Positions 1 through 64,000 of a DNA stretch of 64,000 bases are shown here, one piece after another. The DNA is taken from assembly GCA_009664345.1 (NCBI GenBank), contig CP043547.1:6042709-6106708 (forward strand), given 5' to 3'. Each line of letters opens with the position of its first letter. The stretch's first letter is position 1. Made by a program: the position numbers and the translations under genes. Below the pieces are notes generated by a model that was given only the letters and a program-made list of their open reading frames with translations, was not told the DNA's origin and made no database searches. The DNA comes from Planctomycetales bacterium 10988 (GTDB lineage: Bacteria > Planctomycetota > Planctomycetia > Pirellulales > Pb10988).

Positions 1-1
1 T

Positions 2-2146
2 GCCAAGACAATTGCTCAGGCTTCAGGGGGCCATCCGTATTTCATTCAAGAGTTGGCAAGGTCCGTTAATCCAGCTAAGGACCAACAAGAGGATAAATTT
101 TCAGCGACGGTCAGTCCTTCAGCATCTCGTTCCGTGGAGCCGACTACACGCACCTCAGGGGAACTTCGATCGTTGGATGCGGTACTTTGGCAAAAGATTT
201 GTCAACTCGATCTCCCAACGCGGCGAGTTTTGGAATTTGTTACCGTTTCTGGCAGAGGGATGGAATCCGAAACCATTCGCCAAGCGATCCGTCATCAGCG
301 GCGGTGGACTTCTCAACTCCAAACATTGCATGATGCCCAACTGATCCGGTTTCGCTTTCCCTCGGGTGGAGGCTCCCCTTCTTCCTCTTGGATTGAGCCT
401 TATCACGACCGGGTTCGAGAAACCGTCCTGGAGCAACTTCCTCCGAGCCGTCGCCGTCATGCCCATTGGAGAATCGCCAAGGTTCTGGAAAAGGGAGGCC
501 GCTCCACGCCGAGTACCTTGCTCGAACATTTCCGCCACGCTGGCGAGACCAAAAAGGCAGCCCATCAAGCCTTGCTGGCAGCGGAAAGTGCCAAAGACCA
601 ACTGGCCTATGAACATGCCGGCCATCTCTATGCCTTGGCCTCGGAGTTCGGTGACTTTCCGCGACAACGGCGAATCGAGCTTCAAAAGCTCAGTGCCGCC
701 ACGTATTCAATCGCGGAACAGGGGGTTCTCGCCGCGAAGCAAATGTTGAAAGCGGCGGAAGAAAGCGACGGGCTCGATCGAAAAAGCTTGGAACTCAAGG
801 CTTCCGTACAATATGCCGCTGTTGGACAAACTCAGAAGTCGATCGCCATTCTTCAACGTCACTTGCACGCCTTGGGGTTGAAACTTCCTTCAACAACGCA
901 GGAGATCAAGCGTCACTTCTTTGTGGTTCAGTTAAAATTTCTCTTGACCTCTATTCCAAGTTATCGCTCGTTACGACAGCTGGATGACACGAAATCAGAC
1001 CCGGAACTTGTGTATCTGGCGGACCTTTTCTGGTCGATTCATATCAGTTCGATACAGACACAGTTTTCGGTGGGGGTGCTTTATATCTTTGAATTTCTTC
1101 TGGCCGCCCTCAAGGCAAAGGAACGATTTCGGCTTTCCATTGCGATTGCCATTCTCGCGGTCGCGATGATCTGTCGAGGAAAAGACAAAAAGGCGAGAAG
1201 ATATTTACTCACGGCTGTCCACTTGCGTCATCACCACACACGTTGGTATTTCCGAGCATTGTTATGGCATTACCTCGGTTTCTATCATTTGTTGCTAGGT
1301 AGATATCGACGTTCGGCCAAACTCTTTCTTTATTCTCAATATTGTGCCAAACGGGTCTTCTTCGCCAGGAATTTTTCTGAAAGCTCCAGCTTCTTCAATG
1401 GTTCCTATCCCCGTTTGATGCTAGGCCGCTTTCGCGAGATTCTCCCAGCCCGTGAACTCTTTCAAGACGCCCAGCGGAGGGAAGATCGATTAGGCATGAT
1501 CTACTTTTCTTCCGGTCCTTGCGTTCAAGCCTGGCTCGCTCCCCATCGGTCCGAAGAGATTCGAACAATCCTTGAGAATCTATGGAATTCCATCGCTCCA
1601 AAAAATGTTGAATTTTTAGCAGCCGCCATCCTGTGGGGACACGTCCAGACCGATCTTTACTGTCAACAGCCAGGCCTTGCCCGTCAACGGTTACAAAACA
1701 ATCGCTGGATTGTGAAACATTATCTAAGCCATTCCCCGGCTTTCGGAGCGGTGTTTCGAGAGATGGATGCCCAGATTGCCTTGGCCGAGGCTAGGCAAAA
1801 GCCCCATCCTCAAGCATTCCGCACGGTTCTCCGAAAAGCCAAGCTTCTCAAACGCATTCGCTATTCTCCCGTGATCGCACAAGCAAACCTCATCGAGTCG
1901 CAAGTAGCGATGCTTCAATCACAAAAGCAAAAAGCACTTTTGATGATCCAGCAGGCCACGCAATCCGCCCGGCAAACGGAAGCGGAATATCTTCTCGATT
2001 GCTGTCTTTATTGGGAAGCATTCTTGCAAAGGTCACAAGCAGGAGAGAAGTCCATGAACAGAATCGAAGAGAAGCTACGCGGGGAGGGCGTTCACGAACC
2101 CAAACAATTTTTAGGGGCCTCTCTGCCGGGAATCTTTGCAAGATAA
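2..2146 (+). CDS. C-terminal part of AAA ATPase/TPR-like signalling protein (5' partial)
   Basis: The reading frame is open from base 2, so the gene starts upstream of the window and about 714 residues are visible. The first residues (GGHPYFIQELAR) resemble the end of an AAA_16/MalT-like ATPase domain. The rest is a long helical, TPR-like region rich in Ala, Leu, Arg and Gln, with no membrane segment. In planctomycetes this layout is common at the C-terminus of large Ser/Thr kinase-ATPase fusions (PknK-like), so a kinase domain may lie upstream; that is inference. An ATG at 53 is internal and has no convincing ribosome site. It ends 102 bp before the transporter gene. Confidence 0.7.
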   Translation, partial: AKTIAQASGGHPYFIQELARSVNPAKDQQEDKFSATVSPSASRSVEPTTRTSGELRSLDAVLWQKICQLDLPTRRVLEFVTVSGRGMESETIRQAIRHQRRWTSQLQTLHDAQLIRFRFPSGGGSPSSSWIEPYHDRVRETVLEQLPPSRRRHAHWRIAKVLEKGGRSTPSTLLEHFRHAGETKKAAHQALLAAESAKDQLAYEHAGHLYALASEFGDFPRQRRIELQKLSAATYSIAEQGVLAAKQMLKAAEESDGLDRKSLELKASVQYAAVGQTQKSIAILQRHLHALGLKLPSTTQEIKRHFFVVQLKFLLTSIPSYRSLRQLDDTKSDPELVYLADLFWSIHISSIQTQFSVGVLYIFEFLLAALKAKERFRLSIAIAILAVAMICRGKDKKARRYLLTAVHLRHHHTRWYFRALLWHYLGFYHLLLGRYRRSAKLFLYSQYCAKRVFFARNFSESSSFFNGSYPRLMLGRFREILPARELFQDAQRREDRLGMIYFSSGPCVQAWLAPHRSEEIRTILENLWNSIAPKNVEFLAAAILWGHVQTDLYCQQPGLARQRLQNNRWIVKHYLSHSPAFGAVFREMDAQIALAEARQKPHPQAFRTVLRKAKLLKRIRYSPVIAQANLIESQVAMLQSQKQKALLMIQQATQSARQTEAEYLLDCCLYWEAFLQRSQAGEKSMNRIEEKLRGEGVHEPKQFLGASLPGIFAR

Positions 2147-2248
2147 CCACTTGCTTTGCTTCTAGTCGATCAAGCGGGAGGGCAGTACACTAAACGCAAA
2201 TGAACTGCGTCTCATTCTTTCTGCTTTTGCAACCAAGAAGGCCCCGCC

Positions 2249-3913
2249 ATGGACTCGGACGACAAGTCACCAGCAAACTCTACTCCGACAAATTCCACTT
2301 CTCCGCAACCTGCTGAACAGACCAAGACGCGGTTTGCGTGGCTCGACTGGATTGAACGCTGGGGCAATCGTCTGCCCGATCCTGTGAGCCTCTTCATCAT
2401 TGCTGCCGTGATGATTTTGCTGGCCTCCGAATGGGCTGCTCAGGCAGGTTGGCAGCAAACGAATCCCGTGACCGGGAAGGTCGAACAGGTCAAAAGCCTA
2501 CTTTCCCAAGAAGGAATGGAATGGGTTTGGCTCCACTTGGTGGAGAACTTCACCGGCTTTCCGCCTTTGGGCGTCGTGTTGGTTGCCATGTTGGGAATCG
2601 GAGTGGCGGAGCGATCGGGTTTATTGGGGACGATGCTCAAAGCGATGGTACTGATCACACCGGCTGTTTTTCTCACCCCGGTGCTTGTCTTTGTCGGAGT
2701 GATGAGCAGTTTTGCCCTCGATGCCGGGTATGTCGTACTCCCCCCACTGGCGGCAGCTGTTTTTCTTCGGGCGGGTCGAGCCCCGCTGGTGGGCTTGGCA
2801 GCCGTCTTTGCCGGAGTTTCCGCTGGTTTTAGTGCGAATCTCTTTATTACTTCGCTTGATCCATTGTTACAAAGTTTTACGCAGTTGGCCGCGGCTACGC
2901 TTGATCCCAATTATATTGTTGACATCCGTTGCAATTATTACTTCATGATTGTCTCAACGATCTTGATCACGTTTGTTGGTTGGGCGGTTACGCATTGGGT
3001 GGTCGAACCTCGTTTTTCCCAAGCGGAAATTCGCGAGATGATCACGGCTGCCGAACCGGAGGAAACTTCGGTTTCAGACGCTCCTGCCGAACCGGAAGAA
3101 AGCAAACCGAAGAAGGATCGACTCTCTTGGACAGAATGGAAAGGACTGTTGATCGCTGGCGTGACCATTGCCCTTAGCACCGCGGGGATTGTTTTCTTGA
3201 TCGTTAGTGAAGGCGGTTCCCTCAGTGGAACTATCGAGCCGCGTCCTGGTTGGGAAGTGGAAGTTTGGGTCGAAGCGATCGTGCCGATTCTCTTTGTTCT
3301 TTTTTTACTGCCAGGCATCGCTTATGGTATTGCAGTCGGCACGATTCGCAGTGATCGAGACTTCGCCAAGATGATGGCCGGAGCGATGCAAGCCATGGGC
3401 ACTTATATCGTGCTTGCTTTTTTCGCGGCTCAATTCATCAGTTGGTTTAACGAATCCAACCTCGGGACCGTTTTCGCCTTACAAGGAATCGCTTGGTTGC
3501 AGCAACTTCAACTTCCCCTGTGGCTGTTGGTAATTGCCATGGTGATCTTGGCAGCGATTTTGAATCTGGTGATGGGGTCGGCCTCGGCAAAGTGGGCCTT
3601 TATGAGTACCGTCTTTGTTCCGATTTTCGCCGGAATAGGGATTAGTCCCGAACTGACCCAAGCCGCCTACCGCGTCGGGGATTCCGTTACCAATGGCATC
3701 GCCCCGCTCAATCCTTATTTAGTCCTGGTCTTGGTTGTGATGCAGAAATATCGGCCTAAAGCCGGCATCGGCTCCCTCATTTCTTTGATGCTTCCCTACA
3801 CCATTGCCTTCTTCTTCGCCTGGGTGGCGTTACTTCTGGTGTGGATGGCCTTCGATTGGCAACTCGGTCCAGGGCGTGCCCCCCTCTTTATCGAACCAAT
3901 CGCTGGAGCATAA
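2249..3913 (+). CDS. AbgT family transporter
   Basis: 554-residue polytopic inner-membrane protein of the AbgT family (p-aminobenzoyl-glutamate transporters; some members export sulfonamides). About 12 hydrophobic segments are visible. The N-terminus has the typical LDWIERWGNRLPDP entry, and a late VGDSVTNGIAPLNPY segment matches the conserved C-terminal hairpin. A charged Glu/Lys-rich cytoplasmic loop of about 45 residues (around residues 255-300) separates the two halves. The substrate cannot be read from sequence. The gene is convergent with the LRR lipoprotein gene: only 7 bp lie between the two stop codons, leaving no room for a separate terminator. Confidence 0.88.
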   Translation: MDSDDKSPANSTPTNSTSPQPAEQTKTRFAWLDWIERWGNRLPDPVSLFIIAAVMILLASEWAAQAGWQQTNPVTGKVEQVKSLLSQEGMEWVWLHLVENFTGFPPLGVVLVAMLGIGVAERSGLLGTMLKAMVLITPAVFLTPVLVFVGVMSSFALDAGYVVLPPLAAAVFLRAGRAPLVGLAAVFAGVSAGFSANLFITSLDPLLQSFTQLAAATLDPNYIVDIRCNYYFMIVSTILITFVGWAVTHWVVEPRFSQAEIREMITAAEPEETSVSDAPAEPEESKPKKDRLSWTEWKGLLIAGVTIALSTAGIVFLIVSEGGSLSGTIEPRPGWEVEVWVEAIVPILFVLFLLPGIAYGIAVGTIRSDRDFAKMMAGAMQAMGTYIVLAFFAAQFISWFNESNLGTVFALQGIAWLQQLQLPLWLLVIAMVILAAILNLVMGSASAKWAFMSTVFVPIFAGIGISPELTQAAYRVGDSVTNGIAPLNPYLVLVLVVMQKYRPKAGIGSLISLMLPYTIAFFFAWVALLLVWMAFDWQLGPGRAPLFIEPIAGA

Positions 3914-3920
3914 ATTCGGT

Positions 3921-4652
3921 CTAATTCCCATCGGAAGGATGCTGATGATCGTGACCACTGGGATCAAAATCCAGATGGCGTTGATTGATGTGAATATGTA
4001 ATTCGGGACAATGTTCCATCAGTTGGAGAAGCCCCTCGTCACTGACCTGAGCCCCATCAAGGTAAAGCGATTCCAATTGCTGAAAGGAATGAAGGGCCAT
4101 TAATCCTTCATCGGTGATGGGTGCTTGAATGAGATGCACAAATCGCAGCGAAGGAAAATTTGGCAAACTTTTCATGGCTGCATCCGTCAGCTTCGAACTT
4201 CCGACACGCAGCAGTTCCAACTTGGGCAATGCAGAGAACTCCGCGAGTTGCCTGTCGTCAATTTCCGCCTGAGGAATATTCAACACCCGAAGGTTCTGTA
4301 AGAAAAGCAAGGCCTTGGTTGCCGTCTCTTCCAGCTTTGTCTCTCGAAGAATCAACATTTCGAGTTGCGTCAGCGAAGCGATTGCTTTTATTGACTCTTC
4401 ATCCAGGGATGGTTGTTCCAGCTTGAGTCTTTGCAAAGTAGGAAGTTCAACAAGTTGGCCAAGTTGTTCGGACGTGACCGGTTCACGCATCTCGATTTCT
4501 GTAGAATCACCGGATTTTACTTGATCGACAAGCGACTGCCAGGAGGGAGTTGGCTTCTCAAAAGTACTTTTTGCATCTGAAGGAGCATCTGTCTCGCATC
4601 CAATGCTGAGAACTGTCAAGAGGAGTACAGCAGCGGGTAAAGATCGAGACAT
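3921..4652 (-). CDS. Leucine-rich repeat lipoprotein
   Basis: 243 residues starting at ATG 4652. The frame is open further upstream, but that stretch overlaps the oxidase gene and is not convincing. A short N-terminal hydrophobic segment ends in a lipobox (LSIGC, Cys about residue 19), predicting an exported lipoprotein. From about residue 60 there are roughly six to seven LRRs with the L-x-x-L-x-x-L pattern (QLEMLILRETKL, LRVLNIPQAEI, LELLRVGSSKL, LESLYLDGAQV), like the planctomycete LRR proteins with 'T-D-x-x-L' turns. It is the last gene of the respiratory operon, 2 bp after the subunit III-like gene, so it is probably co-transcribed. Its link to respiration is unknown. Confidence 0.8.
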   Translation of the reverse strand: MSRSLPAAVLLLTVLSIGCETDAPSDAKSTFEKPTPSWQSLVDQVKSGDSTEIEMREPVTSEQLGQLVELPTLQRLKLEQPSLDEESIKAIASLTQLEMLILRETKLEETATKALLFLQNLRVLNIPQAEIDDRQLAEFSALPKLELLRVGSSKLTDAAMKSLPNFPSLRFVHLIQAPITDEGLMALHSFQQLESLYLDGAQVSDEGLLQLMEHCPELHIHINQRHLDFDPSGHDHQHPSDGN

Positions 4653-4654
4653 GA

Positions 4655-5218
4655 CTAGCCCACCAAGTACAAGACAGCGAGCATAATTAACCAAACGCCG
4701 TCGAGAAAATGCCAGTAAATGGCACAAAAGCGGACCGAAGTAAAATCTTCGTGATCGTAACGGAGGCGAAAGCCTTGAAACGTCACCCAAAAGAGAACTG
4801 CCAGCCCAGCGATAAAGTGCAAGGCATGCAGCAACACGAGGGTAAAGACAATCCCATACATTTGAATATTCACTTGTAGGGATTCGTAATGATCGGCGAG
4901 AAGGGTCCAAAGCAAAGAAGTTTGGATGATGGCAAACCCACCACCAAGGAAGGAACTCGCCAGCAGGAATTGACGGAAACGCTGCTGACGTTCGAAACGG
5001 ATTTCATGCACTGCAATATGCAGCGTGATACTCCCCCCTACCAGAAAGAGGGTACTGATCCAAAATCCTAGCGGCAGCGAGATCGCTCCGTAACTCAGAT
5101 GCGGGCTGTTGATGCGAATGATCGCATAGGCGAGCATCCCCGCAACAAAAAAGATCGCAAGCGTCAGAAGAAAAATGTAATAGCCAAGTTCAAGCCGTTG
5201 ACGTGCGTGCCAGACCAC
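4655..5218 (-). CDS. Second cytochrome c oxidase subunit III-like protein
   Basis: 187 residues with five hydrophobic helices, the size and pattern of the bacterial heme-copper oxidase subunit III (CtaE/CyoC) family. The C-terminal stretch (CAIYWHFLDGVWLIML) matches the conserved YWHFVDxVW signature. Start taken at GTG 5218, preceded at good spacing by GTAGGG; the frame is closed by a TAG shortly upstream and has no ATG there. It follows the subunit IV gene and lies downstream of another full subunit III gene, so the operon carries two subunit III homologues. Subunit III stabilises subunit I and proton uptake; whether this copy replaces or supplements ctaE is not visible. Confidence 0.85.
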   Translation of the reverse strand: MVWHARQRLELGYYIFLLTLAIFFVAGMLAYAIIRINSPHLSYGAISLPLGFWISTLFLVGGSITLHIAVHEIRFERQQRFRQFLLASSFLGGGFAIIQTSLLWTLLADHYESLQVNIQMYGIVFTLVLLHALHFIAGLAVLFWVTFQGFRLRYDHEDFTSVRFCAIYWHFLDGVWLIMLAVLYLVG

Positions 5219-5252
5219 AGAAGCCCTACCGATGGCAAGCTAGAGAACATGC

Positions 5253-5798
5253 CTACTGCGGTTGCGTTGCCGGAGCGGGAGTAGCAGCAGGGGTTTGTTG
5301 GAGATTGAACGATTGGATTTCATTGTTATAACTGTCCACATCGACCAACGTTAACCCAACAAATAACGCCACAAAAATCAGACAGCCCAGAAAGAACATG
5401 ACGTTGAGCGGCTTGTCATAACGCATGTGCATGAAGTAGGCCCCGACCAGCCCGGCCTTGACCGTGGCGATGGTCAACGCGATATAAAGGTCAGGAACTC
5501 CGAAGTAAATCGGGGGAAGTTCGACGACCTCAATTCCTCCAGGAGTCGGATACCACAGTTCGCCGCCTGCGAAGATCACCGTGAGGACGGTAAAGACAAT
5601 CAAAGCAAGGAAAACCATGAAAAGCACGGGCATAGGCATGATGTGGGAGATCCCATGATGGTCATCACCGTGGGCATGATCCGGGCCATGCGCTTCCATT
5701 TCTGCCTCACGCGTCGAGGTCACCGTGGTTTCGTCTTCCACCCGAGCTACCGGAGTAGGGTCTTCCTCTGTGGGATGCGTTTGGTTTTCTTCAGACAT
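5253..5798 (-). CDS. ctaF: Cytochrome c oxidase subunit IV (prokaryotic type)
   Basis: 181 residues. A charged, His-rich N-terminal tail of about 50 residues is followed by three predicted transmembrane helices and a Pro/Ala/Thr-rich C-terminal tail. The helical core, with TVKAGLVGAYFMHMRYD, fits the bacterial CyoD/CtaF-type subunit IV family, small accessory subunits of heme-copper oxidases. It lies between ctaE and the second subunit III gene in the oxidase operon. The long soluble N-terminus is longer than in typical ~100-residue family members. Assignment rests on position and the GxYFMHM signature. Confidence 0.85.
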   Translation of the reverse strand: MSEENQTHPTEEDPTPVARVEDETTVTSTREAEMEAHGPDHAHGDDHHGISHIMPMPVLFMVFLALIVFTVLTVIFAGGELWYPTPGGIEVVELPPIYFGVPDLYIALTIATVKAGLVGAYFMHMRYDKPLNVMFFLGCLIFVALFVGLTLVDVDSYNNEIQSFNLQQTPAATPAPATQPQ

Positions 5799-5871
5799 CG
5801 TGATAAAGTCCTTACAGCCTCAAATCGATGAGTTTCGTTGAAATTCTTGTGTTGGCAGACAGACAGCACGG

Positions 5872-6894
5872 TCAACGTATCAGATATAATAAGGGGAAAA
5901 GATAAATCCAAATCAAGTCGACCAAGTGCCAATAAAGTCCGACGTAATCCACCGGACCGAAGTATTGTTCGTTGAAATGTCCCATGCAGGAACGGACGAG
6001 CAACCACCCAATCGCGATCATGCCTGCGACAATGTGAATCGCGTGCAAGCCGGTCATGCAGTAATAGATGCTAAAGAAGATTCCTGCATTGCGAGGAATA
6101 TCGGTTTCGTCCGTCTCTTCTTTTTCTTCCCCAAAACTGAGGGCTGCCGGGACAGGAATTTCTCCCACTTCCGCCTCGTTTCCTTGAATACTTTGCATCT
6201 GCAACTCAAGGGGAGTCAGCGGAGCACGGAAACCCGTTGGGGGAGCAACAGCTGAAACCATATCTTCTTCCGGTGGAGTCGGAGGGGGAGGATTGCCGCC
6301 ACCCTCTAACGTTTCGGATTCACCAGAGGCAGACTCTTCGGAACTTCCTTCTTCATGCCCTTCAGAAGCATGCGAATCTTCGGCATGCTCGTCGTGATGT
6401 CCTTCGCCGGTGAGAATATCATCATCTTCATGTCCATGGGAGGAATGGGGATCGAACCAACCTGCCCAATAAAGTCCTTCATGGAATTTGTGGGTGTATT
6501 CAAAATACTTCACCACCAGGAAGAGGCCGGCACAAACGAGCGTAATCGTTAAACAGACGATCAATCCAACCCGTTGATTGAGTTGGGCACATCGCACTGC
6601 CCAGGCCATGGTGAGACTACTGAAAATCAACACGCAAGTATTGAAAGCACCAAGTGTTGTGTCGAGGTACTGATGGGCATAGATGAAAATCTCTGGATGG
6701 AGATAACGATAAACAATGTATGCGGTAAAGAGGCCACTGAAGAACAAAATCTCCGTGACGAGAAATAACCACATCCCGAGTTTCCCCGAGTCAAACTGTT
6801 GTTGCGGGGTATCAAAATGATGAGCGAGAAACGCTGGGTGATCATGCTCGGCATGGTCTTCAGAGGTTTCCGCGATCGCCTCACTCGTTGCCAT
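5872..6894 (-). CDS. ctaE: Cytochrome c oxidase subunit III with acidic/His-rich loop
   Basis: 340 residues from ATG 6894; an in-frame GTG at 6939 is a weaker alternative. The N-terminal helices (GKLGMWLFLVTEILFFSGLF) and the C-terminal DYVGLYWHLVDLIWIYLFPL are canonical for subunit III of aa3/caa3 oxidases. Between helices, about residues 148-268 form a hydrophilic insertion very rich in His, Asp, Glu, Ser and Pro that is not part of the family core. It lies directly downstream of ctaD in the operon. It is an integral membrane protein that stabilises the catalytic subunit; the role of the insertion is unknown. Confidence 0.9.
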   Translation of the reverse strand: MATSEAIAETSEDHAEHDHPAFLAHHFDTPQQQFDSGKLGMWLFLVTEILFFSGLFTAYIVYRYLHPEIFIYAHQYLDTTLGAFNTCVLIFSSLTMAWAVRCAQLNQRVGLIVCLTITLVCAGLFLVVKYFEYTHKFHEGLYWAGWFDPHSSHGHEDDDILTGEGHHDEHAEDSHASEGHEEGSSEESASGESETLEGGGNPPPPTPPEEDMVSAVAPPTGFRAPLTPLELQMQSIQGNEAEVGEIPVPAALSFGEEKEETDETDIPRNAGIFFSIYYCMTGLHAIHIVAGMIAIGWLLVRSCMGHFNEQYFGPVDYVGLYWHLVDLIWIYLFPLLYLIR

Positions 6895-6980
6895 CGGTAT
6901 CTCAGTCCTACCAGAAGAGGGTCGAAAGTAAGAATTCACGAAGTTGGTCTTAAGGGAAACGGCAGCGTTTCCTACGAGGG

Positions 6981-8690
6981 TCAGTGGTCAGCCGTTGCCG
7001 CACCCTTCTCCTCCGCACGCACGATATAACTTTGGCTCGGCGGATCGTATTCTACCCGGGTAAAATCATAAGGGAAGGAGGCCACCGGGGCTCGTTTAAA
7101 GTTGTAATAAGGAGGTGGCGAAGCACATTGCCATTCCAAGCTGACCGCTCCCCAAGGATTCGCAGGTGCCCGCTTCCCATTGAAAAGGGACAAGATCAAA
7201 GCAATCGCGGCGAGTAGCAACCCAAAGCCAAGCGTAAATGCTCCCACCGAAGAGAGGAAATGCAAGAAGGCATATTCCGGCTCATAATCGAAATAACGGC
7301 GGGGCATCCCGTGGGTTCCCAGCAAAAATTGCGGGAAGAAGGTCAAGTTGAAGCCAATCAGCACGATCAAGGCACTCAAGCGACCAAGCCACTCATTGTA
7401 CATCCGCCCGGTCATCTTCGGCCACCAGTGGAAAATTCCACCGACAAAGGCCACCGCGGTTCCCCCCATCATCACATAATGGAAGTGAGCCACGACAAAG
7501 TACGTGTCGTGCAAGTGGACATCGGTCGCCAGCGTCCCAAGGAACAGACCTGTTAATCCACCCACCGTAAAGAGGAAGATGAACGACAGGGCATAACACA
7601 TCGGAGTCGTAAAGCTGATCGAGCCACGCCAGAGCGTCGCCAGCCAATTGAAGACTTTAATCGCCGAAGGGATCGACACGCTAAAGGTCAAGGCACTAAA
7701 GACAATCGCCGAAACGGGGCTTTGACCGCTGGTAAACATGTGATGTCCCCAGACCAAGAAGCCAAGCAAGGCCAACGCCACACTACTAAAGGCAATAAAA
7801 CGATAACCGAAAATTGGCTTATGACTATGAATGCTGACTAGTTCACTGATGATCCCCATCGCCGGCAAGATCATGATATAAACGGCCGGATGGGAATAAA
7901 ACCAGAAGAAATGCTGGAACATCACCGGATCCCCGCCCAAAGCCGGATCGAAGATCCCGATTTGCAACAGTCGTTCCGCAATCAACAACAGCCCGGTAAT
8001 CCCGATGACCGGGGTAGCCAAAATCTGAATGATCGCCGTGGCGTACAAGGCCCAAAGAAGCAGCGGCATTCGGAACCAAGTCATGCCCGCCGGACGCATG
8101 GTATGAATCGTGACAATAAAGTTTAGCCCTGTAAAAATCGAGCTAAACCCAAGCACAAAAACCCCAAGCAGTGCCGAAATCACACTGGAAGACGTCGTTG
8201 TACTATAAGGAGTGTAGAACGTCCAACCAGTATCTAATCCGTTCATCAACATCGAACCGACAAAGAAAACCGCTCCCAAGACCCAAAGATAATAGCTCCC
8301 TAAGTTCATCCGTGGGAACGCAAGGTCTTTGGCCCCGAGCATAATCGGCAGCACAAAGTTACCGATCGAAGCGGGGACGCTGGGAATGATGAACAAGAAG
8401 GTCATGATTGCCCCATGTAAGGTAAATACATGGTTATAGGTTTCGGCACTCATGATCGTTTGGCCGGGCCACATCAGTTCGAGACGGACGGCTAAGGCCA
8501 ACAATCCACCAATCAGAAAAGAAAGGAGGATTGAGACAAGATACATAATCCCAATCCGCTTGTGGTCCAAGGTAAAGAGCCACGAGCCGATCGAGGTACT
8601 TGGGTGCGTGAGATAATTTTCAGGAGATTGAAAGAGAGGAGAATCGGGAGCAGGCGAAGCTCCCGGTGTGGGTTGCACTTCCACAGCCAT
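6981..8690 (-). CDS. ctaD: Cytochrome c oxidase subunit I, A2 type
   Basis: 569 residues, about 12-13 helices. It is the catalytic subunit that reduces oxygen to water at the heme a3-CuB centre and pumps protons. Visible ligands are His92 (low-spin heme), His267 and the His316-His317 pair (CuB), and His402 and His404 in AHFHY (hemes), with Tyr271 for the His-Tyr crosslink. The helix VI motif reads YSHPAVY (265-271), with no glutamate. This is the YS signature of A2-type oxidases such as the Rhodothermus caa3 enzyme, which also partners Alternative Complex III. The [13 protein letters not shown] loop of the D-channel is kept. The start ATG follows an AGGTG-like site 17 bp after ctaC. Confidence 0.95.
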
Positions 8691-8707
8691 TTTATCACCT
8701 GCCTTTT

Positions 8708-9799
8708 CTATTTAAGCGTTTTGAGGTAAGCAATAATTGCATTGATTTCTTCGTCTTTGATTTGACCTTGGAAGGTCGGCATCACGGCAGGATAGCCTTT
8801 GTGAATCTTAGCTTGTGGGTTCAGAATCGATTCACGGATGTAATTTTCATCCATCACAACTTTTTCGGATTGGCCTTCGATTTCTCGTTCTTTTCCAAAG
8901 GCCCCTTTAAAGGTCGGACCTTTCATGGCAGAACCATCGATCGAGTGGCATTGGTTGCACCCTTTTCGCTGATACAGCATCTCCCCGGCTTTTTCGTAGC
9001 CATAGTTCCCGACGAGATCCCCTTCTTTAGCTAACCACTTTTCGAATTCGCCCCAGTCTTCGACTACAACTTTAGCCAACATGGCGGAATGTTTTTCCCC
9101 GCAATATTCGGTGCAGAAGAGCTTGTACTCCCCCTTCTTCGTGGCGTTCATCCACATCTTAGTATACCGACCAGGGACCACATCCATCTTCGTGCGGAAG
9201 GCAGGTACATAAAGGCTATGGATGACGTCCGTAGAGTTCATGACAAGACGGACATCTTGATTGACAGGCAGATGAAGTTCATTCGTGCTGATATCGCCGG
9301 GGTAGGTGAATGCCCAGGCCCACTTCTTCGCATTGACCTGAATTTCGTAAGCTTCTTCCGGAACGGTCCGCAAATCAAGATAACCCACGAAGCCCACATA
9401 AAAGAGGTACACCAAAAGAAAACTTGGGATGACGCTCCAAGCGATTTCCAACGCATTGTTATGACTGGGGCCACCCAATGCCGGAACGCCTTCACGGCGG
9501 CGATAAAGCCACATAAAGGCGAGCATAAGGCCCGTAATCAACACAAAGAAGAAGAGGCAAAGATATAGGATGAAATAGAAAACCCAATCGATGCCCTCTG
9601 CGACGTTCGAAGCGGCAGGGGGGAACCAAAAAGAGCTACCCGGCGGCAATTGCCCGAAGAGGGCCGGCAAGGTGCCCAAGATCGTCGAGAGGAACGAAAA
9701 TAAAGATGTTGTAAGCATTTCAAGCATGGCTGCTTGGTCCATGGAGATGACAAACGAATCGTAAGGAGGCTTGATCCAACTCAGATCAATCAACGACAC
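8708..9799 (-). CDS. ctaC: Cytochrome c oxidase subunit II with C-terminal heme c domain
   Basis: 363 residues from GTG 9799; an ATG at 9742 (residue 20) is a possible alternative. Two transmembrane helices (about 72-100 and 118-140) anchor a periplasmic cupredoxin domain. The CuA ligands are visible as His194, Cys229, Cys233, His237 and Met240 ([12 protein letters not shown]). A C-terminal mono-heme cytochrome c domain carries CNQCH at 281-285 and a distal Met in the final 20 residues, making this a caa3-type subunit. It accepts electrons, probably from ActE or ActA of the neighbouring complex, and passes them through CuA to ctaD. Confidence 0.95.
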
Positions 9800-9816
9800 G
9801 TAAAAGCAAAGTCTTG

Positions 9817-10776
9817 CTAGCTCGATTCTGAAGAGGGTTCATCCGAAACCGGCTCACCCGGCGGAACCTTCTCTTCATGCTCATGAGGTAGTTCGTGTGG
9901 TTCGTGTTTAAAAAACCAATAGGGGATCAGAAAAATCGCCAAAGCCAACACGGTAGCAAACCCACCGAGTTGCATAATTCGCCAAACGATCGGCGAGTAG
10001 CGACCTTCTTGAAAATCATAGTGGAAGCAATAAAGAATAATTTGATCCATCGCGGAACCGATTTTTCCTTCGCTCGCTTCAACCAGTGAAAGTTTTAAGG
10101 TTTGACTATTGATCGCAACCCCATAGAGATAGCGGGAAAGCTTTCCCTCTGGAGTGCAAACCATCAAAACCGCCGCATGAGAATATTCTCGGCGAGCGGG
10201 GAGATATTCATATCGAAAGCCAACGGCATCCGCAACGCGACGGATTTGTGCCTCTTGACCTACCAGAAAATGCCAGCCTTTCGCCGCAGCAGGTTTTCCA
10301 TAGGCTGTAGCATACCGTTCTTTGGTCAAGGCCGCCTGCTTGAAAGTCTCGGAAGGATCGATACTGATCGATACAATTTCGAATTCTTCACCCGGCATCC
10401 AATCGGCAAGCGGGTCTTCTCGCAGAGCATCCACCAGACCATTGAGTTGCACGTTGCAGAGCATCGGACAGCTTGAATAGTTTAACGAGAGAATGACCGG
10501 CTTTCCTGATTGAAAATAAGTTCCCAGCGGAACCGGATTTCCCTTTTCATTGTAGAAAAGGGTTTTCAGAGGAATTTGATCGCTGAGTTTCTCCGTGATG
10601 CCGACTTTGTCAATTTCATCCGGCTTTTCTCGAATCACCTGAGCCGAAGTCGAAGAAACAAGTCCGACTAACAGAACCACAAGGCAGACGAAACCCCCAA
10701 TGGATTTCCGAAAAGAAACCATAGCAGAGGGTGTTTTCGTCGAAATTGTGGTCAAGATGTTCATAAAATTGATCAA
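9817..10776 (-). CDS. SCO1/SenC copper chaperone with C-terminal membrane anchor
   Basis: 319 residues of thioredoxin fold. The copper-binding CPMLC motif is at residues 103-107 and the third ligand is His200 in YSHAAV. An N-terminal signal/anchor (about 24-46) and a second helix near residue 275 (LALAIFLIPYWFF) are followed by a His/Glu/Pro-rich tail, so the C-terminus may return to the cytoplasm. SCO proteins deliver copper to the CuA site of subunit II, which is encoded 17 bp downstream. The extra C-terminal helix is seen in several SCO proteins of bacteria with Alternative Complex III. Confidence 0.9.
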   Translation of the reverse strand: MINFMNILTTISTKTPSAMVSFRKSIGGFVCLVVLLVGLVSSTSAQVIREKPDEIDKVGITEKLSDQIPLKTLFYNEKGNPVPLGTYFQSGKPVILSLNYSSCPMLCNVQLNGLVDALREDPLADWMPGEEFEIVSISIDPSETFKQAALTKERYATAYGKPAAAKGWHFLVGQEAQIRRVADAVGFRYEYLPARREYSHAAVLMVCTPEGKLSRYLYGVAINSQTLKLSLVEASEGKIGSAMDQIILYCFHYDFQEGRYSPIVWRIMQLGGFATVLALAIFLIPYWFFKHEPHELPHEHEEKVPPGEPVSDEPSSESS

Positions 10777-10845
10777 GTTGGAGAAGAAACTTAGAAGGAA
10801 GATTGCTACTTCGATTGTATCAAAATTCCTTCTTGATCTTAGGGG

Positions 10846-11142
10846 TTATTTCTCATTTCCCTCGTTTTGATATTCCTTCACGACCAAGTCCATGGCTCGA
10901 TCGATCGGAATCGAAGCCTTGCCGGCCTTTTTGTCAAGCCAGCCATATTGATTAATTTTTGACTGTTGGGCGGCGATCAGATCTTGCGAGAAAGGAACGC
11001 CGGTCTTCTTTCGCTCCGACTCAATCGCCTCAAAGTTATAGTAGGCGACTTGGACCAGCACGATAATGACAAAGGTCAAAATCGTACTCAACAGCCCAAT
11101 GGTGGTGATCAGAGGGATATTCAAGTCATCATATTTTGCCAT
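10846..11142 (-). CDS. Small single-helix membrane protein of the respiratory operon
   Basis: 98 residues with one transmembrane helix (about 10-35) and a charged, soluble C-terminal domain of about 60 residues. I do not recognise a named family. It sits between actF and the SCO gene inside the Alternative Complex III/oxidase operon, 69 bp before the SCO start and 87 bp after actF. This suggests a small accessory subunit (ActG/ActH-like position) or an assembly factor for the supercomplex. No heme, iron-sulfur or copper motif is present. Function is inferred from position only. Confidence 0.75.
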   Translation of the reverse strand: MAKYDDLNIPLITTIGLLSTILTFVIIVLVQVAYYNFEAIESERKKTGVPFSQDLIAAQQSKINQYGWLDKKAGKASIPIDRAMDLVVKEYQNEGNEK

Positions 11143-11229
11143 CGTGCAACGGTCCTTACCAACAAGGCAATCAACGAAACGATCAGTGAAAACTCAATGA
11201 GACGGCCAAAGCGGCTGATTCTCAGAAGA

Positions 11230-12489
11230 TTAAGTATTTTTAAAGGCCAGCGATTCATCCAGGCGAGGATCGTGGATCGCGACGATCGAATGAGCACCAA
11301 CGGTTTTCAGGAAAGCACCCATATATAAACCGCCGACTCCTAGGATACATAACAAATCGATCACTCCGAAGGGGATACCGATCTCAGCCGGCTCCACAGC
11401 GGAACCATGATAGTACTGCGGCATCACTAACCAGAAGATATCCGCGAAATGCATCACGAGCATGTAAATCGCCCAGAGGAACAAAATCGGAACGACTCGC
11501 TTTGCCTTTCGCGACAACAGACCCAAGAACGGGATGACAAAGTGTCCAAAGATCAGCACAAACGAAAGCCCGAACCAGGGACCTTCAAAACGCGGCAGAT
11601 ACCAGACGGTTTCTTCCGGAATATTGGCATACCAGATCAGGAGGAATTGCGAGAAGGCAATGTAACCCCAGAAACAGACGAATCCAAAAAGTAGTTTTCC
11701 CAAGTCATGAAAATGCTCGACATTGACGGCCTCTTTGAGCAGCCCACGTTTTTGGAGCAGATACGACAGAATGATCATCGCCGAGAAGAAGGCACATGCC
11801 GCTCCGGCCAGGAAATAAACCCCGAAAATCGTACTAAACCAATGCGGATCAAGCGACATCAGCCAATCGAACGAAGCGAAGGTGTAAGTCAACCCAATCA
11901 AATACATCGCCGGAGCACTGAAGGATTGCATTTGAATCGTTAGGTCTTTATTTCCATTCTCATCTTGCTTGAGCGATTTCGTAAAGAAATAACGGCTCAA
12001 CCAAATCCAAACCGCGAAGTAGACAACTGCCCGAATCGCAAAGAAGCCCGGATTGAGATAGGGAGTTTTGTGCAAGGTTAAGTCATCAAGTTCCGGGGCA
12101 TTCCAAGGAAAGAGGGCATAGGCAACTTTCATTTCCCCCATGCCGATTAACGGCAACAACATCGGCAGAAGGATCACTAAAAACAACGGAATGAAAATCC
12201 AAACGCTAGCCGCCATACATTCCGAAAGCCGACGGAAGACAACCCCCCATCCCATTCGCACCAGATGGGAAACGGTCACAAAGAAGAGTGCCCCCAAGGC
12301 GATGCTCAGGAAGAAAGAGAAGCTCGTCAGATAAGAATGATAGAAGTAGCTGAGGCTATCGCCTTGAAATAATCCAAGGACCAAAGCGATCGAGAGACAA
12401 ACAACACCAGCGATCATGAGCAGCAGCCAGCGACCAGTCAGCTCTTCTAATTTAGGAGTCGTTTTTAAGGGCGACGAAGTATCACTCAT
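11230..12489 (-). CDS. actF: Alternative Complex III subunit ActF
   Basis: 419 residues with about ten hydrophobic helices; its NrfD-like membrane fold resembles ActC but is shorter at the ends. ActF is one of the two large membrane subunits of the quinol:cytochrome c oxidoreductase and helps hold the quinol site or proton path. Conserved-looking segments include [17 protein letters not shown] and [17 protein letters not shown], which are characteristic of this subunit. It lies downstream of the actDE fusion, separated by a repeat-containing gap of about 176 bp, and upstream of the small membrane protein. Confidence 0.88.
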
Positions 12490-12593
12490 AAGTCAGCTCA
12501 AGTTCGCAAGTGATCATGTTTTGCAAAAGGAGAAGAAGTTCCACAACGTTGGGGTCGAAAACTTCTCACGTTGATTTCGAATTTATAGAGTTC

Positions 12594-12665
12594 GTGGTCA
12601 AAAGTTTCTTGAGAGTCGCTTTCTCCAAGCACCAAACTGTGTTTCCAGGTTTTGACCACTGGCTC
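12594..12665 (-). repeat. Imperfect ~73-bp repeat with complementary ends, copy 1
   Basis: Begins GTGGTCAAAAG and ends with GGTTTTGACCACTGGCTC on the plus strand, so its ends can pair (GTGGTCAAAA with TTTTGACCAC). It abuts the actDE stop codon and lies in the actDE-actF gap. A diverged second copy is at 22592-22665 in the same orientation and also just after a minus-strand stop codon. The transcript would form a long hairpin; no U-run follows. Confidence 0.6.
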
Positions 12666-14159
12666 TTAACGGAGTTCCCGGAGGGTATCACGGACATCTT
12701 CCGGCACATCTTCAAGGGAAGCCGCTTGGGCACGTTGCAAGGCTTTCAAGTAAAGCACAATTGCCCAACGATCTTCCGGCGGTATTTGATCGCGATAGCC
12801 TGGCATCTTCCCTTGCCCGTTCGTCACGGTATTGAAGAGCCTTCCGACTGGTTGCTTCATCACATGGTCGGAGTGGAACGAAACCGGCTTTGTCCAGGTC
12901 CCTTGCTCCAATTCCATCGCACGATGCGTGACCGGACCATCCGAGTAACCATCAAGCCCATGACAGACCGAACAATAGACACGGAATTTTTCCTGGCCTC
13001 GCAGCATGACTTCTTCGTTGACTTCGATCGGGAAAGAAGTCACCCAAGGCACATCTTGGCCCGGGTCTTGGGCAGAAGCTTGTTCTTCCCCACCCTCTTC
13101 ACTGGAACCTTCTTCCGCATCTCCACTTTCCGAAGATTCCTCAGAGCTATCTTCACTCGGTTGGCTTTCGTTTGTACTTTCTTCGCTATCGCTTTCCTCG
13201 GATTCGCTGCCGCCCTCTTCTTGGCTTTCTGCCCCTTCTTGGAAGGCAACCGTTTGAAAAGGACCTTGGCTTGCCGATTCAGATTGAGCGACCTGATTAT
13301 TCCCGCCAGGTTCTACTCCGCGGTAGAAACGGTCATCCAATTCCAACTCACCTCGAGCAATCGTTCCTGGAACATCAGGCCGCATCGCTCGATAATCAGG
13401 AAAAAGCGTGGAAACGGTTTGGGCTTTGAACTTTGGTTGGAAATCCATATCGAAGATCAAGTGATACTTCGGGGTCTTCGAAGGGGTCGCTCGCATATAG
13501 AGGACAATCGAAGGCGGAATGAGCAGCAAAATGACTGCAATCAAGGAAGCCCAAAAGAAGAAACCTGGCATCTTCGCGGTCGAGTAATCCTCGTAAATAC
13601 TCTCAATGTGGGAAGGATCGAGTTCTTTCAAGAATTCAAGGGTCCCCTCGGCTTGGAATTTCGGGTCCTTGGCATCGATCGTGATAAAGAAGCGATCGGC
13701 GGTTGCCCGACGAAAGCGTTCATTTCGCAAGAGCGGATTCGACAAGCGAGGGAGCTTATTCAAAAGAATCATCGTGGCGAACGCGGTCAACGCACTTCCC
13801 AGCACCGTCAATTCAAAAATGACTGGCATGTTGGAAGGGATGCTGTTGATCGGCTTTCCACTGATCATAAAAGGATAGAATTCCACGTTCGTCATATATT
13901 GCAGACCGAAGGCCGTCAATCCACTGACCACGGCGGCTCCGAAGACAATCCAAGGAATGATCGTCCGCTTGATGCCCATCGCTTCGTCGATGCCATGGAT
14001 CGGAAACGGGGTATGCACATCCCATTTCTGATAGCCGGCATCACGAACTTTTTCGGCAGCATGTAAAACCTGAGCGGGCTTTTTAAATTCCGCTAGGAGA
14101 TAAACCAACTCTTCGGAACTTGTGTCAGTCGAAGGAGCGGTGGTTTCCGATTCACTCAT
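12666..14159 (-). CDS. actDE: ActD-ActE fusion: DUF3341 membrane domain plus cytochrome c
   Basis: 497 residues. Residues 15-225 form an ActD (DUF3341) domain with two hydrophobic hairpins (about 68-90 and 112-135) and a helix at 197-222. Residues 240-305 are a connector and about 308-366 an extremely Glu/Ser-rich linker. Residues 375-497 are a mono-heme cytochrome c domain (ActE) with CSVCH at 396-400 and a distal Met in GKMPGY. In many bacteria ActD and ActE are separate proteins; here the frame is continuous. The heme domain would sit in the periplasm and carry electrons towards the caa3 oxidase. Confidence 0.9.
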   Translation of the reverse strand: MSESETTAPSTDTSSEELVYLLAEFKKPAQVLHAAEKVRDAGYQKWDVHTPFPIHGIDEAMGIKRTIIPWIVFGAAVVSGLTAFGLQYMTNVEFYPFMISGKPINSIPSNMPVIFELTVLGSALTAFATMILLNKLPRLSNPLLRNERFRRATADRFFITIDAKDPKFQAEGTLEFLKELDPSHIESIYEDYSTAKMPGFFFWASLIAVILLLIPPSIVLYMRATPSKTPKYHLIFDMDFQPKFKAQTVSTLFPDYRAMRPDVPGTIARGELELDDRFYRGVEPGGNNQVAQSESASQGPFQTVAFQEGAESQEEGGSESEESDSEESTNESQPSEDSSEESSESGDAEEGSSEEGGEEQASAQDPGQDVPWVTSFPIEVNEEVMLRGQEKFRVYCSVCHGLDGYSDGPVTHRAMELEQGTWTKPVSFHSDHVMKQPVGRLFNTVTNGQGKMPGYRDQIPPEDRWAIVLYLKALQRAQAASLEDVPEDVRDTLRELR

Positions 14160-14249
14160 GGTAGATTCCCATTGTAGGAAGGTCTTCCAGATGATGACCC
14201 TATCACACGTACTATTTTTTGCCGAACACCCTAAAAGATGTCAGCCTCT

Positions 14250-15758
14250 TTATTTGCTATCGCTCTCTGTGTCTTCTTTGTCAGGCTCTTCCGCTTCCGA
14301 CTTCTCCTCTTCTTCTAATTCATCTTTAGGATGAAAGTCAGAGGCTTCCGGATGGTGGGCATGAGCGTGCACATGGGCTTGCGGCATGACCATTTTCACT
14401 TCCGCCATGGCGATGATCGGCAGGAAGCGACAGAACAATAGGAAGAAGGTAAAGAAGACCCCGAAGCTCCCGATGAGCATCAAGACATCCACCCAAGTTG
14501 GCGTGAAGTAATTCCAGCTCGATGGCAGGAAGTCCCGACTCAGCGAGGTAATCGTAATTACGAACCGCTCGAACCACATTCCGATGTTCACAAAAATACT
14601 AATGACGAACATCATCCAAGGCGTCGTGCGGACCTTCTTGAACCAAAACAGTTGCGGACTAATGACATTGCAAAGGAACATTGTCCAGTAGGCCCAAGCG
14701 TAAGGCCCCATGGCTCGGTTGCGGAAGGTAAAGAACTCGTAAGGATTGCCGCTGTACCAGGCCATAAAGAACTCGATGATATAGGCATAACCGACCATCG
14801 ACCCGGTCGCGAGCATAATCTTGTTGATATTTTCCAAGTGCCGCAGAGTGACGAACTCTTTAAGATTGCACCATTCTCGGGCTGGCACAATCAAGGTGAT
14901 CACCATCGCGAACCCACTGAAGATCGCCCCGGCCACAAAGTACGGCGGGAAGATCGTGGTATGCCAACCTGGAAGTTGACTGACGGCAAAGTCGAAACTA
15001 ACGATCGTATGCACACTCAACACCAGCGGAGCCGCCAAACCGGCGAGGAGCATATAACTGATTTCGTATCGATGCCAACTTCGCGAAGAACCTGTCCATC
15101 CCAAGGAGAACAACCCATAGGCGAATTGTTGAATTTTGTTTTTCGCTCGATCACGGAAGGTCGCCAAGTCGGGGATCATCCCCATGTACCAGAAGACCAC
15201 CGAAACCGTGGCGTAGGTCGAAACCGCGAAGACGTCCCATAACAAGGGAGAGCGGAATTGCGGCCAGATCGCATGTTCATTCGGCAATGGAAAGAGCCAC
15301 CAAACCACCCACACCCGGCCAACGTGAATTCCAGGGAAAATCCCCGCACACATGACCGCAAAGATTGTCATCGCCTCGGCAAAGCGGTTGATGCTCGTTC
15401 GCCAATGCTGACGGAAAATGAACAGAATGGCGGAAATCAAGGTTCCCGCGTGCCCAATCCCGACCCAGAAGACGAAGTTGACAATCGGCCAACCCCAGAA
15501 AACCGGGCTTGCATTCCCCCAGACGCCGACCCCGACAAGGAACAAATAACCGATCAACCCTGCAAACATGGTCGCCAGCGAAGCGGAAACCCCAAAGGCA
15601 ATGTACCATGCCAATGGCGGTTTGACTTCCGACAAACGACTGATCTTGTCCGTCAGCGTTGTGAAGTTATTGTCGCCGATAACCAAAGGAGATCGCTGAG
15701 CGGGATCATTTGTCAGCGAACCGTCTCCGGTTTCCGATTTAGGAATGACTAGACTCAT
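14250..15758 (-). CDS. actC: Alternative Complex III subunit ActC (NrfD-like)
   Basis: 502 residues from ATG 15758, preceded by a GAAG ribosome site; the frame is open 17 codons further into actB but without a better start. About ten transmembrane helices of the NrfD/PsrC family are present. ActC is the quinol-binding membrane subunit that docks Act[23 protein letters not shown] is part of the conserved core. The C-terminus is a His-rich then Asp/Glu-rich tail of about 45 residues. Its start overlaps the actB stop by 20 bp, which indicates translational coupling. Confidence 0.92.
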
Positions 15759-18700
15759 GATCTTCGTGGGCTTCTTCGTCGTGAGAATCGTGAGAATGGT
15801 GATGAGCATGAGCCGGAGCCATACTCAGCGATGGATGCGGATTCCGAATCCGAGCCAGATATTTCGTACGAGGCTTCACATTCAGTTCCGAGAGCATGGC
15901 ATACGCCCGGGGATTGTTGTGAGCCGCAAGAACTCTACTTTCCTTGTCGTTGAGATCGCCGAATTGGATGGCATCCGTCGGACAAGCCTCTTGGCAGGCG
16001 GATTTGAGTTCTCCATCTTTGATCGGACGACGTTCGTTTTTCGCTTGAATTTTGACGTGTTCAATTCGTTGGGTGCAGTAGGTGCATTTTTCCATCACCC
16101 CGCGAGTACGAACGGTAACTTCCGGATTGACTGCCAAGGTCGCCAGTTTGCGTTCGGGATCGACAAGTGGCTTGGTATAGTCGAAGTAGTTGAAACGACG
16201 GACCTTATATGGGCAGTTATTTGCACAGTACCGCGTACCGATGCAGCGATTGTAGGCCATTGCATTGAGGCCATCACGACTATGGACCGTGGCAGCGACC
16301 GGGCAGACCTGCTCACAAGGGGCGTTTTCGCAATGGTGACAACTTAGAGGCTGGGTAGCTACTTCAGGATCCTCAGGATTTCCAGAGAAATAGCGATCCA
16401 GACGCAACCAATGCATCTCACGACCGTTGGAAACTTGTTCCTTTCCGACGACCGGAACATTGTTCTCAGCCGTACACGAAACGAGGCAAGCATTACAGCC
16501 GATGCACTTGGAGAGGTCGACCGACATTCCCCATTTGTACCCTTTGTATTCGTGTTCTTCCCAAAGGCTTTTCAGCGGGGGATGGTGAACCCGATGTTCG
16601 GCGAAGTGAGGCTCTTCTTCGAATTCTTCCACCGTTCCTTCGCGGACCAAATCCCCGACACGTTCTTCAATCCCTTCTTGACCAATCGCATCGATGGCCC
16701 AGTGGTCTTGCGTGGTGGCAAGAGGATAGGATTCGCCAGTAGGCAGGACGGACAAGCCTCCATCGAACTCAGGATTCTCGGAGGTTCGAATGCTATAGAC
16801 ATTCACCCCGACCGGATCGATGCCAGCGGAATCGAGACCGCCCACCTTTCCGGCAGCCGTTCGTCCATATCCCAGGGAAACCCCGACCGAACCGTAAGCT
16901 TGACCCGGCATGAGGTAAACGGGAATCGTCAGCTCACGATCTTTGTATTGCAGCGTGATCTTGGTGTTATCGACAATCCCGAAGGCTTCTGCCGTTTTCG
17001 GACTCATGACCGCGACGTTATCCCAAGTCACTTTCGTGAGCATATTGGGCGTTTCTTGCAGCCAGCCATTGTTGGCAAAACGGCCATCGAAGGAAGTTTC
17101 ACTCGGGGTGAAGACAATCTCCAAGTCGCCGTTTTTGACGGTTTCATCAAAGATGTCGTACTTGAGCTGTAGCTCTACCGGGCCTAACTCAAGATTGGGG
17201 ATATCGGTCGGGAAAGGCTCGGCAGGATAAAGTCCATCATGCACGACCTTTCGCCAAGTCTTCTCGAAATCGCCTTCGGTGAAAATATCTTTCATCGTGC
17301 GGCGGACGATCTCTTGTCCGTCACGCAGGTCGTCTTGAGTGATCAAGGCCAGGACTTCGAGCGTCGACTTTCCTTTTAACAAAGGAGCAATCAAAGGCTG
17401 AGCGACGGTAATCGTGCCGTCCACGGATTGCATGTCTTCCCAGCATTCCAGCGAATGAGCCTTCGCCACATGCCAAGTCGAAGCGAGCGAAGTTTCATCT
17501 TCATATTCACTGAGATGAATCGAGGTGCCGACTTTCTTCAAGGCTTCCGCAAAATCGAGATCGACAGGGGAATTATAGACTGGATTTCCGCCGATCATCA
17601 GCAAGGTATTGACCTTGCCATCTTGCATTTCTGTAACCAAGTCCTTGAGGGCAGCGGTCCCGGTATTCGGCGATTCCTCAACTTCTTTATAGAGAACCGT
17701 CTTGCCGGCATTCCCCAGCTTGCGATTCAGTCGATGAGCACGCAGATGAACCGAAATTGGCTGACGCGGACCAACGACAATTAAGCTTTCTCCTTGATGG
17801 GACATCAAGTCCGAAGCCAAGGCCCGCACGGTTTTCTTGATTTTCTCTCGCAAAGGAAGCGTTTTCGGGTCTTCCTTGGCACGTCCTTCTTCGATCGGTT
17901 CGGCGGAGCCATCCAACTCCTGATCGACGGCTTGTTCAAGCAGAGCCAGCACCAGCCCAATATGCCGACTTTGCACAGGGACGCGGTGATCGGCAGCGAG
18001 ACCCGTTGAAGAGAATTGGCTTTCAAAAACGTAAAGCCGATTCATCTCCCCTTCTTCTGGAGCACGACGACTCGCATATTCTCGCGAAAGTCGCGATGAA
18101 GCAGGATGTTCATTAAAGAGGTCGGTATCGAAGGCAGCGATGATCGTCGCGTCCTTCATTTTGAGGTACATATCATGAGGCGAACCGAAGGCCGCTTCTG
18201 TTGCGAGACGCTCTTGTTCTCGGGAGACTGGCTCGTAAGTTACCCATTTTGCATCTGGGAACTTATCGGCAAACTTCTGTTCCATTGCTTTGACGCTAGG
18301 CGAAGTAGTCGCTTCGGACAGAATGCGTAAGCCTGCCCCTTTTTTCGACTGCAAAGCCTTGAAATGCTGATTGGCGAAGGCTTCAAACTCCAACCAATCG
18401 CGAACAAAATCTTCTCGGTTGGTTCGTTGAACGATGTTTTCGCTACGATCCGGATCGTAAAGATGGAGGATACTCGCTTGGCAAAAAGCGGACGAACCAC
18501 CATTACTTTCGGGATGTTCCGGATTCCCTTCAATCTTAATCGGCCGACCGTCGCGGCTCGTAACCAACAAGCCTCGGGTGGCCCCGGCGATCTCCATGGC
18601 GGTCGCATAATATTGCGGTTCGCCAGGGATTCGATTGGAAGGACGCACTGAAAAAGGAGCGATGATTTCCTTTTCCCACTGACAGCCGGCCAGCCCTAAA

Positions 18701-19032
18701 GCGAACGAGGCTCCCATCAGCTGCATCCAGCGGCGGCGAGAAACTCCTTCAGGATATTCCGAAGCCGCTTGAGGAAATTCGCGATGCAAATAAGCCTCAA
18801 ACTCTGGCGTTCCTTCAAGTTCCTGCAAGCTACGCCAGTAGGCTTTGGGAGATTTCGGGCCTTGCAATGAGAACGGCATCTCCGCCTCAGGAGCAGGCGG
18901 AAGTTCCGAAAGAACGGGCAAAGGCTTGATTTTTTTGGGTTGTTTAGCTTCCACGCTACCTAATTCTTCTTCACGAGGCACAGGCTGACCCGTCTCCGAC
19001 GCTTCGGTGGCGAAAGGTTCTAACGATGACAT
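15739..19032 (-). CDS. actB: Alternative Complex III subunit ActB (molybdopterin-like plus Fe-S)
   Basis: 1097 residues from ATG 19032 (an in-frame TTG at 19041 is weaker). After about 90 residues comes a Tat-like segment ([20 protein letters not shown]), then a large domain of the molybdopterin oxidoreductase fold (ActB1-like, probably without the cofactor) to about residue 800. The C-terminal part is a ferredoxin-like domain (ActB2) with cysteine groups [41 protein letters not shown] and CQEACP, enough for four clusters. It ends in a His-rich tail. The protein relays electrons from quinol to the hemes of ActA/ActE. It overlaps actA by 13 bp. Confidence 0.93.
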
Positions 19033-19703
19033 GTTGAACAATCCGTAGGAGGATTAATATTCCACTTTTCTTGTAATTCCGCACCGAGAACTGCCGGGTC
19101 TTCCGGAGCTACCCAATCCAATTGCGTTACTTTATCAAGCGGACGCAAGTTCGGAGCCGGGTTTCGGTGACAATCAAGACACCACGACATACTCAAGTCC
19201 TTGACTTGCCAGACAACTTCCATCTGATCAACACGGCCATGGCAAGAAACACAACTTACCCCACGCGTGACGTGAGCGCTGTGATTGAAATAGACATAAT
19301 CAGGAAGGTCATGCACCTTCACCCAAGGGACAGGAAGTCCGGTCGCGGCACTCTCACGAATCGGCAACAAGGCAGGACTATTGGAATGAATGGCCGTGAG
19401 TGCGACTTGATTGTTTTGATCAGCGGCACTATGGCAATTGGTACAAGTCTTCGTCGGCGGGATCGCGGCAAAAGCGGCTTTATCCACGGTATTATGACAA
19501 TACCGGCAATCCATCTTCAACTTGCCGACGTGCAGAGCATGACTGTAAGGAACCGGCTGGTCGGGCATATAGCCGACATCCAAGGCCGCCGGAGCTCCTC
19601 CATAGAAAATTAAGCCAAAGACGTAGACGCCCATAAAAGCGATGCCGCCTACGACAGCGGGTATGAGCTTATCCACCCAAAGCGGAAAATAGAAGCGATT
19701 CAC
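19020..19703 (-). CDS. actA: Alternative Complex III pentaheme cytochrome ActA
   Basis: 227 residues from GTG 19703, which has a strong GAGGAAG site four bases upstream; the frame is open to 19811 but the extra residues do not look conserved. One transmembrane helix (about 15-38) anchors a periplasmic domain with five CXXCH heme sites: CRYCH, CTNCH, CVSCH, CLDCH and CSTCH. This matches ActA, the multiheme subunit of Alternative Complex III. It is the first gene of the 15-kb respiratory operon, so the operon promoter should lie just upstream. Confidence 0.92.
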
Positions 19704-20338
19704 TTCTTCCTCGTTCTTTGATGGGTACCGTAACAGAACAAAACGTGAGAAGTCCCTTACTGGCCTCATGACGCAAAATGGACAATCCAGACTGCGATTG
19801 AACCGTAGCAAGAGAGAGTTCTTACTTACTTCCCTTATGTATGAAGCTCTGACAAAACGGATTCAGAATGAGTCGAAAACACTTTAGCGCCAGTGTTTAT
19901 CCTTCGAATCAGAAGGTTTTGTACGAGCTACTAACAAACTCTAACCCCTATTTCAGATTGAAACAATGTGGCAAATTGTCGCGACGGAAAACCGCCTCCC
20001 CAAAGGGTTTCTTTGCCAAAGGGATTGCACACAATATGCCAATGATCAAGAGTATTGAAAAGGGGGCGAACGCCCCGAGTGACCGTTTTTTCGAAACATG
20101 CGCTAGGAATAACCCTTCTGCTCGCCAAAAGAGCGGTAACTCCTTCTTTTCCACATGTTCGCGATTGAAAAGTCTCCGTGGGAAGAAACAATATCTTGCT
20201 TTCTCCTCACAAAGCTTGAGACAAAAGAGAGAGTCTTTCTATTTTCCCAACCAGTCAACCAAAAAACGACAACTTTTTTGGCACGAATGGAACGGAAACC
20301 AATTTAAAAAATGATTCAAGAAGAAAGGGAGGCACAGG
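19704..20338 (+). other. Divergent intergenic region upstream of actA and the flavin reductase gene
   Basis: About 635 bp between divergent genes and the likely site of the act-cta operon promoter. The plus strand has an open frame of 148 codons (19868-20314), but its basic, Ser/Lys-rich translation lacks family features and a good ribosome site, so I do not call it. I see no clear consensus promoter or terminator. Confidence 0.5.
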
Positions 20339-20953
20339 ATGCTCATCGACCTAGCAACCTTGGACGCAACGACAATTTATCACTTAATGGTTCAGACGGT
20401 CATTCCCCGCCCCATTGCCTGGGTCCTCTCGGAAAATGGGAATCAATCTTACAACCTTGCCCCCTTTTCCTATTTCAATGCGATCTCCAGTTCACCTCCT
20501 ACGCTCATGATTTCGGTTGGCCATAAAAAGAGTGGCGAAAAAAAAGACACATGGCTCAATATTGAAGAGCGTAAACATTTTAATGTGCATATTGTCAGCC
20601 GAGCACAACTGGAGACCATGGTCGAGACCGCCGCTCCGTACGAACACGGAATCTCTGAGGTTGAACAATTAGAAATTGAAACCGTGGAGGAAGAAGGTTT
20701 TCAGCTTCCACGCCTCAAGCAAGCCAAGGTGGCGTTGGCCTGTGAGCTTTACCAACTTCATGAAATAGGAACCGGCCCTCAAGCGTTGATCATTGGAGAA
20801 ATCAAGCAGCTTTATATAGAAGACTCTGTTGTGCAACTTGAAAATTCTCGCTATACCATCGACGCCAATGAAATCGACCCAATGGCCAGACTGGGTGGGA
20901 ATGAATATGTTTACTTCGGGGGAATAGAAAAAGTCATCCGACCGAAAAAGTAA
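20339..20953 (+). CDS. Flavin reductase-like FMN-binding protein
   Basis: 204 residues. The N-terminal [25 protein letters not shown] segment is the flavin-binding signature of the flavin reductase-like (DIM6/NTAB) family of NAD(P)H:flavin oxidoreductases, with [12 protein letters not shown] following. The enzyme binds FMN as a dimer and supplies reduced flavin or reduces small substrates; the actual substrate is not visible. Start ATG 20339 has a GGGAGG site seven bases upstream. A DoxX gene follows after 38 bp, probably in the same transcript, ending at a clear terminator. Confidence 0.9.
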
Positions 20954-20991
20954 TCACAAACGATTTTTATAATCTTCAAGGAAAGAAAACC

Positions 20992-21465
20992 ATGACCGAA
21001 ACCATGAAACAATCACAGTCTTCTACCAACTTACCTTCGATTTTTCAATCGCTCGGCTTGCTTATTTTAAGGTTGGGAGTTGGGGGCTATATGTTGTTTG
21101 GCCATGGACTCTATAAAGCTGAAATGTTGCAAGCAGAAGAAATTAAATTTGGCGATCCCATCGGCGTAGGTATGGAGACAAGCCTTTATTTAGCCATCTT
21201 TGGAGAAGCCGTCTGTGCAGGCTTGATCATGGCCGGCCTGTTAACTCGCTTGGCCTCGATTCCATTCTTATCCACGATGGCCGTGGCCGCTTTTGTCGTT
21301 CACGGTGCCGATCCTTGGTTGATGCAAGCCGCTGGCGGCGGAGCTTCCAAGGAACCCGCCATGCTCTATTTTATCCCCGCTCTGACACTTCTCTTTACAG
21401 GCCCTGGAATGTTTTCAATCGACCATCTCTTCTTTGGAAGAAAAAAGAAACAAGAGATGAAATAA
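20992..21465 (+). CDS. DoxX family membrane protein
   Basis: 157 residues with four transmembrane helices. The first helix carries the DoxX-like [17 protein letters not shown] pattern, and a later [12 protein letters not shown] loop fits the family. DoxX proteins are small four-helix membrane proteins, some of which act in thiol/redox stress or quinone-linked oxidation, but most have no known reaction. The start ATG follows an AAGGAAAG site. It is the second gene of a probable two-gene unit with the flavin reductase, which would fit a redox role. The next genes are on the opposite strand. Confidence 0.85.
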
Positions 21466-21499
21466 AGTTGAGTTAATAGCGACCAGTTAGAAACTAGAA

Positions 21500-21540
21500 G
21501 CGGCTTTGATAATGGGAATCTTTATCAGAGTCGCTTTTTT
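21500..21540 (+). terminator. Rho-independent terminator of the flavin reductase-DoxX unit
   Basis: GCGGCTTTGATAA pairs with TTATCAGAGTCGC (G-U pairs allowed) around a nine-base loop and is followed by TTTTTT. It lies 35 bp after the DoxX stop. Confidence 0.85.
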
Positions 21541-21608
21541 AAATTAGATATTTCTATTATGTCAGGCGGGTAAAAGTGGAGTCAAAAGGATGTTGAAATC
21601 AAGGCAAC

Positions 21609-21639
21609 AAAAAAGGAGAACCCAATCACAGGATTCCCC
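21609..21639 (-). terminator. Rho-independent terminator of the paired small-gene array
   Basis: Read on the minus strand, GGGGAATCC pairs with GGGTTCTCC (two G-U pairs) around a seven-base loop and is followed by six T. It lies about 30 bp after the last short gene and closes the array. Confidence 0.7.
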
Positions 21640-21670
21640 TTCTTGATTCAATCATCGAGTTTGACTTTGG

Positions 21671-21820
21671 TTAGTCTTCCTCTTTCAAATCTTTCTTCAC
21701 GGAGTCTGCATATTTTTTAATTTTTGCAGCGGCTTTATCATCTCCGATCGAGAGCTTTTTAGCTTGCTTCATCTTATCTTGGAACTTTTTCAGTTGTTTT
21801 TTGGGGTCTTCACCTGGCAT
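21671..21820 (-). CDS. Short charged protein, member 1 of the paired array
   Basis: 49 residues, beginning MPGEDPKKQLKKF and ending VKKDLKEED; about half are charged and it is predicted to be entirely helical. It is homologous by eye to the 49-residue proteins at 22679 and 23339, sharing MPxxDxKK at the start, a Lys-rich centre and K-[ED]-L-K-[DE]-E at the end. No signal peptide, membrane helix or known domain is seen. An AAGGA site lies about ten bases before the ATG. It is the second gene of its pair, 82 bp after the long member. Function unknown. Confidence 0.7.
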   Translation of the reverse strand: MPGEDPKKQLKKFQDKMKQAKKLSIGDDKAAAKIKKYADSVKKDLKEED

Positions 21821-21902
21821 GGAGGTTGATCCTTTCAAAAAAATTTAATTAGTAAAAAACAATCATACGGCTTTATGAACAAGGAGAATTCATCATGAAC
21901 GA

Positions 21903-22367
21903 TTAGGAAGGACGCAAGTTAGGTTTGACTCCAGCCAAGGCTTTGGTGACATCCTTGATAAACTTTTTGGACGAACTCACGGACAACTTCTTGAAGGGAT
22001 TCTTGGTGTCTTTTTGTTTCTGTTTTACAAAAGCATCGAATCTACCAAGTTTTTGCAAAATATTAGATTTTGAAGTCTCGATTTCATCAATGAGGCGATT
22101 GAGCTGACCTTCGATGGCTTGAGTGGTTTCTTCAATTTTATCCGCATCTCGTCCAAGTTTGACATAGTCAGGGTCTTGATTGGCTAACCGTTCTTTTGCT
22201 TGATGTCGAGTGTAGAGAATTTCCACACGTTGATTCACCAACTCAATCGCTTCATTCGTAATATCGAACCAGTTTTTTTTCACTACATTAAAGTTTTTTA
22301 AATGTGCATCTAACATCTTCAAATCTTTGCTGATATCATCGATAAATGCATTCGACCGCTTACCCAT
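21903..22367 (-). CDS. Helical protein, long member 1 of the paired array
   Basis: 154 residues, hydrophilic and predicted to be mostly alpha-helical/coiled coil. The start is MGKRSNAFI with AGGAG eight bases before the ATG. The middle has DPDYVKL and the C-terminus has NPFKKLSVSSSKKFI; both blocks recur in the proteins at 22883 and 23537. No signal peptide, membrane segment, zinc or nucleotide motif is seen. The gene is followed by its short partner at 21671. The 311-bp gap upstream, with hairpins and a repeat, may hold its own promoter. I know no family with this pattern. Confidence 0.8.
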   Translation of the reverse strand: MGKRSNAFIDDISKDLKMLDAHLKNFNVVKKNWFDITNEAIELVNQRVEILYTRHQAKERLANQDPDYVKLGRDADKIEETTQAIEGQLNRLIDEIETSKSNILQKLGRFDAFVKQKQKDTKNPFKKLSVSSSKKFIKDVTKALAGVKPNLRPS

Positions 22368-22591
22368 CTTAAACTCCTTTAGTAAATAGAATAAAGAACC
22401 TCTCCGGGGGATAAAATAAGAGAGGTTGTAAGAACCAATCTTCAGAGTATCGTACTCTGAGTTTACTTTCTTAGTGGCTCGGACAAAACTCCAAGATTTG
22501 AAGTAAAAGCACTCGGGCTTGAGTGGTATAGTCGTTCTTGATTCAGTTTCGTCAGAGCTTCTTAGATAAATTGAAATAAATCTAAGAGTGT

Positions 22592-22665
22592 GTGGTCAAA
22601 AGTTACTTGAAAGCAACCTTTTCTAGGTCGTTATCTGTTTATAATAGGTTTTGACCGCTGGCTCT
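22592..22665 (-). repeat. Imperfect ~73-bp repeat with complementary ends, copy 2
   Basis: Starts GTGGTCAAAAGTTACTTGA and ends GGTTTTGACCGCTGGCTCT on the plus strand. It matches copy 1 (12594-12665) at both ends, while the centre has diverged. It lies 13 bp after the stop codon of the short gene at 22679 (minus strand). Two other small hairpins, CAGAGTA/TACTCTG at 22443-22459 and CTTAGAT/ATCTAAG at 22561-22586, lie in the same gap. Confidence 0.6.
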
Positions 22666-22678
22666 AATCTCTTGTCGC

Positions 22679-22828
22679 TTAACTTTCGTCCTTCAGTTCT
22701 TTCGATAGACTGCCTGCCATCTTCTTCGCTTTGGCAAGATTCTTCGCGTTTCCTCCTTTCTTCTTTTTAAGCTCCTTTATTTTTTTATCGAGCATCTTTA
22801 CAGTCTTTTTATGATCTTCACTAGGCAT
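22679..22828 (-). CDS. Short charged protein, member 2 of the paired array
   Basis: 49 residues, MPSEDHKKTVKML at the start and LSKELKDES at the end, with a very Lys-rich centre. It has the same length as the other two short proteins and is clearly related to them (the C-terminal LSKELKDE is identical to that of the 23339 gene). The ATG at 22828 has GAGGGA about eight bases upstream. It is the second gene of its pair, 54 bp after the long member at 22883. No known domain or export signal. Identical length in three diverged copies supports real coding. Confidence 0.75.
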   Translation of the reverse strand: MPSEDHKKTVKMLDKKIKELKKKKGGNAKNLAKAKKMAGSLSKELKDES

Positions 22829-22882
22829 GAGAAAATCCCTCAGCTATTTAAAGTAGATTGAAGAATAGTTAGTTTATTGTGA

Positions 22883-23326
22883 TTACTGTAAATCATTGAT
22901 CGCTTTTTTGGTGGCTTCGATAAATTTCTTCGAACTACCTACGGATTTCTTCTTGAAGGGGTTTTTCGATTTCTCCTTTTGTTTCACATACGTTTCGAAA
23001 TCACCAACAAGTTTTAAAAGAGCCCGTTTATTGGTGTCCACCAAACGGATCAGGCGATCGCTTTGTTGCTCAACGCGTTCCGCCTGTGGTTTTAACCGTG
23101 CTGCCTCGTCGACCAACTTTTTATATTTGGGATCGTTGTCGGCTTGGTCTTCATCCCCTTTATAAGTATCGTTAAGGATGATCGCGGCTGATTGCTCGGC
23201 CATTTGCCATTCGCTAAAGATGGTGACCGCTTCTTCGATTACCGTTTGACTGGCATTGAAATCGCGTTCCAATTCAGCCAAACCTTTCCCGATGGCGACA
23301 ATAAATTTATCTGATTCTTTTCCCAT
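22883..23326 (-). CDS. Helical protein, long member 2 of the paired array
   Basis: 147 residues, related to the proteins at 21903 and 23537. It starts MGKESDKFIVAIGKGL, has NDPKYKKL near residue 83 and ends with KNPFKKKSVGSSKKFIEA before a short helix. The central ~70 residues are diverged from its relatives and very helical (many Glu, Gln, Ala, Lys). The ATG at 23326 follows a purine-rich AGAAAGAAAGA stretch and comes only 12 bp after the stop of the previous short gene, so the two pairs are probably co-transcribed and coupled. Function unknown. Confidence 0.8.
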   Translation of the reverse strand: MGKESDKFIVAIGKGLAELERDFNASQTVIEEAVTIFSEWQMAEQSAAIILNDTYKGDEDQADNDPKYKKLVDEAARLKPQAERVEQQSDRLIRLVDTNKRALLKLVGDFETYVKQKEKSKNPFKKKSVGSSKKFIEATKKAINDLQ

Positions 23327-23338
23327 GGGTCTTTCTTT

Positions 23339-23488
23339 CTACTCTTCGTCTTTAAGTTCTTTTGACAAATCTTTGCTTGCTTTACGCATCTTCCCGATAT
23401 TTTTGATGTTCCCAAGTTTAATCTTGTCAAGTTCTTTCATTTCCGCTTCGATTTGTTTAATCGTTTTTTTGGGATCGTCTGCAGGCAT
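23339..23488 (-). CDS. Short charged protein, member 3 of the paired array
   Basis: 49 residues, MPADDPKKTIKQI at the start and LSKELKDEE at the end, predicted fully helical. It has an AAGGA ribosome site about six bases before the ATG. It lies 48 bp after the long gene at 23537 and 12 bp before the next long gene. It belongs to the family of 49-residue proteins at 21671 and 22679. Its mixture of Lys and Asp/Glu would allow pairing with a helical partner such as the neighbouring long protein; that is inference. Confidence 0.75.
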   Translation of the reverse strand: MPADDPKKTIKQIEAEMKELDKIKLGNIKNIGKMRKASKDLSKELKDEE

Positions 23489-23536
23489 GAGAATCCTTCT
23501 TTCTTTCAGTGGTGGCTGGGGTGTGAACTCGTTGAA

Positions 23537-23983
23537 TTAAACATTAATTCCGTTCAGCGTTGCTCTGGTATTTTTGATATACTTTTTCGAAGAAGCGATC
23601 GAAGTTTTCTTAAAGGGGTTCTTTGTTGACTTTGACTTTTCTTTCAAAAAGGTTTCAAACGTAGCGAGTTTGTTTTCCGTGTTAGAAATTTCACTGCGAA
23701 TCAGCTCGCGGAATTTACTGATTTGCTTATGGAGCTTTACTTTTTTGGGCATTAATTTCCCCAACTCATTAGTAAGCTTTGTATATTCTTGATCATTATT
23801 CGGGTCAGTATTTGATTGTCGGCAGTGATAAATAATCGTATTACGTCGATTTTCCTTTATTAGAATGTCACCACCTAAGATTCGATATTCTGTGATCAAC
23901 TTTTCAAGTGTCTTACAGTAGGTCTCGATATCTTTTAAACATCCGTCAATCGATTGGATATGTGCGTTACTTCGATCGCCCAT
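23537..23983 (-). CDS. Helical protein, long member 3 of the paired array
   Basis: 148 residues from ATG 23983, which has an AAGGA site eight bases upstream; an upstream extension to 24025 is open but starts without a good site. It begins MGDRSNAHIQSIDG, has NDQEYTKL near residue 75 and ends KNPFKKTSIASSKKYIKN plus a short tail. It is the first gene of the array and the most diverged long member in its core. Three Cys residues are scattered and form no motif. A 14-bp palindrome lies 76-89 bp upstream. Function unknown. Confidence 0.8.
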   Translation of the reverse strand: MGDRSNAHIQSIDGCLKDIETYCKTLEKLITEYRILGGDILIKENRRNTIIYHCRQSNTDPNNDQEYTKLTNELGKLMPKKVKLHKQISKFRELIRSEISNTENKLATFETFLKEKSKSTKNPFKKTSIASSKKYIKNTRATLNGINV

Positions 23984-24058
23984 TGTTAGTCCTTTCTTAG
24001 ACCGTAGGAGTGGATTAAGCGCCACTTTCTTTTGAATCGTGCCCTTGGATTACCTTGA

Positions 24059-24072
24059 TGGAAAATTTTCCA
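24059..24072. promoter_or_regulatory. 14-bp perfect palindrome upstream of the paired array
   Basis: TGGAAAATTTTCCA, 76-89 bp before the first array gene, with a related half (TTGATGAAAATTCC) next to it. The position suits an operator in the array promoter, but no regulator is known and the AT-rich sequence makes chance palindromes more likely. Confidence 0.3.
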
Positions 24073-24530
24073 ATTGATGAAAATTCCATTCTCTTGAAAA
24101 TACGCTGGATCGGACTTTCCAAGTATCTTCTCTTACTAGAAGCGAATCCCTTTTGCAACGCGTTTTCTAAAAGCCAATCGACAGAACCACTCAATCAGGG
24201 TGACACCGGGACAAGGTGGCTTCCCTTTTACTTTTGACGATCAACTCTAATCGTCTGTTCTGGCAGAGAGCGAACTCTGCTGACAGGTGCCCTGTCGGAT
24301 GCTTGGGATTTTTTGTATTTGGCAAAAACTATCCCGGTTACCAACTAGTCGCGGCTTACGTATTAAGGAGAGAATAGGAAGTAGACCACAAGTTTCTCCC
24401 TGTAACTGCTTCCTAAGGTACAGTGAGAAATTATCGAATACAATTAGTTCTCAATTCATTTTTCGAACTTCCATTTCTCTCCGATCTCGCTTCTGCAATT
24501 CTTATTGGAGCATTCTTTCACAAAACAAAA
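24073..24530. other. Gene-free stretch upstream of the paired array
   Basis: About 460 bp. Small hairpins can be drawn (GCAGAG..CTCTGC near 24262-24280 and ACAGG..CCTGT near 24281-24296). Open frames here have no family features. I see no tRNA or other known RNA. Confidence 0.4.
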
Positions 24531-24567
24531 AAAATCCTTGGCAGAATGATCTTCCACCAAGGATTTT
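24531..24567 (-). terminator. Rho-independent terminator of the HTTM unit
   Basis: On the minus strand AAAATCCTTGG pairs perfectly with CCAAGGATTTT, and the downstream arm runs on into eight T. It lies about 100 bp after the HTTM gene stop. Confidence 0.8.
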
Positions 24568-24670
24568 GGGATTTCTTTTTTGGTGTTCGCAAAATCGTTA
24601 CAATAGTCAATCTCTTCTCATGACAGAGATTCCTACCTAGCTTTGCGAGATCGAGTTTACTTAAACAGGG

Positions 24671-25852
24671 CTATGCATTCTTCGATACGTGCGTGGTTGA
24701 AGGAGCTCGTTTCCCGGCACCTTTGGCATGCGGTGGACCTGGCGGAGTGGCAATCACCTCCGGATGCGTATCCACAATGATCCCATCAACCAACCGAAGT
24801 TCTGGCAGGAGCTGTTGTTTGCGTTCGATCTCTTCCCAACTTGGGAGTGGTTTTCGTTCCAGAAGTGACCGGACAAGCCAACTCGGCGTCCAAGAGAGAT
24901 TGGCAAAGATCATCAACAGGCCAAATGGCATCATCCCCATTAGCAGGCCGATTCCAAGGTGCATCCCGATGATGTTTAACACCACCAGCGGCCGCAGCCA
25001 GCGATTCCAGACTAACGCACAGTAGCTCAATTCTCCGAAGAGAGCGGCTAATGTGATGAAGTTCAAAAGGTACGGCCAGTGGGCGAGCCAGGTGAGATCG
25101 AGCGTTTGAAACTCAAGATTTGCCAAGGCGTGCCAGACGGCTTCGCCCCCTAACCAGAGCGGCCCGGTTTTGCCAAGACCCGCGAAGAGGTAAACAATAC
25201 AAAGATGGACTTGCATGAAGCGAATCGCCAAGTTTGCCGACCAGCTAAGCGGTGTCAATTGACTGAGTTCAACAGGAAGTTCCTGACCACGGCGTTTGCG
25301 GATGTTTTTCTTGAGGTCGAGGGCTTTCGCTTCACGACGTTGCTTGAGCCAGGCATCGACCGAGTAACACGCTCCCGAAGGTCCAAGCATCATATAAAAG
25401 GCCAGAATCCCCGCCATTTGATCCACGCCATAAGTCCCCATCGGATTTCGTTGCAGGTAAGTGAGGACAACGATCCAGGTTAACACGCTGGTCACTCGAC
25501 TAAACAACCCAATCGTAAAACAGAACACGACAGCGATGCTCGTCAAGTGAGCGATCCAGAGAAGCGTTGGCGACTCACTCACCCAGGCCAGGTAATTCCA
25601 ACTCATGGTTGGAATATTACCCCGGAGTTGATCTCGGAGTTCAAGCGATTCTACCGTGACCCAGCTATCGGCCCCGTAGAAACTTTGAAGGTCGAAGGAC
25701 CACATGAACGTGGAATAGAGGAGTACACTTCCAATGAAGATACGTAAGAAACAATACGTCGCTGGGTCGCGTGGAGAAAACCAAAAGCGATTCCAACATT
25801 CAATCGTACGATGATAGCCCCGTTCAAGATAATTTTTGATCAGCGTGATCAT
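24671..25852 (-). CDS. HTTM domain membrane protein (vitamin K-dependent gamma-carboxylase-like)
   Basis: 393 residues. It starts with a WNRFWFSPRDPATYCFLRIFIG stretch typical of HTTM (horizontally transferred transmembrane) domain proteins, distant relatives of gamma-glutamyl carboxylase. Roughly eight helices are visible, including IVYLFAGLGKTGPLWLGGEA, where the family keeps a Lys near the putative active site. The C-terminal ~60 residues are soluble and Pro-rich. The activity of bacterial members is unproven. The start overlaps the stop of the upstream gene by four bases (ATGA), so the two are coupled and probably form a complex. Confidence 0.82.
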   Translation of the reverse strand: MITLIKNYLERGYHRTIECWNRFWFSPRDPATYCFLRIFIGSVLLYSTFMWSFDLQSFYGADSWVTVESLELRDQLRGNIPTMSWNYLAWVSESPTLLWIAHLTSIAVVFCFTIGLFSRVTSVLTWIVVLTYLQRNPMGTYGVDQMAGILAFYMMLGPSGACYSVDAWLKQRREAKALDLKKNIRKRRGQELPVELSQLTPLSWSANLAIRFMQVHLCIVYLFAGLGKTGPLWLGGEAVWHALANLEFQTLDLTWLAHWPYLLNFITLAALFGELSYCALVWNRWLRPLVVLNIIGMHLGIGLLMGMMPFGLLMIFANLSWTPSWLVRSLLERKPLPSWEEIERKQQLLPELRLVDGIIVDTHPEVIATPPGPPHAKGAGKRAPSTTHVSKNA

Positions 25853-26421
25853 GCGGACTCCTCCGCTTCAGCAGGAATAGGAAAGACCTGTTCTTCACGA
25901 TAGAGAGTGGAATCATCCAACGCCGTGCCACCTACAAAGGCTTCACGGTTGGGTTGTTGATGATAGATTAAATAGAGTTTGACGTGTTTGGCTTGATGTT
26001 CTTTCATCAAATGATTCGCGTAGTCCTGCAAATAAGCATTGTACAGGGTGTGATCGCGATGCCAGCCGCCCATCTTTTCACTTAACATAAAATGACGGTG
26101 ATAGCGGCAACGGGGCCATTGCGAATTGGCTTCCGCGAGATACCCGGTTTTGGTCTCGCCATCGGCCAAGGTTAATTCATAACGCATCATTTTACTCGGT
26201 CCCGGATCAGGACTGAAAAATCGATACGTCATATCCAAACTTAACGTCCGCGTGTAGAAAAGACTGCCTGTATAAAGGCGACTCATCAAGCGACTCCCGG
26301 GGGGCATAAACATCGGGGCCGCCAGCACTCCCAATAAATGCATCACAATAAGAAAACTCAGGACCATCTGAGCATTCGGACCCAAGGATGCAGGTGTCTT
26401 TTGAGAAACTTGCTCTGACAT
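25849..26421 (-). CDS. HTTM-associated single-pass membrane protein
   Basis: 190 residues with one N-terminal transmembrane helix (about 20-42) and a soluble domain of about 140 residues rich in Tyr, His and Arg (YRFFSPDPGPSKMMRYEL, CRYHRHFML). I do not recognise a named domain, but a protein like this commonly precedes HTTM genes. It overlaps the HTTM gene start by four bases and has AGGAGG before its ATG (at 26421). The pairing suggests a partner or substrate-presenting subunit of the HTTM protein; no activity can be stated. Confidence 0.78.
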   Translation of the reverse strand: MSEQVSQKTPASLGPNAQMVLSFLIVMHLLGVLAAPMFMPPGSRLMSRLYTGSLFYTRTLSLDMTYRFFSPDPGPSKMMRYELTLADGETKTGYLAEANSQWPRCRYHRHFMLSEKMGGWHRDHTLYNAYLQDYANHLMKEHQAKHVKLYLIYHQQPNREAFVGGTALDDSTLYREEQVFPIPAEAEESA

Positions 26422-26771
26422 GTAAACAATCCTCCTTTCACTTTACCATGCCTCTTTTCTCCCACCTGTCAAACATTTCCTGATCGATTCACTTTGAAAA
26501 TTAAACTTCCCGATCTTCGCTAAACGTACTGTTAGGATCAGGTTGTTTTTTATGCATAATCAACACCTGTTCTTATTGTAGATGGTGCTTGGTTTGATGT
26601 GTGCAAATAAATTTTGAATGAAATCAAAAACTTTTTTGTTCCCCGGTCTGGGGCAGACAGGGTCTTCGTGAAAAGTTGAACAAGTGGCTTTTTTCAAGTC
26701 CGCGGAGTGGTTATCTTAGAAGCTTCAATCTGAATCAAAACCAATCCGAGTGTAGTGAGGTACGGGAAGCC

Positions 26772-29156
26772 ATGTGTCTAAGTTCCGTGGTACGAATCCT
26801 GCTTGTTAGCGGGGTGTTCTTGATGTCTGGAGCGATCAGTAAGCCTCAGGATTTAACAGGCTCTTACATCGAAGACCCATTTCGGCAGATGGAAGAAATC
26901 TTGCCCACGCCAACGGCAACCCGAACGGCCTCCGGGGCCCCCGGACCGGGCTATTGGCAGCAACGGGCCGATTACAAAATCGAAGTGGAACTAGATGATG
27001 AAAAGCAACGAATCCTCGGTTCCGAGCGGATTCGGTATCAGAATCTTTCTCCACACACCTTGACCTATCTCTGGCTTCAATTGGAACCAAATCTCTTTCA
27101 ACCCAATTCCGATGCCACGTTGAGTGAGACCAGCCCGAGTTTTGAAAGTCTTTCTTTCTCCGCCGTGCGACGGTTGTTGGCGCAAAAGACTTTCGAAGGC
27201 GGCGTGAAGCTCACGAAGGTCGGGGAAAGTCAAGGAAATGAACTCAACTATCGCGTGGTGAAAACGATGCTTCGCGTTGATTTGCCTCAGCCGTTGGCAC
27301 CGGAGCAAAAGTTCGATTTACACATTGATTGGAACTATCAAATCCCGGATCAATCGCTGATGGGCGGACGTTCGGGTTATGAATATTTTGAAGAAGATAA
27401 GAACTATCTTTATGAGATCGCTCAATGGTTTCCGCGAATGGCGGCCTATTCCGATGCGACCGGCTGGCAGCATAAACAATTTCTTGGACGGGGGGAATTT
27501 ACTTTAGAACTGGGCAATTATGAAGTGGCAATCACGGTGCCGAGTGATCATATCGTGGCTGCCACCGGGGTTTTAAAAAATCCGACTGAAGTGTTAAGCA
27601 ATGAACAACAAGACCGCTTTACCCAAGCAAAGACCGCTGAAAAGCCCGTCTTTATTGTTACTCCCGAGGAAGCCAAAAAGAACGAAGCATCGCGAAGTAA
27701 ACAAAAGAAGACCTGGAAGTTTTCCGCCAAGAATGTCCGTGATTTTGCCTTCGCTTCTAGTCGGAAGTTCATTTGGGATGCTCAAGGCCATCCGCTGGAC
27801 GATCGCACGGTGATGGCGATGTCCTTCTATCCGAATGAAGGCGAACCGCTGTGGAGTCAATATTCTACCCGGTCGATCATTCACACGATTAATGTCTATT
27901 CGAAATTCACTTTCGATTACCCTTATCCAGTCGCGATCTCGGTGAATGGGCCGGTCTATGGGATGGAATATCCGATGATCTGCTTCAATGGCCCTCGCCC
28001 TGAAGACGATGGAACCTATTCGAAACGGACCAAATACGGCTTGATCTCCGTGATTATTCACGAAGTCGGCCACAACTGGTTCCCGATGATTGTGAACTCC
28101 GATGAACGGCAGTGGACTTGGATGGATGAGGGGTTGAATACCTTCCTGCAATATCTGGCGGAGCAAGAATGGGAAGAGGATTATCCTTCTTGGCGGGGCG
28201 AGCCTGAGAATATCGTCACGTATATGCGATCTTCCGACCAAGTTCCGATCATGACGAATAGTGAATCAATTTTGCAGTTCGGAAACAATGCCTATGGCAA
28301 ACCCGCGACCGGACTGAATATTCTCCGCGAGACGATCCTGGGCCGGGAATTGTTTGATCTTGCTTTCAAGGAATATGCTAATCGCTGGAAGTTCAAACGC
28401 CCGATGCCGGCGGATTTATTTCGCACGATGGAAGACGCCTCCGGGATTGATCTCGATTGGTTTTGGCGAGGCTGGTTCTACACGACCTTTCACACGGATA
28501 TCGCGATCGAGAAAGTTGAACTCTATCAAATCAACACCAAAGACCCTGAGATCGAAAATCCCAAGAAGAAAGAACGGGAAGAAGAAACAAAACAAAACAT
28601 TTCTAAAGAGCGAAATCAAGAACTCCCCAAATTCATCGAACAATATCCTGAGCTGAGAGACTTTTATAATGAATTTGATGAATATGCCGTGACCGATGCC
28701 GATCGAGAAGCCTATCAAAAATTCCTTAAAGGGCTGGAAGAGAAGGAAAAAGCGGTTTTGGAGAGAACCGAAAATTTCTATGTTTTGCACTTAAAAAACC
28801 TCGGTGGCTTGGTCATGCCGATTCTTTTACAGATTGAGTATGAAGATGATACCGAAGAAATGATTCGTATCCCGGCAGAAATTTGGGTCCGTAATCCGAA
28901 GTCGATCAAAAAATTGTTGATCACTGACAAAGCGGTTCGCCAACTCGAAATCGATCCGAAGCGAGAAACTGCGGATACTGACCGCTCTAATAACTATTAT
29001 CCTCCACGGATTGTTCCCACCCGCTTTGAACTCTTCAAACGGAAAACGCAGAAAAACGAAATGCAAAAAGCGAAAGAAGCGGAGGAGAAAGCGAACAAGA
29101 AAAAGCAAGAAACCGCTTCTACCGAGAAGGAAGAGAAAGCAGAAGCGGAGGAGTAA
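26772..29156 (+). CDS. M1 family metallopeptidase (aminopeptidase N-like), exported
   Basis: 795 residues from ATG 26772, giving a signal peptide (VRILLVSGVFLMSGAISK). A TTG at 26676 extends the frame but spoils the signal peptide position. The zinc site is HEVGH followed after 18 residues by the Glu of WMDEGLN, and YGMEYP stands at the position of the GxMEN exopeptidase motif. The domain order is an N-terminal beta domain, gluzincin catalytic domain, then a long C-terminal part. The last ~45 residues are an almost uninterrupted Lys/Glu/Ala-rich tail. It probably trims peptides in the periplasm. The next gene starts 75 bp later. Confidence 0.9.
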   Translation: MCLSSVVRILLVSGVFLMSGAISKPQDLTGSYIEDPFRQMEEILPTPTATRTASGAPGPGYWQQRADYKIEVELDDEKQRILGSERIRYQNLSPHTLTYLWLQLEPNLFQPNSDATLSETSPSFESLSFSAVRRLLAQKTFEGGVKLTKVGESQGNELNYRVVKTMLRVDLPQPLAPEQKFDLHIDWNYQIPDQSLMGGRSGYEYFEEDKNYLYEIAQWFPRMAAYSDATGWQHKQFLGRGEFTLELGNYEVAITVPSDHIVAATGVLKNPTEVLSNEQQDRFTQAKTAEKPVFIVTPEEAKKNEASRSKQKKTWKFSAKNVRDFAFASSRKFIWDAQGHPLDDRTVMAMSFYPNEGEPLWSQYSTRSIIHTINVYSKFTFDYPYPVAISVNGPVYGMEYPMICFNGPRPEDDGTYSKRTKYGLISVIIHEVGHNWFPMIVNSDERQWTWMDEGLNTFLQYLAEQEWEEDYPSWRGEPENIVTYMRSSDQVPIMTNSESILQFGNNAYGKPATGLNILRETILGRELFDLAFKEYANRWKFKRPMPADLFRTMEDASGIDLDWFWRGWFYTTFHTDIAIEKVELYQINTKDPEIENPKKKEREEETKQNISKERNQELPKFIEQYPELRDFYNEFDEYAVTDADREAYQKFLKGLEEKEKAVLERTENFYVLHLKNLGGLVMPILLQIEYEDDTEEMIRIPAEIWVRNPKSIKKLLITDKAVRQLEIDPKRETADTDRSNNYYPPRIVPTRFELFKRKTQKNEMQKAKEAEEKANKKKQETASTEKEEKAEAEE

Positions 29157-29231
29157 CCCCTTCATTCCGTGGGGGAGATCATCAGGGGAAAAAGAGAGTA
29201 TCACTTGTCTAGCGATGAAGGAAAATTCGTG

Positions 29232-29750
29232 ATGATAAATTTTAGCCGACTGCTGGCGTTCACCGTTTTGCTTGTTGTTGGTGGTTTCCAAACTGCCACC
29301 GCGCATCCATTTCATGCCACATTGGCAGAGGGCCATTGGAATGAAGAGTCGAAAACCTTAGAGGTTTCTTTGTGGGTTCCTTCGCATGACCTTGAGAAAT
29401 TACTCCTCAAACGGACCGGCATTCAAAACCTATTGGATCAAGGGAAACCAGCCGATCAGGCGATCCACAGCTATCTCAAAGAGACCATTCAGTGGCGAGA
29501 GAAACCTCAAGGAAAACCTGTCCCTCTCAAATGGATCGGCAAAGAGGTTTCCGTGGAGGAGACATGGCTCTATTTTGAAATTCAACTTACGCAAGAGCCG
29601 GGTGGGGTATTGGAATATCGACTCTTTTTTGAACAGGAACCCGAACAGCAAAACTCCATTGAAATCATCAAAGGGCAGCAGAAAACCACCCTGCATTTTC
29701 ATCGTGAACAACCAAGTCGCCCGGTGCGGTTTGCCCCACTCCTTCGTTAA
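29232..29750 (+). CDS. Exported DUF6702-like protein
   Basis: 172 residues from ATG 29232 (a GTG at 29229 is equally possible; an AAGGA site precedes both). The N-terminal signal peptide ends at TATA-HPF. The mature part starts HPFHATLAEGHWNEESKTLEV, the pattern of the DUF6702 family, in which an exported beta-rich protein begins with a conserved HPxH motif. The family has no known activity. Here it follows the M1 peptidase in the same direction, as such proteins often do, so a joint role in peptide or envelope processing is possible. Confidence 0.8.
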   Translation: MINFSRLLAFTVLLVVGGFQTATAHPFHATLAEGHWNEESKTLEVSLWVPSHDLEKLLLKRTGIQNLLDQGKPADQAIHSYLKETIQWREKPQGKPVPLKWIGKEVSVEETWLYFEIQLTQEPGGVLEYRLFFEQEPEQQNSIEIIKGQQKTTLHFHREQPSRPVRFAPLLR

Positions 29751-29780
29751 ACGTTACCCAGTAACTGACGGAATTGAAAT

Positions 29781-29819
29781 AAAAAACTCCTAACTACCAC
29801 GGAATCGGATAGTTAGGAG
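29781..29819 (-). terminator. Rho-independent terminator after the 79-residue gene
   Basis: CTCCTAACTA pairs with TAGTTAGGAG around 13 bases; on the minus strand it is followed by six T. It serves the minus-strand gene ending at 29943, 124 bp further upstream, and may also stop leftward read-through into the peptidase unit. Confidence 0.7.
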
Positions 29820-29942
29820 CAAATGAATTGTGTAGTCGATCTGTTTTTCAAAGTCAGAATGTTTTGCAGGGTCTCGCTGGGAGGCAAGCTGGTCATCGGT
29901 GGCCGAAAGAGATGGCAATCAAGAAGAGAAACGTGTCTTCGC

Positions 29943-30182
29943 TTAATTGTTTTCAAACGCGGCTAAACGACGAACGACTTTGACGGCTTCTTCTGCGAGT
30001 TCTTGCTTCGAGAAGTAAGCGTAAGAATCCCAAACTTCACTCCCTTCGGAATTTTGATAAGCACCTACCACATGGTGGAGGCCATCGCGTTCCTCGGTTC
30101 GTACTTGCAGAATACTTCCTCTGCGTAATTGATCGGCTAATCTCTCTTGCCAAATGGCAAGGTAATCTTGTTTTAACATCAT
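29943..30182 (-). CDS. Small hypothetical protein
   Basis: 79 residues, soluble, with Trp, Tyr and Arg spread along the chain and no known motif. The start is one of two adjacent ATG codons, with AGGAGG nine bases upstream, and the gene ends before a good terminator. I do not recognise the family. The strong ribosome site and its own terminator support a real single-gene unit. Confidence 0.7.
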   Translation of the reverse strand: MMLKQDYLAIWQERLADQLRRGSILQVRTEERDGLHHVVGAYQNSEGSEVWDSYAYFSKQELAEEAVKVVRRLAAFENN

Positions 30183-30890
30183 CGGTTGTTCCTCCTAGCA
30201 GGAATCAGAGTCATTTGATCACTGCGTCACTGCATTATTCTCTTGGCTGCCAAGTTGACAAGCGGTCGTGTCCTCGAATCCCTGAGGAAACTGTTTACTG
30301 ATAAAGCATTTTCAATGCCAAAGACATATAAAACGGGATTGAGTTGCCCTCCTGAGGTCCTACCATAGCAATCTTCTCAAGCTGAACCTAGCTCACTTCT
30401 TCGAAGTAAAACCGATCGCTCACATGCATGGAGTTGGAACACCAGGGAGCCTTCGAGAGACGAACGTCCATGAAGCAAAACGCTTCGAGACGATCCTTCG
30501 TCACGGAAAAGAGTAAAAAGAAAAGAACCAGGAGGGCCTTGAGTTTCTCCTCTAAAAGGAAGGAGAAGTTCAAGCCAAGTTCGGTTCACATGGGTCAGTC
30601 TTTTTCGAGCGAATCTGTGAAAAAACTGAAACTTGAGAAACAAACTCTAGGTTAGAGGAACCGTGAAAAGTGAGACAAGCTAACACTTAAAGATAGCAGT
30701 TTGAAGGCAAAAGTCAATGGAATGACTGGAAATTATCCCCTGGATTAAGTGAGGAGTCACTCGGACTCAGACTTCATTTCCTTATCCCTCTACTATAGAA
30801 TACGTAAGAGATTAGGAAAAGGATCTCAATTCCACAAAAAACGGAAACAAAATCTTTGCCTCAAAATCTCCTGGGAGGAGGTCTCTTGGA
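30183..30890. other. Intergenic region with no recognised gene
   Basis: About 700 bp. A 75-codon frame at 30428-30655 has a basic, low-complexity translation and is not convincing. No tRNA, repeat or known RNA motif was seen. It should hold promoters for the flanking divergent genes. Confidence 0.4.
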
Positions 30891-31547
30891 ATGATCCCAC
30901 AGCTTCTAAAGTCCCGGTGGCGAGCCGTCTTGCTTTTGGGGCTATTTTGGGTTGGGGTGTCGTTGACAACGCCTGCGGCCGCTCAAGTCCTCAATCCCAA
31001 CATTTCCCTTCAGTTACCGACTTATCGCTTCTTCACAGTCCAAACGAATGTGGTCGTTCCGGACTCAGGTGGAGCCTACCTCGGCGGGATTCGCCGCTCA
31101 TCCAATGGGAGCACCGCTTTTCATCCTTCCATGCTCGGACCAGGGGTTCGCGGGAGAGGCCAAAATCGGCAAGCAGGTGGAATGCAAGTCGAGGCGACCA
31201 TCATCGATCACCAAGAACTGGATCGCCAATTACTTGCAGAAACCAACGATCGAGAAATGCCCGAAAAGGAGGCACGATCTCTTAAAATGCAGGCAACGCG
31301 TTCCTCATCGGAATCGCTGACAAGCGTCTCTGCAATCGAAGCCAAAATCGCTGCCGAAGCAAAAGAGAAACAGCAAAAAGCTTGGCAAGATTATCAACGG
31401 GGTCTCGCCGCTCTCGATCAGGGCAAACCCAAAGTGGCAAAAATTTATTGGCAAATGGCCCTCCGTCGTGCCGAAGGAACGTTAAAAAATCAAATCCAGC
31501 GAGAGTTGGCTTCCTTAGCGGCAACCACGATCCCAAACCCCAATTAA
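30891..31547 (+). CDS. Exported planctomycete hypothetical protein
   Basis: 218 residues. A signal peptide of about 30 residues ends AAA-QV. The first mature part, PTYRFFTVQTNVVVPDSGGAYLGGI, resembles a conserved segment of exported planctomycete proteins and of secretin-like repeats (hydrophobic beta strands ending in DxGG). After a variable middle region, the last 90 residues are helical and TPR-like (WQDYQRGLAALDQGKPKVAKIYWQMALRRAEG). It is probably a periplasmic or outer-membrane scaffold; the function is unknown. The start has GGGAGGAGG upstream. Confidence 0.72.
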   Translation: MIPQLLKSRWRAVLLLGLFWVGVSLTTPAAAQVLNPNISLQLPTYRFFTVQTNVVVPDSGGAYLGGIRRSSNGSTAFHPSMLGPGVRGRGQNRQAGGMQVEATIIDHQELDRQLLAETNDREMPEKEARSLKMQATRSSSESLTSVSAIEAKIAAEAKEKQQKAWQDYQRGLAALDQGKPKVAKIYWQMALRRAEGTLKNQIQRELASLAATTIPNPN

Positions 31548-31869
31548 CCTCAACGAAACAGACCCTGAGCCAAGTATACTGAGGATATCTCGAAAATCTC
31601 TGCTGGAATTTTAAGCTATCCGCATAAAAGTTCTTGACATTTATTGAATACCATTCATCCTGAGACTATCCTTTTCTACCGCTTCTCTTCATTTGTTTTT
31701 CATGGATCAAGAACAAAAAGTCGATTCGTTGCGTTGTGTCTATCGTGAGGACTTCAGAGCCTCCAAAATCCTAGAGTAATCAATTCCAGGGCAGGAGGTT
31801 GATCCGTCCTGCTTCCCAATATTCGTTGCTATCGAACCACGATCTCCTTGCGAGAAGAATCCAAATTAG
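31548..31869. other. Intergenic region with a possible promoter
   Basis: About 320 bp. TTGACA at 31634-31639 is a perfect -35 hexamer but has no good -10 at 16-18 bp. No gene or RNA was recognised. Confidence 0.3.
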
Positions 31870-32406
31870 ATGACTTCGCCTGTATCTATTCCAAAGCCTC
31901 CCTTAATCAAACGTTCACAAGTTCCCGAGGGCAAAAGCCTCTGCGATTATTGCACGGGAATGTGTTGTCGTTATTTTGCCTTGCCGATCGAGCGGCCGAA
32001 GACCTTACAAGATTTTGACTATTGCCGCTGGTATCTTGTGCATGAAGGGGCCACGATCTTTGTGGATGAAGGGGTTTGGTACTTATGTGTTCATAGTGTG
32101 TGCAAGCATCTGCTGCCGGATAATCGGTGTGGAATTTATCAAACACGTCCACAGATTTGTCGGGAGTATACGACGGAAGATTGTGAATATGGAAACGAAG
32201 GGATCTATGATCTCTACTTTGAAACCGCGGAACAATTGTGGGAGTTTGCCGAAGCGGTGTTGCGAACATCTTCTGAAGAGAATGACCTTCGTAGCCCTCA
32301 ACCTCCGTTGCTCCCGGTGCTGAATGTTTCTGCATCTTCGGGCATGACAGCCTCTCCGCGAGAGTCGGCTCGGCAAAGAACACATGATCCATCGCAGGAG
32401 GGTTAA
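31870..32406 (+). CDS. YkgJ family cysteine-cluster protein
   Basis: 178 residues. The N-terminal CDYCTGMCCRYF followed by further Cys (DYCRWY, CVHSVCKHLLPDNRCGIYQTRPQICREY) is the YkgJ/UPF0153 pattern, which binds zinc or an iron-sulfur cluster. The last 60 residues are disordered and Pro/Ser-rich. Family members have no proven reaction; some act beside redox enzymes. The gene lies just upstream of a PP2C phosphatase gene with a gap of about 180 bp. Confidence 0.85.
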   Translation: MTSPVSIPKPPLIKRSQVPEGKSLCDYCTGMCCRYFALPIERPKTLQDFDYCRWYLVHEGATIFVDEGVWYLCVHSVCKHLLPDNRCGIYQTRPQICREYTTEDCEYGNEGIYDLYFETAEQLWEFAEAVLRTSSEENDLRSPQPPLLPVLNVSASSGMTASPRESARQRTHDPSQEG

Positions 32407-32588
32407 TCACCTTCCATTTGTTTGGAATGGGGAATAGCGGGAAAACGCTGGTTTTTCGTGGGGATTTTCTCTATAACAGAGGTCTCCTCTTTCGGAGTAG
32501 AGCAGTATCTGCTTATGATAATGGTTTCGTTTGGCAAGATCGCCAACAAGCGACACTCTTCAATTCTTGGCGCACTGGGGCAAGATTG

Positions 32589-33887
32589 GTGAACTGGTGG
32601 GAGAAGAAACTGCAATTCGCAAGTCGTACCGACGTAGGATTGCGGCGTTCAAATAATCAAGATGCATATGCGACCCGTGTGGCTCCCGATCCGGAGGCCT
32701 GGCAGCGTCGTGGGCATCTCTTCCTTGTCGCAGATGGCATGGGGGCACACGCAGCGGGAGAGTTGGCAAGTCAGCTGGCTGCGGACACCGTTCCTCACTG
32801 CTACTTAAAAATTCAAAATCAATCGCCGGAGCTTGCTTTGGCCGAAGCGGTTCGCGAAGCCAATCGAGACATTCATCGTCGCGGTCAGGCCCATGCCGAA
32901 TTCAAAGGGATGGGCACCACCTGTTCTTCGCTGTTGATTACACAGCTCGGTGCTTATGTTGCCCAAGTCGGGGATAGCCGCGTCTATCGCCTCAAAACAA
33001 GTGGGGAATTCGAGCAGCTTTCCTTCGATCATAGCCTTGTTTGGGAATTGCGTCGCCGCGGACAACTCAGCGGTCTCGATACCGCGAGCGTTCCGAAGAA
33101 TATCATCACACGGTCTTTAGGCCCTTCCCCAGAGGTTGAAGTCGATTTGGAAGGTCCTTTTCCCACACAACCCGGTGATATTTTCCTCATCTGTAGTGAT
33201 GGATTAAGCGGGCAAGTGGAAGACCCCGAGCTGGCGGCGATCTTGGGGAGTATGGACCCCGAAGAAGCCAGCCAAGCTTTGATCGACCTCGCCAATTTAC
33301 GCGGCGGTCCTGATAATATCACGATTGTCTTAGTCAAAGTGATGGAAACACTGGGAAATGAAGTGAACAACAATGGCAGTAGTGTAGGGATTCCCTCACC
33401 ACCGCCGACACCAGTTCCACCGCGGGTTTCGATTCATTTTTCTCAATGGATTGGACTGGGATTTGCCCTCCTCTTTATTCTTGTCGGGGCTTTCTTGGCA
33501 GGAGTCGGGAGTGCCACCACGGGAATTTTGCTGATCTTCCTGGGAACTTCCGCAGGCCTTTTTTCCTGGTTTTACCGTGATCCCTTCCAGGCGAGTGCAA
33601 CTTACTTCCCAAAACATGGCCGTTACGGAAATGGGCCCTACATGACTTTGCAATCGAAGGAAGACGAACAGTTTATCGCACGGCTCAATAGCTTGGTCTT
33701 GGAATTGGAGCAAGCCGCCACCGACCAAAACTGGTCGCTCGATTGGACTCGCTTTCATGAAGGTTGCAAGCAAGCCCGAAAAGCGGCAGATCAAAAAGAA
33801 TATTGCAAGGCGGTTCGCGAATACTGTCTGACCATTTCTTTCATGATGAATGAGTTACGCAATCAAAACGCCCCTTCGAAGACTTAA
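32589..33887 (+). CDS. PP2C-type protein phosphatase with C-terminal membrane helices
   Basis: 432 residues if started at GTG 32589; ATG codons upstream (from 32418) are in frame but add a poorly conserved N-terminus. The catalytic core has the PP2C motifs RSNNQD, VADGMGAHAAGE, VGDSRVYRL and, near the end of the domain, CSDGLSGQV and GGPDNITIVLVK. These bind two or three divalent metals and dephosphorylate Ser/Thr. A Pro-rich linker and two helices (about 295-350) anchor it, followed by a helical cytoplasmic domain of about 80 residues. It probably opposes Ser/Thr kinases, which are numerous in planctomycetes. Confidence 0.88.
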   Translation: MNWWEKKLQFASRTDVGLRRSNNQDAYATRVAPDPEAWQRRGHLFLVADGMGAHAAGELASQLAADTVPHCYLKIQNQSPELALAEAVREANRDIHRRGQAHAEFKGMGTTCSSLLITQLGAYVAQVGDSRVYRLKTSGEFEQLSFDHSLVWELRRRGQLSGLDTASVPKNIITRSLGPSPEVEVDLEGPFPTQPGDIFLICSDGLSGQVEDPELAAILGSMDPEEASQALIDLANLRGGPDNITIVLVKVMETLGNEVNNNGSSVGIPSPPPTPVPPRVSIHFSQWIGLGFALLFILVGAFLAGVGSATTGILLIFLGTSAGLFSWFYRDPFQASATYFPKHGRYGNGPYMTLQSKEDEQFIARLNSLVLELEQAATDQNWSLDWTRFHEGCKQARKAADQKEYCKAVREYCLTISFMMNELRNQNAPSKT

Positions 33888-34097
33888 CTGCCCACCTCTC
33901 GCATTTCCCAATTGCCCCACCTATTCGCTCTTGGATTTCTCTCCTTTCGACCCGCAGGGAAAATCGACTTTCACCGAATTGCTGTAAGCTACTTCTTTGA
34001 AAGCACTTATAGCTTTTGAATATCATTAAAACAATGATTGTGAATCAGTTTTTGATCTTGACCTTGGGAGCGGATTTTCGTCACAATCCCTCCCACA

Positions 34098-35267
34098 ATG
34101 AGAATCTTAACGCGGTACATTTTTCTGGAGTTAGCCAAGAATTTCCTGACGACGTTGACGACCTTAACCGTGATGATTCTGGTCGTCATCATCGCCCAGC
34201 AGGGCTATAAGGAAGGGCTTGGTTTAACACAAATTCTGCGGCTCATCCCGTATGTCTTGCCGGATGCGCTCCGCTTTACGCTGCCAGCCACGGCCCTCTT
34301 CGCGGTTTCGCGGACCTACGGCCAGCTCTCTTCCGACAACGAAATCATCGCCATGAAGTCCTTGGGAATGAACCCTTGGGAGTTTATCTTTTGGCCGGCG
34401 ATTGTGCCGATGTTTTTCCTCTCACTGACCGCGGTCTGGATGAATGACTTGGCTGTCTCTTGGGGTCGCCAAGGGGTGCAACAAGTCGTCATCAACTCGA
34501 TTGAAGATATCGCCTACTCCCGACTGAATACTCAAAAGTCCTTCATTACCAGCAATTTCACCATCACGGTGAAGTCGGTCATTGACCGCCGTTTACAGCT
34601 TCCGGCGATTACGCTTCATAACGGGGATGATTTGATCACGGTCACCGCCCGCGAAGCCCAATTAGATATGGATACCGAAACCGGCGAACTGGTCGTTTCA
34701 ATGAGGAATGGCAAGGCGACAGTCGGTGGAGTCAGTTATCATTTCGATCAAGAAGAACGCCGCGTTCCGCTTCATCACCTGGATCGCAGCGACATGCCTT
34801 CTCATATCGCTTTACGAAACTTGCAGCACGAAGAAACCTTGTGCAATGAGAAAATGAGCGAGATGGAATCCCAACTAGCCATTAAACAAGCCATTGCTGC
34901 CTCCACCGGTTACTATCATGAACTGACAAATCGCTCGCTTAGTAGCTACTATCATTACACACGCGAGGCATCACTCAATCATTGGTATCGTGTCGTGATC
35001 GAACCGCATCGCCGCTGGGCCAATGGTTTTAGTTGTTTATGTTTTGTGATCGTTGGAATCCCCTTAGCGATACAATTTCGAAATGCCGGTTATTTAACAA
35101 GTTTCTTTTATTGTTTTCTGCCAGTACTTGCTATTTATTATCCATTGGTGGCATTAACGGTTGGACAAGCGAAAAAAGGCGACTTCCCCGCGCTGACACT
35201 TTGGGCAGGGAATCTCTTATTCCTTGCGATCGGTGCTTATAAAATTTGGGGAATCATACGGCGATAA
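34098..35267 (+). CDS. LptF/LptG family permease
   Basis: 389 residues with the LptF/LptG layout: three N-terminal helices (RYIFLELAKNFLTTLTTLTV starts the first), a periplasmic beta-jellyroll domain of about 180 residues (residues 120-300) and three C-terminal helices. LptF and LptG form the membrane part of the ABC complex that moves lipopolysaccharide to the outer membrane. Only one such gene is in the window, so its partner and LptB should be elsewhere. Base composition changes to AT-rich near 35.02 kb, inside the gene. Confidence 0.85.
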   Translation: MRILTRYIFLELAKNFLTTLTTLTVMILVVIIAQQGYKEGLGLTQILRLIPYVLPDALRFTLPATALFAVSRTYGQLSSDNEIIAMKSLGMNPWEFIFWPAIVPMFFLSLTAVWMNDLAVSWGRQGVQQVVINSIEDIAYSRLNTQKSFITSNFTITVKSVIDRRLQLPAITLHNGDDLITVTAREAQLDMDTETGELVVSMRNGKATVGGVSYHFDQEERRVPLHHLDRSDMPSHIALRNLQHEETLCNEKMSEMESQLAIKQAIAASTGYYHELTNRSLSSYYHYTREASLNHWYRVVIEPHRRWANGFSCLCFVIVGIPLAIQFRNAGYLTSFFYCFLPVLAIYYPLVALTVGQAKKGDFPALTLWAGNLLFLAIGAYKIWGIIRR

Positions 35268-35323
35268 TCTATTTATTGATTTTACCAATAAATGAACAGT
35301 TTACTTTTTATTGATTTAAATTT

Positions 35324-36934
35324 ATGAAGATTCGACTAGGTGAAGGAATTTTTGCACGGTGGCCGATTCGAGGAAAACTCTTGTTGGGGTTGTCCTTGTT
35401 GTTGGCGATTGTGTGCACTTTATCCTTCAGTGGCTTTCATGCAGCGTATGCTTATCGAAACATGGTTAAATCGTTAAGTGATCGCGTGGCAGAACTTCCA
35501 TTAGCAACGGAATTAAATCAACGCGTGAGTGACCTTCGGGTGGCACAGCGAGATTTAAGACGTTTACAAAATGGAATTACCGCGATGTTAGGGGAACGAT
35601 TCGCCCACGAAGAATTTCAATTAACTGTAGAGTCGGTTAAAGAATCTTTAGCTGAATATCGTCATGAGTTAAGCATCAATGATGAAGACGATCCCCATAT
35701 GGGCGGCAAGGAGCGAGAGTGGGCCACGGTCCATCATATTGAAGATGCCCTCGGTGAAATTGCCTTAATTAATGAACAATCGCTCTGGATTCGCAACGAA
35801 CGTGAATTTCAAGAATTAAGTGCGGAACTTGATCATCTTCACCGTTTAACAGCGGACTTACCAAGTTATTTACATCGTAAAATTCGTAACTTACGGGTAG
35901 AAGTTCGCACCCAGTACCGAACTTTAATTGGTTTAGTTTGGGTTACAAGTTTTCTGGCATTGTTGATTCTCGCCGTCTTTGTTCATCTTTTTTATCGTTG
36001 GATCTTTCGCCCTTTACGAGTGCTAATTAAAGGCTCGCGAAAAGTTGCTGCTGGATTTTTTCAATATAGGATTCAACTTCATTCCAATGATGAAATGGCC
36101 GAACTTGCCCGAGCGATGAATCATATGACAGAAAGTTTTCAAAACGTCTGTAATGATTTAGATCGTCAAGTCCGTGAACGAACCAAACAAGTTGTCAGAA
36201 GTGAAAAGCTTGCTAGTGTCGGTTTTCTCGCCGCGGGTGTTGCTCATGAAATCAATAATCCTTTAGCTTCCATCGCTATTTGCGCTGAGTCTTTAGAAAG
36301 CCGCCTGACAGAAGCTTTTCCTGAAGATCATCCCGATCGAGAGATTACACTCCATTATTTAAAAATAGTACAGAACGAAGCTTTTCGATGTAAAGGAATT
36401 ACTGAAAAGCTTCGTGATTTTTCACGCATGGGTGATCAAGAACGTGTCGAAACCGACTTTAAAGTAATCATTCAAGAGATGATTGATTTATTGGCACACC
36501 ATGGAAAATACAAAGATAAACATATTGAACTTGTTGCCAATGAAATGAAGCCTGTTCCTGTCAATCCACAAGAAATGAAACAAGTGATTTTAAACTTGCT
36601 TGTGAATGGATTGGATAGTTTAGAACCAGGCGGAACGGTTCGAATTGAACTGAAAGATTTAGGAGAGTTGGCGGAGCTGACCTTTACTGACAACGGCTGT
36701 GGAATGGAAGAAGAGGTGCTTGAACATCTTTTCGAACCGTTCTTTACTCGCCGTCGCTCGGGTCAAGGGACAGGGCTCGGCCTCTCGATTACGTATCGCA
36801 TTGTGGAAGATCATCACGGTCAAATCGAAGCAACTAGCCCCGGACCAGGCCAAGGAAGCTGCTTCCGGGTGTTGTTGCCATTCGTTGTTTCACCCACTTC
36901 AAAGGAGTCCGGTCATTTCCGCCAAGTCGCCTAA
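35324..36934 (+). CDS. Sensor histidine kinase with HAMP domain
   Basis: 536 residues. Two transmembrane helices (about 19-40 and 203-222) flank a helical sensor region; a HAMP domain (about 225-285) leads to HisKA with His308 in VAHEINNPLASI, and a HATPase_c domain with the N box (NGLDSL), G1 (DNGCGM) and G2 (GQGTGLGLSI). It autophosphorylates and passes phosphate to the sigma-54 regulator encoded by the overlapping next gene. Codons are strongly AT-rich up to about 36.65 kb and then switch abruptly to GC-richer usage. Confidence 0.93.
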   Translation: MKIRLGEGIFARWPIRGKLLLGLSLLLAIVCTLSFSGFHAAYAYRNMVKSLSDRVAELPLATELNQRVSDLRVAQRDLRRLQNGITAMLGERFAHEEFQLTVESVKESLAEYRHELSINDEDDPHMGGKEREWATVHHIEDALGEIALINEQSLWIRNEREFQELSAELDHLHRLTADLPSYLHRKIRNLRVEVRTQYRTLIGLVWVTSFLALLILAVFVHLFYRWIFRPLRVLIKGSRKVAAGFFQYRIQLHSNDEMAELARAMNHMTESFQNVCNDLDRQVRERTKQVVRSEKLASVGFLAAGVAHEINNPLASIAICAESLESRLTEAFPEDHPDREITLHYLKIVQNEAFRCKGITEKLRDFSRMGDQERVETDFKVIIQEMIDLLAHHGKYKDKHIELVANEMKPVPVNPQEMKQVILNLLVNGLDSLEPGGTVRIELKDLGELAELTFTDNGCGMEEEVLEHLFEPFFTRRRSGQGTGLGLSITYRIVEDHHGQIEATSPGPGQGSCFRVLLPFVVSPTSKESGHFRQVA

Positions 36935-38318
36935 TCCATCGGAGACCAACAAGCTCAAGTTGCTCTTTGCCGATGATGAACGCTGTTTACAAGAATTGAT
37001 GCAATTGGAACTCACCCGTTTGGGACATGAAGTAACGGTCTGCCCGGACGGTACCACCGCGGTCGCTGCTTTGCAACGAGAAACCTTTGATGCGGTCCTG
37101 GTCGATCTCGATATGCCAGGGCTGAGCGGAATCGAAGTCATTGAGCATCTCAAAGCCAATAGCCCGGACACCGAAGCCGTCATCATGACGGGCAAAAGCA
37201 CGACCGAAAGTGCCATTGCCGCCGTTAAGCTGGGTGCGTTTGATTATTTGACCAAACCCTGCAAGCTGGTCGATATCGCAGCGGTTTTGGAACGCGTCGC
37301 GGTCAAGCGGAAGCTGACGCTGAAGTTCCGTGCCTTGAAAAAACGTCTCGATCAGGAAGAAGGCGGCAGCCAACTTATCGGTGATCATCCCAAGATGCAA
37401 AACGTCCGCCGCTTGGTCGGCCGCGTGGCACCGACGGAATCGACCGTGCTTGTTCGTGGAGAAACAGGGACCGGGAAAGAACTCGTCGCCCGGGCGATTC
37501 ACGATCAAAGCATGCGGGCGGATAAACCTTACGTTGCTATCAACTGCGGGGCATTGCCGGAGAGCCTGATCGAAAGTGAACTCTTTGGGCATCGCAAAGG
37601 TGCCTTCACCGGAGCTGATGCCACGAGGGTCGGGCTATTCGAAGTGGCCAATGGCGGAACGCTGTTCCTTGACGAAATCGGTGAACTCCCCAAAGCCGTG
37701 CAAGCGAAACTTCTCCGTTTTCTCGAATCGGGCGAAATCCGCCGCGTCGGGGAAAATGAAGCCTGTCGTGTCGATGTGCGGGTGGTTTGTGCAACGCATC
37801 GTGACTTGGAAAAGATGGTGGAAGAGGAAGATTTCCGCGAAGACCTTCTTTTTCGTATCAATACCTTTGAGGTCCTACTCCCGCCGCTACGTGAACGTGG
37901 AGAAGATTTGATCTCACTGGCCGCTCATCTCTTCCGCCGTTTTCGACAAGAAGTTCCCTCCGAGGCCGAGATCTATGCCCCAGAAACTTTGGAAATGTTT
38001 CGCGGCTATGACTGGCCGGGAAATGTACGCGAGCTGGCAAATGTGGTAGAACATGCCACGGTGCTTTGTGATCGCTTGCCGGTCTTGCCTGAGCATTTGC
38101 CGAAAAGGAAGTTCGAAAATCGCCCTCAAATTTTGCCGGGGCCGAAACTGAAGATCGCTGGCTCGCAGACTTTACGCGAAATCGAGATGCAAGTGATCCA
38201 ACAAGTCCTCGAAAAAAATCAAGGGAACAAGCCCCAAACCGCCGAAGAGTTAGGCGTGAGCCTCAAAACGCTCTATAATAAATTGAATCAGATGAGCCAA
38301 TTGCGGGATTCCGCGTAG
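36915..38318 (+). CDS. Sigma-54 dependent response regulator (NtrC family)
   Basis: 467 residues if started at ATT 36915, which follows AAGGAG seven bases upstream; no ATG or GTG is well placed, and a TTG at 36960 has no good site. The receiver domain (about 14-130) has the DDE acidic pocket, VDLDMPG phosphoacceptor Asp and TKP Lys. The AAA+ domain has GETGTGKE, GAFTGA (sigma-54 contact) and LFLDEI. The C-terminal Fis-type helix-turn-helix reads QTAEELGVSLKTLYNKL. It overlaps the kinase gene by 20 bp, so the two form a coupled two-component pair. Confidence 0.92.
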   Translation: MSAKSPNPSETNKLKLLFADDERCLQELMQLELTRLGHEVTVCPDGTTAVAALQRETFDAVLVDLDMPGLSGIEVIEHLKANSPDTEAVIMTGKSTTESAIAAVKLGAFDYLTKPCKLVDIAAVLERVAVKRKLTLKFRALKKRLDQEEGGSQLIGDHPKMQNVRRLVGRVAPTESTVLVRGETGTGKELVARAIHDQSMRADKPYVAINCGALPESLIESELFGHRKGAFTGADATRVGLFEVANGGTLFLDEIGELPKAVQAKLLRFLESGEIRRVGENEACRVDVRVVCATHRDLEKMVEEEDFREDLLFRINTFEVLLPPLRERGEDLISLAAHLFRRFRQEVPSEAEIYAPETLEMFRGYDWPGNVRELANVVEHATVLCDRLPVLPEHLPKRKFENRPQILPGPKLKIAGSQTLREIEMQVIQQVLEKNQGNKPQTAEELGVSLKTLYNKLNQMSQLRDSA

Positions 38319-38362
38319 CTGGCGATCATTCAGCGTTCACCATAGGATAAGGACATAGCTCG

Positions 38363-38623
38363 ATGGCTGAGCATTCGAAGTATCAACAAAAAGTCATTCG
38401 CAACTATTACAAAAACCAAGACGCGATCACCGTGCAAAAGCTGGCGGAGTTGGTCACGAACCTGTATCTTGCAGAAGGCAAAAAGGCCGACCGACTTTGG
38501 AAACAGGCGGATACCTACTTGGAACGCCTCGAAGTCGGGCCGAAACGCCGCGAGCATTTGCTCGAACGCAAAGACCCCGCTCTCTTGGCCAAAGTTGTGG
38601 AAGAAATGTTCGGCCGCAAATAA
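38363..38623 (+). CDS. Small conserved hypothetical protein
   Basis: 86 residues, soluble, helical and charged, with no Cys. It begins MAEHSKYQQKVIRNYY and continues with LAELVTNLYLAEGKKADRLW and LERLEVGPKRREHLL. I do not recognise a named domain, but short proteins of this kind beside regulators are common in planctomycetes. It follows the sigma-54 regulator by 44 bp in the same direction. A GGATAAGGA stretch precedes the start, with the purine run about ten bases from the ATG. The function is unknown. Confidence 0.72.
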   Translation: MAEHSKYQQKVIRNYYKNQDAITVQKLAELVTNLYLAEGKKADRLWKQADTYLERLEVGPKRREHLLERKDPALLAKVVEEMFGRK

Positions 38624-38665
38624 CGGTTGAATCTTCCTTTACTCATTTGTTGATAAAGATTTCCG

Positions 38666-39622
38666 GTGAATCTGAGTTCCTCGCCTTTAATTCATTGTGA
38701 AGGAATCGCTCGCCAATTCGGCTCCTTTTGGGCCTTGCGAGGGATTCATCTTGAATTACAGCCGGGCACAATAGGCTTGGTAGGAAACAACGGGGCAGGC
38801 AAATCGACGCTTATCAAAATCCTCCTCGGTTTACTCAAGCCGACTCAGGGGAAAGGCTCGATTTTAGGGACTTCCCTGAGTGCTTCCGGTTCAACCCGGC
38901 GAGGAAAAATCGGTTACTTCCCCGAGGCGGCGGGCTTAGTCCCGTTGCTCAAAGGAGTGGAGTACGTCACGCTGGCCGGCGAACTTTGCGGCATGTCCAC
39001 CAAAGAGGCCAAGCGACGTTCGCACGAAGTCCTTTCCTATGTTGGACTTGAGGAATTACGATATCGGGCGGTCGAAGGATATTCTACCGGAAATCGACAA
39101 CGGCTGAAGCTGGCTGCGGCCCTCGTTCATGATCCGCCGCTTCTTCTCCTTGATGAACCAACCGGCGGTCTCGATCCGGCGGGACGCACCGACTTGCTGC
39201 AACTGATCGAAGATTTGATCCACGAAAGTGGCAAAAGCGTCCTCCTATCGACGCATTTTCTCTCCGATATCGAACGCCTTTGCGATCAGGTGGTCTTCCT
39301 CCATCATGGACAAGTCGCCTACGCCGGGGCGTTGGATGCCCTCCCCAAGCTCACTTCCAGAAGTTACGAAATCACCTATCAAGGGGAAAATGGGCAAACA
39401 TTCGCCGAAGCACTAAACGCCCAAGGCGTTGAAGTCGAAATCAAATCGACCTTGGCCAGAACCCTCCGCGTCACCGTTCCGCAACCCTGGTCCACCCACC
39501 AATTTTTCCAACTCGCTGCCGATTCTGACCTCTTGTTAACACGAATTAAACCGGAAGAAGAAAAGTTAGAACAAGTCTTCTTGCGTCATATTGCGGAAAT
39601 TCCTGACACTTCTTTACAATAG
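38666..39622 (+). CDS. ABC transporter ATP-binding protein
   Basis: 318 residues from GTG 38666. The nucleotide-binding domain (about 8-225) has Walker A GNNGAGKST, a signature that reads YSTGNRQRLKLA in place of LSGGQ, Walker B LLLLDEPTGGLD and the switch His in LLSTHFL. The last ~80 residues are an extra domain of unknown role found in ABC-2 exporters of the gliding/antibiotic type. It precedes a permease gene by 47 bp and probably energises it. A second ATPase follows that permease. Confidence 0.88.
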   Translation: MNLSSSPLIHCEGIARQFGSFWALRGIHLELQPGTIGLVGNNGAGKSTLIKILLGLLKPTQGKGSILGTSLSASGSTRRGKIGYFPEAAGLVPLLKGVEYVTLAGELCGMSTKEAKRRSHEVLSYVGLEELRYRAVEGYSTGNRQRLKLAAALVHDPPLLLLDEPTGGLDPAGRTDLLQLIEDLIHESGKSVLLSTHFLSDIERLCDQVVFLHHGQVAYAGALDALPKLTSRSYEITYQGENGQTFAEALNAQGVEVEIKSTLARTLRVTVPQPWSTHQFFQLAADSDLLLTRIKPEEEKLEQVFLRHIAEIPDTSLQ

Positions 39623-39669
39623 CTTTTCACCTTTAATTTGAAACTCAACCATGAAAAGCATTTCCCATT

Positions 39670-40572
39670 ATGCGGTTTGTTGATTTAGTTCATTATCATC
39701 CTTGGCAAGGAAAATTAGGAAGCCCTTGGCGGGGCTGTTGGGCACTGATGCGAACGGGCTTGCGACAAGTCTTTCGCCGGAAAGGCTATTGGTTTTTGTT
39801 AAGTTTAGCCTTGTTAAATTTTTTACTTTTCTTTGCGGTTATTTATTTATCAACTCAACTTCCGGTAGCGTTTCAACGCTTTGTTTCTCGGGAACGTATT
39901 TTACAAATCTTAGACTTCTCCGCTGTCCCAGATGAAGAAGGCCGCAATGGCTATGTTGTTTTTATCCAAAGACAAAGTATCGTTGTGATGGTGCTATTAG
40001 CCTTTTGTGGAAGCTTACTGGTTGGAAGTGATTTTCAACGAGGAGTGCTTCCTTTTTATTTATCAAGAAGTATCTCCCGATTTCATTATATTATCAGTAA
40101 GTTGTTGACGGTGTCGCTGTTGATATGGATTGTCACAATCTTTCCGGCTTTTGTTTTATTTATAGAATACGGAATCTTTTCGGATACTTATGATTATTGG
40201 TGGGAGAACAGGGCTTTAATCGGGGGAATCTTAGGGTATGGTGTTGTTTTAGGTGGAACGCTGAGCATTGTATTAGTCACCATCTCCGCCTATTTACAGC
40301 GGATGGCGCCAATTGCGATTATTTGGAGTAGTGTCTTTTTTCTACTGCGGATCATCTCTAGAATTCTCGTCAGTGAAACCGAAAACCGCTTTTGGTATTT
40401 ACTCGATCCCTGGAAAAATATCCGTTATGTAGGAATGCGATTCTTTGGACCTCTACAATCCGCGGAAGATGCGGAACTCGCCCCTTATGCTGCAACAATA
40501 ATATTGACTGTTAGCCTGCTTTTATTAATCGCTTTATGGCGTCGCGTTCGGGCTGTTGAAGTCGTTCAATAA
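39670..40572 (+). CDS. ABC-2 type permease
   Basis: 300 residues with about six helices in the pattern of ABC-2 transport permeases; the first helix follows a basic stretch (RQVFRRKGYW) and a periplasmic loop of about 60 residues separates helices 1 and 2. It lies between two ABC ATPase genes with spacings of 47 and 48 bp, so one permease may serve both ATPases or pair with either. Codons are strongly AT-rich (many TTA) compared with the two ATPase genes. Confidence 0.82.
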   Translation: MRFVDLVHYHPWQGKLGSPWRGCWALMRTGLRQVFRRKGYWFLLSLALLNFLLFFAVIYLSTQLPVAFQRFVSRERILQILDFSAVPDEEGRNGYVVFIQRQSIVVMVLLAFCGSLLVGSDFQRGVLPFYLSRSISRFHYIISKLLTVSLLIWIVTIFPAFVLFIEYGIFSDTYDYWWENRALIGGILGYGVVLGGTLSIVLVTISAYLQRMAPIAIIWSSVFFLLRIISRILVSETENRFWYLLDPWKNIRYVGMRFFGPLQSAEDAELAPYAATIILTVSLLLLIALWRRVRAVEVVQ

Positions 40573-40620
40573 AAAAATTTCTGACACTCTCTTTTATTTA
40601 AAAAATTTTACAAACTGTTT

Positions 40621-41538
40621 ATGGAACTTTCCTTTCATCAAGTAACCAAGTTTTATGGTCCAGTTGTCGGACTGAACGAAGTCTCTTTCGAGATCGGACC
40701 TGGAATCACCGGACTCTTTGGAGCCAATGGTGCCGGCAAAAGTACCTTGATGAAACTCGCCAGTGGCCAGCTTCGCCCAACGTTAGGGAGTGTTTCCATC
40801 GGGGAGCTTCCTACTTGGAAAACTTCCGCTAAGCATCACCTTGGTTACACTCCGGACTTGGATCGTTTTTATGAAAAAATGAAGGTCCGCCACTTTTTGC
40901 AACTCATTGCCAAGCTCCATGGCTTTCGGCCTGTTAAAGTCAAAGAGGCGACCGAACAGGCCCTTCATCGGGTCGGGATGACCGATCGTGCCGAGAAGCG
41001 GCTCGGTGGTTGTAGTCGAGGAATGCGGCAAAGGGTGCAACTTGCCCAAGCCCTGATTCACGACCCTGAAATCCTTTTGTTGGATGAACCGATGTCCGGA
41101 ATCGATCCGGCTGGCCGTCAGGAAATTACCGCCATTTTACGAGGGCTGGCCTCGGACGGCAAAACGATTCTTCTTTCTAGCCATCTTTTGCAAGAAGTAG
41201 AGCCGCTCGCCCAATCGATTTTGATGATCGCCCGAGGCCGACTCGTCGCTGCGGGTCCTCTTTCCGAAATACGCGAGCAGCTCGACCAAGAACCGCTGAC
41301 AATTGAACTCATTTCTACCGAACCACGGCGGCTTTCGGTCGCCTGTATGCAGATGGATTCGGTGCAATCAGTGACTTTGCAACGCGATCGCATCTTGCTG
41401 CGAACAAACCAAGCCTCGGAATTTTATCGCGATTTGCAAGCGACGGTCGTTGCCGAGAAGTTCGAAATCACCAGATACGATGTACTTGATGCCGGGGCGG
41501 AAGCCGTCTTTCAATATCTGGATCGCCGAGCCCCTTGA
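40621..41538 (+). CDS. ABC transporter ATP-binding protein (second)
   Basis: 305 residues. Walker A is GANGAGKST, the signature is CSRGMRQRVQLAQ, Walker B is ILLLDEPMSGID and the switch His is in LLSSHLL. The C-terminal ~80 residues form an accessory domain as in the first ATPase. Only about a third of residues match the first ATPase by eye, so the two may be distinct subunits rather than a recent duplication. The start ATG has no strong ribosome site; a run of T and A lies upstream. The composition returns to GC-richer usage just after the start. Confidence 0.88.
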   Translation: MELSFHQVTKFYGPVVGLNEVSFEIGPGITGLFGANGAGKSTLMKLASGQLRPTLGSVSIGELPTWKTSAKHHLGYTPDLDRFYEKMKVRHFLQLIAKLHGFRPVKVKEATEQALHRVGMTDRAEKRLGGCSRGMRQRVQLAQALIHDPEILLLDEPMSGIDPAGRQEITAILRGLASDGKTILLSSHLLQEVEPLAQSILMIARGRLVAAGPLSEIREQLDQEPLTIELISTEPRRLSVACMQMDSVQSVTLQRDRILLRTNQASEFYRDLQATVVAEKFEITRYDVLDAGAEAVFQYLDRRAP

Positions 41539-41708
41539 CCAAGATTTCGCATTCTTGCACACCATTTGCGAGGGGTTTTTCTTAGAATTGGACGAAGAAC
41601 TCCTTCTCCCCTCGTCGGCTACTTGACGACTTGGCCTCCCGGCGAATAGGCTCCACGCAGAGACTCATTTTTGGAGCATCGGTGAAACCCGACTCTTTGA
41701 GCAAATGA

Positions 41709-42698
<990 letters not shown>

Positions 42699-42728
42699 CA
42701 CCGTTCTTCGATCAATCTTATAAACAGA

Positions 42729-42768
42729 AGGCCGATGAGTACAACCTAGACTCATTGGCCTATTTTTA
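42729..42768 (+). terminator. Rho-independent terminator of mdh
   Basis: AGGCCGATGAGT pairs with ACTCATTGGCCT (one G-T) around nine bases, followed by ATTTTTATTT. It lies 30 bp after the mdh stop. Confidence 0.85.
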
Positions 42769-42972
42769 TTTATCTTTTTCAGAATAAACGTCCTTGAAAA
42801 TATTATTCACAATCAGAAATGGAGTTGTGGAATAATATTCAGTAGGGCCATAATAATCTAACCAGTCATATTCCCAAACTTCTGTGTTGTCTCGATGTGT
42901 AATTCTGTCAGGTAAGCCAAGCCATTCAATAATTTGTTTCGATGGTAAGTCTTTATTTTGATACTGTACTGA
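42766..42972 (-). pseudogene. 3' fragment of a gene truncated by the IS5-type element
   Basis: About 69 residues survive (SVQYQNKDLPSKQIIEWLG... ending VNNIFKDVYSEKDK). They are soluble, with a W-L-G-L-P-D motif and Trp/Tyr-rich strands, like small lipoproteins of the SmpA/OmlA type. The open frame can be extended only into the terminal repeat of the IS, where a TTG at 42993 is the first start and has no ribosome site. A short ATG frame on the other side of the IS (from 43903, minus strand) could be the lost 5' end. Local base composition is AT-rich. The product is unknown and probably inactive. Confidence 0.55.
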
Positions 42973-43875
42973 GAGCGTGTTTGCGAATCCCAAAGCTTCC
43001 CTTTTTTAAGGACACAGACGTTTGAGCATTAAGTGAATCATACTGATTTGTATCATCGCTTCACTAGTGGAAGGTTCGCGTTCATAATCCTTGCTCAACC
43101 GGCGGCTGCGACCCAGCCAACCGAAGGTTCGCTCGACGATCCACCGCTTCGGCAAGACTTCAAAACCACCACGGCCTGACACGCGTTTGACGATTTCCAG
43201 CGTCCAGTGCAAGGTACTTCTCACCCACGCCGGCAGCCCGCTACGAGCGTACGCACCGTCCGCGAAAATCACCCGAAGCCGAGGAACATCTCGCTTCGCT
43301 TTTTGCAACACCAAGCGGGCTCCCTCCTGATCCTGAAGGTCCGCCGAATGCACCACGATCGCCAGGACCAAGCCCAGCGTATCGACGAGTAAATGCCGTT
43401 TTCTCCCGTTGATTTTCTTGCCAGCGTCGTACCCACGAGGCCCGCCCGCCTCGGTGGTTTTGACCGATTGACTGTCGAGAATCGCCGCCGAGGGCTTCGC
43501 GGATCGCTCCTCTTTTTTTTCGTATTTTCGCTCGAAGTTTACGGTGAATTTTCTCCCAAATGCCGAGATTTCGCCACACCCAAAACAGGTGGTAAACCGA
43601 ATTCCAGTTGGGAAAATCATGCGGCAACAACCGCCAAGGACAACCCGCTCGCAGGACGTAGAAAATCGCGTTGACCACTTCGAGGTAATCGAGCTGTCGC
43701 TTCGCTCCGACCTTGGCCGGTGGCGGCAAAAGGGGACGAATCAAATACAATTGGCGATCGCTGAGATATTTGGGATAGTGAATTCGTTGCATCAGTGCGA
43801 CTCCTTACTTGTAGTTCATTTTCACAAGGGGGACGTACCGATTTTTTTATCAAGTGTCAATTCGCAAACACTCCC
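42973..43875 (-). mobile_element. IS5-type (IS427-like) insertion sequence
   Basis: About 903 bp. The ends share an inverted GTGTTTGCGAAT block (42977-42988 and, as reverse complement, 43860-43871), with partial identity outward. The exact boundaries and target duplication are uncertain. It carries one transposase split over two frames. It sits between mdh and an alcohol dehydrogenase gene and disrupts a small gene. Confidence 0.75.
43006..43792 (-). CDS. IS5-type transposase, needs a frameshift
   Basis: The first frame starts at ATG 43792 (AAGGAG nine bases upstream) and gives the N-terminal half ([34 protein letters not shown]). The C-terminal DDE half lies in another frame ([52 protein letters not shown]) ending at 43006. 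The switch can occur at a run of eight A (minus strand, 43513-43520) and needs a +1 shift or loss of one A. The fused protein would be about 260 residues, usual for the IS427 group. Confidence 0.85.
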
Positions 43876-43998
43876 TAAAAATAGTATGGCTTGATTGATT
43901 CATTCAGGGATGAGACAATTCGTGCTTGTTTATCCTATTCACGGTCTGTGTTAACAATAGACCCTTTGCGGGACTCTCTCCATCTCAGGATTGAACGT

Positions 43999-45021
43999 AT
44001 GAACGAACAGGCGGTAGTGAACTATGCGGACAAACCAGGTGCGGTTGAGTTAAGAGAGGTTCCAAGACCCAGAATTAGTGAGGAAGAGGTCTTGCTGGAG
44101 GTCGGTTCCGTGGGTGTCTGTGGGAGCGACTTGCATCAGTGGACCGCCGATCATTCCTGGCCGGTGAACTATCCGGTGGTGTTGGGGCATGAATTTAGCG
44201 GCAGAATTGTCGAAATTGGTTCAAGAGTCGAAGGCTGGGGTGAAGGCGATCGAGTCGTCAGCGAAACCGCGGCGATCATCTCCCCAAACAATCCCCTGAC
44301 CCGGCAAGGACTTTATAATCTTGATCCAACTCGAAAGGGCTTCGGCTACGGGGTCAACGGGGCGATGACGAAGTTCGTCCGGGTTCCAGCACGGATTCTA
44401 CACCGAATCCCGGATCATCTCCCTTTTGAGCAGGCGTGTTTAGTCGAGCCTTGCTGTGTTGCTTACAATGCAGTTGTGAAGAATGCCCGCATTGAACCAG
44501 GCGATCGAATTGTTGTGTTAGGCCCTGGCACAATCGGCATCCTCTGTGCAGCGATGGCCCGTCTTTGTGGCGGCGAAGTGGCGATCGTCGGCTTGCCTCA
44601 AGATGAAAAACGATTAGAAATTGCGAGAACCTACGGTTGTGAAATCATCCTTGAAGATGCCTCGGATTGGGCCGCTGTCGGAGATGGCCTCGGCTGCGAT
44701 GGAGTAATCGATGCTGCTGGAGCGAGCATTACGCTACAGCACGCCCTGAAACTGGTTCGGCCGAATGGTTGGATCAGCAAAGTCGGTTGGGGGCCGCAAC
44801 CGCTCGGTTTCAATCTCGATCCGCTCGTGCAGAAAAACATCACGCTTCAAGGGAGCTTTAGCCACAATTGGCCTATTTGGGAACGAGTGATCCGACTTCT
44901 TGCCAGCGGACAGCTCGATATTCTTCCCATCATCGGCGGTGTCTGGCCTTTAGAAAAATGGCAAGAAGCCTTCGAACAAATGCACTCCGGGGAAGTCGTC
45001 AAATCTGTTCTTCGTCCCTAA
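43999..45021 (+). CDS. Zinc-dependent alcohol dehydrogenase family protein (MDR)
   Basis: 340 residues from ATG 43999 (AGGA upstream). The family features are the catalytic zinc Cys in VGVCGSDLHQW, GHEFSG, an EPCCVAYNAV Glu, and the NAD motif VLGPGTIGILCA. The Cys cluster of the structural zinc lobe is absent; that segment reads LTRQGLYNLDPTRKGFGYG. The closest types by sight are sorbitol/threonine dehydrogenase-like enzymes acting on polyols. The substrate is not known. A TIM-barrel isomerase gene follows, which suggests a sugar or polyol pathway. Confidence 0.85.
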   Translation: MNEQAVVNYADKPGAVELREVPRPRISEEEVLLEVGSVGVCGSDLHQWTADHSWPVNYPVVLGHEFSGRIVEIGSRVEGWGEGDRVVSETAAIISPNNPLTRQGLYNLDPTRKGFGYGVNGAMTKFVRVPARILHRIPDHLPFEQACLVEPCCVAYNAVVKNARIEPGDRIVVLGPGTIGILCAAMARLCGGEVAIVGLPQDEKRLEIARTYGCEIILEDASDWAAVGDGLGCDGVIDAAGASITLQHALKLVRPNGWISKVGWGPQPLGFNLDPLVQKNITLQGSFSHNWPIWERVIRLLASGQLDILPIIGGVWPLEKWQEAFEQMHSGEVVKSVLRP

Positions 45022-45112
45022 AAGCCAACTGAATTTTACGCAACCTTTGACCATCAGCACTAAAAACTTCCCCAACCTCAAGCCAGCCTCGGTCCCCTAG
45101 AAAGCCCCTTCC

Positions 45113-46000
45113 ATGCCGAAACTTGCCGCCTTCCCAAAAGCGTATATGGATGCCCTTTGTATCGATGGTTCCATGAAACTTGAAGAATGGATTGAACTTG
45201 CCACCTCGCTCGAAGTCGATGGATTGGAGTTTTACAGTGGGTTGATTGATCTTCGCGATCCTGCAAATTGGCCCAAGTATCGCATGCAAGCGGAGCAACG
45301 TGGGATGTCCATTCCCATGGTTTGTTGCTCGCCGGACTTTACCCATCCCGATTCGGATTTTCGATCTGCTCAGATAGAGAAAGAACTAGGCTGGATTCGA
45401 ATGACCGCCGAGTTGGGAGGGAATTACTGCCGCGTTCTCTCTGGACAGCGACGGCCTGAACTCAGTAGGACGGATGGAATCCGTTTCGCGGCTGAATCTA
45501 TTGAAGCATGTTTGCCAGAGGCCGAGTCCCTTGGAATTACGCTCATTTTAGAGAATCATTACAAAGACAACTATTGGGACTATCCAGAGTTCGCACAGTA
45601 TATGGATGTGTTTTGCGAGTTGATTGCTCGTCTTCACTCCCCTTATTTTGGGGTGAACTATGACCCTTCCAATACCCTCCTGGCTGGTGAAGACCCGTTG
45701 GAATTATTGGAACGCGTCAAGGAACGTGTGGTCACCATGCATGCTTCCGATCGCTACCTCACCGAAGGAACTTTAGCAGACCTTCGGCAGGAGGAATCCG
45801 GCGTGGAAGGGTATGCGGCTCGCATGTGTCATGGGGAGATCGGCAAAGGCCTGAACGATTTCGATGCGATCTTCAGCACTTTGAAAGAAGTGGGCTTTGA
45901 TAGTTGGATCAGTATCGAAGATGGGGTCGAAGGCTTCGATCAGTTACAACGTAGCGTTTCTTTTTTGAAAAAGAAAATTGCTCAGCATTGGCCAAATTAG
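45113..46000 (+). CDS. Sugar phosphate isomerase/epimerase (AP endonuclease 2-like)
   Basis: 295 residues, xylose-isomerase-like TIM barrel. It has the metal-binding pattern of the family: Glu in LILENHYKDNYW, Asp in FGVNYDPSN, His in TMHASDRYL and the final Glu in SWISIEDGVEG. The family isomerises or epimerises sugars and inositols with a divalent metal. It follows the dehydrogenase gene by 91 bp in the same direction, so both may act on the same substrate. A strong bidirectional terminator follows. Confidence 0.88.
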   Translation: MPKLAAFPKAYMDALCIDGSMKLEEWIELATSLEVDGLEFYSGLIDLRDPANWPKYRMQAEQRGMSIPMVCCSPDFTHPDSDFRSAQIEKELGWIRMTAELGGNYCRVLSGQRRPELSRTDGIRFAAESIEACLPEAESLGITLILENHYKDNYWDYPEFAQYMDVFCELIARLHSPYFGVNYDPSNTLLAGEDPLELLERVKERVVTMHASDRYLTEGTLADLRQEESGVEGYAARMCHGEIGKGLNDFDAIFSTLKEVGFDSWISIEDGVEGFDQLQRSVSFLKKKIAQHWPN

Positions 46001-46054
46001 ATAAGATAAAAAGTGCTTTTTCTGTATAATTAAAAAAGCACTTTTTATCTTATC
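46000..46054. terminator. Bidirectional terminator between isomerase and sulfatase genes
   Basis: A 22-bp perfect inverted repeat (GATAAGATAAAAAGTGCTTT.. with its complement) around an 11-base loop lies between the two convergent stop codons, with T-rich arms on both strands. Confidence 0.9.
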
Positions 46055-46077
46055 TTCCCAAAACTACTTTTTGATTA

Positions 46078-47496
46078 TTACTTGGATTCCTCCGTGGCAT
46101 GCACTGGGATTTGAGCATCCACCGCCTGCAACCATTCCTCCAAACGAGACCTTAGCCGATTCTTCACTTCTTGATGCGATTCCGAAAGATCGTTGGCTTC
46201 GGCCAAATCATTGGAAAGATCATAGAGTTCGTCACGGTCATCCATGTAGTAATGAATGAGCTTCATGTCTCCTTCACGAATGGCACTGACTGGCGTGGTT
46301 GTTGTATAAAAATGGGGGAAATGGAAGAAAAGTTCGTCTCGATCAAGCTCTTGCTGAGGATTCTTTAACAGAGGAAGAATGCTGAGACCATCGTTTTCCT
46401 GGCCTGTTGTCCCTGCAAGTTCCAAGCAAGTGGAATAAAGATCATTCGAAATCACAGGCGTCTCACAGACTTCTGCTTTCGCCAAGTCAGGCGTGCGAAT
46501 GATCAGCGGAACACGGATACCCCCTTCATAAAGCGACCCCTTCCCGGATCGGAGCGGATGATTGCTCGTAACGGTTTGTTTATCGTAGTTGTTGACGTAA
46601 CCTCCGTTGTCCGAAATGAAGATCACAACCGTCGAGTCCTCGAGCTTTCTTTTCTTCAGCACCGATAGGAGCCGGCCGAAATTTTCATCTAGCGAATGAA
46701 CCATCGCGGCGTACTGGGCATTTTGATGATGAAGCTCCGGCCGAATCTTCTGCTCATACCGTTTGACGACTTCGGGCTTTCCTTCAATCGGCGTATGCAC
46801 TGTATGGTAAGCAAGGTGAATAAAGAAAGGTTGGTCTTTCACCTGCTTGATGGTTTTGATTGCCTCATCGGTAAGCCGATCGGTGAGGTATTCGCCTTCT
46901 TGCCCCCACTCCAGCCGAGGCACATAACGATACTCTTCGGACTGTTTATAGTTCCCCCGATAAGGATAGAAGAAACTTGGCGGTGCCCCCCAGATACTCG
47001 CTCCGATATTTAAATCAAAGCCGTGCGTCTCCGGGTAGAAATCCGCTCCCCCAAGATGCCATTTGCCCAGGTGAGCGGTGTAATATCCCGCTTCGCGAAG
47101 GGCTTCGGCAATGGTAATCTCTGCATGCGGAAGATTCGGCTCCGCGGCTGCGGTTCGCATCCCTCGACGAATCACCCCTCCGTTGAGTGCCATCTCTCGC
47201 CAAATCGTCATATGCAATCGGGCGGGAAACTTCCCTGTCATGATGGATGCTCGGGAAGGTGTACAGATTGGGGCAGCCGCATAGGCATCCGTAAAACGAA
47301 CGGATTCCGTGGCGAAACGATCAATATTCGGAGTCTGATGCAAATCCGCACCATAACACCCCAAGTCAGCCCATCCGAGATCATCGACGACAACCAGCAA
47401 GATATTCGGAGGCTCATTCGCCTTCGCAGAGGAATTGCCAAGAGAACTGAAGGCCAATGGAAGAAGACAAAATAAAAGAAGGAGACGATTACGCAT
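46078..47496 (-). CDS. Exported type I sulfatase
   Basis: 472 residues. A signal peptide of about 26 residues is followed by PPNILLVVVDDLGWADLGCYG with the metal Asp pair. The formylglycine site is CTPSR (ICTPSRASIMTGKFP), with GKWHLGG and the second metal site FISDNGG downstream. These hydrolyse sulfate esters, often from sulfated polysaccharides, which planctomycetes degrade widely. A Cys-type sulfatase needs the formylglycine-generating enzyme, which is not in this window. The C-terminal part has the typical sulfatase DELYDLSNDLAEANDL. It lies before the IS630-type element. Confidence 0.93.
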   Translation of the reverse strand: MRNRLLLLFCLLPLAFSSLGNSSAKANEPPNILLVVVDDLGWADLGCYGADLHQTPNIDRFATESVRFTDAYAAAPICTPSRASIMTGKFPARLHMTIWREMALNGGVIRRGMRTAAAEPNLPHAEITIAEALREAGYYTAHLGKWHLGGADFYPETHGFDLNIGASIWGAPPSFFYPYRGNYKQSEEYRYVPRLEWGQEGEYLTDRLTDEAIKTIKQVKDQPFFIHLAYHTVHTPIEGKPEVVKRYEQKIRPELHHQNAQYAAMVHSLDENFGRLLSVLKKRKLEDSTVVIFISDNGGYVNNYDKQTVTSNHPLRSGKGSLYEGGIRVPLIIRTPDLAKAEVCETPVISNDLYSTCLELAGTTGQENDGLSILPLLKNPQQELDRDELFFHFPHFYTTTTPVSAIREGDMKLIHYYMDDRDELYDLSNDLAEANDLSESHQEVKNRLRSRLEEWLQAVDAQIPVHATEESK

Positions 47497-47554
47497 TCAA
47501 TGCTTTCTCAAGTTAGTAGTTTGAAAATGTGCGAACAGGCACGCTAGTGCTGTG

Positions 47555-48250
47555 TCAGGATTTACTTTTTGGGTAGAGCGACTTCAGTTTGATTCGGGCG
47601 TCTGTGACTTGGAATTGCCAGTCCACCGTGCGTTGTTTTTTATTGGAGGGGTCGGACCAGGCCTTGGTTTCCGTTCGCAGGCGCTGGACGGATTCGAAGC
47701 GACGACCGCTCACGCACTGCCGGGTCATCGTGCTCAGTTCGTTTTCGGCAATGTTGAGCCAGCTTCCGTGCTTTGGCGTCCGGCGAAATTCAATCCGTCT
47801 GACCAAGCGACGAGCTTCCTCGGCCGGAAACGTTTCGTAAAAGGCTCCTTGGGTGTGCGTGTTCAGATGATCGCAGACCAGGATCACCTTTCGGGCGGAG
47901 CGATACCGTGTTGTCAGAAGTCGTTTTATTTCCATGGCCCAGTCCACTTTGGTACGTCGATCGCGAACGCGGACTTCGCGCCAGCCTGAGAGCGGTTCGG
48001 TGAACATGAAGACGCTGGCCGTTCCGCAACGTTCGTATTCGTAGTCGACACGACGAGCATGTCTCCGGGTGGCCGGGATCGGCCGACGGATTTCCTGGTG
48101 AAGCTGAACGGGTTGTTCATCCATGCACAGCACCGGATAATCGCTGTGGTAAGGTTCTTCGTAGGTATCCAGCACTTCTTCCATCGACGCAATGAATTCG
48201 GCATCGGCACCCGGAGGGATCACCCAGTACTGGACCTTGCGTTGGGTCAT
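47555..48250 (-). CDS. IS630-type transposase, C-terminal DDE part
   Basis: 231 residues with the catalytic DDE_3 motifs of the IS630 family: CMDEQPVQLHQE (first Asp), VCDHLNTH (second Asp) and GSWLNIAENEL (Glu). The start ATG overlaps the stop of the upstream frame as ATGA. A run of seven A just before the overlap (TTAAAAAAACGGG on the minus strand) would also allow a -1 shift to fuse both frames. Either coupling or fusion would yield the active enzyme. Confidence 0.85.
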   Translation of the reverse strand: MTQRKVQYWVIPPGADAEFIASMEEVLDTYEEPYHSDYPVLCMDEQPVQLHQEIRRPIPATRRHARRVDYEYERCGTASVFMFTEPLSGWREVRVRDRRTKVDWAMEIKRLLTTRYRSARKVILVCDHLNTHTQGAFYETFPAEEARRLVRRIEFRRTPKHGSWLNIAENELSTMTRQCVSGRRFESVQRLRTETKAWSDPSNKKQRTVDWQFQVTDARIKLKSLYPKSKS

Positions 48251-48690
48251 CCCGTTTTTTTAAGGGTCTGGCGGACGGTTTCGTGACTGATCGAATCGAC
48301 CAGGCCGAGCTCTACCACCTGTTCTGCCAGCAGGCGAAGCGACCAGCTCGCATAGCCTTCCGGCGGCTTTCCCAATCGCAGAGCAATCACCTTTGCTTCT
48401 TGTTTTCCGTCAAGAACTTTCTTTCTCGGAGGCGACTCGCGAGGCTTCCCGGAAAGAGCAATCTCAAATCCCTCGGTGACCAAACGCTTCCGCAGGTTCT
48501 CAACCGTCTGCACACGACAGCCGAACGCTTCGGCAATCCTGGCGTCCGTCCAGTTAGGACCGCGGACATCTGCTTTCAACAAAATCTGAGCACGCCTCAC
48601 TTGTTGCGAGGACCCCTTCAGTTTCCTACAGACATCTGTCAGACGTTCACGTTCACTCTTCGACAGTCGAACCACGTATTTCTTTTGCAT
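48247..48690 (-). CDS. IS630-type transposase, N-terminal DNA-binding part
   Basis: 147 residues from ATG 48690, with a near-perfect GGAGGAG site eight bases upstream. It contains a helix-turn-helix region (ARIAEAFGCRVQTVENLRKRL) typical of the IS630 N-terminus and a second winged part (SWSLRLLAEQVVELGLVDS). It binds the element ends, and catalysis is by the next frame. The upstream extension to 48771 would start inside the terminal repeat and is not used. Confidence 0.85.
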   Translation of the reverse strand: MQKKYVVRLSKSERERLTDVCRKLKGSSQQVRRAQILLKADVRGPNWTDARIAEAFGCRVQTVENLRKRLVTEGFEIALSGKPRESPPRKKVLDGKQEAKVIALRLGKPPEGYASWSLRLLAEQVVELGLVDSISHETVRQTLKKTG

Positions 48691-48830
48691 AGAATCTCCT
48701 CCCTGAGTGCCACGCAGTTTCCTCTCTTTCCACCAGATGGAAAACCCCACTTTTGAATCCTGACGAAGCACTAGGGCACTCTAGTTCTTCATCAAGTCAG
48801 ATGGTCGTCATATTAGTTAGAAAAAGAGGA

Positions 48831-48863
48831 TTGCGACCTCGCAACAAATCGATTGCGGGGTCG
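48831..48863 (-). terminator. Possible terminator after hemA
   Basis: On the minus strand CGACCCCGCAA pairs with TTGCGAGGTCG (one G-T) around eight bases, and TTTTT follows about seven bases later. It begins six bases after the hemA stop. Confidence 0.45.
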
Positions 48864-48868
48864 ATTCG

Positions 48869-50143
48869 TCAGTCCGTCAGTTTGAAGAGCGTCTTGAGTG
48901 ATTGCAGCAAGGTATGCGGAACGCCGGATTTTGCCTCATCCCGGAGCGATTCGAGCGGCGGGTGCAGCAACTTATTGACCAAGCGATCGAAGGCATAGCG
49001 AATCTCGGCTTCCGATTTCTCGTCCAAGTCGGGCAACCGGTTGAGTAATCGCTTGAGTTCGTCCTCTTTCGGGCGTTGCCAACCTTCTCGCAAACGACGG
49101 ATCACCGGGCTAGTTGCGCGATGATTCAGTTCCGTCATAAACCGAGAGGTTTCTTCCTCGATGATTTTCAAACCTTGCGGAAGTTCTTTGTCACGACGTT
49201 GGCGGTTTTCTTGACAGACCTGGCTGAGACTATCCAAATCATACAGATAAACCCCTTGTAGATCTGCGATGTCTGGATCGAAGTCCCGAGGAATTGCCAG
49301 ATCAAGGACCATCAAGGAACGTTGTTTGCGGCGTTCCAAGATATTGCCAAAACGCGGAAAGCTCATAATCGGCTCGGTCGCACCCGTGGTCGAGACGACA
49401 ATATCCGCAGTCGTCAACGCCTCCTCAAGCTTTTCCCAAGGGAGAGCTGTCCCCTTCCATTCCTCTGCCAGATTCTGGGCACGTTCCAAAGAACGATTGA
49501 TTACGGAGATTTTTTCCGCCCCTTCATCGCGGAGATAACGAAGCGTCTCTTGCCCCATCTCACCCGCCCCGATCACTAAGACCTCTTTATTGGTAAAGGT
49601 CTCAAAAATCTGCTTAGCAAAGTCCGCTACGGCCACACTGGGAATACTGACGCGATTTTGATGAATCGAGGTTTCCGTGGCCACCCGTTTCGCGACACGA
49701 AGGGCCGCCTGAAAGATCGAATGCGTCAGCGGTCCGGCGGAATCTCCTTGCGATGCAAGTTCATATGCTTGCTTGACTTGCGAAAGGATTTGAGCATCGC
49801 CGACAACCATGCTGTCTAAACTTGCAGCCACGGTAAAAAGATGACGAACCGCATCTTCCCCGGTTCTTTCAAAGAGTTCATCGAAGACTTCATAAGCATC
49901 CAGCCCGTGAAAATCCGCCAGAAATTCCACCAAATCCTGATGCGACGGGCACTTCGCCGGGTCTTCGAAAGCCGTATAAAGTTCCACTCGATTGCAAGTG
50001 GAAAGGAGAACCGCTTCTCCACCGGGGAACCTTCCATGTAGCTGCGTAAGGGCATCCTCTGCCTGCGAAGGGCTAAACGCTAACCGCTCTCGGACATTGA
50101 CCGAGGCATGATGATGATCGCATCCGATGACTGCAAGTTTCAT
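48869..50143 (-). CDS. hemA: Glutamyl-tRNA reductase
   Basis: 424 residues. The N-terminal catalytic domain has the active-site Cys in LLSTCNRVELY, and the FERTGEDAVRHLFTVAASLDSMVVGDAQILSQVK stretch is the family signature region. An NADPH-binding domain (VLVIGAGEMG) and a C-terminal dimerisation domain follow. It makes glutamate-1-semialdehyde from glutamyl-tRNA, the first step of C5 tetrapyrrole synthesis, which supplies heme for the abundant cytochromes of this window. It is the last gene of a unit with a HemX-like gene and a sigma-54 activator. Confidence 0.95.
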   Translation of the reverse strand: MKLAVIGCDHHHASVNVRERLAFSPSQAEDALTQLHGRFPGGEAVLLSTCNRVELYTAFEDPAKCPSHQDLVEFLADFHGLDAYEVFDELFERTGEDAVRHLFTVAASLDSMVVGDAQILSQVKQAYELASQGDSAGPLTHSIFQAALRVAKRVATETSIHQNRVSIPSVAVADFAKQIFETFTNKEVLVIGAGEMGQETLRYLRDEGAEKISVINRSLERAQNLAEEWKGTALPWEKLEEALTTADIVVSTTGATEPIMSFPRFGNILERRKQRSLMVLDLAIPRDFDPDIADLQGVYLYDLDSLSQVCQENRQRRDKELPQGLKIIEEETSRFMTELNHRATSPVIRRLREGWQRPKEDELKRLLNRLPDLDEKSEAEIRYAFDRLVNKLLHPPLESLRDEAKSGVPHTLLQSLKTLFKLTD

Positions 50144-50232
50144 AGGTGTTTGGCTACCAGAAGAGTTCGGTGGCTAACGGGTTCTCAATCTAGATAGGTG
50201 GAAACGAACGGCTAAAAGATATTTTTGCTATA

Positions 50233-51201
50233 CTAAATATGCTTATTATCTACGAAATCACTCCGCATCTTGACTATTCTATCATAATTTTGCGTCTCAG
50301 GGAGTAGTTTTTGTAAATTCTCGGGGAGAGTCGCATGAGTAGAGGAGTTGCGATGATCGGTCGGATACCACAGAGTGAAGCTGAGTTGTAACACCAGGAA
50401 CAAGAAGGTTGCCATGGTAAGATAGGCAATTTTCTTTCCTTGTCGCGTCGGTTGGTAGACTTGTCCGAAAATCGCAACTATTAATATCCAACCAAAGAGC
50501 AGGCAAGAGACCCAAACCAAGGGGTCCGTCCAGGCGATTTGCGGATTGGACTCTTCATTCACCATGGCCGAAACGACATTCAAAGCCAATCCGGTCAGTA
50601 ACCCAAGTCCTACAAAAAGGACCGACCAACGAATCGCCTGCGATGCCATGCGTTCCAAAGATTCCAAGCTGGGAAGCTTCATCCCTTGGCTGGGAAGACG
50701 GCTTTGCTTCAGTCTTCTCGCTTGCAGAAGATACATCGCCCCGGACACGAAACCAAGCATCACCGCAACGGAACCGAGCATGTGGCACATTCCATGCAAC
50801 CACCCCCATATCAAGAGCGTTTGCTTTTCCGTAAACGGAATCGAATCCGCAAAAAAAGTTGCAACCCCAATCAAAGCAAGCACTAAAGGCAACATAAAGA
50901 TGCCAATTGAAGTGCGGGGGTAGCAGATCGTGAGATAAAGATAACACGTTGCCAATACCCAGGCCGCCATCAAATACCAGTCATAGGAACTCGAAAGCGG
51001 TACGGCATGTTGGGTGATTTCTGAAAGACTTCGATGCCACAGAAAGAGGGTATGGGCAATGAGTCCCGCAGCAGCAAAGCCGAGCATCAAAAAGCCACGC
51101 ACCCCGCTACGAAAGAGCGGTCGTGTCCATTCCAACAAAAAAGAGACCGTATAGCTGGCAGCGAAGCAAAAGACACTGATTCCCGCGACAAAGCTGCCCA
51201 T
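50233..51201 (-). CDS. HemX/CcsA-like cytochrome c assembly family membrane protein
   Basis: 322 residues with about eight helices. It belongs to the CcmC/CcsA/HemX superfamily: conserved His in WGWLHGMCHMLGS, a TDP segment (WTDPLVW) in the place of the WGxxW heme-handling loop, and helices with His that may bind heme. Its neighbour hemA favours a HemX-like role in controlling tetrapyrrole synthesis over c-type cytochrome assembly. The gap to hemA is 89 bp. The soluble C-terminal tail (about 45 residues) has no known motif. Confidence 0.78.
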   Translation of the reverse strand: MGSFVAGISVFCFAASYTVSFLLEWTRPLFRSGVRGFLMLGFAAAGLIAHTLFLWHRSLSEITQHAVPLSSSYDWYLMAAWVLATCYLYLTICYPRTSIGIFMLPLVLALIGVATFFADSIPFTEKQTLLIWGWLHGMCHMLGSVAVMLGFVSGAMYLLQARRLKQSRLPSQGMKLPSLESLERMASQAIRWSVLFVGLGLLTGLALNVVSAMVNEESNPQIAWTDPLVWVSCLLFGWILIVAIFGQVYQPTRQGKKIAYLTMATFLFLVLQLSFTLWYPTDHRNSSTHATLPENLQKLLPETQNYDRIVKMRSDFVDNKHI

Positions 51202-51234
51202 TCAAACACCACCTTTGGTTGAAGGTTCGAAAAC

Positions 51235-52314
51235 CTACTTGGAAGAATTTCCAGGCTCTTCCAGCCCGTACTCTTTGAGTTTTTTATGCAAAGTATTGCG
51301 ATTGATGCCCAATTTGGCGGCGGCTTTGACTTGGACCCCATCGCAGGAAGCCATCACTTGAGCGATCAACTCTCGCTCGACGCGGCTGACGATTTTCGTA
51401 TGAAGATTATCTTCATTCGTCCCGGCGTTCGCAAGACCGCATTGGATCAGTTCCGAAGCAATGCTGTCCACATCGCCGGTTCGCATACGAAAATGACTAG
51501 GGCTTTTCCGGCCGGCCACCACATCAGGAAGAAGTTCGACAGAGAGTTCATCTCCTTCCGCTAATACGACGGCACGCTCGATATAGTTTTGCAATTCCCG
51601 CACATTTCCCGGCCAAGCATAACTTTGCAAGGCTTCCATCGCTTGCGGATCGACATGCGTCACATAGCGGTCGAATTCTTCATTATAGACATTGAGGAAG
51701 TGATGGACTAGTTCCCCGATATCTTCGCGGCGGGCTCGCAGCGGAGGCAGGGTGATCGGAACGACATTGAGCCGATAATAAAGGTCTTCGCGGAAGCGTT
51801 CGGCTTCGACTTCCCCCAACAAATCGCGATTACTCGCGGCAATCAACCGGGTATCGACTCGGACCGTTTGGGTATCTCCGACCCTTTCGAACTCGCCTCC
51901 TTGCAGAACGCGGAGGAGTTTGACTTGCAGATGAAGGGTTGTCGAATTGATTTCGTCCAAGAAGATCGTACCGGTATGGGCGGCTTCGAAGCGCCCCGTT
52001 CGATTTGTCACGGCCCCGGTGAATGCCCCGCGAACATGGCCGAAGAGTTCGCTTTCGAGCAGATTTTCCGGCAAAGCCCCGCAGTTCACTTTGACAAAAG
52101 GTCCGCCATTGCGAGAACTCGATTGATGCACAGCATGAGCGACGAGTTCTTTCCCGGTTCCCGTTTCTCCCATCAAGAGAACGCGGACATTCGACTTGGC
52201 GACTTTGCGAATCAGCCGATAAACTTCCTGCATCGCGGGACTGGAACCGATGATGTGCGGAAAAGGAAGTCCCGAATTATTGGAAAATGATGTGCGTCGG
52301 TAACCCGAATCCAT
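51235..52314 (-). CDS. Sigma-54 activator with AAA+ and Fis domains, no receiver
   Basis: 359 residues: a ~20-residue leader, an AAA+ domain (GETGTGKE, GAFTGA, IFLDEI, and the NVRELQNYIERAV sensor part) and a C-terminal Fis helix-turn-helix (VKAAAKLGINRNTLHKKL). It has no N-terminal receiver, GAF or PAS domain, so it may be constitutive or controlled by a partner, as in PspF-like activators. It lies 33 bp before the HemX-like gene, as the first gene of the hemX-hemA unit. A long (about 430 bp) upstream gap may hold its control region. Confidence 0.9.
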   Translation of the reverse strand: MDSGYRRTSFSNNSGLPFPHIIGSSPAMQEVYRLIRKVAKSNVRVLLMGETGTGKELVAHAVHQSSSRNGGPFVKVNCGALPENLLESELFGHVRGAFTGAVTNRTGRFEAAHTGTIFLDEINSTTLHLQVKLLRVLQGGEFERVGDTQTVRVDTRLIAASNRDLLGEVEAERFREDLYYRLNVVPITLPPLRARREDIGELVHHFLNVYNEEFDRYVTHVDPQAMEALQSYAWPGNVRELQNYIERAVVLAEGDELSVELLPDVVAGRKSPSHFRMRTGDVDSIASELIQCGLANAGTNEDNLHTKIVSRVERELIAQVMASCDGVQVKAAAKLGINRNTLHKKLKEYGLEEPGNSSK

Positions 52315-52743
52315 CGCCTAGTGAGCCCCCGAACCGGAGAAATATGGGGGCAACCAGCCTTTCCGGCCAGTCTCCAAGGACCAACTTGGCGTGAAAATAG
52401 AGCGAATCTCCTTTTGCCTAGACGAGGCTTGGGAGCTTCGCCGCCTAGGGGATGCGGTAGGAATCCTCCAGCAAAAAAGGTGTGGCTGAGAAAACACAAA
52501 GGCCACGAGATCGATTCTCCTCAATTGAACGAGAGAGTTCCTACGAACTTCAACTCAAGATGCCATTTCGTTTGGGATCGGGCAATCTTTGCTGGTATCC
52601 CTGTAGTCATATCCTAGCTGGGGTCTTATCTTTTTACCCCTTTGAACGATTGACTCTCTATTGTAACTATTTTTAACAAGAGAACTAGCGGCTTTCCGCT
52701 TCTTTTCTAAAGATCAAAAGGGAAAATCCCCTACCATTTCCTA
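52315..52743. other. Intergenic region with GC-rich inverted repeats
   Basis: Stems that can be drawn include GCCCCC/GGGGGC (about 52323-52354), CCAAG/CTTGG (about 52375-52391) and CCTAG/CTAGG (about 52418-52450). I match no known RNA family. Open frames across it have no family features. It would be the leader of the minus-strand sigma-54 activator gene. Confidence 0.4.
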
Positions 52744-55026
52744 TTATTCGTCCACCTCACGAACCGGGACATCCGTGAGGGGTTGGTTTCCAGCAAAATC
52801 TTTCGCTTTCTCCTCAATTGCGTCCAGCATCAAACCTAGCAATTCTTGGACCTCGATGGGTTCGATTTCACTCCGATTATAGCGATCGTAGAGGTTGACC
52901 ACTTCATCGGTTGTCAGCAAAGTGCCAAACTTCTTTACACTTTTCGCAAAGGAATCAGCAGCTTCCTGACGGAGCAGAATCGGGCGAGTATCCATCCCAG
53001 CGATTTCAATCAAGGCCAATTGCGATTCCCGCGTGCCGAGATTCGATAAAATTTTCATCGAGGAAGAGGCCAACTGAGGGACAAAGAGGGCATGTTCAAA
53101 GGTAGAGATCAACGGCTTGAGGTCATATTTCGGAGTCCGTTCTTCGCTCCATTTCGCGACGACAGCAAAAGCCCGTTCGGCCATTTCCATTCCTTCTTTT
53201 GGCAGAACGACCCAGGCATCCGGGGTTAAGGCAAGTAGTTCCTGAATCTGAAATTCTATCGAAGGAGGATCAATGGCAACAAGGATTCGCCGTGATCGGG
53301 CGGTTCGTTCCGAAAGATTCAATAGATATTTTTCTTGGTCGAGTTTGCCATAAATTCCAATCGGAATGGCATAGGTACGAGGGTCATGGCGGAATTGAGA
53401 CAGAGTAAGTTCGATGCCGGGAATCGCCACATTCGAAGCCACCAAGATCAGCTGACAACGATTCACCGTGGCGAACTTGAATCCTTCCTGACCGGTCGAG
53501 GCCGTTTGCACATCGTAGCCAAGATCAAGAATCAGCCCGCCAAGCTGTTGAGCACGTGAGCGGATCGGATCAACAATCACCACCAACGGGCGGCCATTGT
53601 GCTGCATCAAGTGATTCGCCATTCGCAAGACAAAGCTACACCCAGGATAGGGCTCCGGAGGATTCCAAGCGGCGATCGTCTCCATTGCGGCCAGGCGGAC
53701 GCGGATATCCGGCGAGTTCGCAGCCAAGACAACACGGCTAAGGCCAGGCGTTCGTTCCAACAGGAGATCGGCGGAACCAACTTCCTTTAAAACAGACAAG
53801 GCAGCCGCCGCAGCGGGTGTATGACGACTGCTCAGGTTGTTCTCAATTACTTGGAGCAGCAATTCAGGGCTGACCCCTTCCAGCCAAGTTTGATTCTCAG
53901 GTGTCAAGGAAACCGGCGTGCCCAAGCCTGCTTCATACTGAGCCGCTTCCAACTTCGCAGCCAAGTAAAGACGTTGCACGGTAGGATGTTCCGGAGCCAA
54001 GACTTTCGCATCTTCCAACAACCGGGCCGTCCAGATGGCATAGACATCACGAGGGTTCATCGGCTTCATCAAGAGCGAATTATTGGACTGATCCCAACTC
54101 CAGCCTTCGACCATATTCGAATCGTCAAGCTCCAGGGCGATGCTCTGATCACGGAAAGCCAAGGCCGCTTCGATCAGCAATTCCACCGCTCGATCTTGCG
54201 AAGGGACAAGCCCCCGAAAGCTGCGGAGCGTACCGCGTGCGGCATCTTTGGCGATTTGCGGAGCTTCTTCACTAAGGGCATCCCGCAAGAAAAAAGGACC
54301 CGCTTGATAGGCTTGGGTTTGAGCAAAGGTCTTGTAGATTTCTGCTCGAAAGGCGGGATCGTCTGATTCGAGAGCGGCCAACAACGGATACATCGAAATC
54401 ACCGTCATGCGAGCCAAGGCGGTTCGAATGGCAGGGTGATATTCCGCTTGAGCGGGGTCTTTCAGGACTCCCAACAAAGGCCCAAAGGCCGCCGAGCCCG
54501 CTGCGGATAAGCCGCTGATTGCTTTGGCTTGCTGAAAGTTGCTGCCTGTTTTTAATTGATCGATGAGCGCGGCAATCCTCGCTGGCGAGCGATGATGGCG
54601 TTGGGCACCTTCAAAGACCTCCGAAACCCAGGCGTTCGTGGCGGGACCGATTTCCTCGGAGAGCCGGAATTCCATGAAGGTATCTGCTCCGAACTCTTCG
54701 ATGAGTGCGGCATATTCCTCATCTGTATATTGCTGATCCATGAGCTGTTGAAGATATGGCCTGGCATAGCGTGCGGCATCCAAATCCAACAACAAACGTA
54801 GCGTTCGCACCAACTCCGCCGTGGTTTCCGGCTCACTTTCCAACACAATCCGAATCGTCGGATCGAGGGTTGGATCAAGCAAAGGATTCTGTTGAGCCCG
54901 CGGAAGTTGCCCTTGCGACCAACCCACCGCCGGCAAAATCAGAAGCAGAAGACATCCACAACAAAGGGAGAAAGTTCGATGACTCGAACTCAAGAACGGG
55001 CGATGTGAATGAATCTGCATTGCCAT
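52744..55026 (-). CDS. Exported HEAT-like repeat protein with degenerate receiver-like domain
   Basis: 760 residues from ATG 55026 (AAAGG site upstream; upstream extension overlaps argH). A signal peptide of about 38 residues (CCGCLLLLILPAVGWSQG) leads to helical repeat regions (about residues 150-435 and 600-730) of HEAT/ARM type. Residues about 479-560 resemble a response-regulator receiver (VVIVDPIRSRAQQLGGLILDLGYDVQTA) but the phosphoacceptor Asp is replaced (QLILVASNVAIPG). No catalytic motif is seen. It lies between argH and the sigma-54 activator gene; the role is unknown, possibly an envelope scaffold. Confidence 0.72.
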   Translation of the reverse strand: MAMQIHSHRPFLSSSHRTFSLCCGCLLLLILPAVGWSQGQLPRAQQNPLLDPTLDPTIRIVLESEPETTAELVRTLRLLLDLDAARYARPYLQQLMDQQYTDEEYAALIEEFGADTFMEFRLSEEIGPATNAWVSEVFEGAQRHHRSPARIAALIDQLKTGSNFQQAKAISGLSAAGSAAFGPLLGVLKDPAQAEYHPAIRTALARMTVISMYPLLAALESDDPAFRAEIYKTFAQTQAYQAGPFFLRDALSEEAPQIAKDAARGTLRSFRGLVPSQDRAVELLIEAALAFRDQSIALELDDSNMVEGWSWDQSNNSLLMKPMNPRDVYAIWTARLLEDAKVLAPEHPTVQRLYLAAKLEAAQYEAGLGTPVSLTPENQTWLEGVSPELLLQVIENNLSSRHTPAAAAALSVLKEVGSADLLLERTPGLSRVVLAANSPDIRVRLAAMETIAAWNPPEPYPGCSFVLRMANHLMQHNGRPLVVIVDPIRSRAQQLGGLILDLGYDVQTASTGQEGFKFATVNRCQLILVASNVAIPGIELTLSQFRHDPRTYAIPIGIYGKLDQEKYLLNLSERTARSRRILVAIDPPSIEFQIQELLALTPDAWVVLPKEGMEMAERAFAVVAKWSEERTPKYDLKPLISTFEHALFVPQLASSSMKILSNLGTRESQLALIEIAGMDTRPILLRQEAADSFAKSVKKFGTLLTTDEVVNLYDRYNRSEIEPIEVQELLGLMLDAIEEKAKDFAGNQPLTDVPVREVDE

Positions 55027-55130
55027 GATACCTTTACTTCCTACCAGCGAGCCTCTTCGACCTCGCCGCTGCTCAAAACTTCGCGAACCGCGGAACATTC
55101 CTTTTCGTGCAAAGATTTGTTTCCGCGGTG

Positions 55131-56516
55131 TTAGGATTCTTGTGCTAACTTTTCTTGCCAAAAGGCAACTTGTTTGGCCACTTGTGCGGGGCTAGTTGAA
55201 CCATAGCTTACAAAACGCTCGATGGCTTTCTGCACGCCGAGGACTTCGTAAACCTCTTCGGTCAAACTTGGCTCGATTTCCTGAAAGGCTTCCAGTTCCA
55301 ATTCCGCCAAGGGAACCTTCTTCCGAGTGGCCTGGCGAACGAGTTTGCCGACGAGTTCATGTCCTTTTCGCTGCGGAATTCCTCGCTGAATGAAGTATTC
55401 CATCAAGGTCGTCGCGTCCAAATACCCATGCTCCAACCGGCTGGCAATCGATTCGCGACGCAGTTCCGCTTGCTCCACCATCGGGATCGCCAAGGCCAAA
55501 CAATCATGCACCGTATCATAAGCATCGAAAATTCTCGGCTTATCCTCCTGTAAATCCCGGTTATATGCCAAAGGTAATCCCTTAACTAACACCATTAACG
55601 CTTGGAGATTACCGATTACGCGGGCTGTTTTGCCTCGAATCAGCTCCAAAACGTCTGGATTAATTTTTTGCGGCATAATCGAAGACCCGGTGCAAAAGGT
55701 CTCCGGCAGGTCAATAAAATCAAATTCGGTGGTACTCCAGAGAATCCATTCTTCCGCCCAAGTACTCAAATGCAGGGCAATCACCGAGAGGCAGAACCCG
55801 AACTCCAAAACAAAGTCTCGATCGCTGGCGACATCCAGGCTATTGCGTGCAACCTCTTCAAAACCAAGCAGTTGCGCGGTCATCTCTCGATCGATAGGAA
55901 GGGAAGAACCCGCCAACGCCGCCGATCCTAAGCTACAGACATTCACCCGACGCCGACAATCCATCAACCGCGACCAATCGCGTTCCCATTTCTCGCAATA
56001 AGCCAACCAATAGTGCGGGGCCAACACTGGCTGAGCCCGTTGCAAATGCGTATAGCCGGGGATCACGGTATCCTTATCCCGTTCACAACGTCCGACATAG
56101 GCTTTTTGCAGCTGTCGTAATTGCCCTGAAAGATCATCAATCGCATCTCGCACCCAGAGCCGGAAGTCCGTTGCTACCTGATCGTTACGACTTCGAGCGG
56201 TATGCAATTTCCGCCCCGTGTCACCGATTCGCTCGATCAAGGCCCGCTCGATATGCATGTGAATATCTTCCAGCTCGATCTGATACGGGAAGGTCCCGGC
56301 CTCGATCTCTTTTTCAATTTCTTTCAGATTCGTTTCGATTTGGGCATATTCTTCCTCAGTCAATAATCCCTGTTTGGTCAGCATCTGGGCATGGGCCAGG
56401 GACCCGGCAATATCCTGGCGATAGAGTCGGTGATCAAAACTGATGCTCTCGGTAAATTGTTCCACCCGCTTGTCGGTCGTCGTCTCGAAGACCCCTTGCC
56501 ATGCTTTTGCCGCCAT
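55131..56516 (-). CDS. argH: Argininosuccinate lyase
   Basis: 461 residues, usual length. The fumarase/aspartase superfamily signature is [13 protein letters not shown] (flexible loop with catalytic Ser). [16 protein letters not shown] and [15 protein letters not shown] are the other two conserved regions. It cleaves argininosuccinate into arginine and fumarate, the last step of arginine synthesis. carB, divergent 296 bp away, supplies carbamoyl phosphate to the same pathway. The start ATG has no strong ribosome site. Confidence 0.95.
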
Positions 56517-56812
56517 AACGAAATGCCAATCTATGAAAAGAAAGAACTTGCGAAGAGTAGGCAGACCTTGCCCATTCTCCGGGTCGTAAACGAGATTCCC
56601 CTCACAACCAGGGAATTCCTAACAACTTGCACGCCCATTCTAAAACAGAGGAGAATCTTCGCCAACGGGCGGAAAGAAATGGGAGGCCCTTGAAGAAACC
56701 TTCTCTGTCGTGGTATGTTGAGGCGATTTTGTCTCAAACAGAGTCCGACATCAAACCGGCTCTGCCAGCGTTCATCAACCTCTTCCCCAGATAAGATACG
56801 AGAAACCCCGCC

Positions 56813-59800
56813 GTGCCCCGCCGTGAAGATTTGCACAAAATTATGCTGATCGGTTCCGGTCCTATCGTGATCGGTCAAGCTTGTGAATTTGACTATTCTG
56901 GTGCCCAAGCCTGCAAGGCCTTGCGTGAAGAGGGCTATGAGGTGATCTTGGCCAACTCCAATCCTGCCACGATCATGACTGATCCGGGGATGGCCGACCG
57001 TACCTACATTGAGCCCCTGACGGTTGAATTTCTCGAAAAAATTATTGCACAAGAACGCCCCGACGCCCTCTTGCCGACCTTGGGTGGTCAAACCGGGTTG
57101 AACCTTGCCTTTGATTTGGCCAACAAAGGTGTCTTGGAAAAATACAATGTTGAAATGATCGGAGCCAATGCCGAGGTCATCGCCAAGGCAGAGGAACGTG
57201 ACCAGTTCAAAGAAGCGATGGAAAAGATCGGCCTCGAAGTCGCCAAAGGCTTTGTGATTAACAACTTACAACAAGCTCGTGAAGCTCTGGATCAAGTAGG
57301 ACTCCCTTGCGTGGTCCGGCCAAGTTTCACCATGGGCGGCTCCGGCTCTTCCATTGCCTACAACCTTGATACCTTTGAAACCCTCGTCAGCCGTGGCCTG
57401 ACTCAATCGCCTGTCCATGAAGTCCTCATCGAAGAATCCATTCTCGGCTGGAAAGAGTACGAGATGGAAGTGATGAGAGATTGTGATGACAACGTGGTCA
57501 TCATCTGTGCGATTGAGAACTTCGATCCAATGGGCGTTCATACTGGCGATTCCATCACCGTCGCCCCTGCTCAAACGCTGACGGACAAAGAATATCAGCG
57601 TATGCGGGATGCCTCTTTAGCAGTCATTCGCGAAATCGGCGTCGAGACAGGTGGTTCGAATATTCAATTCGCGGTCAATCCGGAAAACGGTCGCATGATC
57701 GTCATTGAGATGAATCCTCGGGTGAGCCGGTCCAGTGCGTTAGCCTCGAAAGCGACTGGTTTTCCGATTGCCAAGATCGCCGCCAAACTTGCCGTTGGCT
57801 ATCGCTTGCACGAGCTTCCCAACGATATCACCCGAGAAACTAAGGCCTGTTTCGAACCCACCATCGATTACGTTGTCACGAAATGCCCCCGTTTTGCCTT
57901 TGAAAAATTTCCTGAAGCCGACGCCACCCTCACCACGCAAATGAAAAGTGTCGGTGAAACTATGGCCATTGGACGAACTTTCAAAGAATCCTTCGGCAAA
58001 GCCTTGCGAGGTCTTGAAGTCGGGCGTTTTGGCTTCGGTTCCGATCCGAAAGACCTTTGGGGAACCGCCAATCAACCTCAACGCGAAGAGATTCAATCGA
58101 AACTCTCCGTGCCGAATGCCGAACGTCCTTGGTATATTCGCTACGCGATCAAAGATGGAATGTCGATTGAACAAATCCATCAACTGACAAAAATCGATCC
58201 ATGGTTCTTGGATAATTTAAAACAACTGGTTGATTTTGAAGAAGAACTAGAAAAAGTTGAATCGCTCGACAAACTGTCAGATGATCTTCTTTTACAAGCC
58301 AAGCGTTGGGGCTTTTCTGACAAACAACTCGCAGGCATTTTCAATGTTACCGAATGGGTCATCCGCGACCATCGTTTAAGTAAAAAAATCAAACCTGTTT
58401 ATAAAGCGGTTGATACCTGTGCCGCCGAATTTGAAGCCTATACACCTTATTATTATTCCGCCTATGAAACGGAAGATGAAACACCCGAAAAAGGCGATAA
58501 AAAACGGTACATGATTTTAGGCGGAGGGCCGAACCGCATCGGGCAAGGGATTGAGTTTGACTACTGTTGTTGTCATGCAAGTTATGCCATGCGAGAGCTA
58601 GGCCATGAGTCCATTATGGTCAACTCCAACCCGGAAACGGTCAGTACCGATTATGACACCAGCGATCTATTGTTCTTTGAACCGTTAACTGCTGAAGATG
58701 TTTTAAATCTTTGTGATCGTTTAAAACCCGATGGGGTGATTGTTCAATTTGGAGGACAAACCCCTTTAAACTTGGCCCGAGCTTTGGCTGATCATGGCGT
58801 TCCGATCATTGGAACAAGTGTTGATACGATTGAAGAAGCGGAAGACCGTGAAAAGTTCCAACAACTTTTACATCGTTTGAAATTAAAACAACCACCTAAT
58901 GGCATCGCCCGCACGAAAGATCAAGCCCGCACTGCCGCTGCAAAAATTGGGTATCCGATTCTCGTCCGTCCTAGTTTTGTGTTAGGCGGGCGTGCGATGG
59001 AAATTTGTTACGATCGTAAACAATTGGAACAATTCGTCGGAGATGCCTTTGCTGCCGCTGAAGGTCAACCGGTTCTGATTGATAAATTTTTAGAAGATGC
59101 CATTGAAGTGGATGTCGATGCAGTTTGCGATGGCAAAGATACCCTTGTTGCCGGCGTGATGGAACATATTGAAGAAGCTGGCGTTCATAGTGGCGACTCG
59201 GCTTGTGTCATTCCGCCCTACAGTCTCCCCGGGGTGATTGTCGAAGAAATTAAACAAGCAACCCGAGCACTCGCGAAAGAGTTAAAAGTTTGTGGTTTAA
59301 TGAATGTTCAATATGCCATTAAACAATATGACAACTCTTATGAAATCTACGTTCTTGAAGTCAATCCTCGGGCGAGTCGAACGGCCCCCTTTGTTTCAAA
59401 GGCCGTTGGGATTCCTTTGCCACAAATCGCCGCGAAGGTCATGATTGGAATTTCCTTGGCCGAGCAAGGTTATACAAAAGACCCGATTCCTCATCATACG
59501 TCGATTAAAGAAAGTGTGTTCCCCTTCAATAAATTCACCGGGGTCGATGTGATTTTAGGCCCGGAAATGCGATCGACTGGTGAAGTGATGGGCATTAGTG
59601 ATCGCTTTTCAATCGCCTTTGCGAAGAGTCAGGTGGCCGCCGGGGTTGACTTGCCAAAGTCCGGAAACATTTTTGTCAGTGTTTCAGATCGTGACAAAGA
59701 AGCGATTGTTGAACCCGCCCGTCAGTTTGCAGAGTTGGGTTATCATCTTTTGGCTACTTCTGGAACGGCTCAAGTCTTGAAAGACGCCGGCATTCAAGTT

Positions 59801-60061
59801 GAACGCGTCAATAAACTTCAAGAAGGTCATCCGAACTTAATCGATCACATGATTAATGGCCGTGTGCAAATGGTGATTAATACGCCGAGTGGAAAAGGGG
59901 CACGAACCGATGAAGGAAAAATTCGTGCCGCCGCCGTCGGACGAAGCATTCCTTGCATCACGACGATTCAAGCGATTCAAGCCGTTGCCAGAGCCTGTAA
60001 AGCACTCCGCGAAGGTCAAATGAATGCAAAAGCCTTACAGGATCGACTCAATAAAAAGTAA
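56813..60061 (+). CDS. carB: Carbamoyl phosphate synthase large subunit
   Basis: 1082 residues from GTG 56813. Two ATP-grasp halves are seen (each with a start like [19 protein letters not shown] and [18 protein letters not shown]), an oligomerisation domain between them (about 400-550) and a C-terminal MGS-like allosteric domain (from about residue 940, [16 protein letters not shown]). It makes carbamoyl phosphate from ammonia (from the glutaminase subunit, not in this window), bicarbonate and ATP for arginine and pyrimidine synthesis. Base composition changes near 58.19 kb (residue about 459) from GC-richer to AT-rich with many TTA codons. Confidence 0.96.
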
Positions 60062-60136
60062 ACACTTTTAGGTTGAGAGAAGTGTCAGAAAGTGGAGCGA
60101 GTCTTTTCTGTTCTTCACTAAAAGTACTTTTTGCTT

Positions 60137-61582
60137 TTATTCTTCGTTCGTTCCTGGTGGCTTGATCATATCATAGTGGAGCATTCCTTCGTAAATCCAG
60201 GGATGACTCCACGGATTCCAGATCGGATAGCTCGCGGAGAGTGTCGAAAAGAAAAGCATGGTTATTGCGATGCTTTGTAAAACTTTTCGCTTGGAACAAA
60301 AGTCTGCTGCCGGAATCATGGCCAAGACCCACAGGGGAGCAAACCAAAGCATCCACCGAAAACAGCTTGTCATTCCTCCATAGTTTCGATCTTCTAAATC
60401 TCTTGTTAAATAAAAGAGTAAACAAATTAGACTGATCGAAAGAATAAAAAGTAACATTCCACGCAGGGGAGTTTGTTTAAGAAATGGGAAAATAAACATT
60501 CCCAAGAAACTTAACACCCAAACAGGAGTTAAGGAAAAAATTCCATGATGACCTAGAATCACATGAAAGGCATACATCGCCGGGCTTTCTTCACCGCGAT
60601 CAATTCCTACTCGGTTATCCCAATAACTTTCATGAGTGCGGCCATTCTTTTCGTAGGTATAAGAATACCAATCATCCCCTTCATTTCGATGAGCATACGG
60701 TGGCCGCCAACTTTCGTGGGCAATGTAGTTGGTTGCAAAAAATGCGGCGATCACCAGCAACGCTCCGGGCACCCCGGCGATCAACGTTTGAATCGGGGCC
60801 TTGATTAAAAGTAGAAGCCCTAACAATCCAAAAAAGGCTAACCCCGGCAATTCATTAGCGACTACAAAAGCCGCGAAGAATCCAGCAGTAAAGAAAAGCC
60901 AAAGCTTTCGTTCGCCATCATAAAAAATCTTCAACGCTGCCACGATGGCAAAGGTTGCACACACGGCAGCCGGCAGATGATTATTTAAAACAATCGCAAA
61001 AGTATTTAAAAACGTTCCCAACGTTGCACAGGCCATGACAAAAATTCGACCCCAGTCTGATCGCCCCCAATGTTCTACAACATAAGCTAAACAAAGAAAC
61101 ATCAATAACATGGGAACAAGATTCACCAGGAACAACATTGCCCGACCGACTTCATACGGATGGGTTTCTAAAGTCGCCCCGGTCGTGTTGACAATCACCC
61201 AATAAATACTTGCCAGCATGGTGGGGTAGAGTGGCGGTTTACTGGAATAGAGATGACCGTCATGTTTCACCATGTCGATGGTATCCCAGCCGGATTGTTG
61301 AATAATGTTGTCGATTTTATAAGTGCCCTCTTCCACTAAGGCACGAATCGTAATCCAACGACTCCGATCATTCGCACTTAAAAACGGTCGTTGTAAAACA
61401 AGATTGGTTCGTCCGGCTCGATGTAAATAAACTTCTAGTTGAGAAGAGCTGACATCATTCACTGCCAAGAGCCGACCTGACATCTGCCCTAAACTGATCG
61501 CGATTAAAATCCAATAGATCCCCCATCGCCATCTTTTTGACACTTCATCGGTTTGTTCAGGGAGGGGGTTTGCATCAGTCAC
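60137..61582 (-). CDS. Polytopic membrane protein, GT-C glycosyltransferase-like
   Basis: 481 residues from GTG 61582. About 10-11 hydrophobic helices follow a 20-residue N-terminal tail. Between helices 1 and 2 a long periplasmic loop holds RWITIRALVEEGTYKID and DGHLYSSKPPLYPTM, similar to the loop 1 region of GT-C enzymes (dolichyl-phosphate mannosyltransferase type), where an acidic residue acts. A second loop has HESWRPPYAHRNEGDDWYSYTY. No exact family can be named. It is next to a GT2 enzyme of the polyprenyl-phosphate sugar transferase type, so a joint role in envelope glycosylation is plausible. Confidence 0.7.
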   Translation of the reverse strand: MTDANPLPEQTDEVSKRWRWGIYWILIAISLGQMSGRLLAVNDVSSSQLEVYLHRAGRTNLVLQRPFLSANDRSRWITIRALVEEGTYKIDNIIQQSGWDTIDMVKHDGHLYSSKPPLYPTMLASIYWVIVNTTGATLETHPYEVGRAMLFLVNLVPMLLMFLCLAYVVEHWGRSDWGRIFVMACATLGTFLNTFAIVLNNHLPAAVCATFAIVAALKIFYDGERKLWLFFTAGFFAAFVVANELPGLAFFGLLGLLLLIKAPIQTLIAGVPGALLVIAAFFATNYIAHESWRPPYAHRNEGDDWYSYTYEKNGRTHESYWDNRVGIDRGEESPAMYAFHVILGHHGIFSLTPVWVLSFLGMFIFPFLKQTPLRGMLLFILSISLICLLFYLTRDLEDRNYGGMTSCFRWMLWFAPLWVLAMIPAADFCSKRKVLQSIAITMLFFSTLSASYPIWNPWSHPWIYEGMLHYDMIKPPGTNEE

Positions 61583-61646
61583 GTGGGGGCTCCGAGTTTT
61601 CTATTTTCTAAACTGATAGAATAAACAAAAGGATGAATAACTTTTA

Positions 61647-62651
61647 TCAAGAATTCATCATGGTTTCTTCAGCTTCTTGGGTGATGGTCGAAGGGGTTTT
61701 CTTGGAAATAACGTAAGGTTCTTCATGTTGGGCATGATAGGAAGCTAACATCTCCGCCAATAATCCCATGGATAAAAGTTGAGAACCTAACAGTAAGGCA
61801 GCGACGGAATAAATAACCAGTGGGCGTTGATGAAGTGGAGTCCATTCCCAACTTGGAAAAAGATTGGCGATTACCCAGCAAAGGGCTAAATAAACAAGCG
61901 AAAGTCCACCCAAAGCAAAAGAAGCTAAACCTAACACTCCTAACACATGCTGCGGACGTCTTCCATAACCTGTTAAAAAGGTCACGGTTAACAAGTCAAG
62001 AAAACCTTTCACAAAACGATGAACACCGTATTTAGAAACACCAAACTTGCGAGGGCGGTGATTCACAACAATCTCGTTGATGCGAAAGCCTCTTGCGGCT
62101 GCCAAGACGGGAACAAAGCGGTGTAATTCTCCATAAAGTCGAACTTCACGAACGACCTCTTTCCTATAGGCTTTCATTCCACAATTATGATCGTGAAGTT
62201 TAACACCTGTTAACACGCCGACCATCCAGTTAAACACTCGTGACGGATAAACTTTATGCCAAGGATCATGGCGTGTTTTTTTATATCCACTCACGACATC
62301 ATATCCTTCCTCCATTTTTTCTAAAAACTGAGGAAACATTTGTGGATCATCTTGAAGATCGGCATCAAGCGTGATAATGATATCACCATCAGCGGCTTGA
62401 AAACCTTTCATCAAGGCGGCGGCTTTTCCAAAATTACGGCGAAATTTCCATCCTTGAACCTTGGGATCATCCTTTGCAATTTCTTCAATGACTTCCCACG
62501 ATTGATCAGTTGATCCGTCGTCAATAAAGACAACTTCTAGTTCGTAATTTTGTTCCTTGGCTACCTGTTTTAATTCTTGATGAAGTTCACGCAAACTTTC
62601 TTCTTCATTATAGACAGGTATTACAGCAGAAATATGGTAAGGATCATTCAT
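61647..62651 (-). CDS. GT2 glycosyltransferase of the polyprenyl-phosphate transferase type
   Basis: 334 residues. The N-terminal GT-A domain begins ISAVIPVYNEEESLRELHQEL and has VVFIDDGSTDQSW, the DxD motif in TLDADLQDDPQMFPQFL, and YDVVSGYKKTRHDPW. Two C-terminal helices (about 228-285) anchor it, as in DPM1/ArnC/GtrB-like enzymes that transfer sugars to a polyprenyl phosphate. The activated sugar is unknown. The gene lies between the GT-C-like gene and a flippase-like gene in a minus-strand run, all related to the envelope. Confidence 0.9.
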   Translation of the reverse strand: MNDPYHISAVIPVYNEEESLRELHQELKQVAKEQNYELEVVFIDDGSTDQSWEVIEEIAKDDPKVQGWKFRRNFGKAAALMKGFQAADGDIIITLDADLQDDPQMFPQFLEKMEEGYDVVSGYKKTRHDPWHKVYPSRVFNWMVGVLTGVKLHDHNCGMKAYRKEVVREVRLYGELHRFVPVLAAARGFRINEIVVNHRPRKFGVSKYGVHRFVKGFLDLLTVTFLTGYGRRPQHVLGVLGLASFALGGLSLVYLALCWVIANLFPSWEWTPLHQRPLVIYSVAALLLGSQLLSMGLLAEMLASYHAQHEEPYVISKKTPSTITQEAEETMMNS

Positions 62652-62728
62652 GTTTTATTGTTTTGTTTGTAAAGGAACTGACACTAAAGGTAGGTCCGAG
62701 AGATCAATATATTATCAAAAGTTAAGTG

Positions 62729-63745
62729 TTAAGGATTTGCTTCGTTGACACTTGCTTGCGTCGGGAGTTTTGATTCGAGAAACAGCGATTTCCCTTTTGC
62801 TAAACCATACAAGAAGATGGAGATCGCCACTTCACTCAATGTCCAAATGATTCGTAATAGCAACGGGGCAATCAAGACTAATGTTTCATCTTGAAAGGTA
62901 GTGCCTAAGGCTTCCATAAGAACCCATTCGCGTACGCCGAGACCACCAGGAATCAATGACAAGAAGCCCGCTACAAGGGATAGTGAAGTCGCCGCTGTTA
63001 ACAAGGGAATCGTCGTCAGACTTGGTGGGTTCTCTCCCCCGAGTCCTCGAATGGTTGCATAGAGACTTACTCCCATGAGGAACCAGCCAAGTACAATTCC
63101 ACTCGCTGTGCCGAGCATCGCCCGAACGGGTAAACTTTTTAATCGCTCTAAGAGTTCCGGGTTTGCCTTCCCTACTCCCATTCGCTTCACGACTTGGTAG
63201 AAAACTTGCGGAATAACGGGGATTCCGGCGGCAAGTCCTAAACCTAATCCCAACAACCAGAGGGTGGGTTGATCCGTCAACAAGCAAACAAAAAGGAGCC
63301 CTGCCAGTCCGGCTCCGATGGCCATCATGCTTAAAGTTTCATAAAAGACCGAGAGCGTGGCGGTCGAAGTGGCAACTTTTCCCCGCAGCAATCCGACTCG
63401 AAGCACCACGACTAGGGCTTTGCCGGGAACATATTTTCCAAGATGTCCTATATAATAGGCGGTCAGGGTATCGAGCCAAGAAGGCTTCGCTCCGTATTCT
63501 TGCAAAATTTTCTTCCAAAAGATCGCACAAGGCAGAAGCCCCAATAAATAGGAGACACCAGCCAGAAGCAGCCAACTAGGTTCAAGCGTGTCCCACCAGG
63601 CTTTATCGGTCTTCTGTTCGAGATTGGAGATGGAATCCCATTGGTCGGTAAGTCGGGCGGAAATTCCCCAGACGACTAGCAAGAAGAGGGCTAGCTTGAA
63701 GATGGTCATCAGCCATTTTTTTTGAAACCACTTCTTGGTCGCCAC
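62729..63745 (-). CDS. Lysylphosphatidylglycerol synthase TM region-like protein (UPF0104)
   Basis: 338 residues, with 8-9 helices, in the pattern of the flippase part of MprF (UPF0104). LGHLGKYVPGKALVVVLRVGLL in the middle and a late LIPGGLGVREWVLMEALGT are the family signature segments. There is no C-terminal synthase domain, so it is a membrane-only protein. In other bacteria such proteins move lipids, possibly polyprenyl-linked sugars or aminoacyl lipids. It starts 125 bp from the divergent lipoprotein gene. Confidence 0.85.
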   Translation of the reverse strand: MATKKWFQKKWLMTIFKLALFLLVVWGISARLTDQWDSISNLEQKTDKAWWDTLEPSWLLLAGVSYLLGLLPCAIFWKKILQEYGAKPSWLDTLTAYYIGHLGKYVPGKALVVVLRVGLLRGKVATSTATLSVFYETLSMMAIGAGLAGLLFVCLLTDQPTLWLLGLGLGLAAGIPVIPQVFYQVVKRMGVGKANPELLERLKSLPVRAMLGTASGIVLGWFLMGVSLYATIRGLGGENPPSLTTIPLLTAATSLSLVAGFLSLIPGGLGVREWVLMEALGTTFQDETLVLIAPLLLRIIWTLSEVAISIFLYGLAKGKSLFLESKLPTQASVNEANP

Positions 63746-63804
63746 GCAGTAGACCTTTCTGGGCAGAAGGAGAAGACATCAGGAGTAAGTAGGTTTAGAA
63801 TAGG

Positions 63805-63810
63805 TATAAT
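63805..63810 (+). promoter_or_regulatory. Possible -10 box for the lipoprotein gene
   Basis: A TATAAT 60 bp upstream of the lipoprotein start; no matching -35 hexamer at 17 bp is seen, so an extended or weaker promoter would be needed. Confidence 0.3.
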
Positions 63811-63870
63811 ACTTCAATTTTCCGGTGGAGCCTACCCGATTTCCCCCGCTCTTGTCACAAAGGGATGCCG

Positions 63871-64000
63871 ATGAACCGCCTCGCAAGCCTCTTTTTTATC
63901 CTGATTTTGACGCTCGGCTGTAGCTCAGAGCCCGTTCAGGAAATCCAAGTCACCAACTCAGGGAATCGGAACGCAACTCCCCTTCCTGATAGTTTGGCAC
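63871..64000 (+). CDS. Lipoprotein, 3' partial
   Basis: 43 residues are visible before the window ends. The start is ATG 63871 with AAGGGA about eight bases upstream (an in-frame ATG at 63865 would only add two residues). A lipobox follows the hydrophobic segment (ILILTLGCSSE, Cys about residue 17), so it is an exported lipoprotein. The part after the Cys is polar and shows no family. The product cannot be named from the fragment. It is divergent from the UPF0104 gene. Confidence 0.75.
   Translation, partial: MNRLASLFFILILTLGCSSEPVQEIQVTNSGNRNATPLPDSLA

What the first reader, a model, noticed from the sequence alone, without database searches (positions are those of the whole stretch)
21671..23983. 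Three tandem pairs of a ~150-residue helical protein and a 49-residue charged protein
Seen: on the minus strand the order is long-short, long-short, long-short (148/49, 147/49, 154/49 residues). All three short proteins are exactly 49 residues and keep MPxxDxKK and K-[ED]-L-K-[DE]-E. The long ones keep MGxxSxxxI and a C-terminal NPFKK-x-S block. Each gene has its own ribosome site and the array has its own terminator. Pairs 3 and 2 are 12 bp apart. Inference: each short protein is the cognate partner of its long neighbour (complex, antidote, chaperone or regulator), and the array grew by duplication of a two-gene unit followed by strong divergence. I know of no described system with this layout.
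Basis: partly seen in the sequence, partly recalled or inferred. Interest (0 to 1): 0.85.

Follow-up and report, generated by a model that had tools for sequence, protein, structure and literature searches.

The report
Paired helical and lysine-rich small proteins
A bacterium carries four copies of a two-gene module, one helical protein plus one tiny charged helix, that matched no described family in our searches; the two genes keep company and diverge together, so they probably form one complex whose job is still unknown.

Summary
In detail: three long proteins (148, 147, 154 aa) alternate with three 49-aa shorts, with the stated motifs and a terminator. A fourth pair lies elsewhere in the genome and a fifth in another family of the same order; in both, the short gene is upstream, so the unit is not simply long-short. 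The own genome has four strong longs and four shorts, all adjacent. In a 396-genome sample of the order, strong long and strong short hits fall in the same two genomes. Both trees share one well-supported split; pairing inside the array is unresolved. Family libraries gave only weak coiled-coil-type matches. AlphaFold makes the long protein a helical hairpin plus a C-terminal helix; the in-frame read-through of one pair models as a four-helix bundle, without a control. Best reading (0.5): short and long form one helical complex whose conserved ends contact a further partner. Toxin-antitoxin and type VII export readings have no positive evidence. It is a real, rare, undescribed pair, not shown to be a new kind of system.

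The parts
23537..23983 (-). L1, long helical protein, 148 aa
23339..23488 (-). S1, short lysine-rich protein, 49 aa
22883..23326 (-). L2, long helical protein, 147 aa; 12 bp after S1 and in its frame
22679..22828 (-). S2, short lysine-rich protein, 49 aa
21903..22367 (-). L3, long helical protein, 154 aa
21671..21820 (-). S3, short lysine-rich protein, 49 aa
21610..21644 (-). hairpin with T-run after S3, likely intrinsic terminator of the array
   Evidence: fold -19.4 kcal/mol, z -3.75
24531..24567 (-). hairpin with T-run between the upstream HTTM-domain gene and L1, likely terminator of that gene

Best explanation
The two genes encode the subunits of one all-helical complex. The long protein is an antiparallel hairpin of two ~53-residue helices plus a short C-terminal helix; the short protein is a single amphipathic helix that docks on the hairpin and completes a four-helix bundle. 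Conserved residues lie at the base of the hairpin (M1, G2, I9, I12 and F110, K117, K126, S128, K134, I136, partly basic) and at its tip (D65, K70, L71), which makes these ends the likely contact sites for a further partner (nucleic acid, membrane or protein): an adaptor or scaffold. The module is a rare accessory cassette, present three times in tandem here. Shown: genes, adjacency, coincident presence, shared tree split. Predicted: fold of L, packing of S. Inferred: the complex in the cell and its role.
For: Adjacency in 5 of 5 pairs. Own genome: 4 shorts at E<=10 and 4 strong longs, all adjacent. Strong hits of both profiles in the same 2 of 396 genomes. Same split {array}|{solitary pairs} in both trees, L 100/99, S 95/93; of 120 assignments of shorts to longs the 12 that respect it give r 0.73-0.92, the next 0.45. 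L2 model pLDDT 93.1, pTM 0.73. S1-L2 read-through model: S is one helix (6-47), pTM 0.69; 170 residues, S included, align with a designed four-helix bundle at Z 13.3, rmsd 3.2. All five shorts show a helical hydrophobic moment at 102-105 degrees that 4 to 36 of 2000 shuffles reach.
Against: The read-through link forces closeness, S has pLDDT block means of only 57-85, and no mismatched-pair control could be run. Z near 13 may mean only a common arrangement (note). Partner matching inside the array is unresolved. A profile of S1-S3 alone does not find S4 (below 4 better chance frames, E 5.4) and S1-S4 and S1-S5 similarity is reached by 9 and 23 of 1000 shuffles, so homology of array and solitary shorts rests on the others and on position. 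The tree program warned of long branches for L. Only five pairs are known, so no co-variation test is possible.
Confidence: 0.5

Rival explanations
1. The two genes are neighbours by common expression only; the proteins work separately, for example as a helical protein and a small lysine-rich binder of nucleic acid.
For: Each gene has its own ribosome-site-like stretch; 4 of 5 array junctions have gaps of 48-311 bp, the solitary pairs 123 and 188 bp. Shorts are 21-33% lysine, pI 7.9-10.0. Partner matching in the array fails.
Against: Adjacency in 5 of 5 pairs with different neighbours and the shared tree split; the hydrophobic stripe of S suggests a helix partner, though it could be another S.
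Confidence: 0.25
2. Toxin-antitoxin or effector-immunity cassette: L harms the cell or a neighbour and S neutralises it by binding.
For: Two small adjacent genes, several copies, patchy presence (2 of 396 genomes), changing neighbourhoods, low GC in the array.
Against: No known toxin or antitoxin family among the listed matches; L is a plain helical bundle by prediction; in G032 the pair's GC3 (0.79) is like that of three neighbouring genes (0.80-0.86), so no sign of recent arrival there.
Confidence: 0.15
3. Esx-like exported pair: L and S are substrates or a substrate with its partner for a type VII-like system.
For: Helical hairpin with a small helical partner; both genomes have a WXG100 gene, in the own genome next to an FtsK/SpoIIIE ATPase.
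Against: WXG100 over the cut-off is in 77 of 117 genomes of the order, so it does not track the pair; the WXG100 profile does not hit any L locus in G000 or G032 at E<=0.1; no W-x-G in the hairpin turn; loci are far apart.
Confidence: 0.08

Closest known systems
WXG100 / Esx heterodimers (PF06013)
   Same: Small, adjacent, helical; long protein predicted as an antiparallel hairpin.
   Different: 147-166 aa rather than about 100; no W-x-G in the turn (one long, L5, has WFG but near its C terminus); the PF06013 profile misses the L loci; own WXG100 genes lie elsewhere.
PspA / Vipp1 hairpins (PDB 4whe, 7o3x)
   Same: L model aligns at Z 9.7-9.9, rmsd 2.2-2.6 over 114-115 residues.
   Different: About 7-10% identity in those rows; not a better match than unrelated folds such as Smac (Z 11.2) or STAT5 (Z 11.4).
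Type II toxin-antitoxin modules
   Same: Adjacent co-oriented pair of small genes, multi-copy, patchy.
   Different: No toxin fold or known antitoxin family found; function untested.
Designed four-helix bundles (PDB 5vjs, 6z0c)
   Same: Architecture of the read-through S1-L2 model, Z 12.7-13.3 over 170 residues.
   Different: Artificial proteins; arrangement only.

Membership tests
WXG100 / type VII substrate | match to the PF06013 profile | tested here: not met
   Whole-genome profile search of G000 and G032 at E<=0.1 hits other loci, none of the five L loci
WXG100 / type VII substrate | W-x-G in the turn between two helices, about 100 residues | tested here: not met
   By eye in 5 longs: none in the turn, 147-166 aa; L5 has WFG near the C terminus
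WXG100 / type VII substrate | C-terminal YxxxD/E signal (recalled) | tested here: not met
   By eye, absent from the last ~20 residues of the 5 longs
WXG100 / type VII substrate | export by an FtsK-type ATPase | not testable with these tools
   such a locus exists in the own genome but export cannot be tested
Type II toxin-antitoxin | adjacent co-oriented pair | tested here: met
   5 of 5 pairs
Type II toxin-antitoxin | one partner belongs to a toxin or antitoxin family | tested here: inconclusive
   none among listed matches; Pfam for all ten proteins (for L4 best 25 of 43 rows shown), NCBIfam for longs and shorts, PADLOC for longs only
Type II toxin-antitoxin | growth inhibition relieved by the partner | not testable with these tools
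   needs expression in laboratory E. coli
PspA/Vipp1-like membrane hairpins | sequence relationship to the family | tested here: inconclusive
   not among the listed Pfam or NCBIfam matches (some lists capped); structural Z 9.7-9.9 is tied with unrelated folds

The most novel reading that the evidence does not exclude
A lineage-specific two-protein cassette with specificity between partners, such as a new kind of toxin-immunity or exported helical pair, that multiplies in tandem and is still diversifying in this bacterial order.
Probability: 0.15. Interest if true: 0.7.

Novelty: new variant of a known kind. Interest (0 to 1): 0.42.

Why it matters
It is a well-delimited pair of small proteins, undescribed as far as the searches reach, with a conserved partnership, seen so far in two families of one order. 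If the four pairs of one cell are mutually specific complexes, they are a compact natural test of how partner specificity evolves after duplication. Such taxon-restricted modules are also a standing gap in genome annotation.

Tried and rejected
Family libraries. Pfam with all ten proteins, NCBIfam with longs and shorts, PHROGs and PADLOC with the five longs only (the shorts were not scanned there): scattered coiled-coil-type matches, mostly one protein per family. The best were SpiroCoCo_C 9e-5, JetC1 1.6e-4, Rootletin 3.5e-4, phrog_6664 5e-4; the one family met by 3 of 5 longs was ASRP, an SMC-related protein (best E 0.0013). All listed Pfam matches are under their cut-offs; the tables by family give no cut-offs and some lists are capped. 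I take them as noise.

PDB by sequence: for L a designed SNARE mimic (E 7e-4) and a flagellin (0.0014) lead the list; for S nothing under 0.28. Foldseek with the L model: no match at E<=0.001 in PDB or BFVD.

Collections: viral contigs, three scans, no relative; genome contigs, two scans, no relative, a method that needs short conserved stretches and may leave out the own genome. Plasmids and phages by tblastn with 2 of the 5 longs (P0009, P0002): one phage match at E 0.07, taken as noise, and no other.

Genome searches, samples that overlap: L2 alone in 97 relatives found only the own genome and missed G032, which was in that list, so single-sequence searches are too weak. With the L profiles: order, 396 genomes, 2 strong and 21 further genomes with weak matches (E 1e-4 to 0.01); phylum 392, class 397, relatives of G032 185: outside G000 and G032 only matches of E 6e-5 to 1e-3 in open frames of 187-2353 aa. 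I looked into two of these weak loci (L008, L016), which hold a lipoprotein-like and a signal-peptide-like coiled coil, and at one weak own-genome match (L060); the others I set aside on score and frame length only. The S profile had one further weak match, G357, E 0.006, not looked into. G015, the other held genome of G032's family, has no match.

Partner matching in the array was expected to favour short-then-long; only 58 of 1000 bootstraps did, so I dropped that argument. The mutL composition printed was read out of frame and is not used. Rfam: nothing in 21400-24700 at the gathering scores. Literature: five word searches of open-licence full texts, listings only, showed no description of such a pair; they used 'Planctomycetes' on my own guess from gene content, since no call names the organism. 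PMC3482391 was seen in passages only. Absence from print is therefore not shown.

Full report
WHAT IS THERE. The six genes are as described, at 21671-23983 on the minus strand. Within the array the longs are 29-37% and the shorts 37-53% identical. For all six within-array pairs 0 of 1000 composition-preserving shuffles reach the score, and conservation is at codon positions 1 and 2, not 3, so these are old protein-coding paralogues. No long DNA repeat links the units. A strong hairpin with T-run follows S3 and another lies between the upstream HTTM-domain gene and L1, so the array probably stands by itself. The flanking genes (flavin reductase-like, DoxX, HTTM) suggest no link. GC is 37-40% in the 1-kb steps over 21500-24499, against 44-53% in steps before 21000 and after 24500.

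MORE PAIRS. L2 searched against the own genome found a fourth long gene, E 1.8e-4, about 3.4 Mb away in contig coordinates. A 56-aa lysine-rich protein that starts MP and ends KKELESEDD lies 123 bp upstream of it on the same strand. A profile of four longs found one further clear relative in a sample of 396 genomes of the order, G032 of another family (E 2e-14); 188 bp upstream lies a 56-aa protein ending KKELSGEPD, with mutL on the far side of the long gene. Neighbours differ between the three loci. With the final profiles, the own genome has four shorts at E<=10 and four strong longs plus two weak matches, E 0.008 and 0.11, in frames of 499 and 597 aa; G032 has one strong long and one weak match, E 0.04, in a 698-aa frame, and one strong short. 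In the order sample, strong hits of each profile fall in the same 2 of 396 genomes.

HOW FIRM IS THE SHORT FAMILY? G032's short was a row of the profile used. Without it, a profile of S1-S4 still ranks it first of 233 frames of that stretch, E 1.9e-4 for 1000 sequences; a profile of S1-S3 ranks it first at E 0.22 but does not find S4 among 423 frames of its stretch (E 5.4, behind four chance frames). Pairwise, 0 of 1000 shuffles reach S2-S4, S2-S5 and S4-S5; 1 reaches S3-S4, 2 S3-S5, 9 S1-S4 and 23 S1-S5. For the longs all ten pairs have 0 of 1000.

DO THEY BELONG TOGETHER? Both trees have the split of array against the two solitary pairs (L 100/99, S 95/93, with a long-branch warning for L). 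Over 120 assignments of shorts to longs the 12 that respect this split give r 0.73-0.92 and the next 0.45. Inside the array nothing is settled: the L node has support 48/28, and bootstrapped matching gave 153 of 1000 for long-short pairing, 58 for short-long and 493 for another permutation. Both solitary pairs are short-then-long and S1-L2 are 12 bp apart, so the ancestral unit may have been short-long; that is inference.

STRUCTURE. AlphaFold of L2 with five rows: helices 3-55, 66-118 and 129-145, pLDDT 93.1, pTM 0.73. The 13 residues invariant over five longs fall, by these helix limits, at the base of the hairpin and at its tip. Structure matches are generic. S1 and L2 happen to be in one frame; with TAG read as Q they give a 201-residue chain whose model has S as one helix, 6-47, mean pLDDT 82.4, pTM 0.69, and which aligns over 170 residues with designed four-helix bundles, Z up to 13.3. 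Apart from the model, all five shorts carry a hydrophobic stripe near the coiled-coil angle.

HOW IT MAY WORK. I commit to a two-subunit helical complex (0.5), whose conserved ends meet a third partner. Independent proteins (0.25), toxin-antitoxin (0.15) and Esx-like export (0.08) remain. WXG100 genes are present in both genomes but also in 77 of 117 genomes of the order over the cut-off, so they are no clue.

NOVELTY. The searches named here found no described family. That makes it an undescribed protein pair, seen so far in two families of one order. On the evidence it works like ordinary co-encoded helical partners; nothing shows a new principle. Hence 'new variant of a known kind', interest 0.42.

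Noticed in passing
L057 (G000:C1:5659000-5669000) 4457-9938; L058 (G032:C379) 3195-4166: WXG100 gene followed by a 229-240 aa protein without Pfam match, and in G000 a 1307-aa FtsK/SpoIIIE ATPase: a minimal type VII-like locus. WXG100 over the cut-off is in 77 of 117 genomes of the order. Solo WXG with a YueA-like ATPase in planctomycetes is already in PMC3482391 (passage).
   Followed up: partly
L057:1754-3733: A 659-aa protein with Pfam Recombinase domain just upstream of the WXG100 locus in the own genome; possible sign of mobility.
   Followed up: no
window 22883-23488: S1 and L2 share a frame and are separated only by a TAG stop and four codons, so read-through fusion is conceivable.
   Followed up: partly
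window 21671-23983 and L004 1483-2235: GC3 of the eight genes in this genome is 0.33-0.48, below 10 other window genes (0.49-0.66) and 4 genes near the fourth pair (0.51-0.57); lysine codons or foreign origin.
   Followed up: partly
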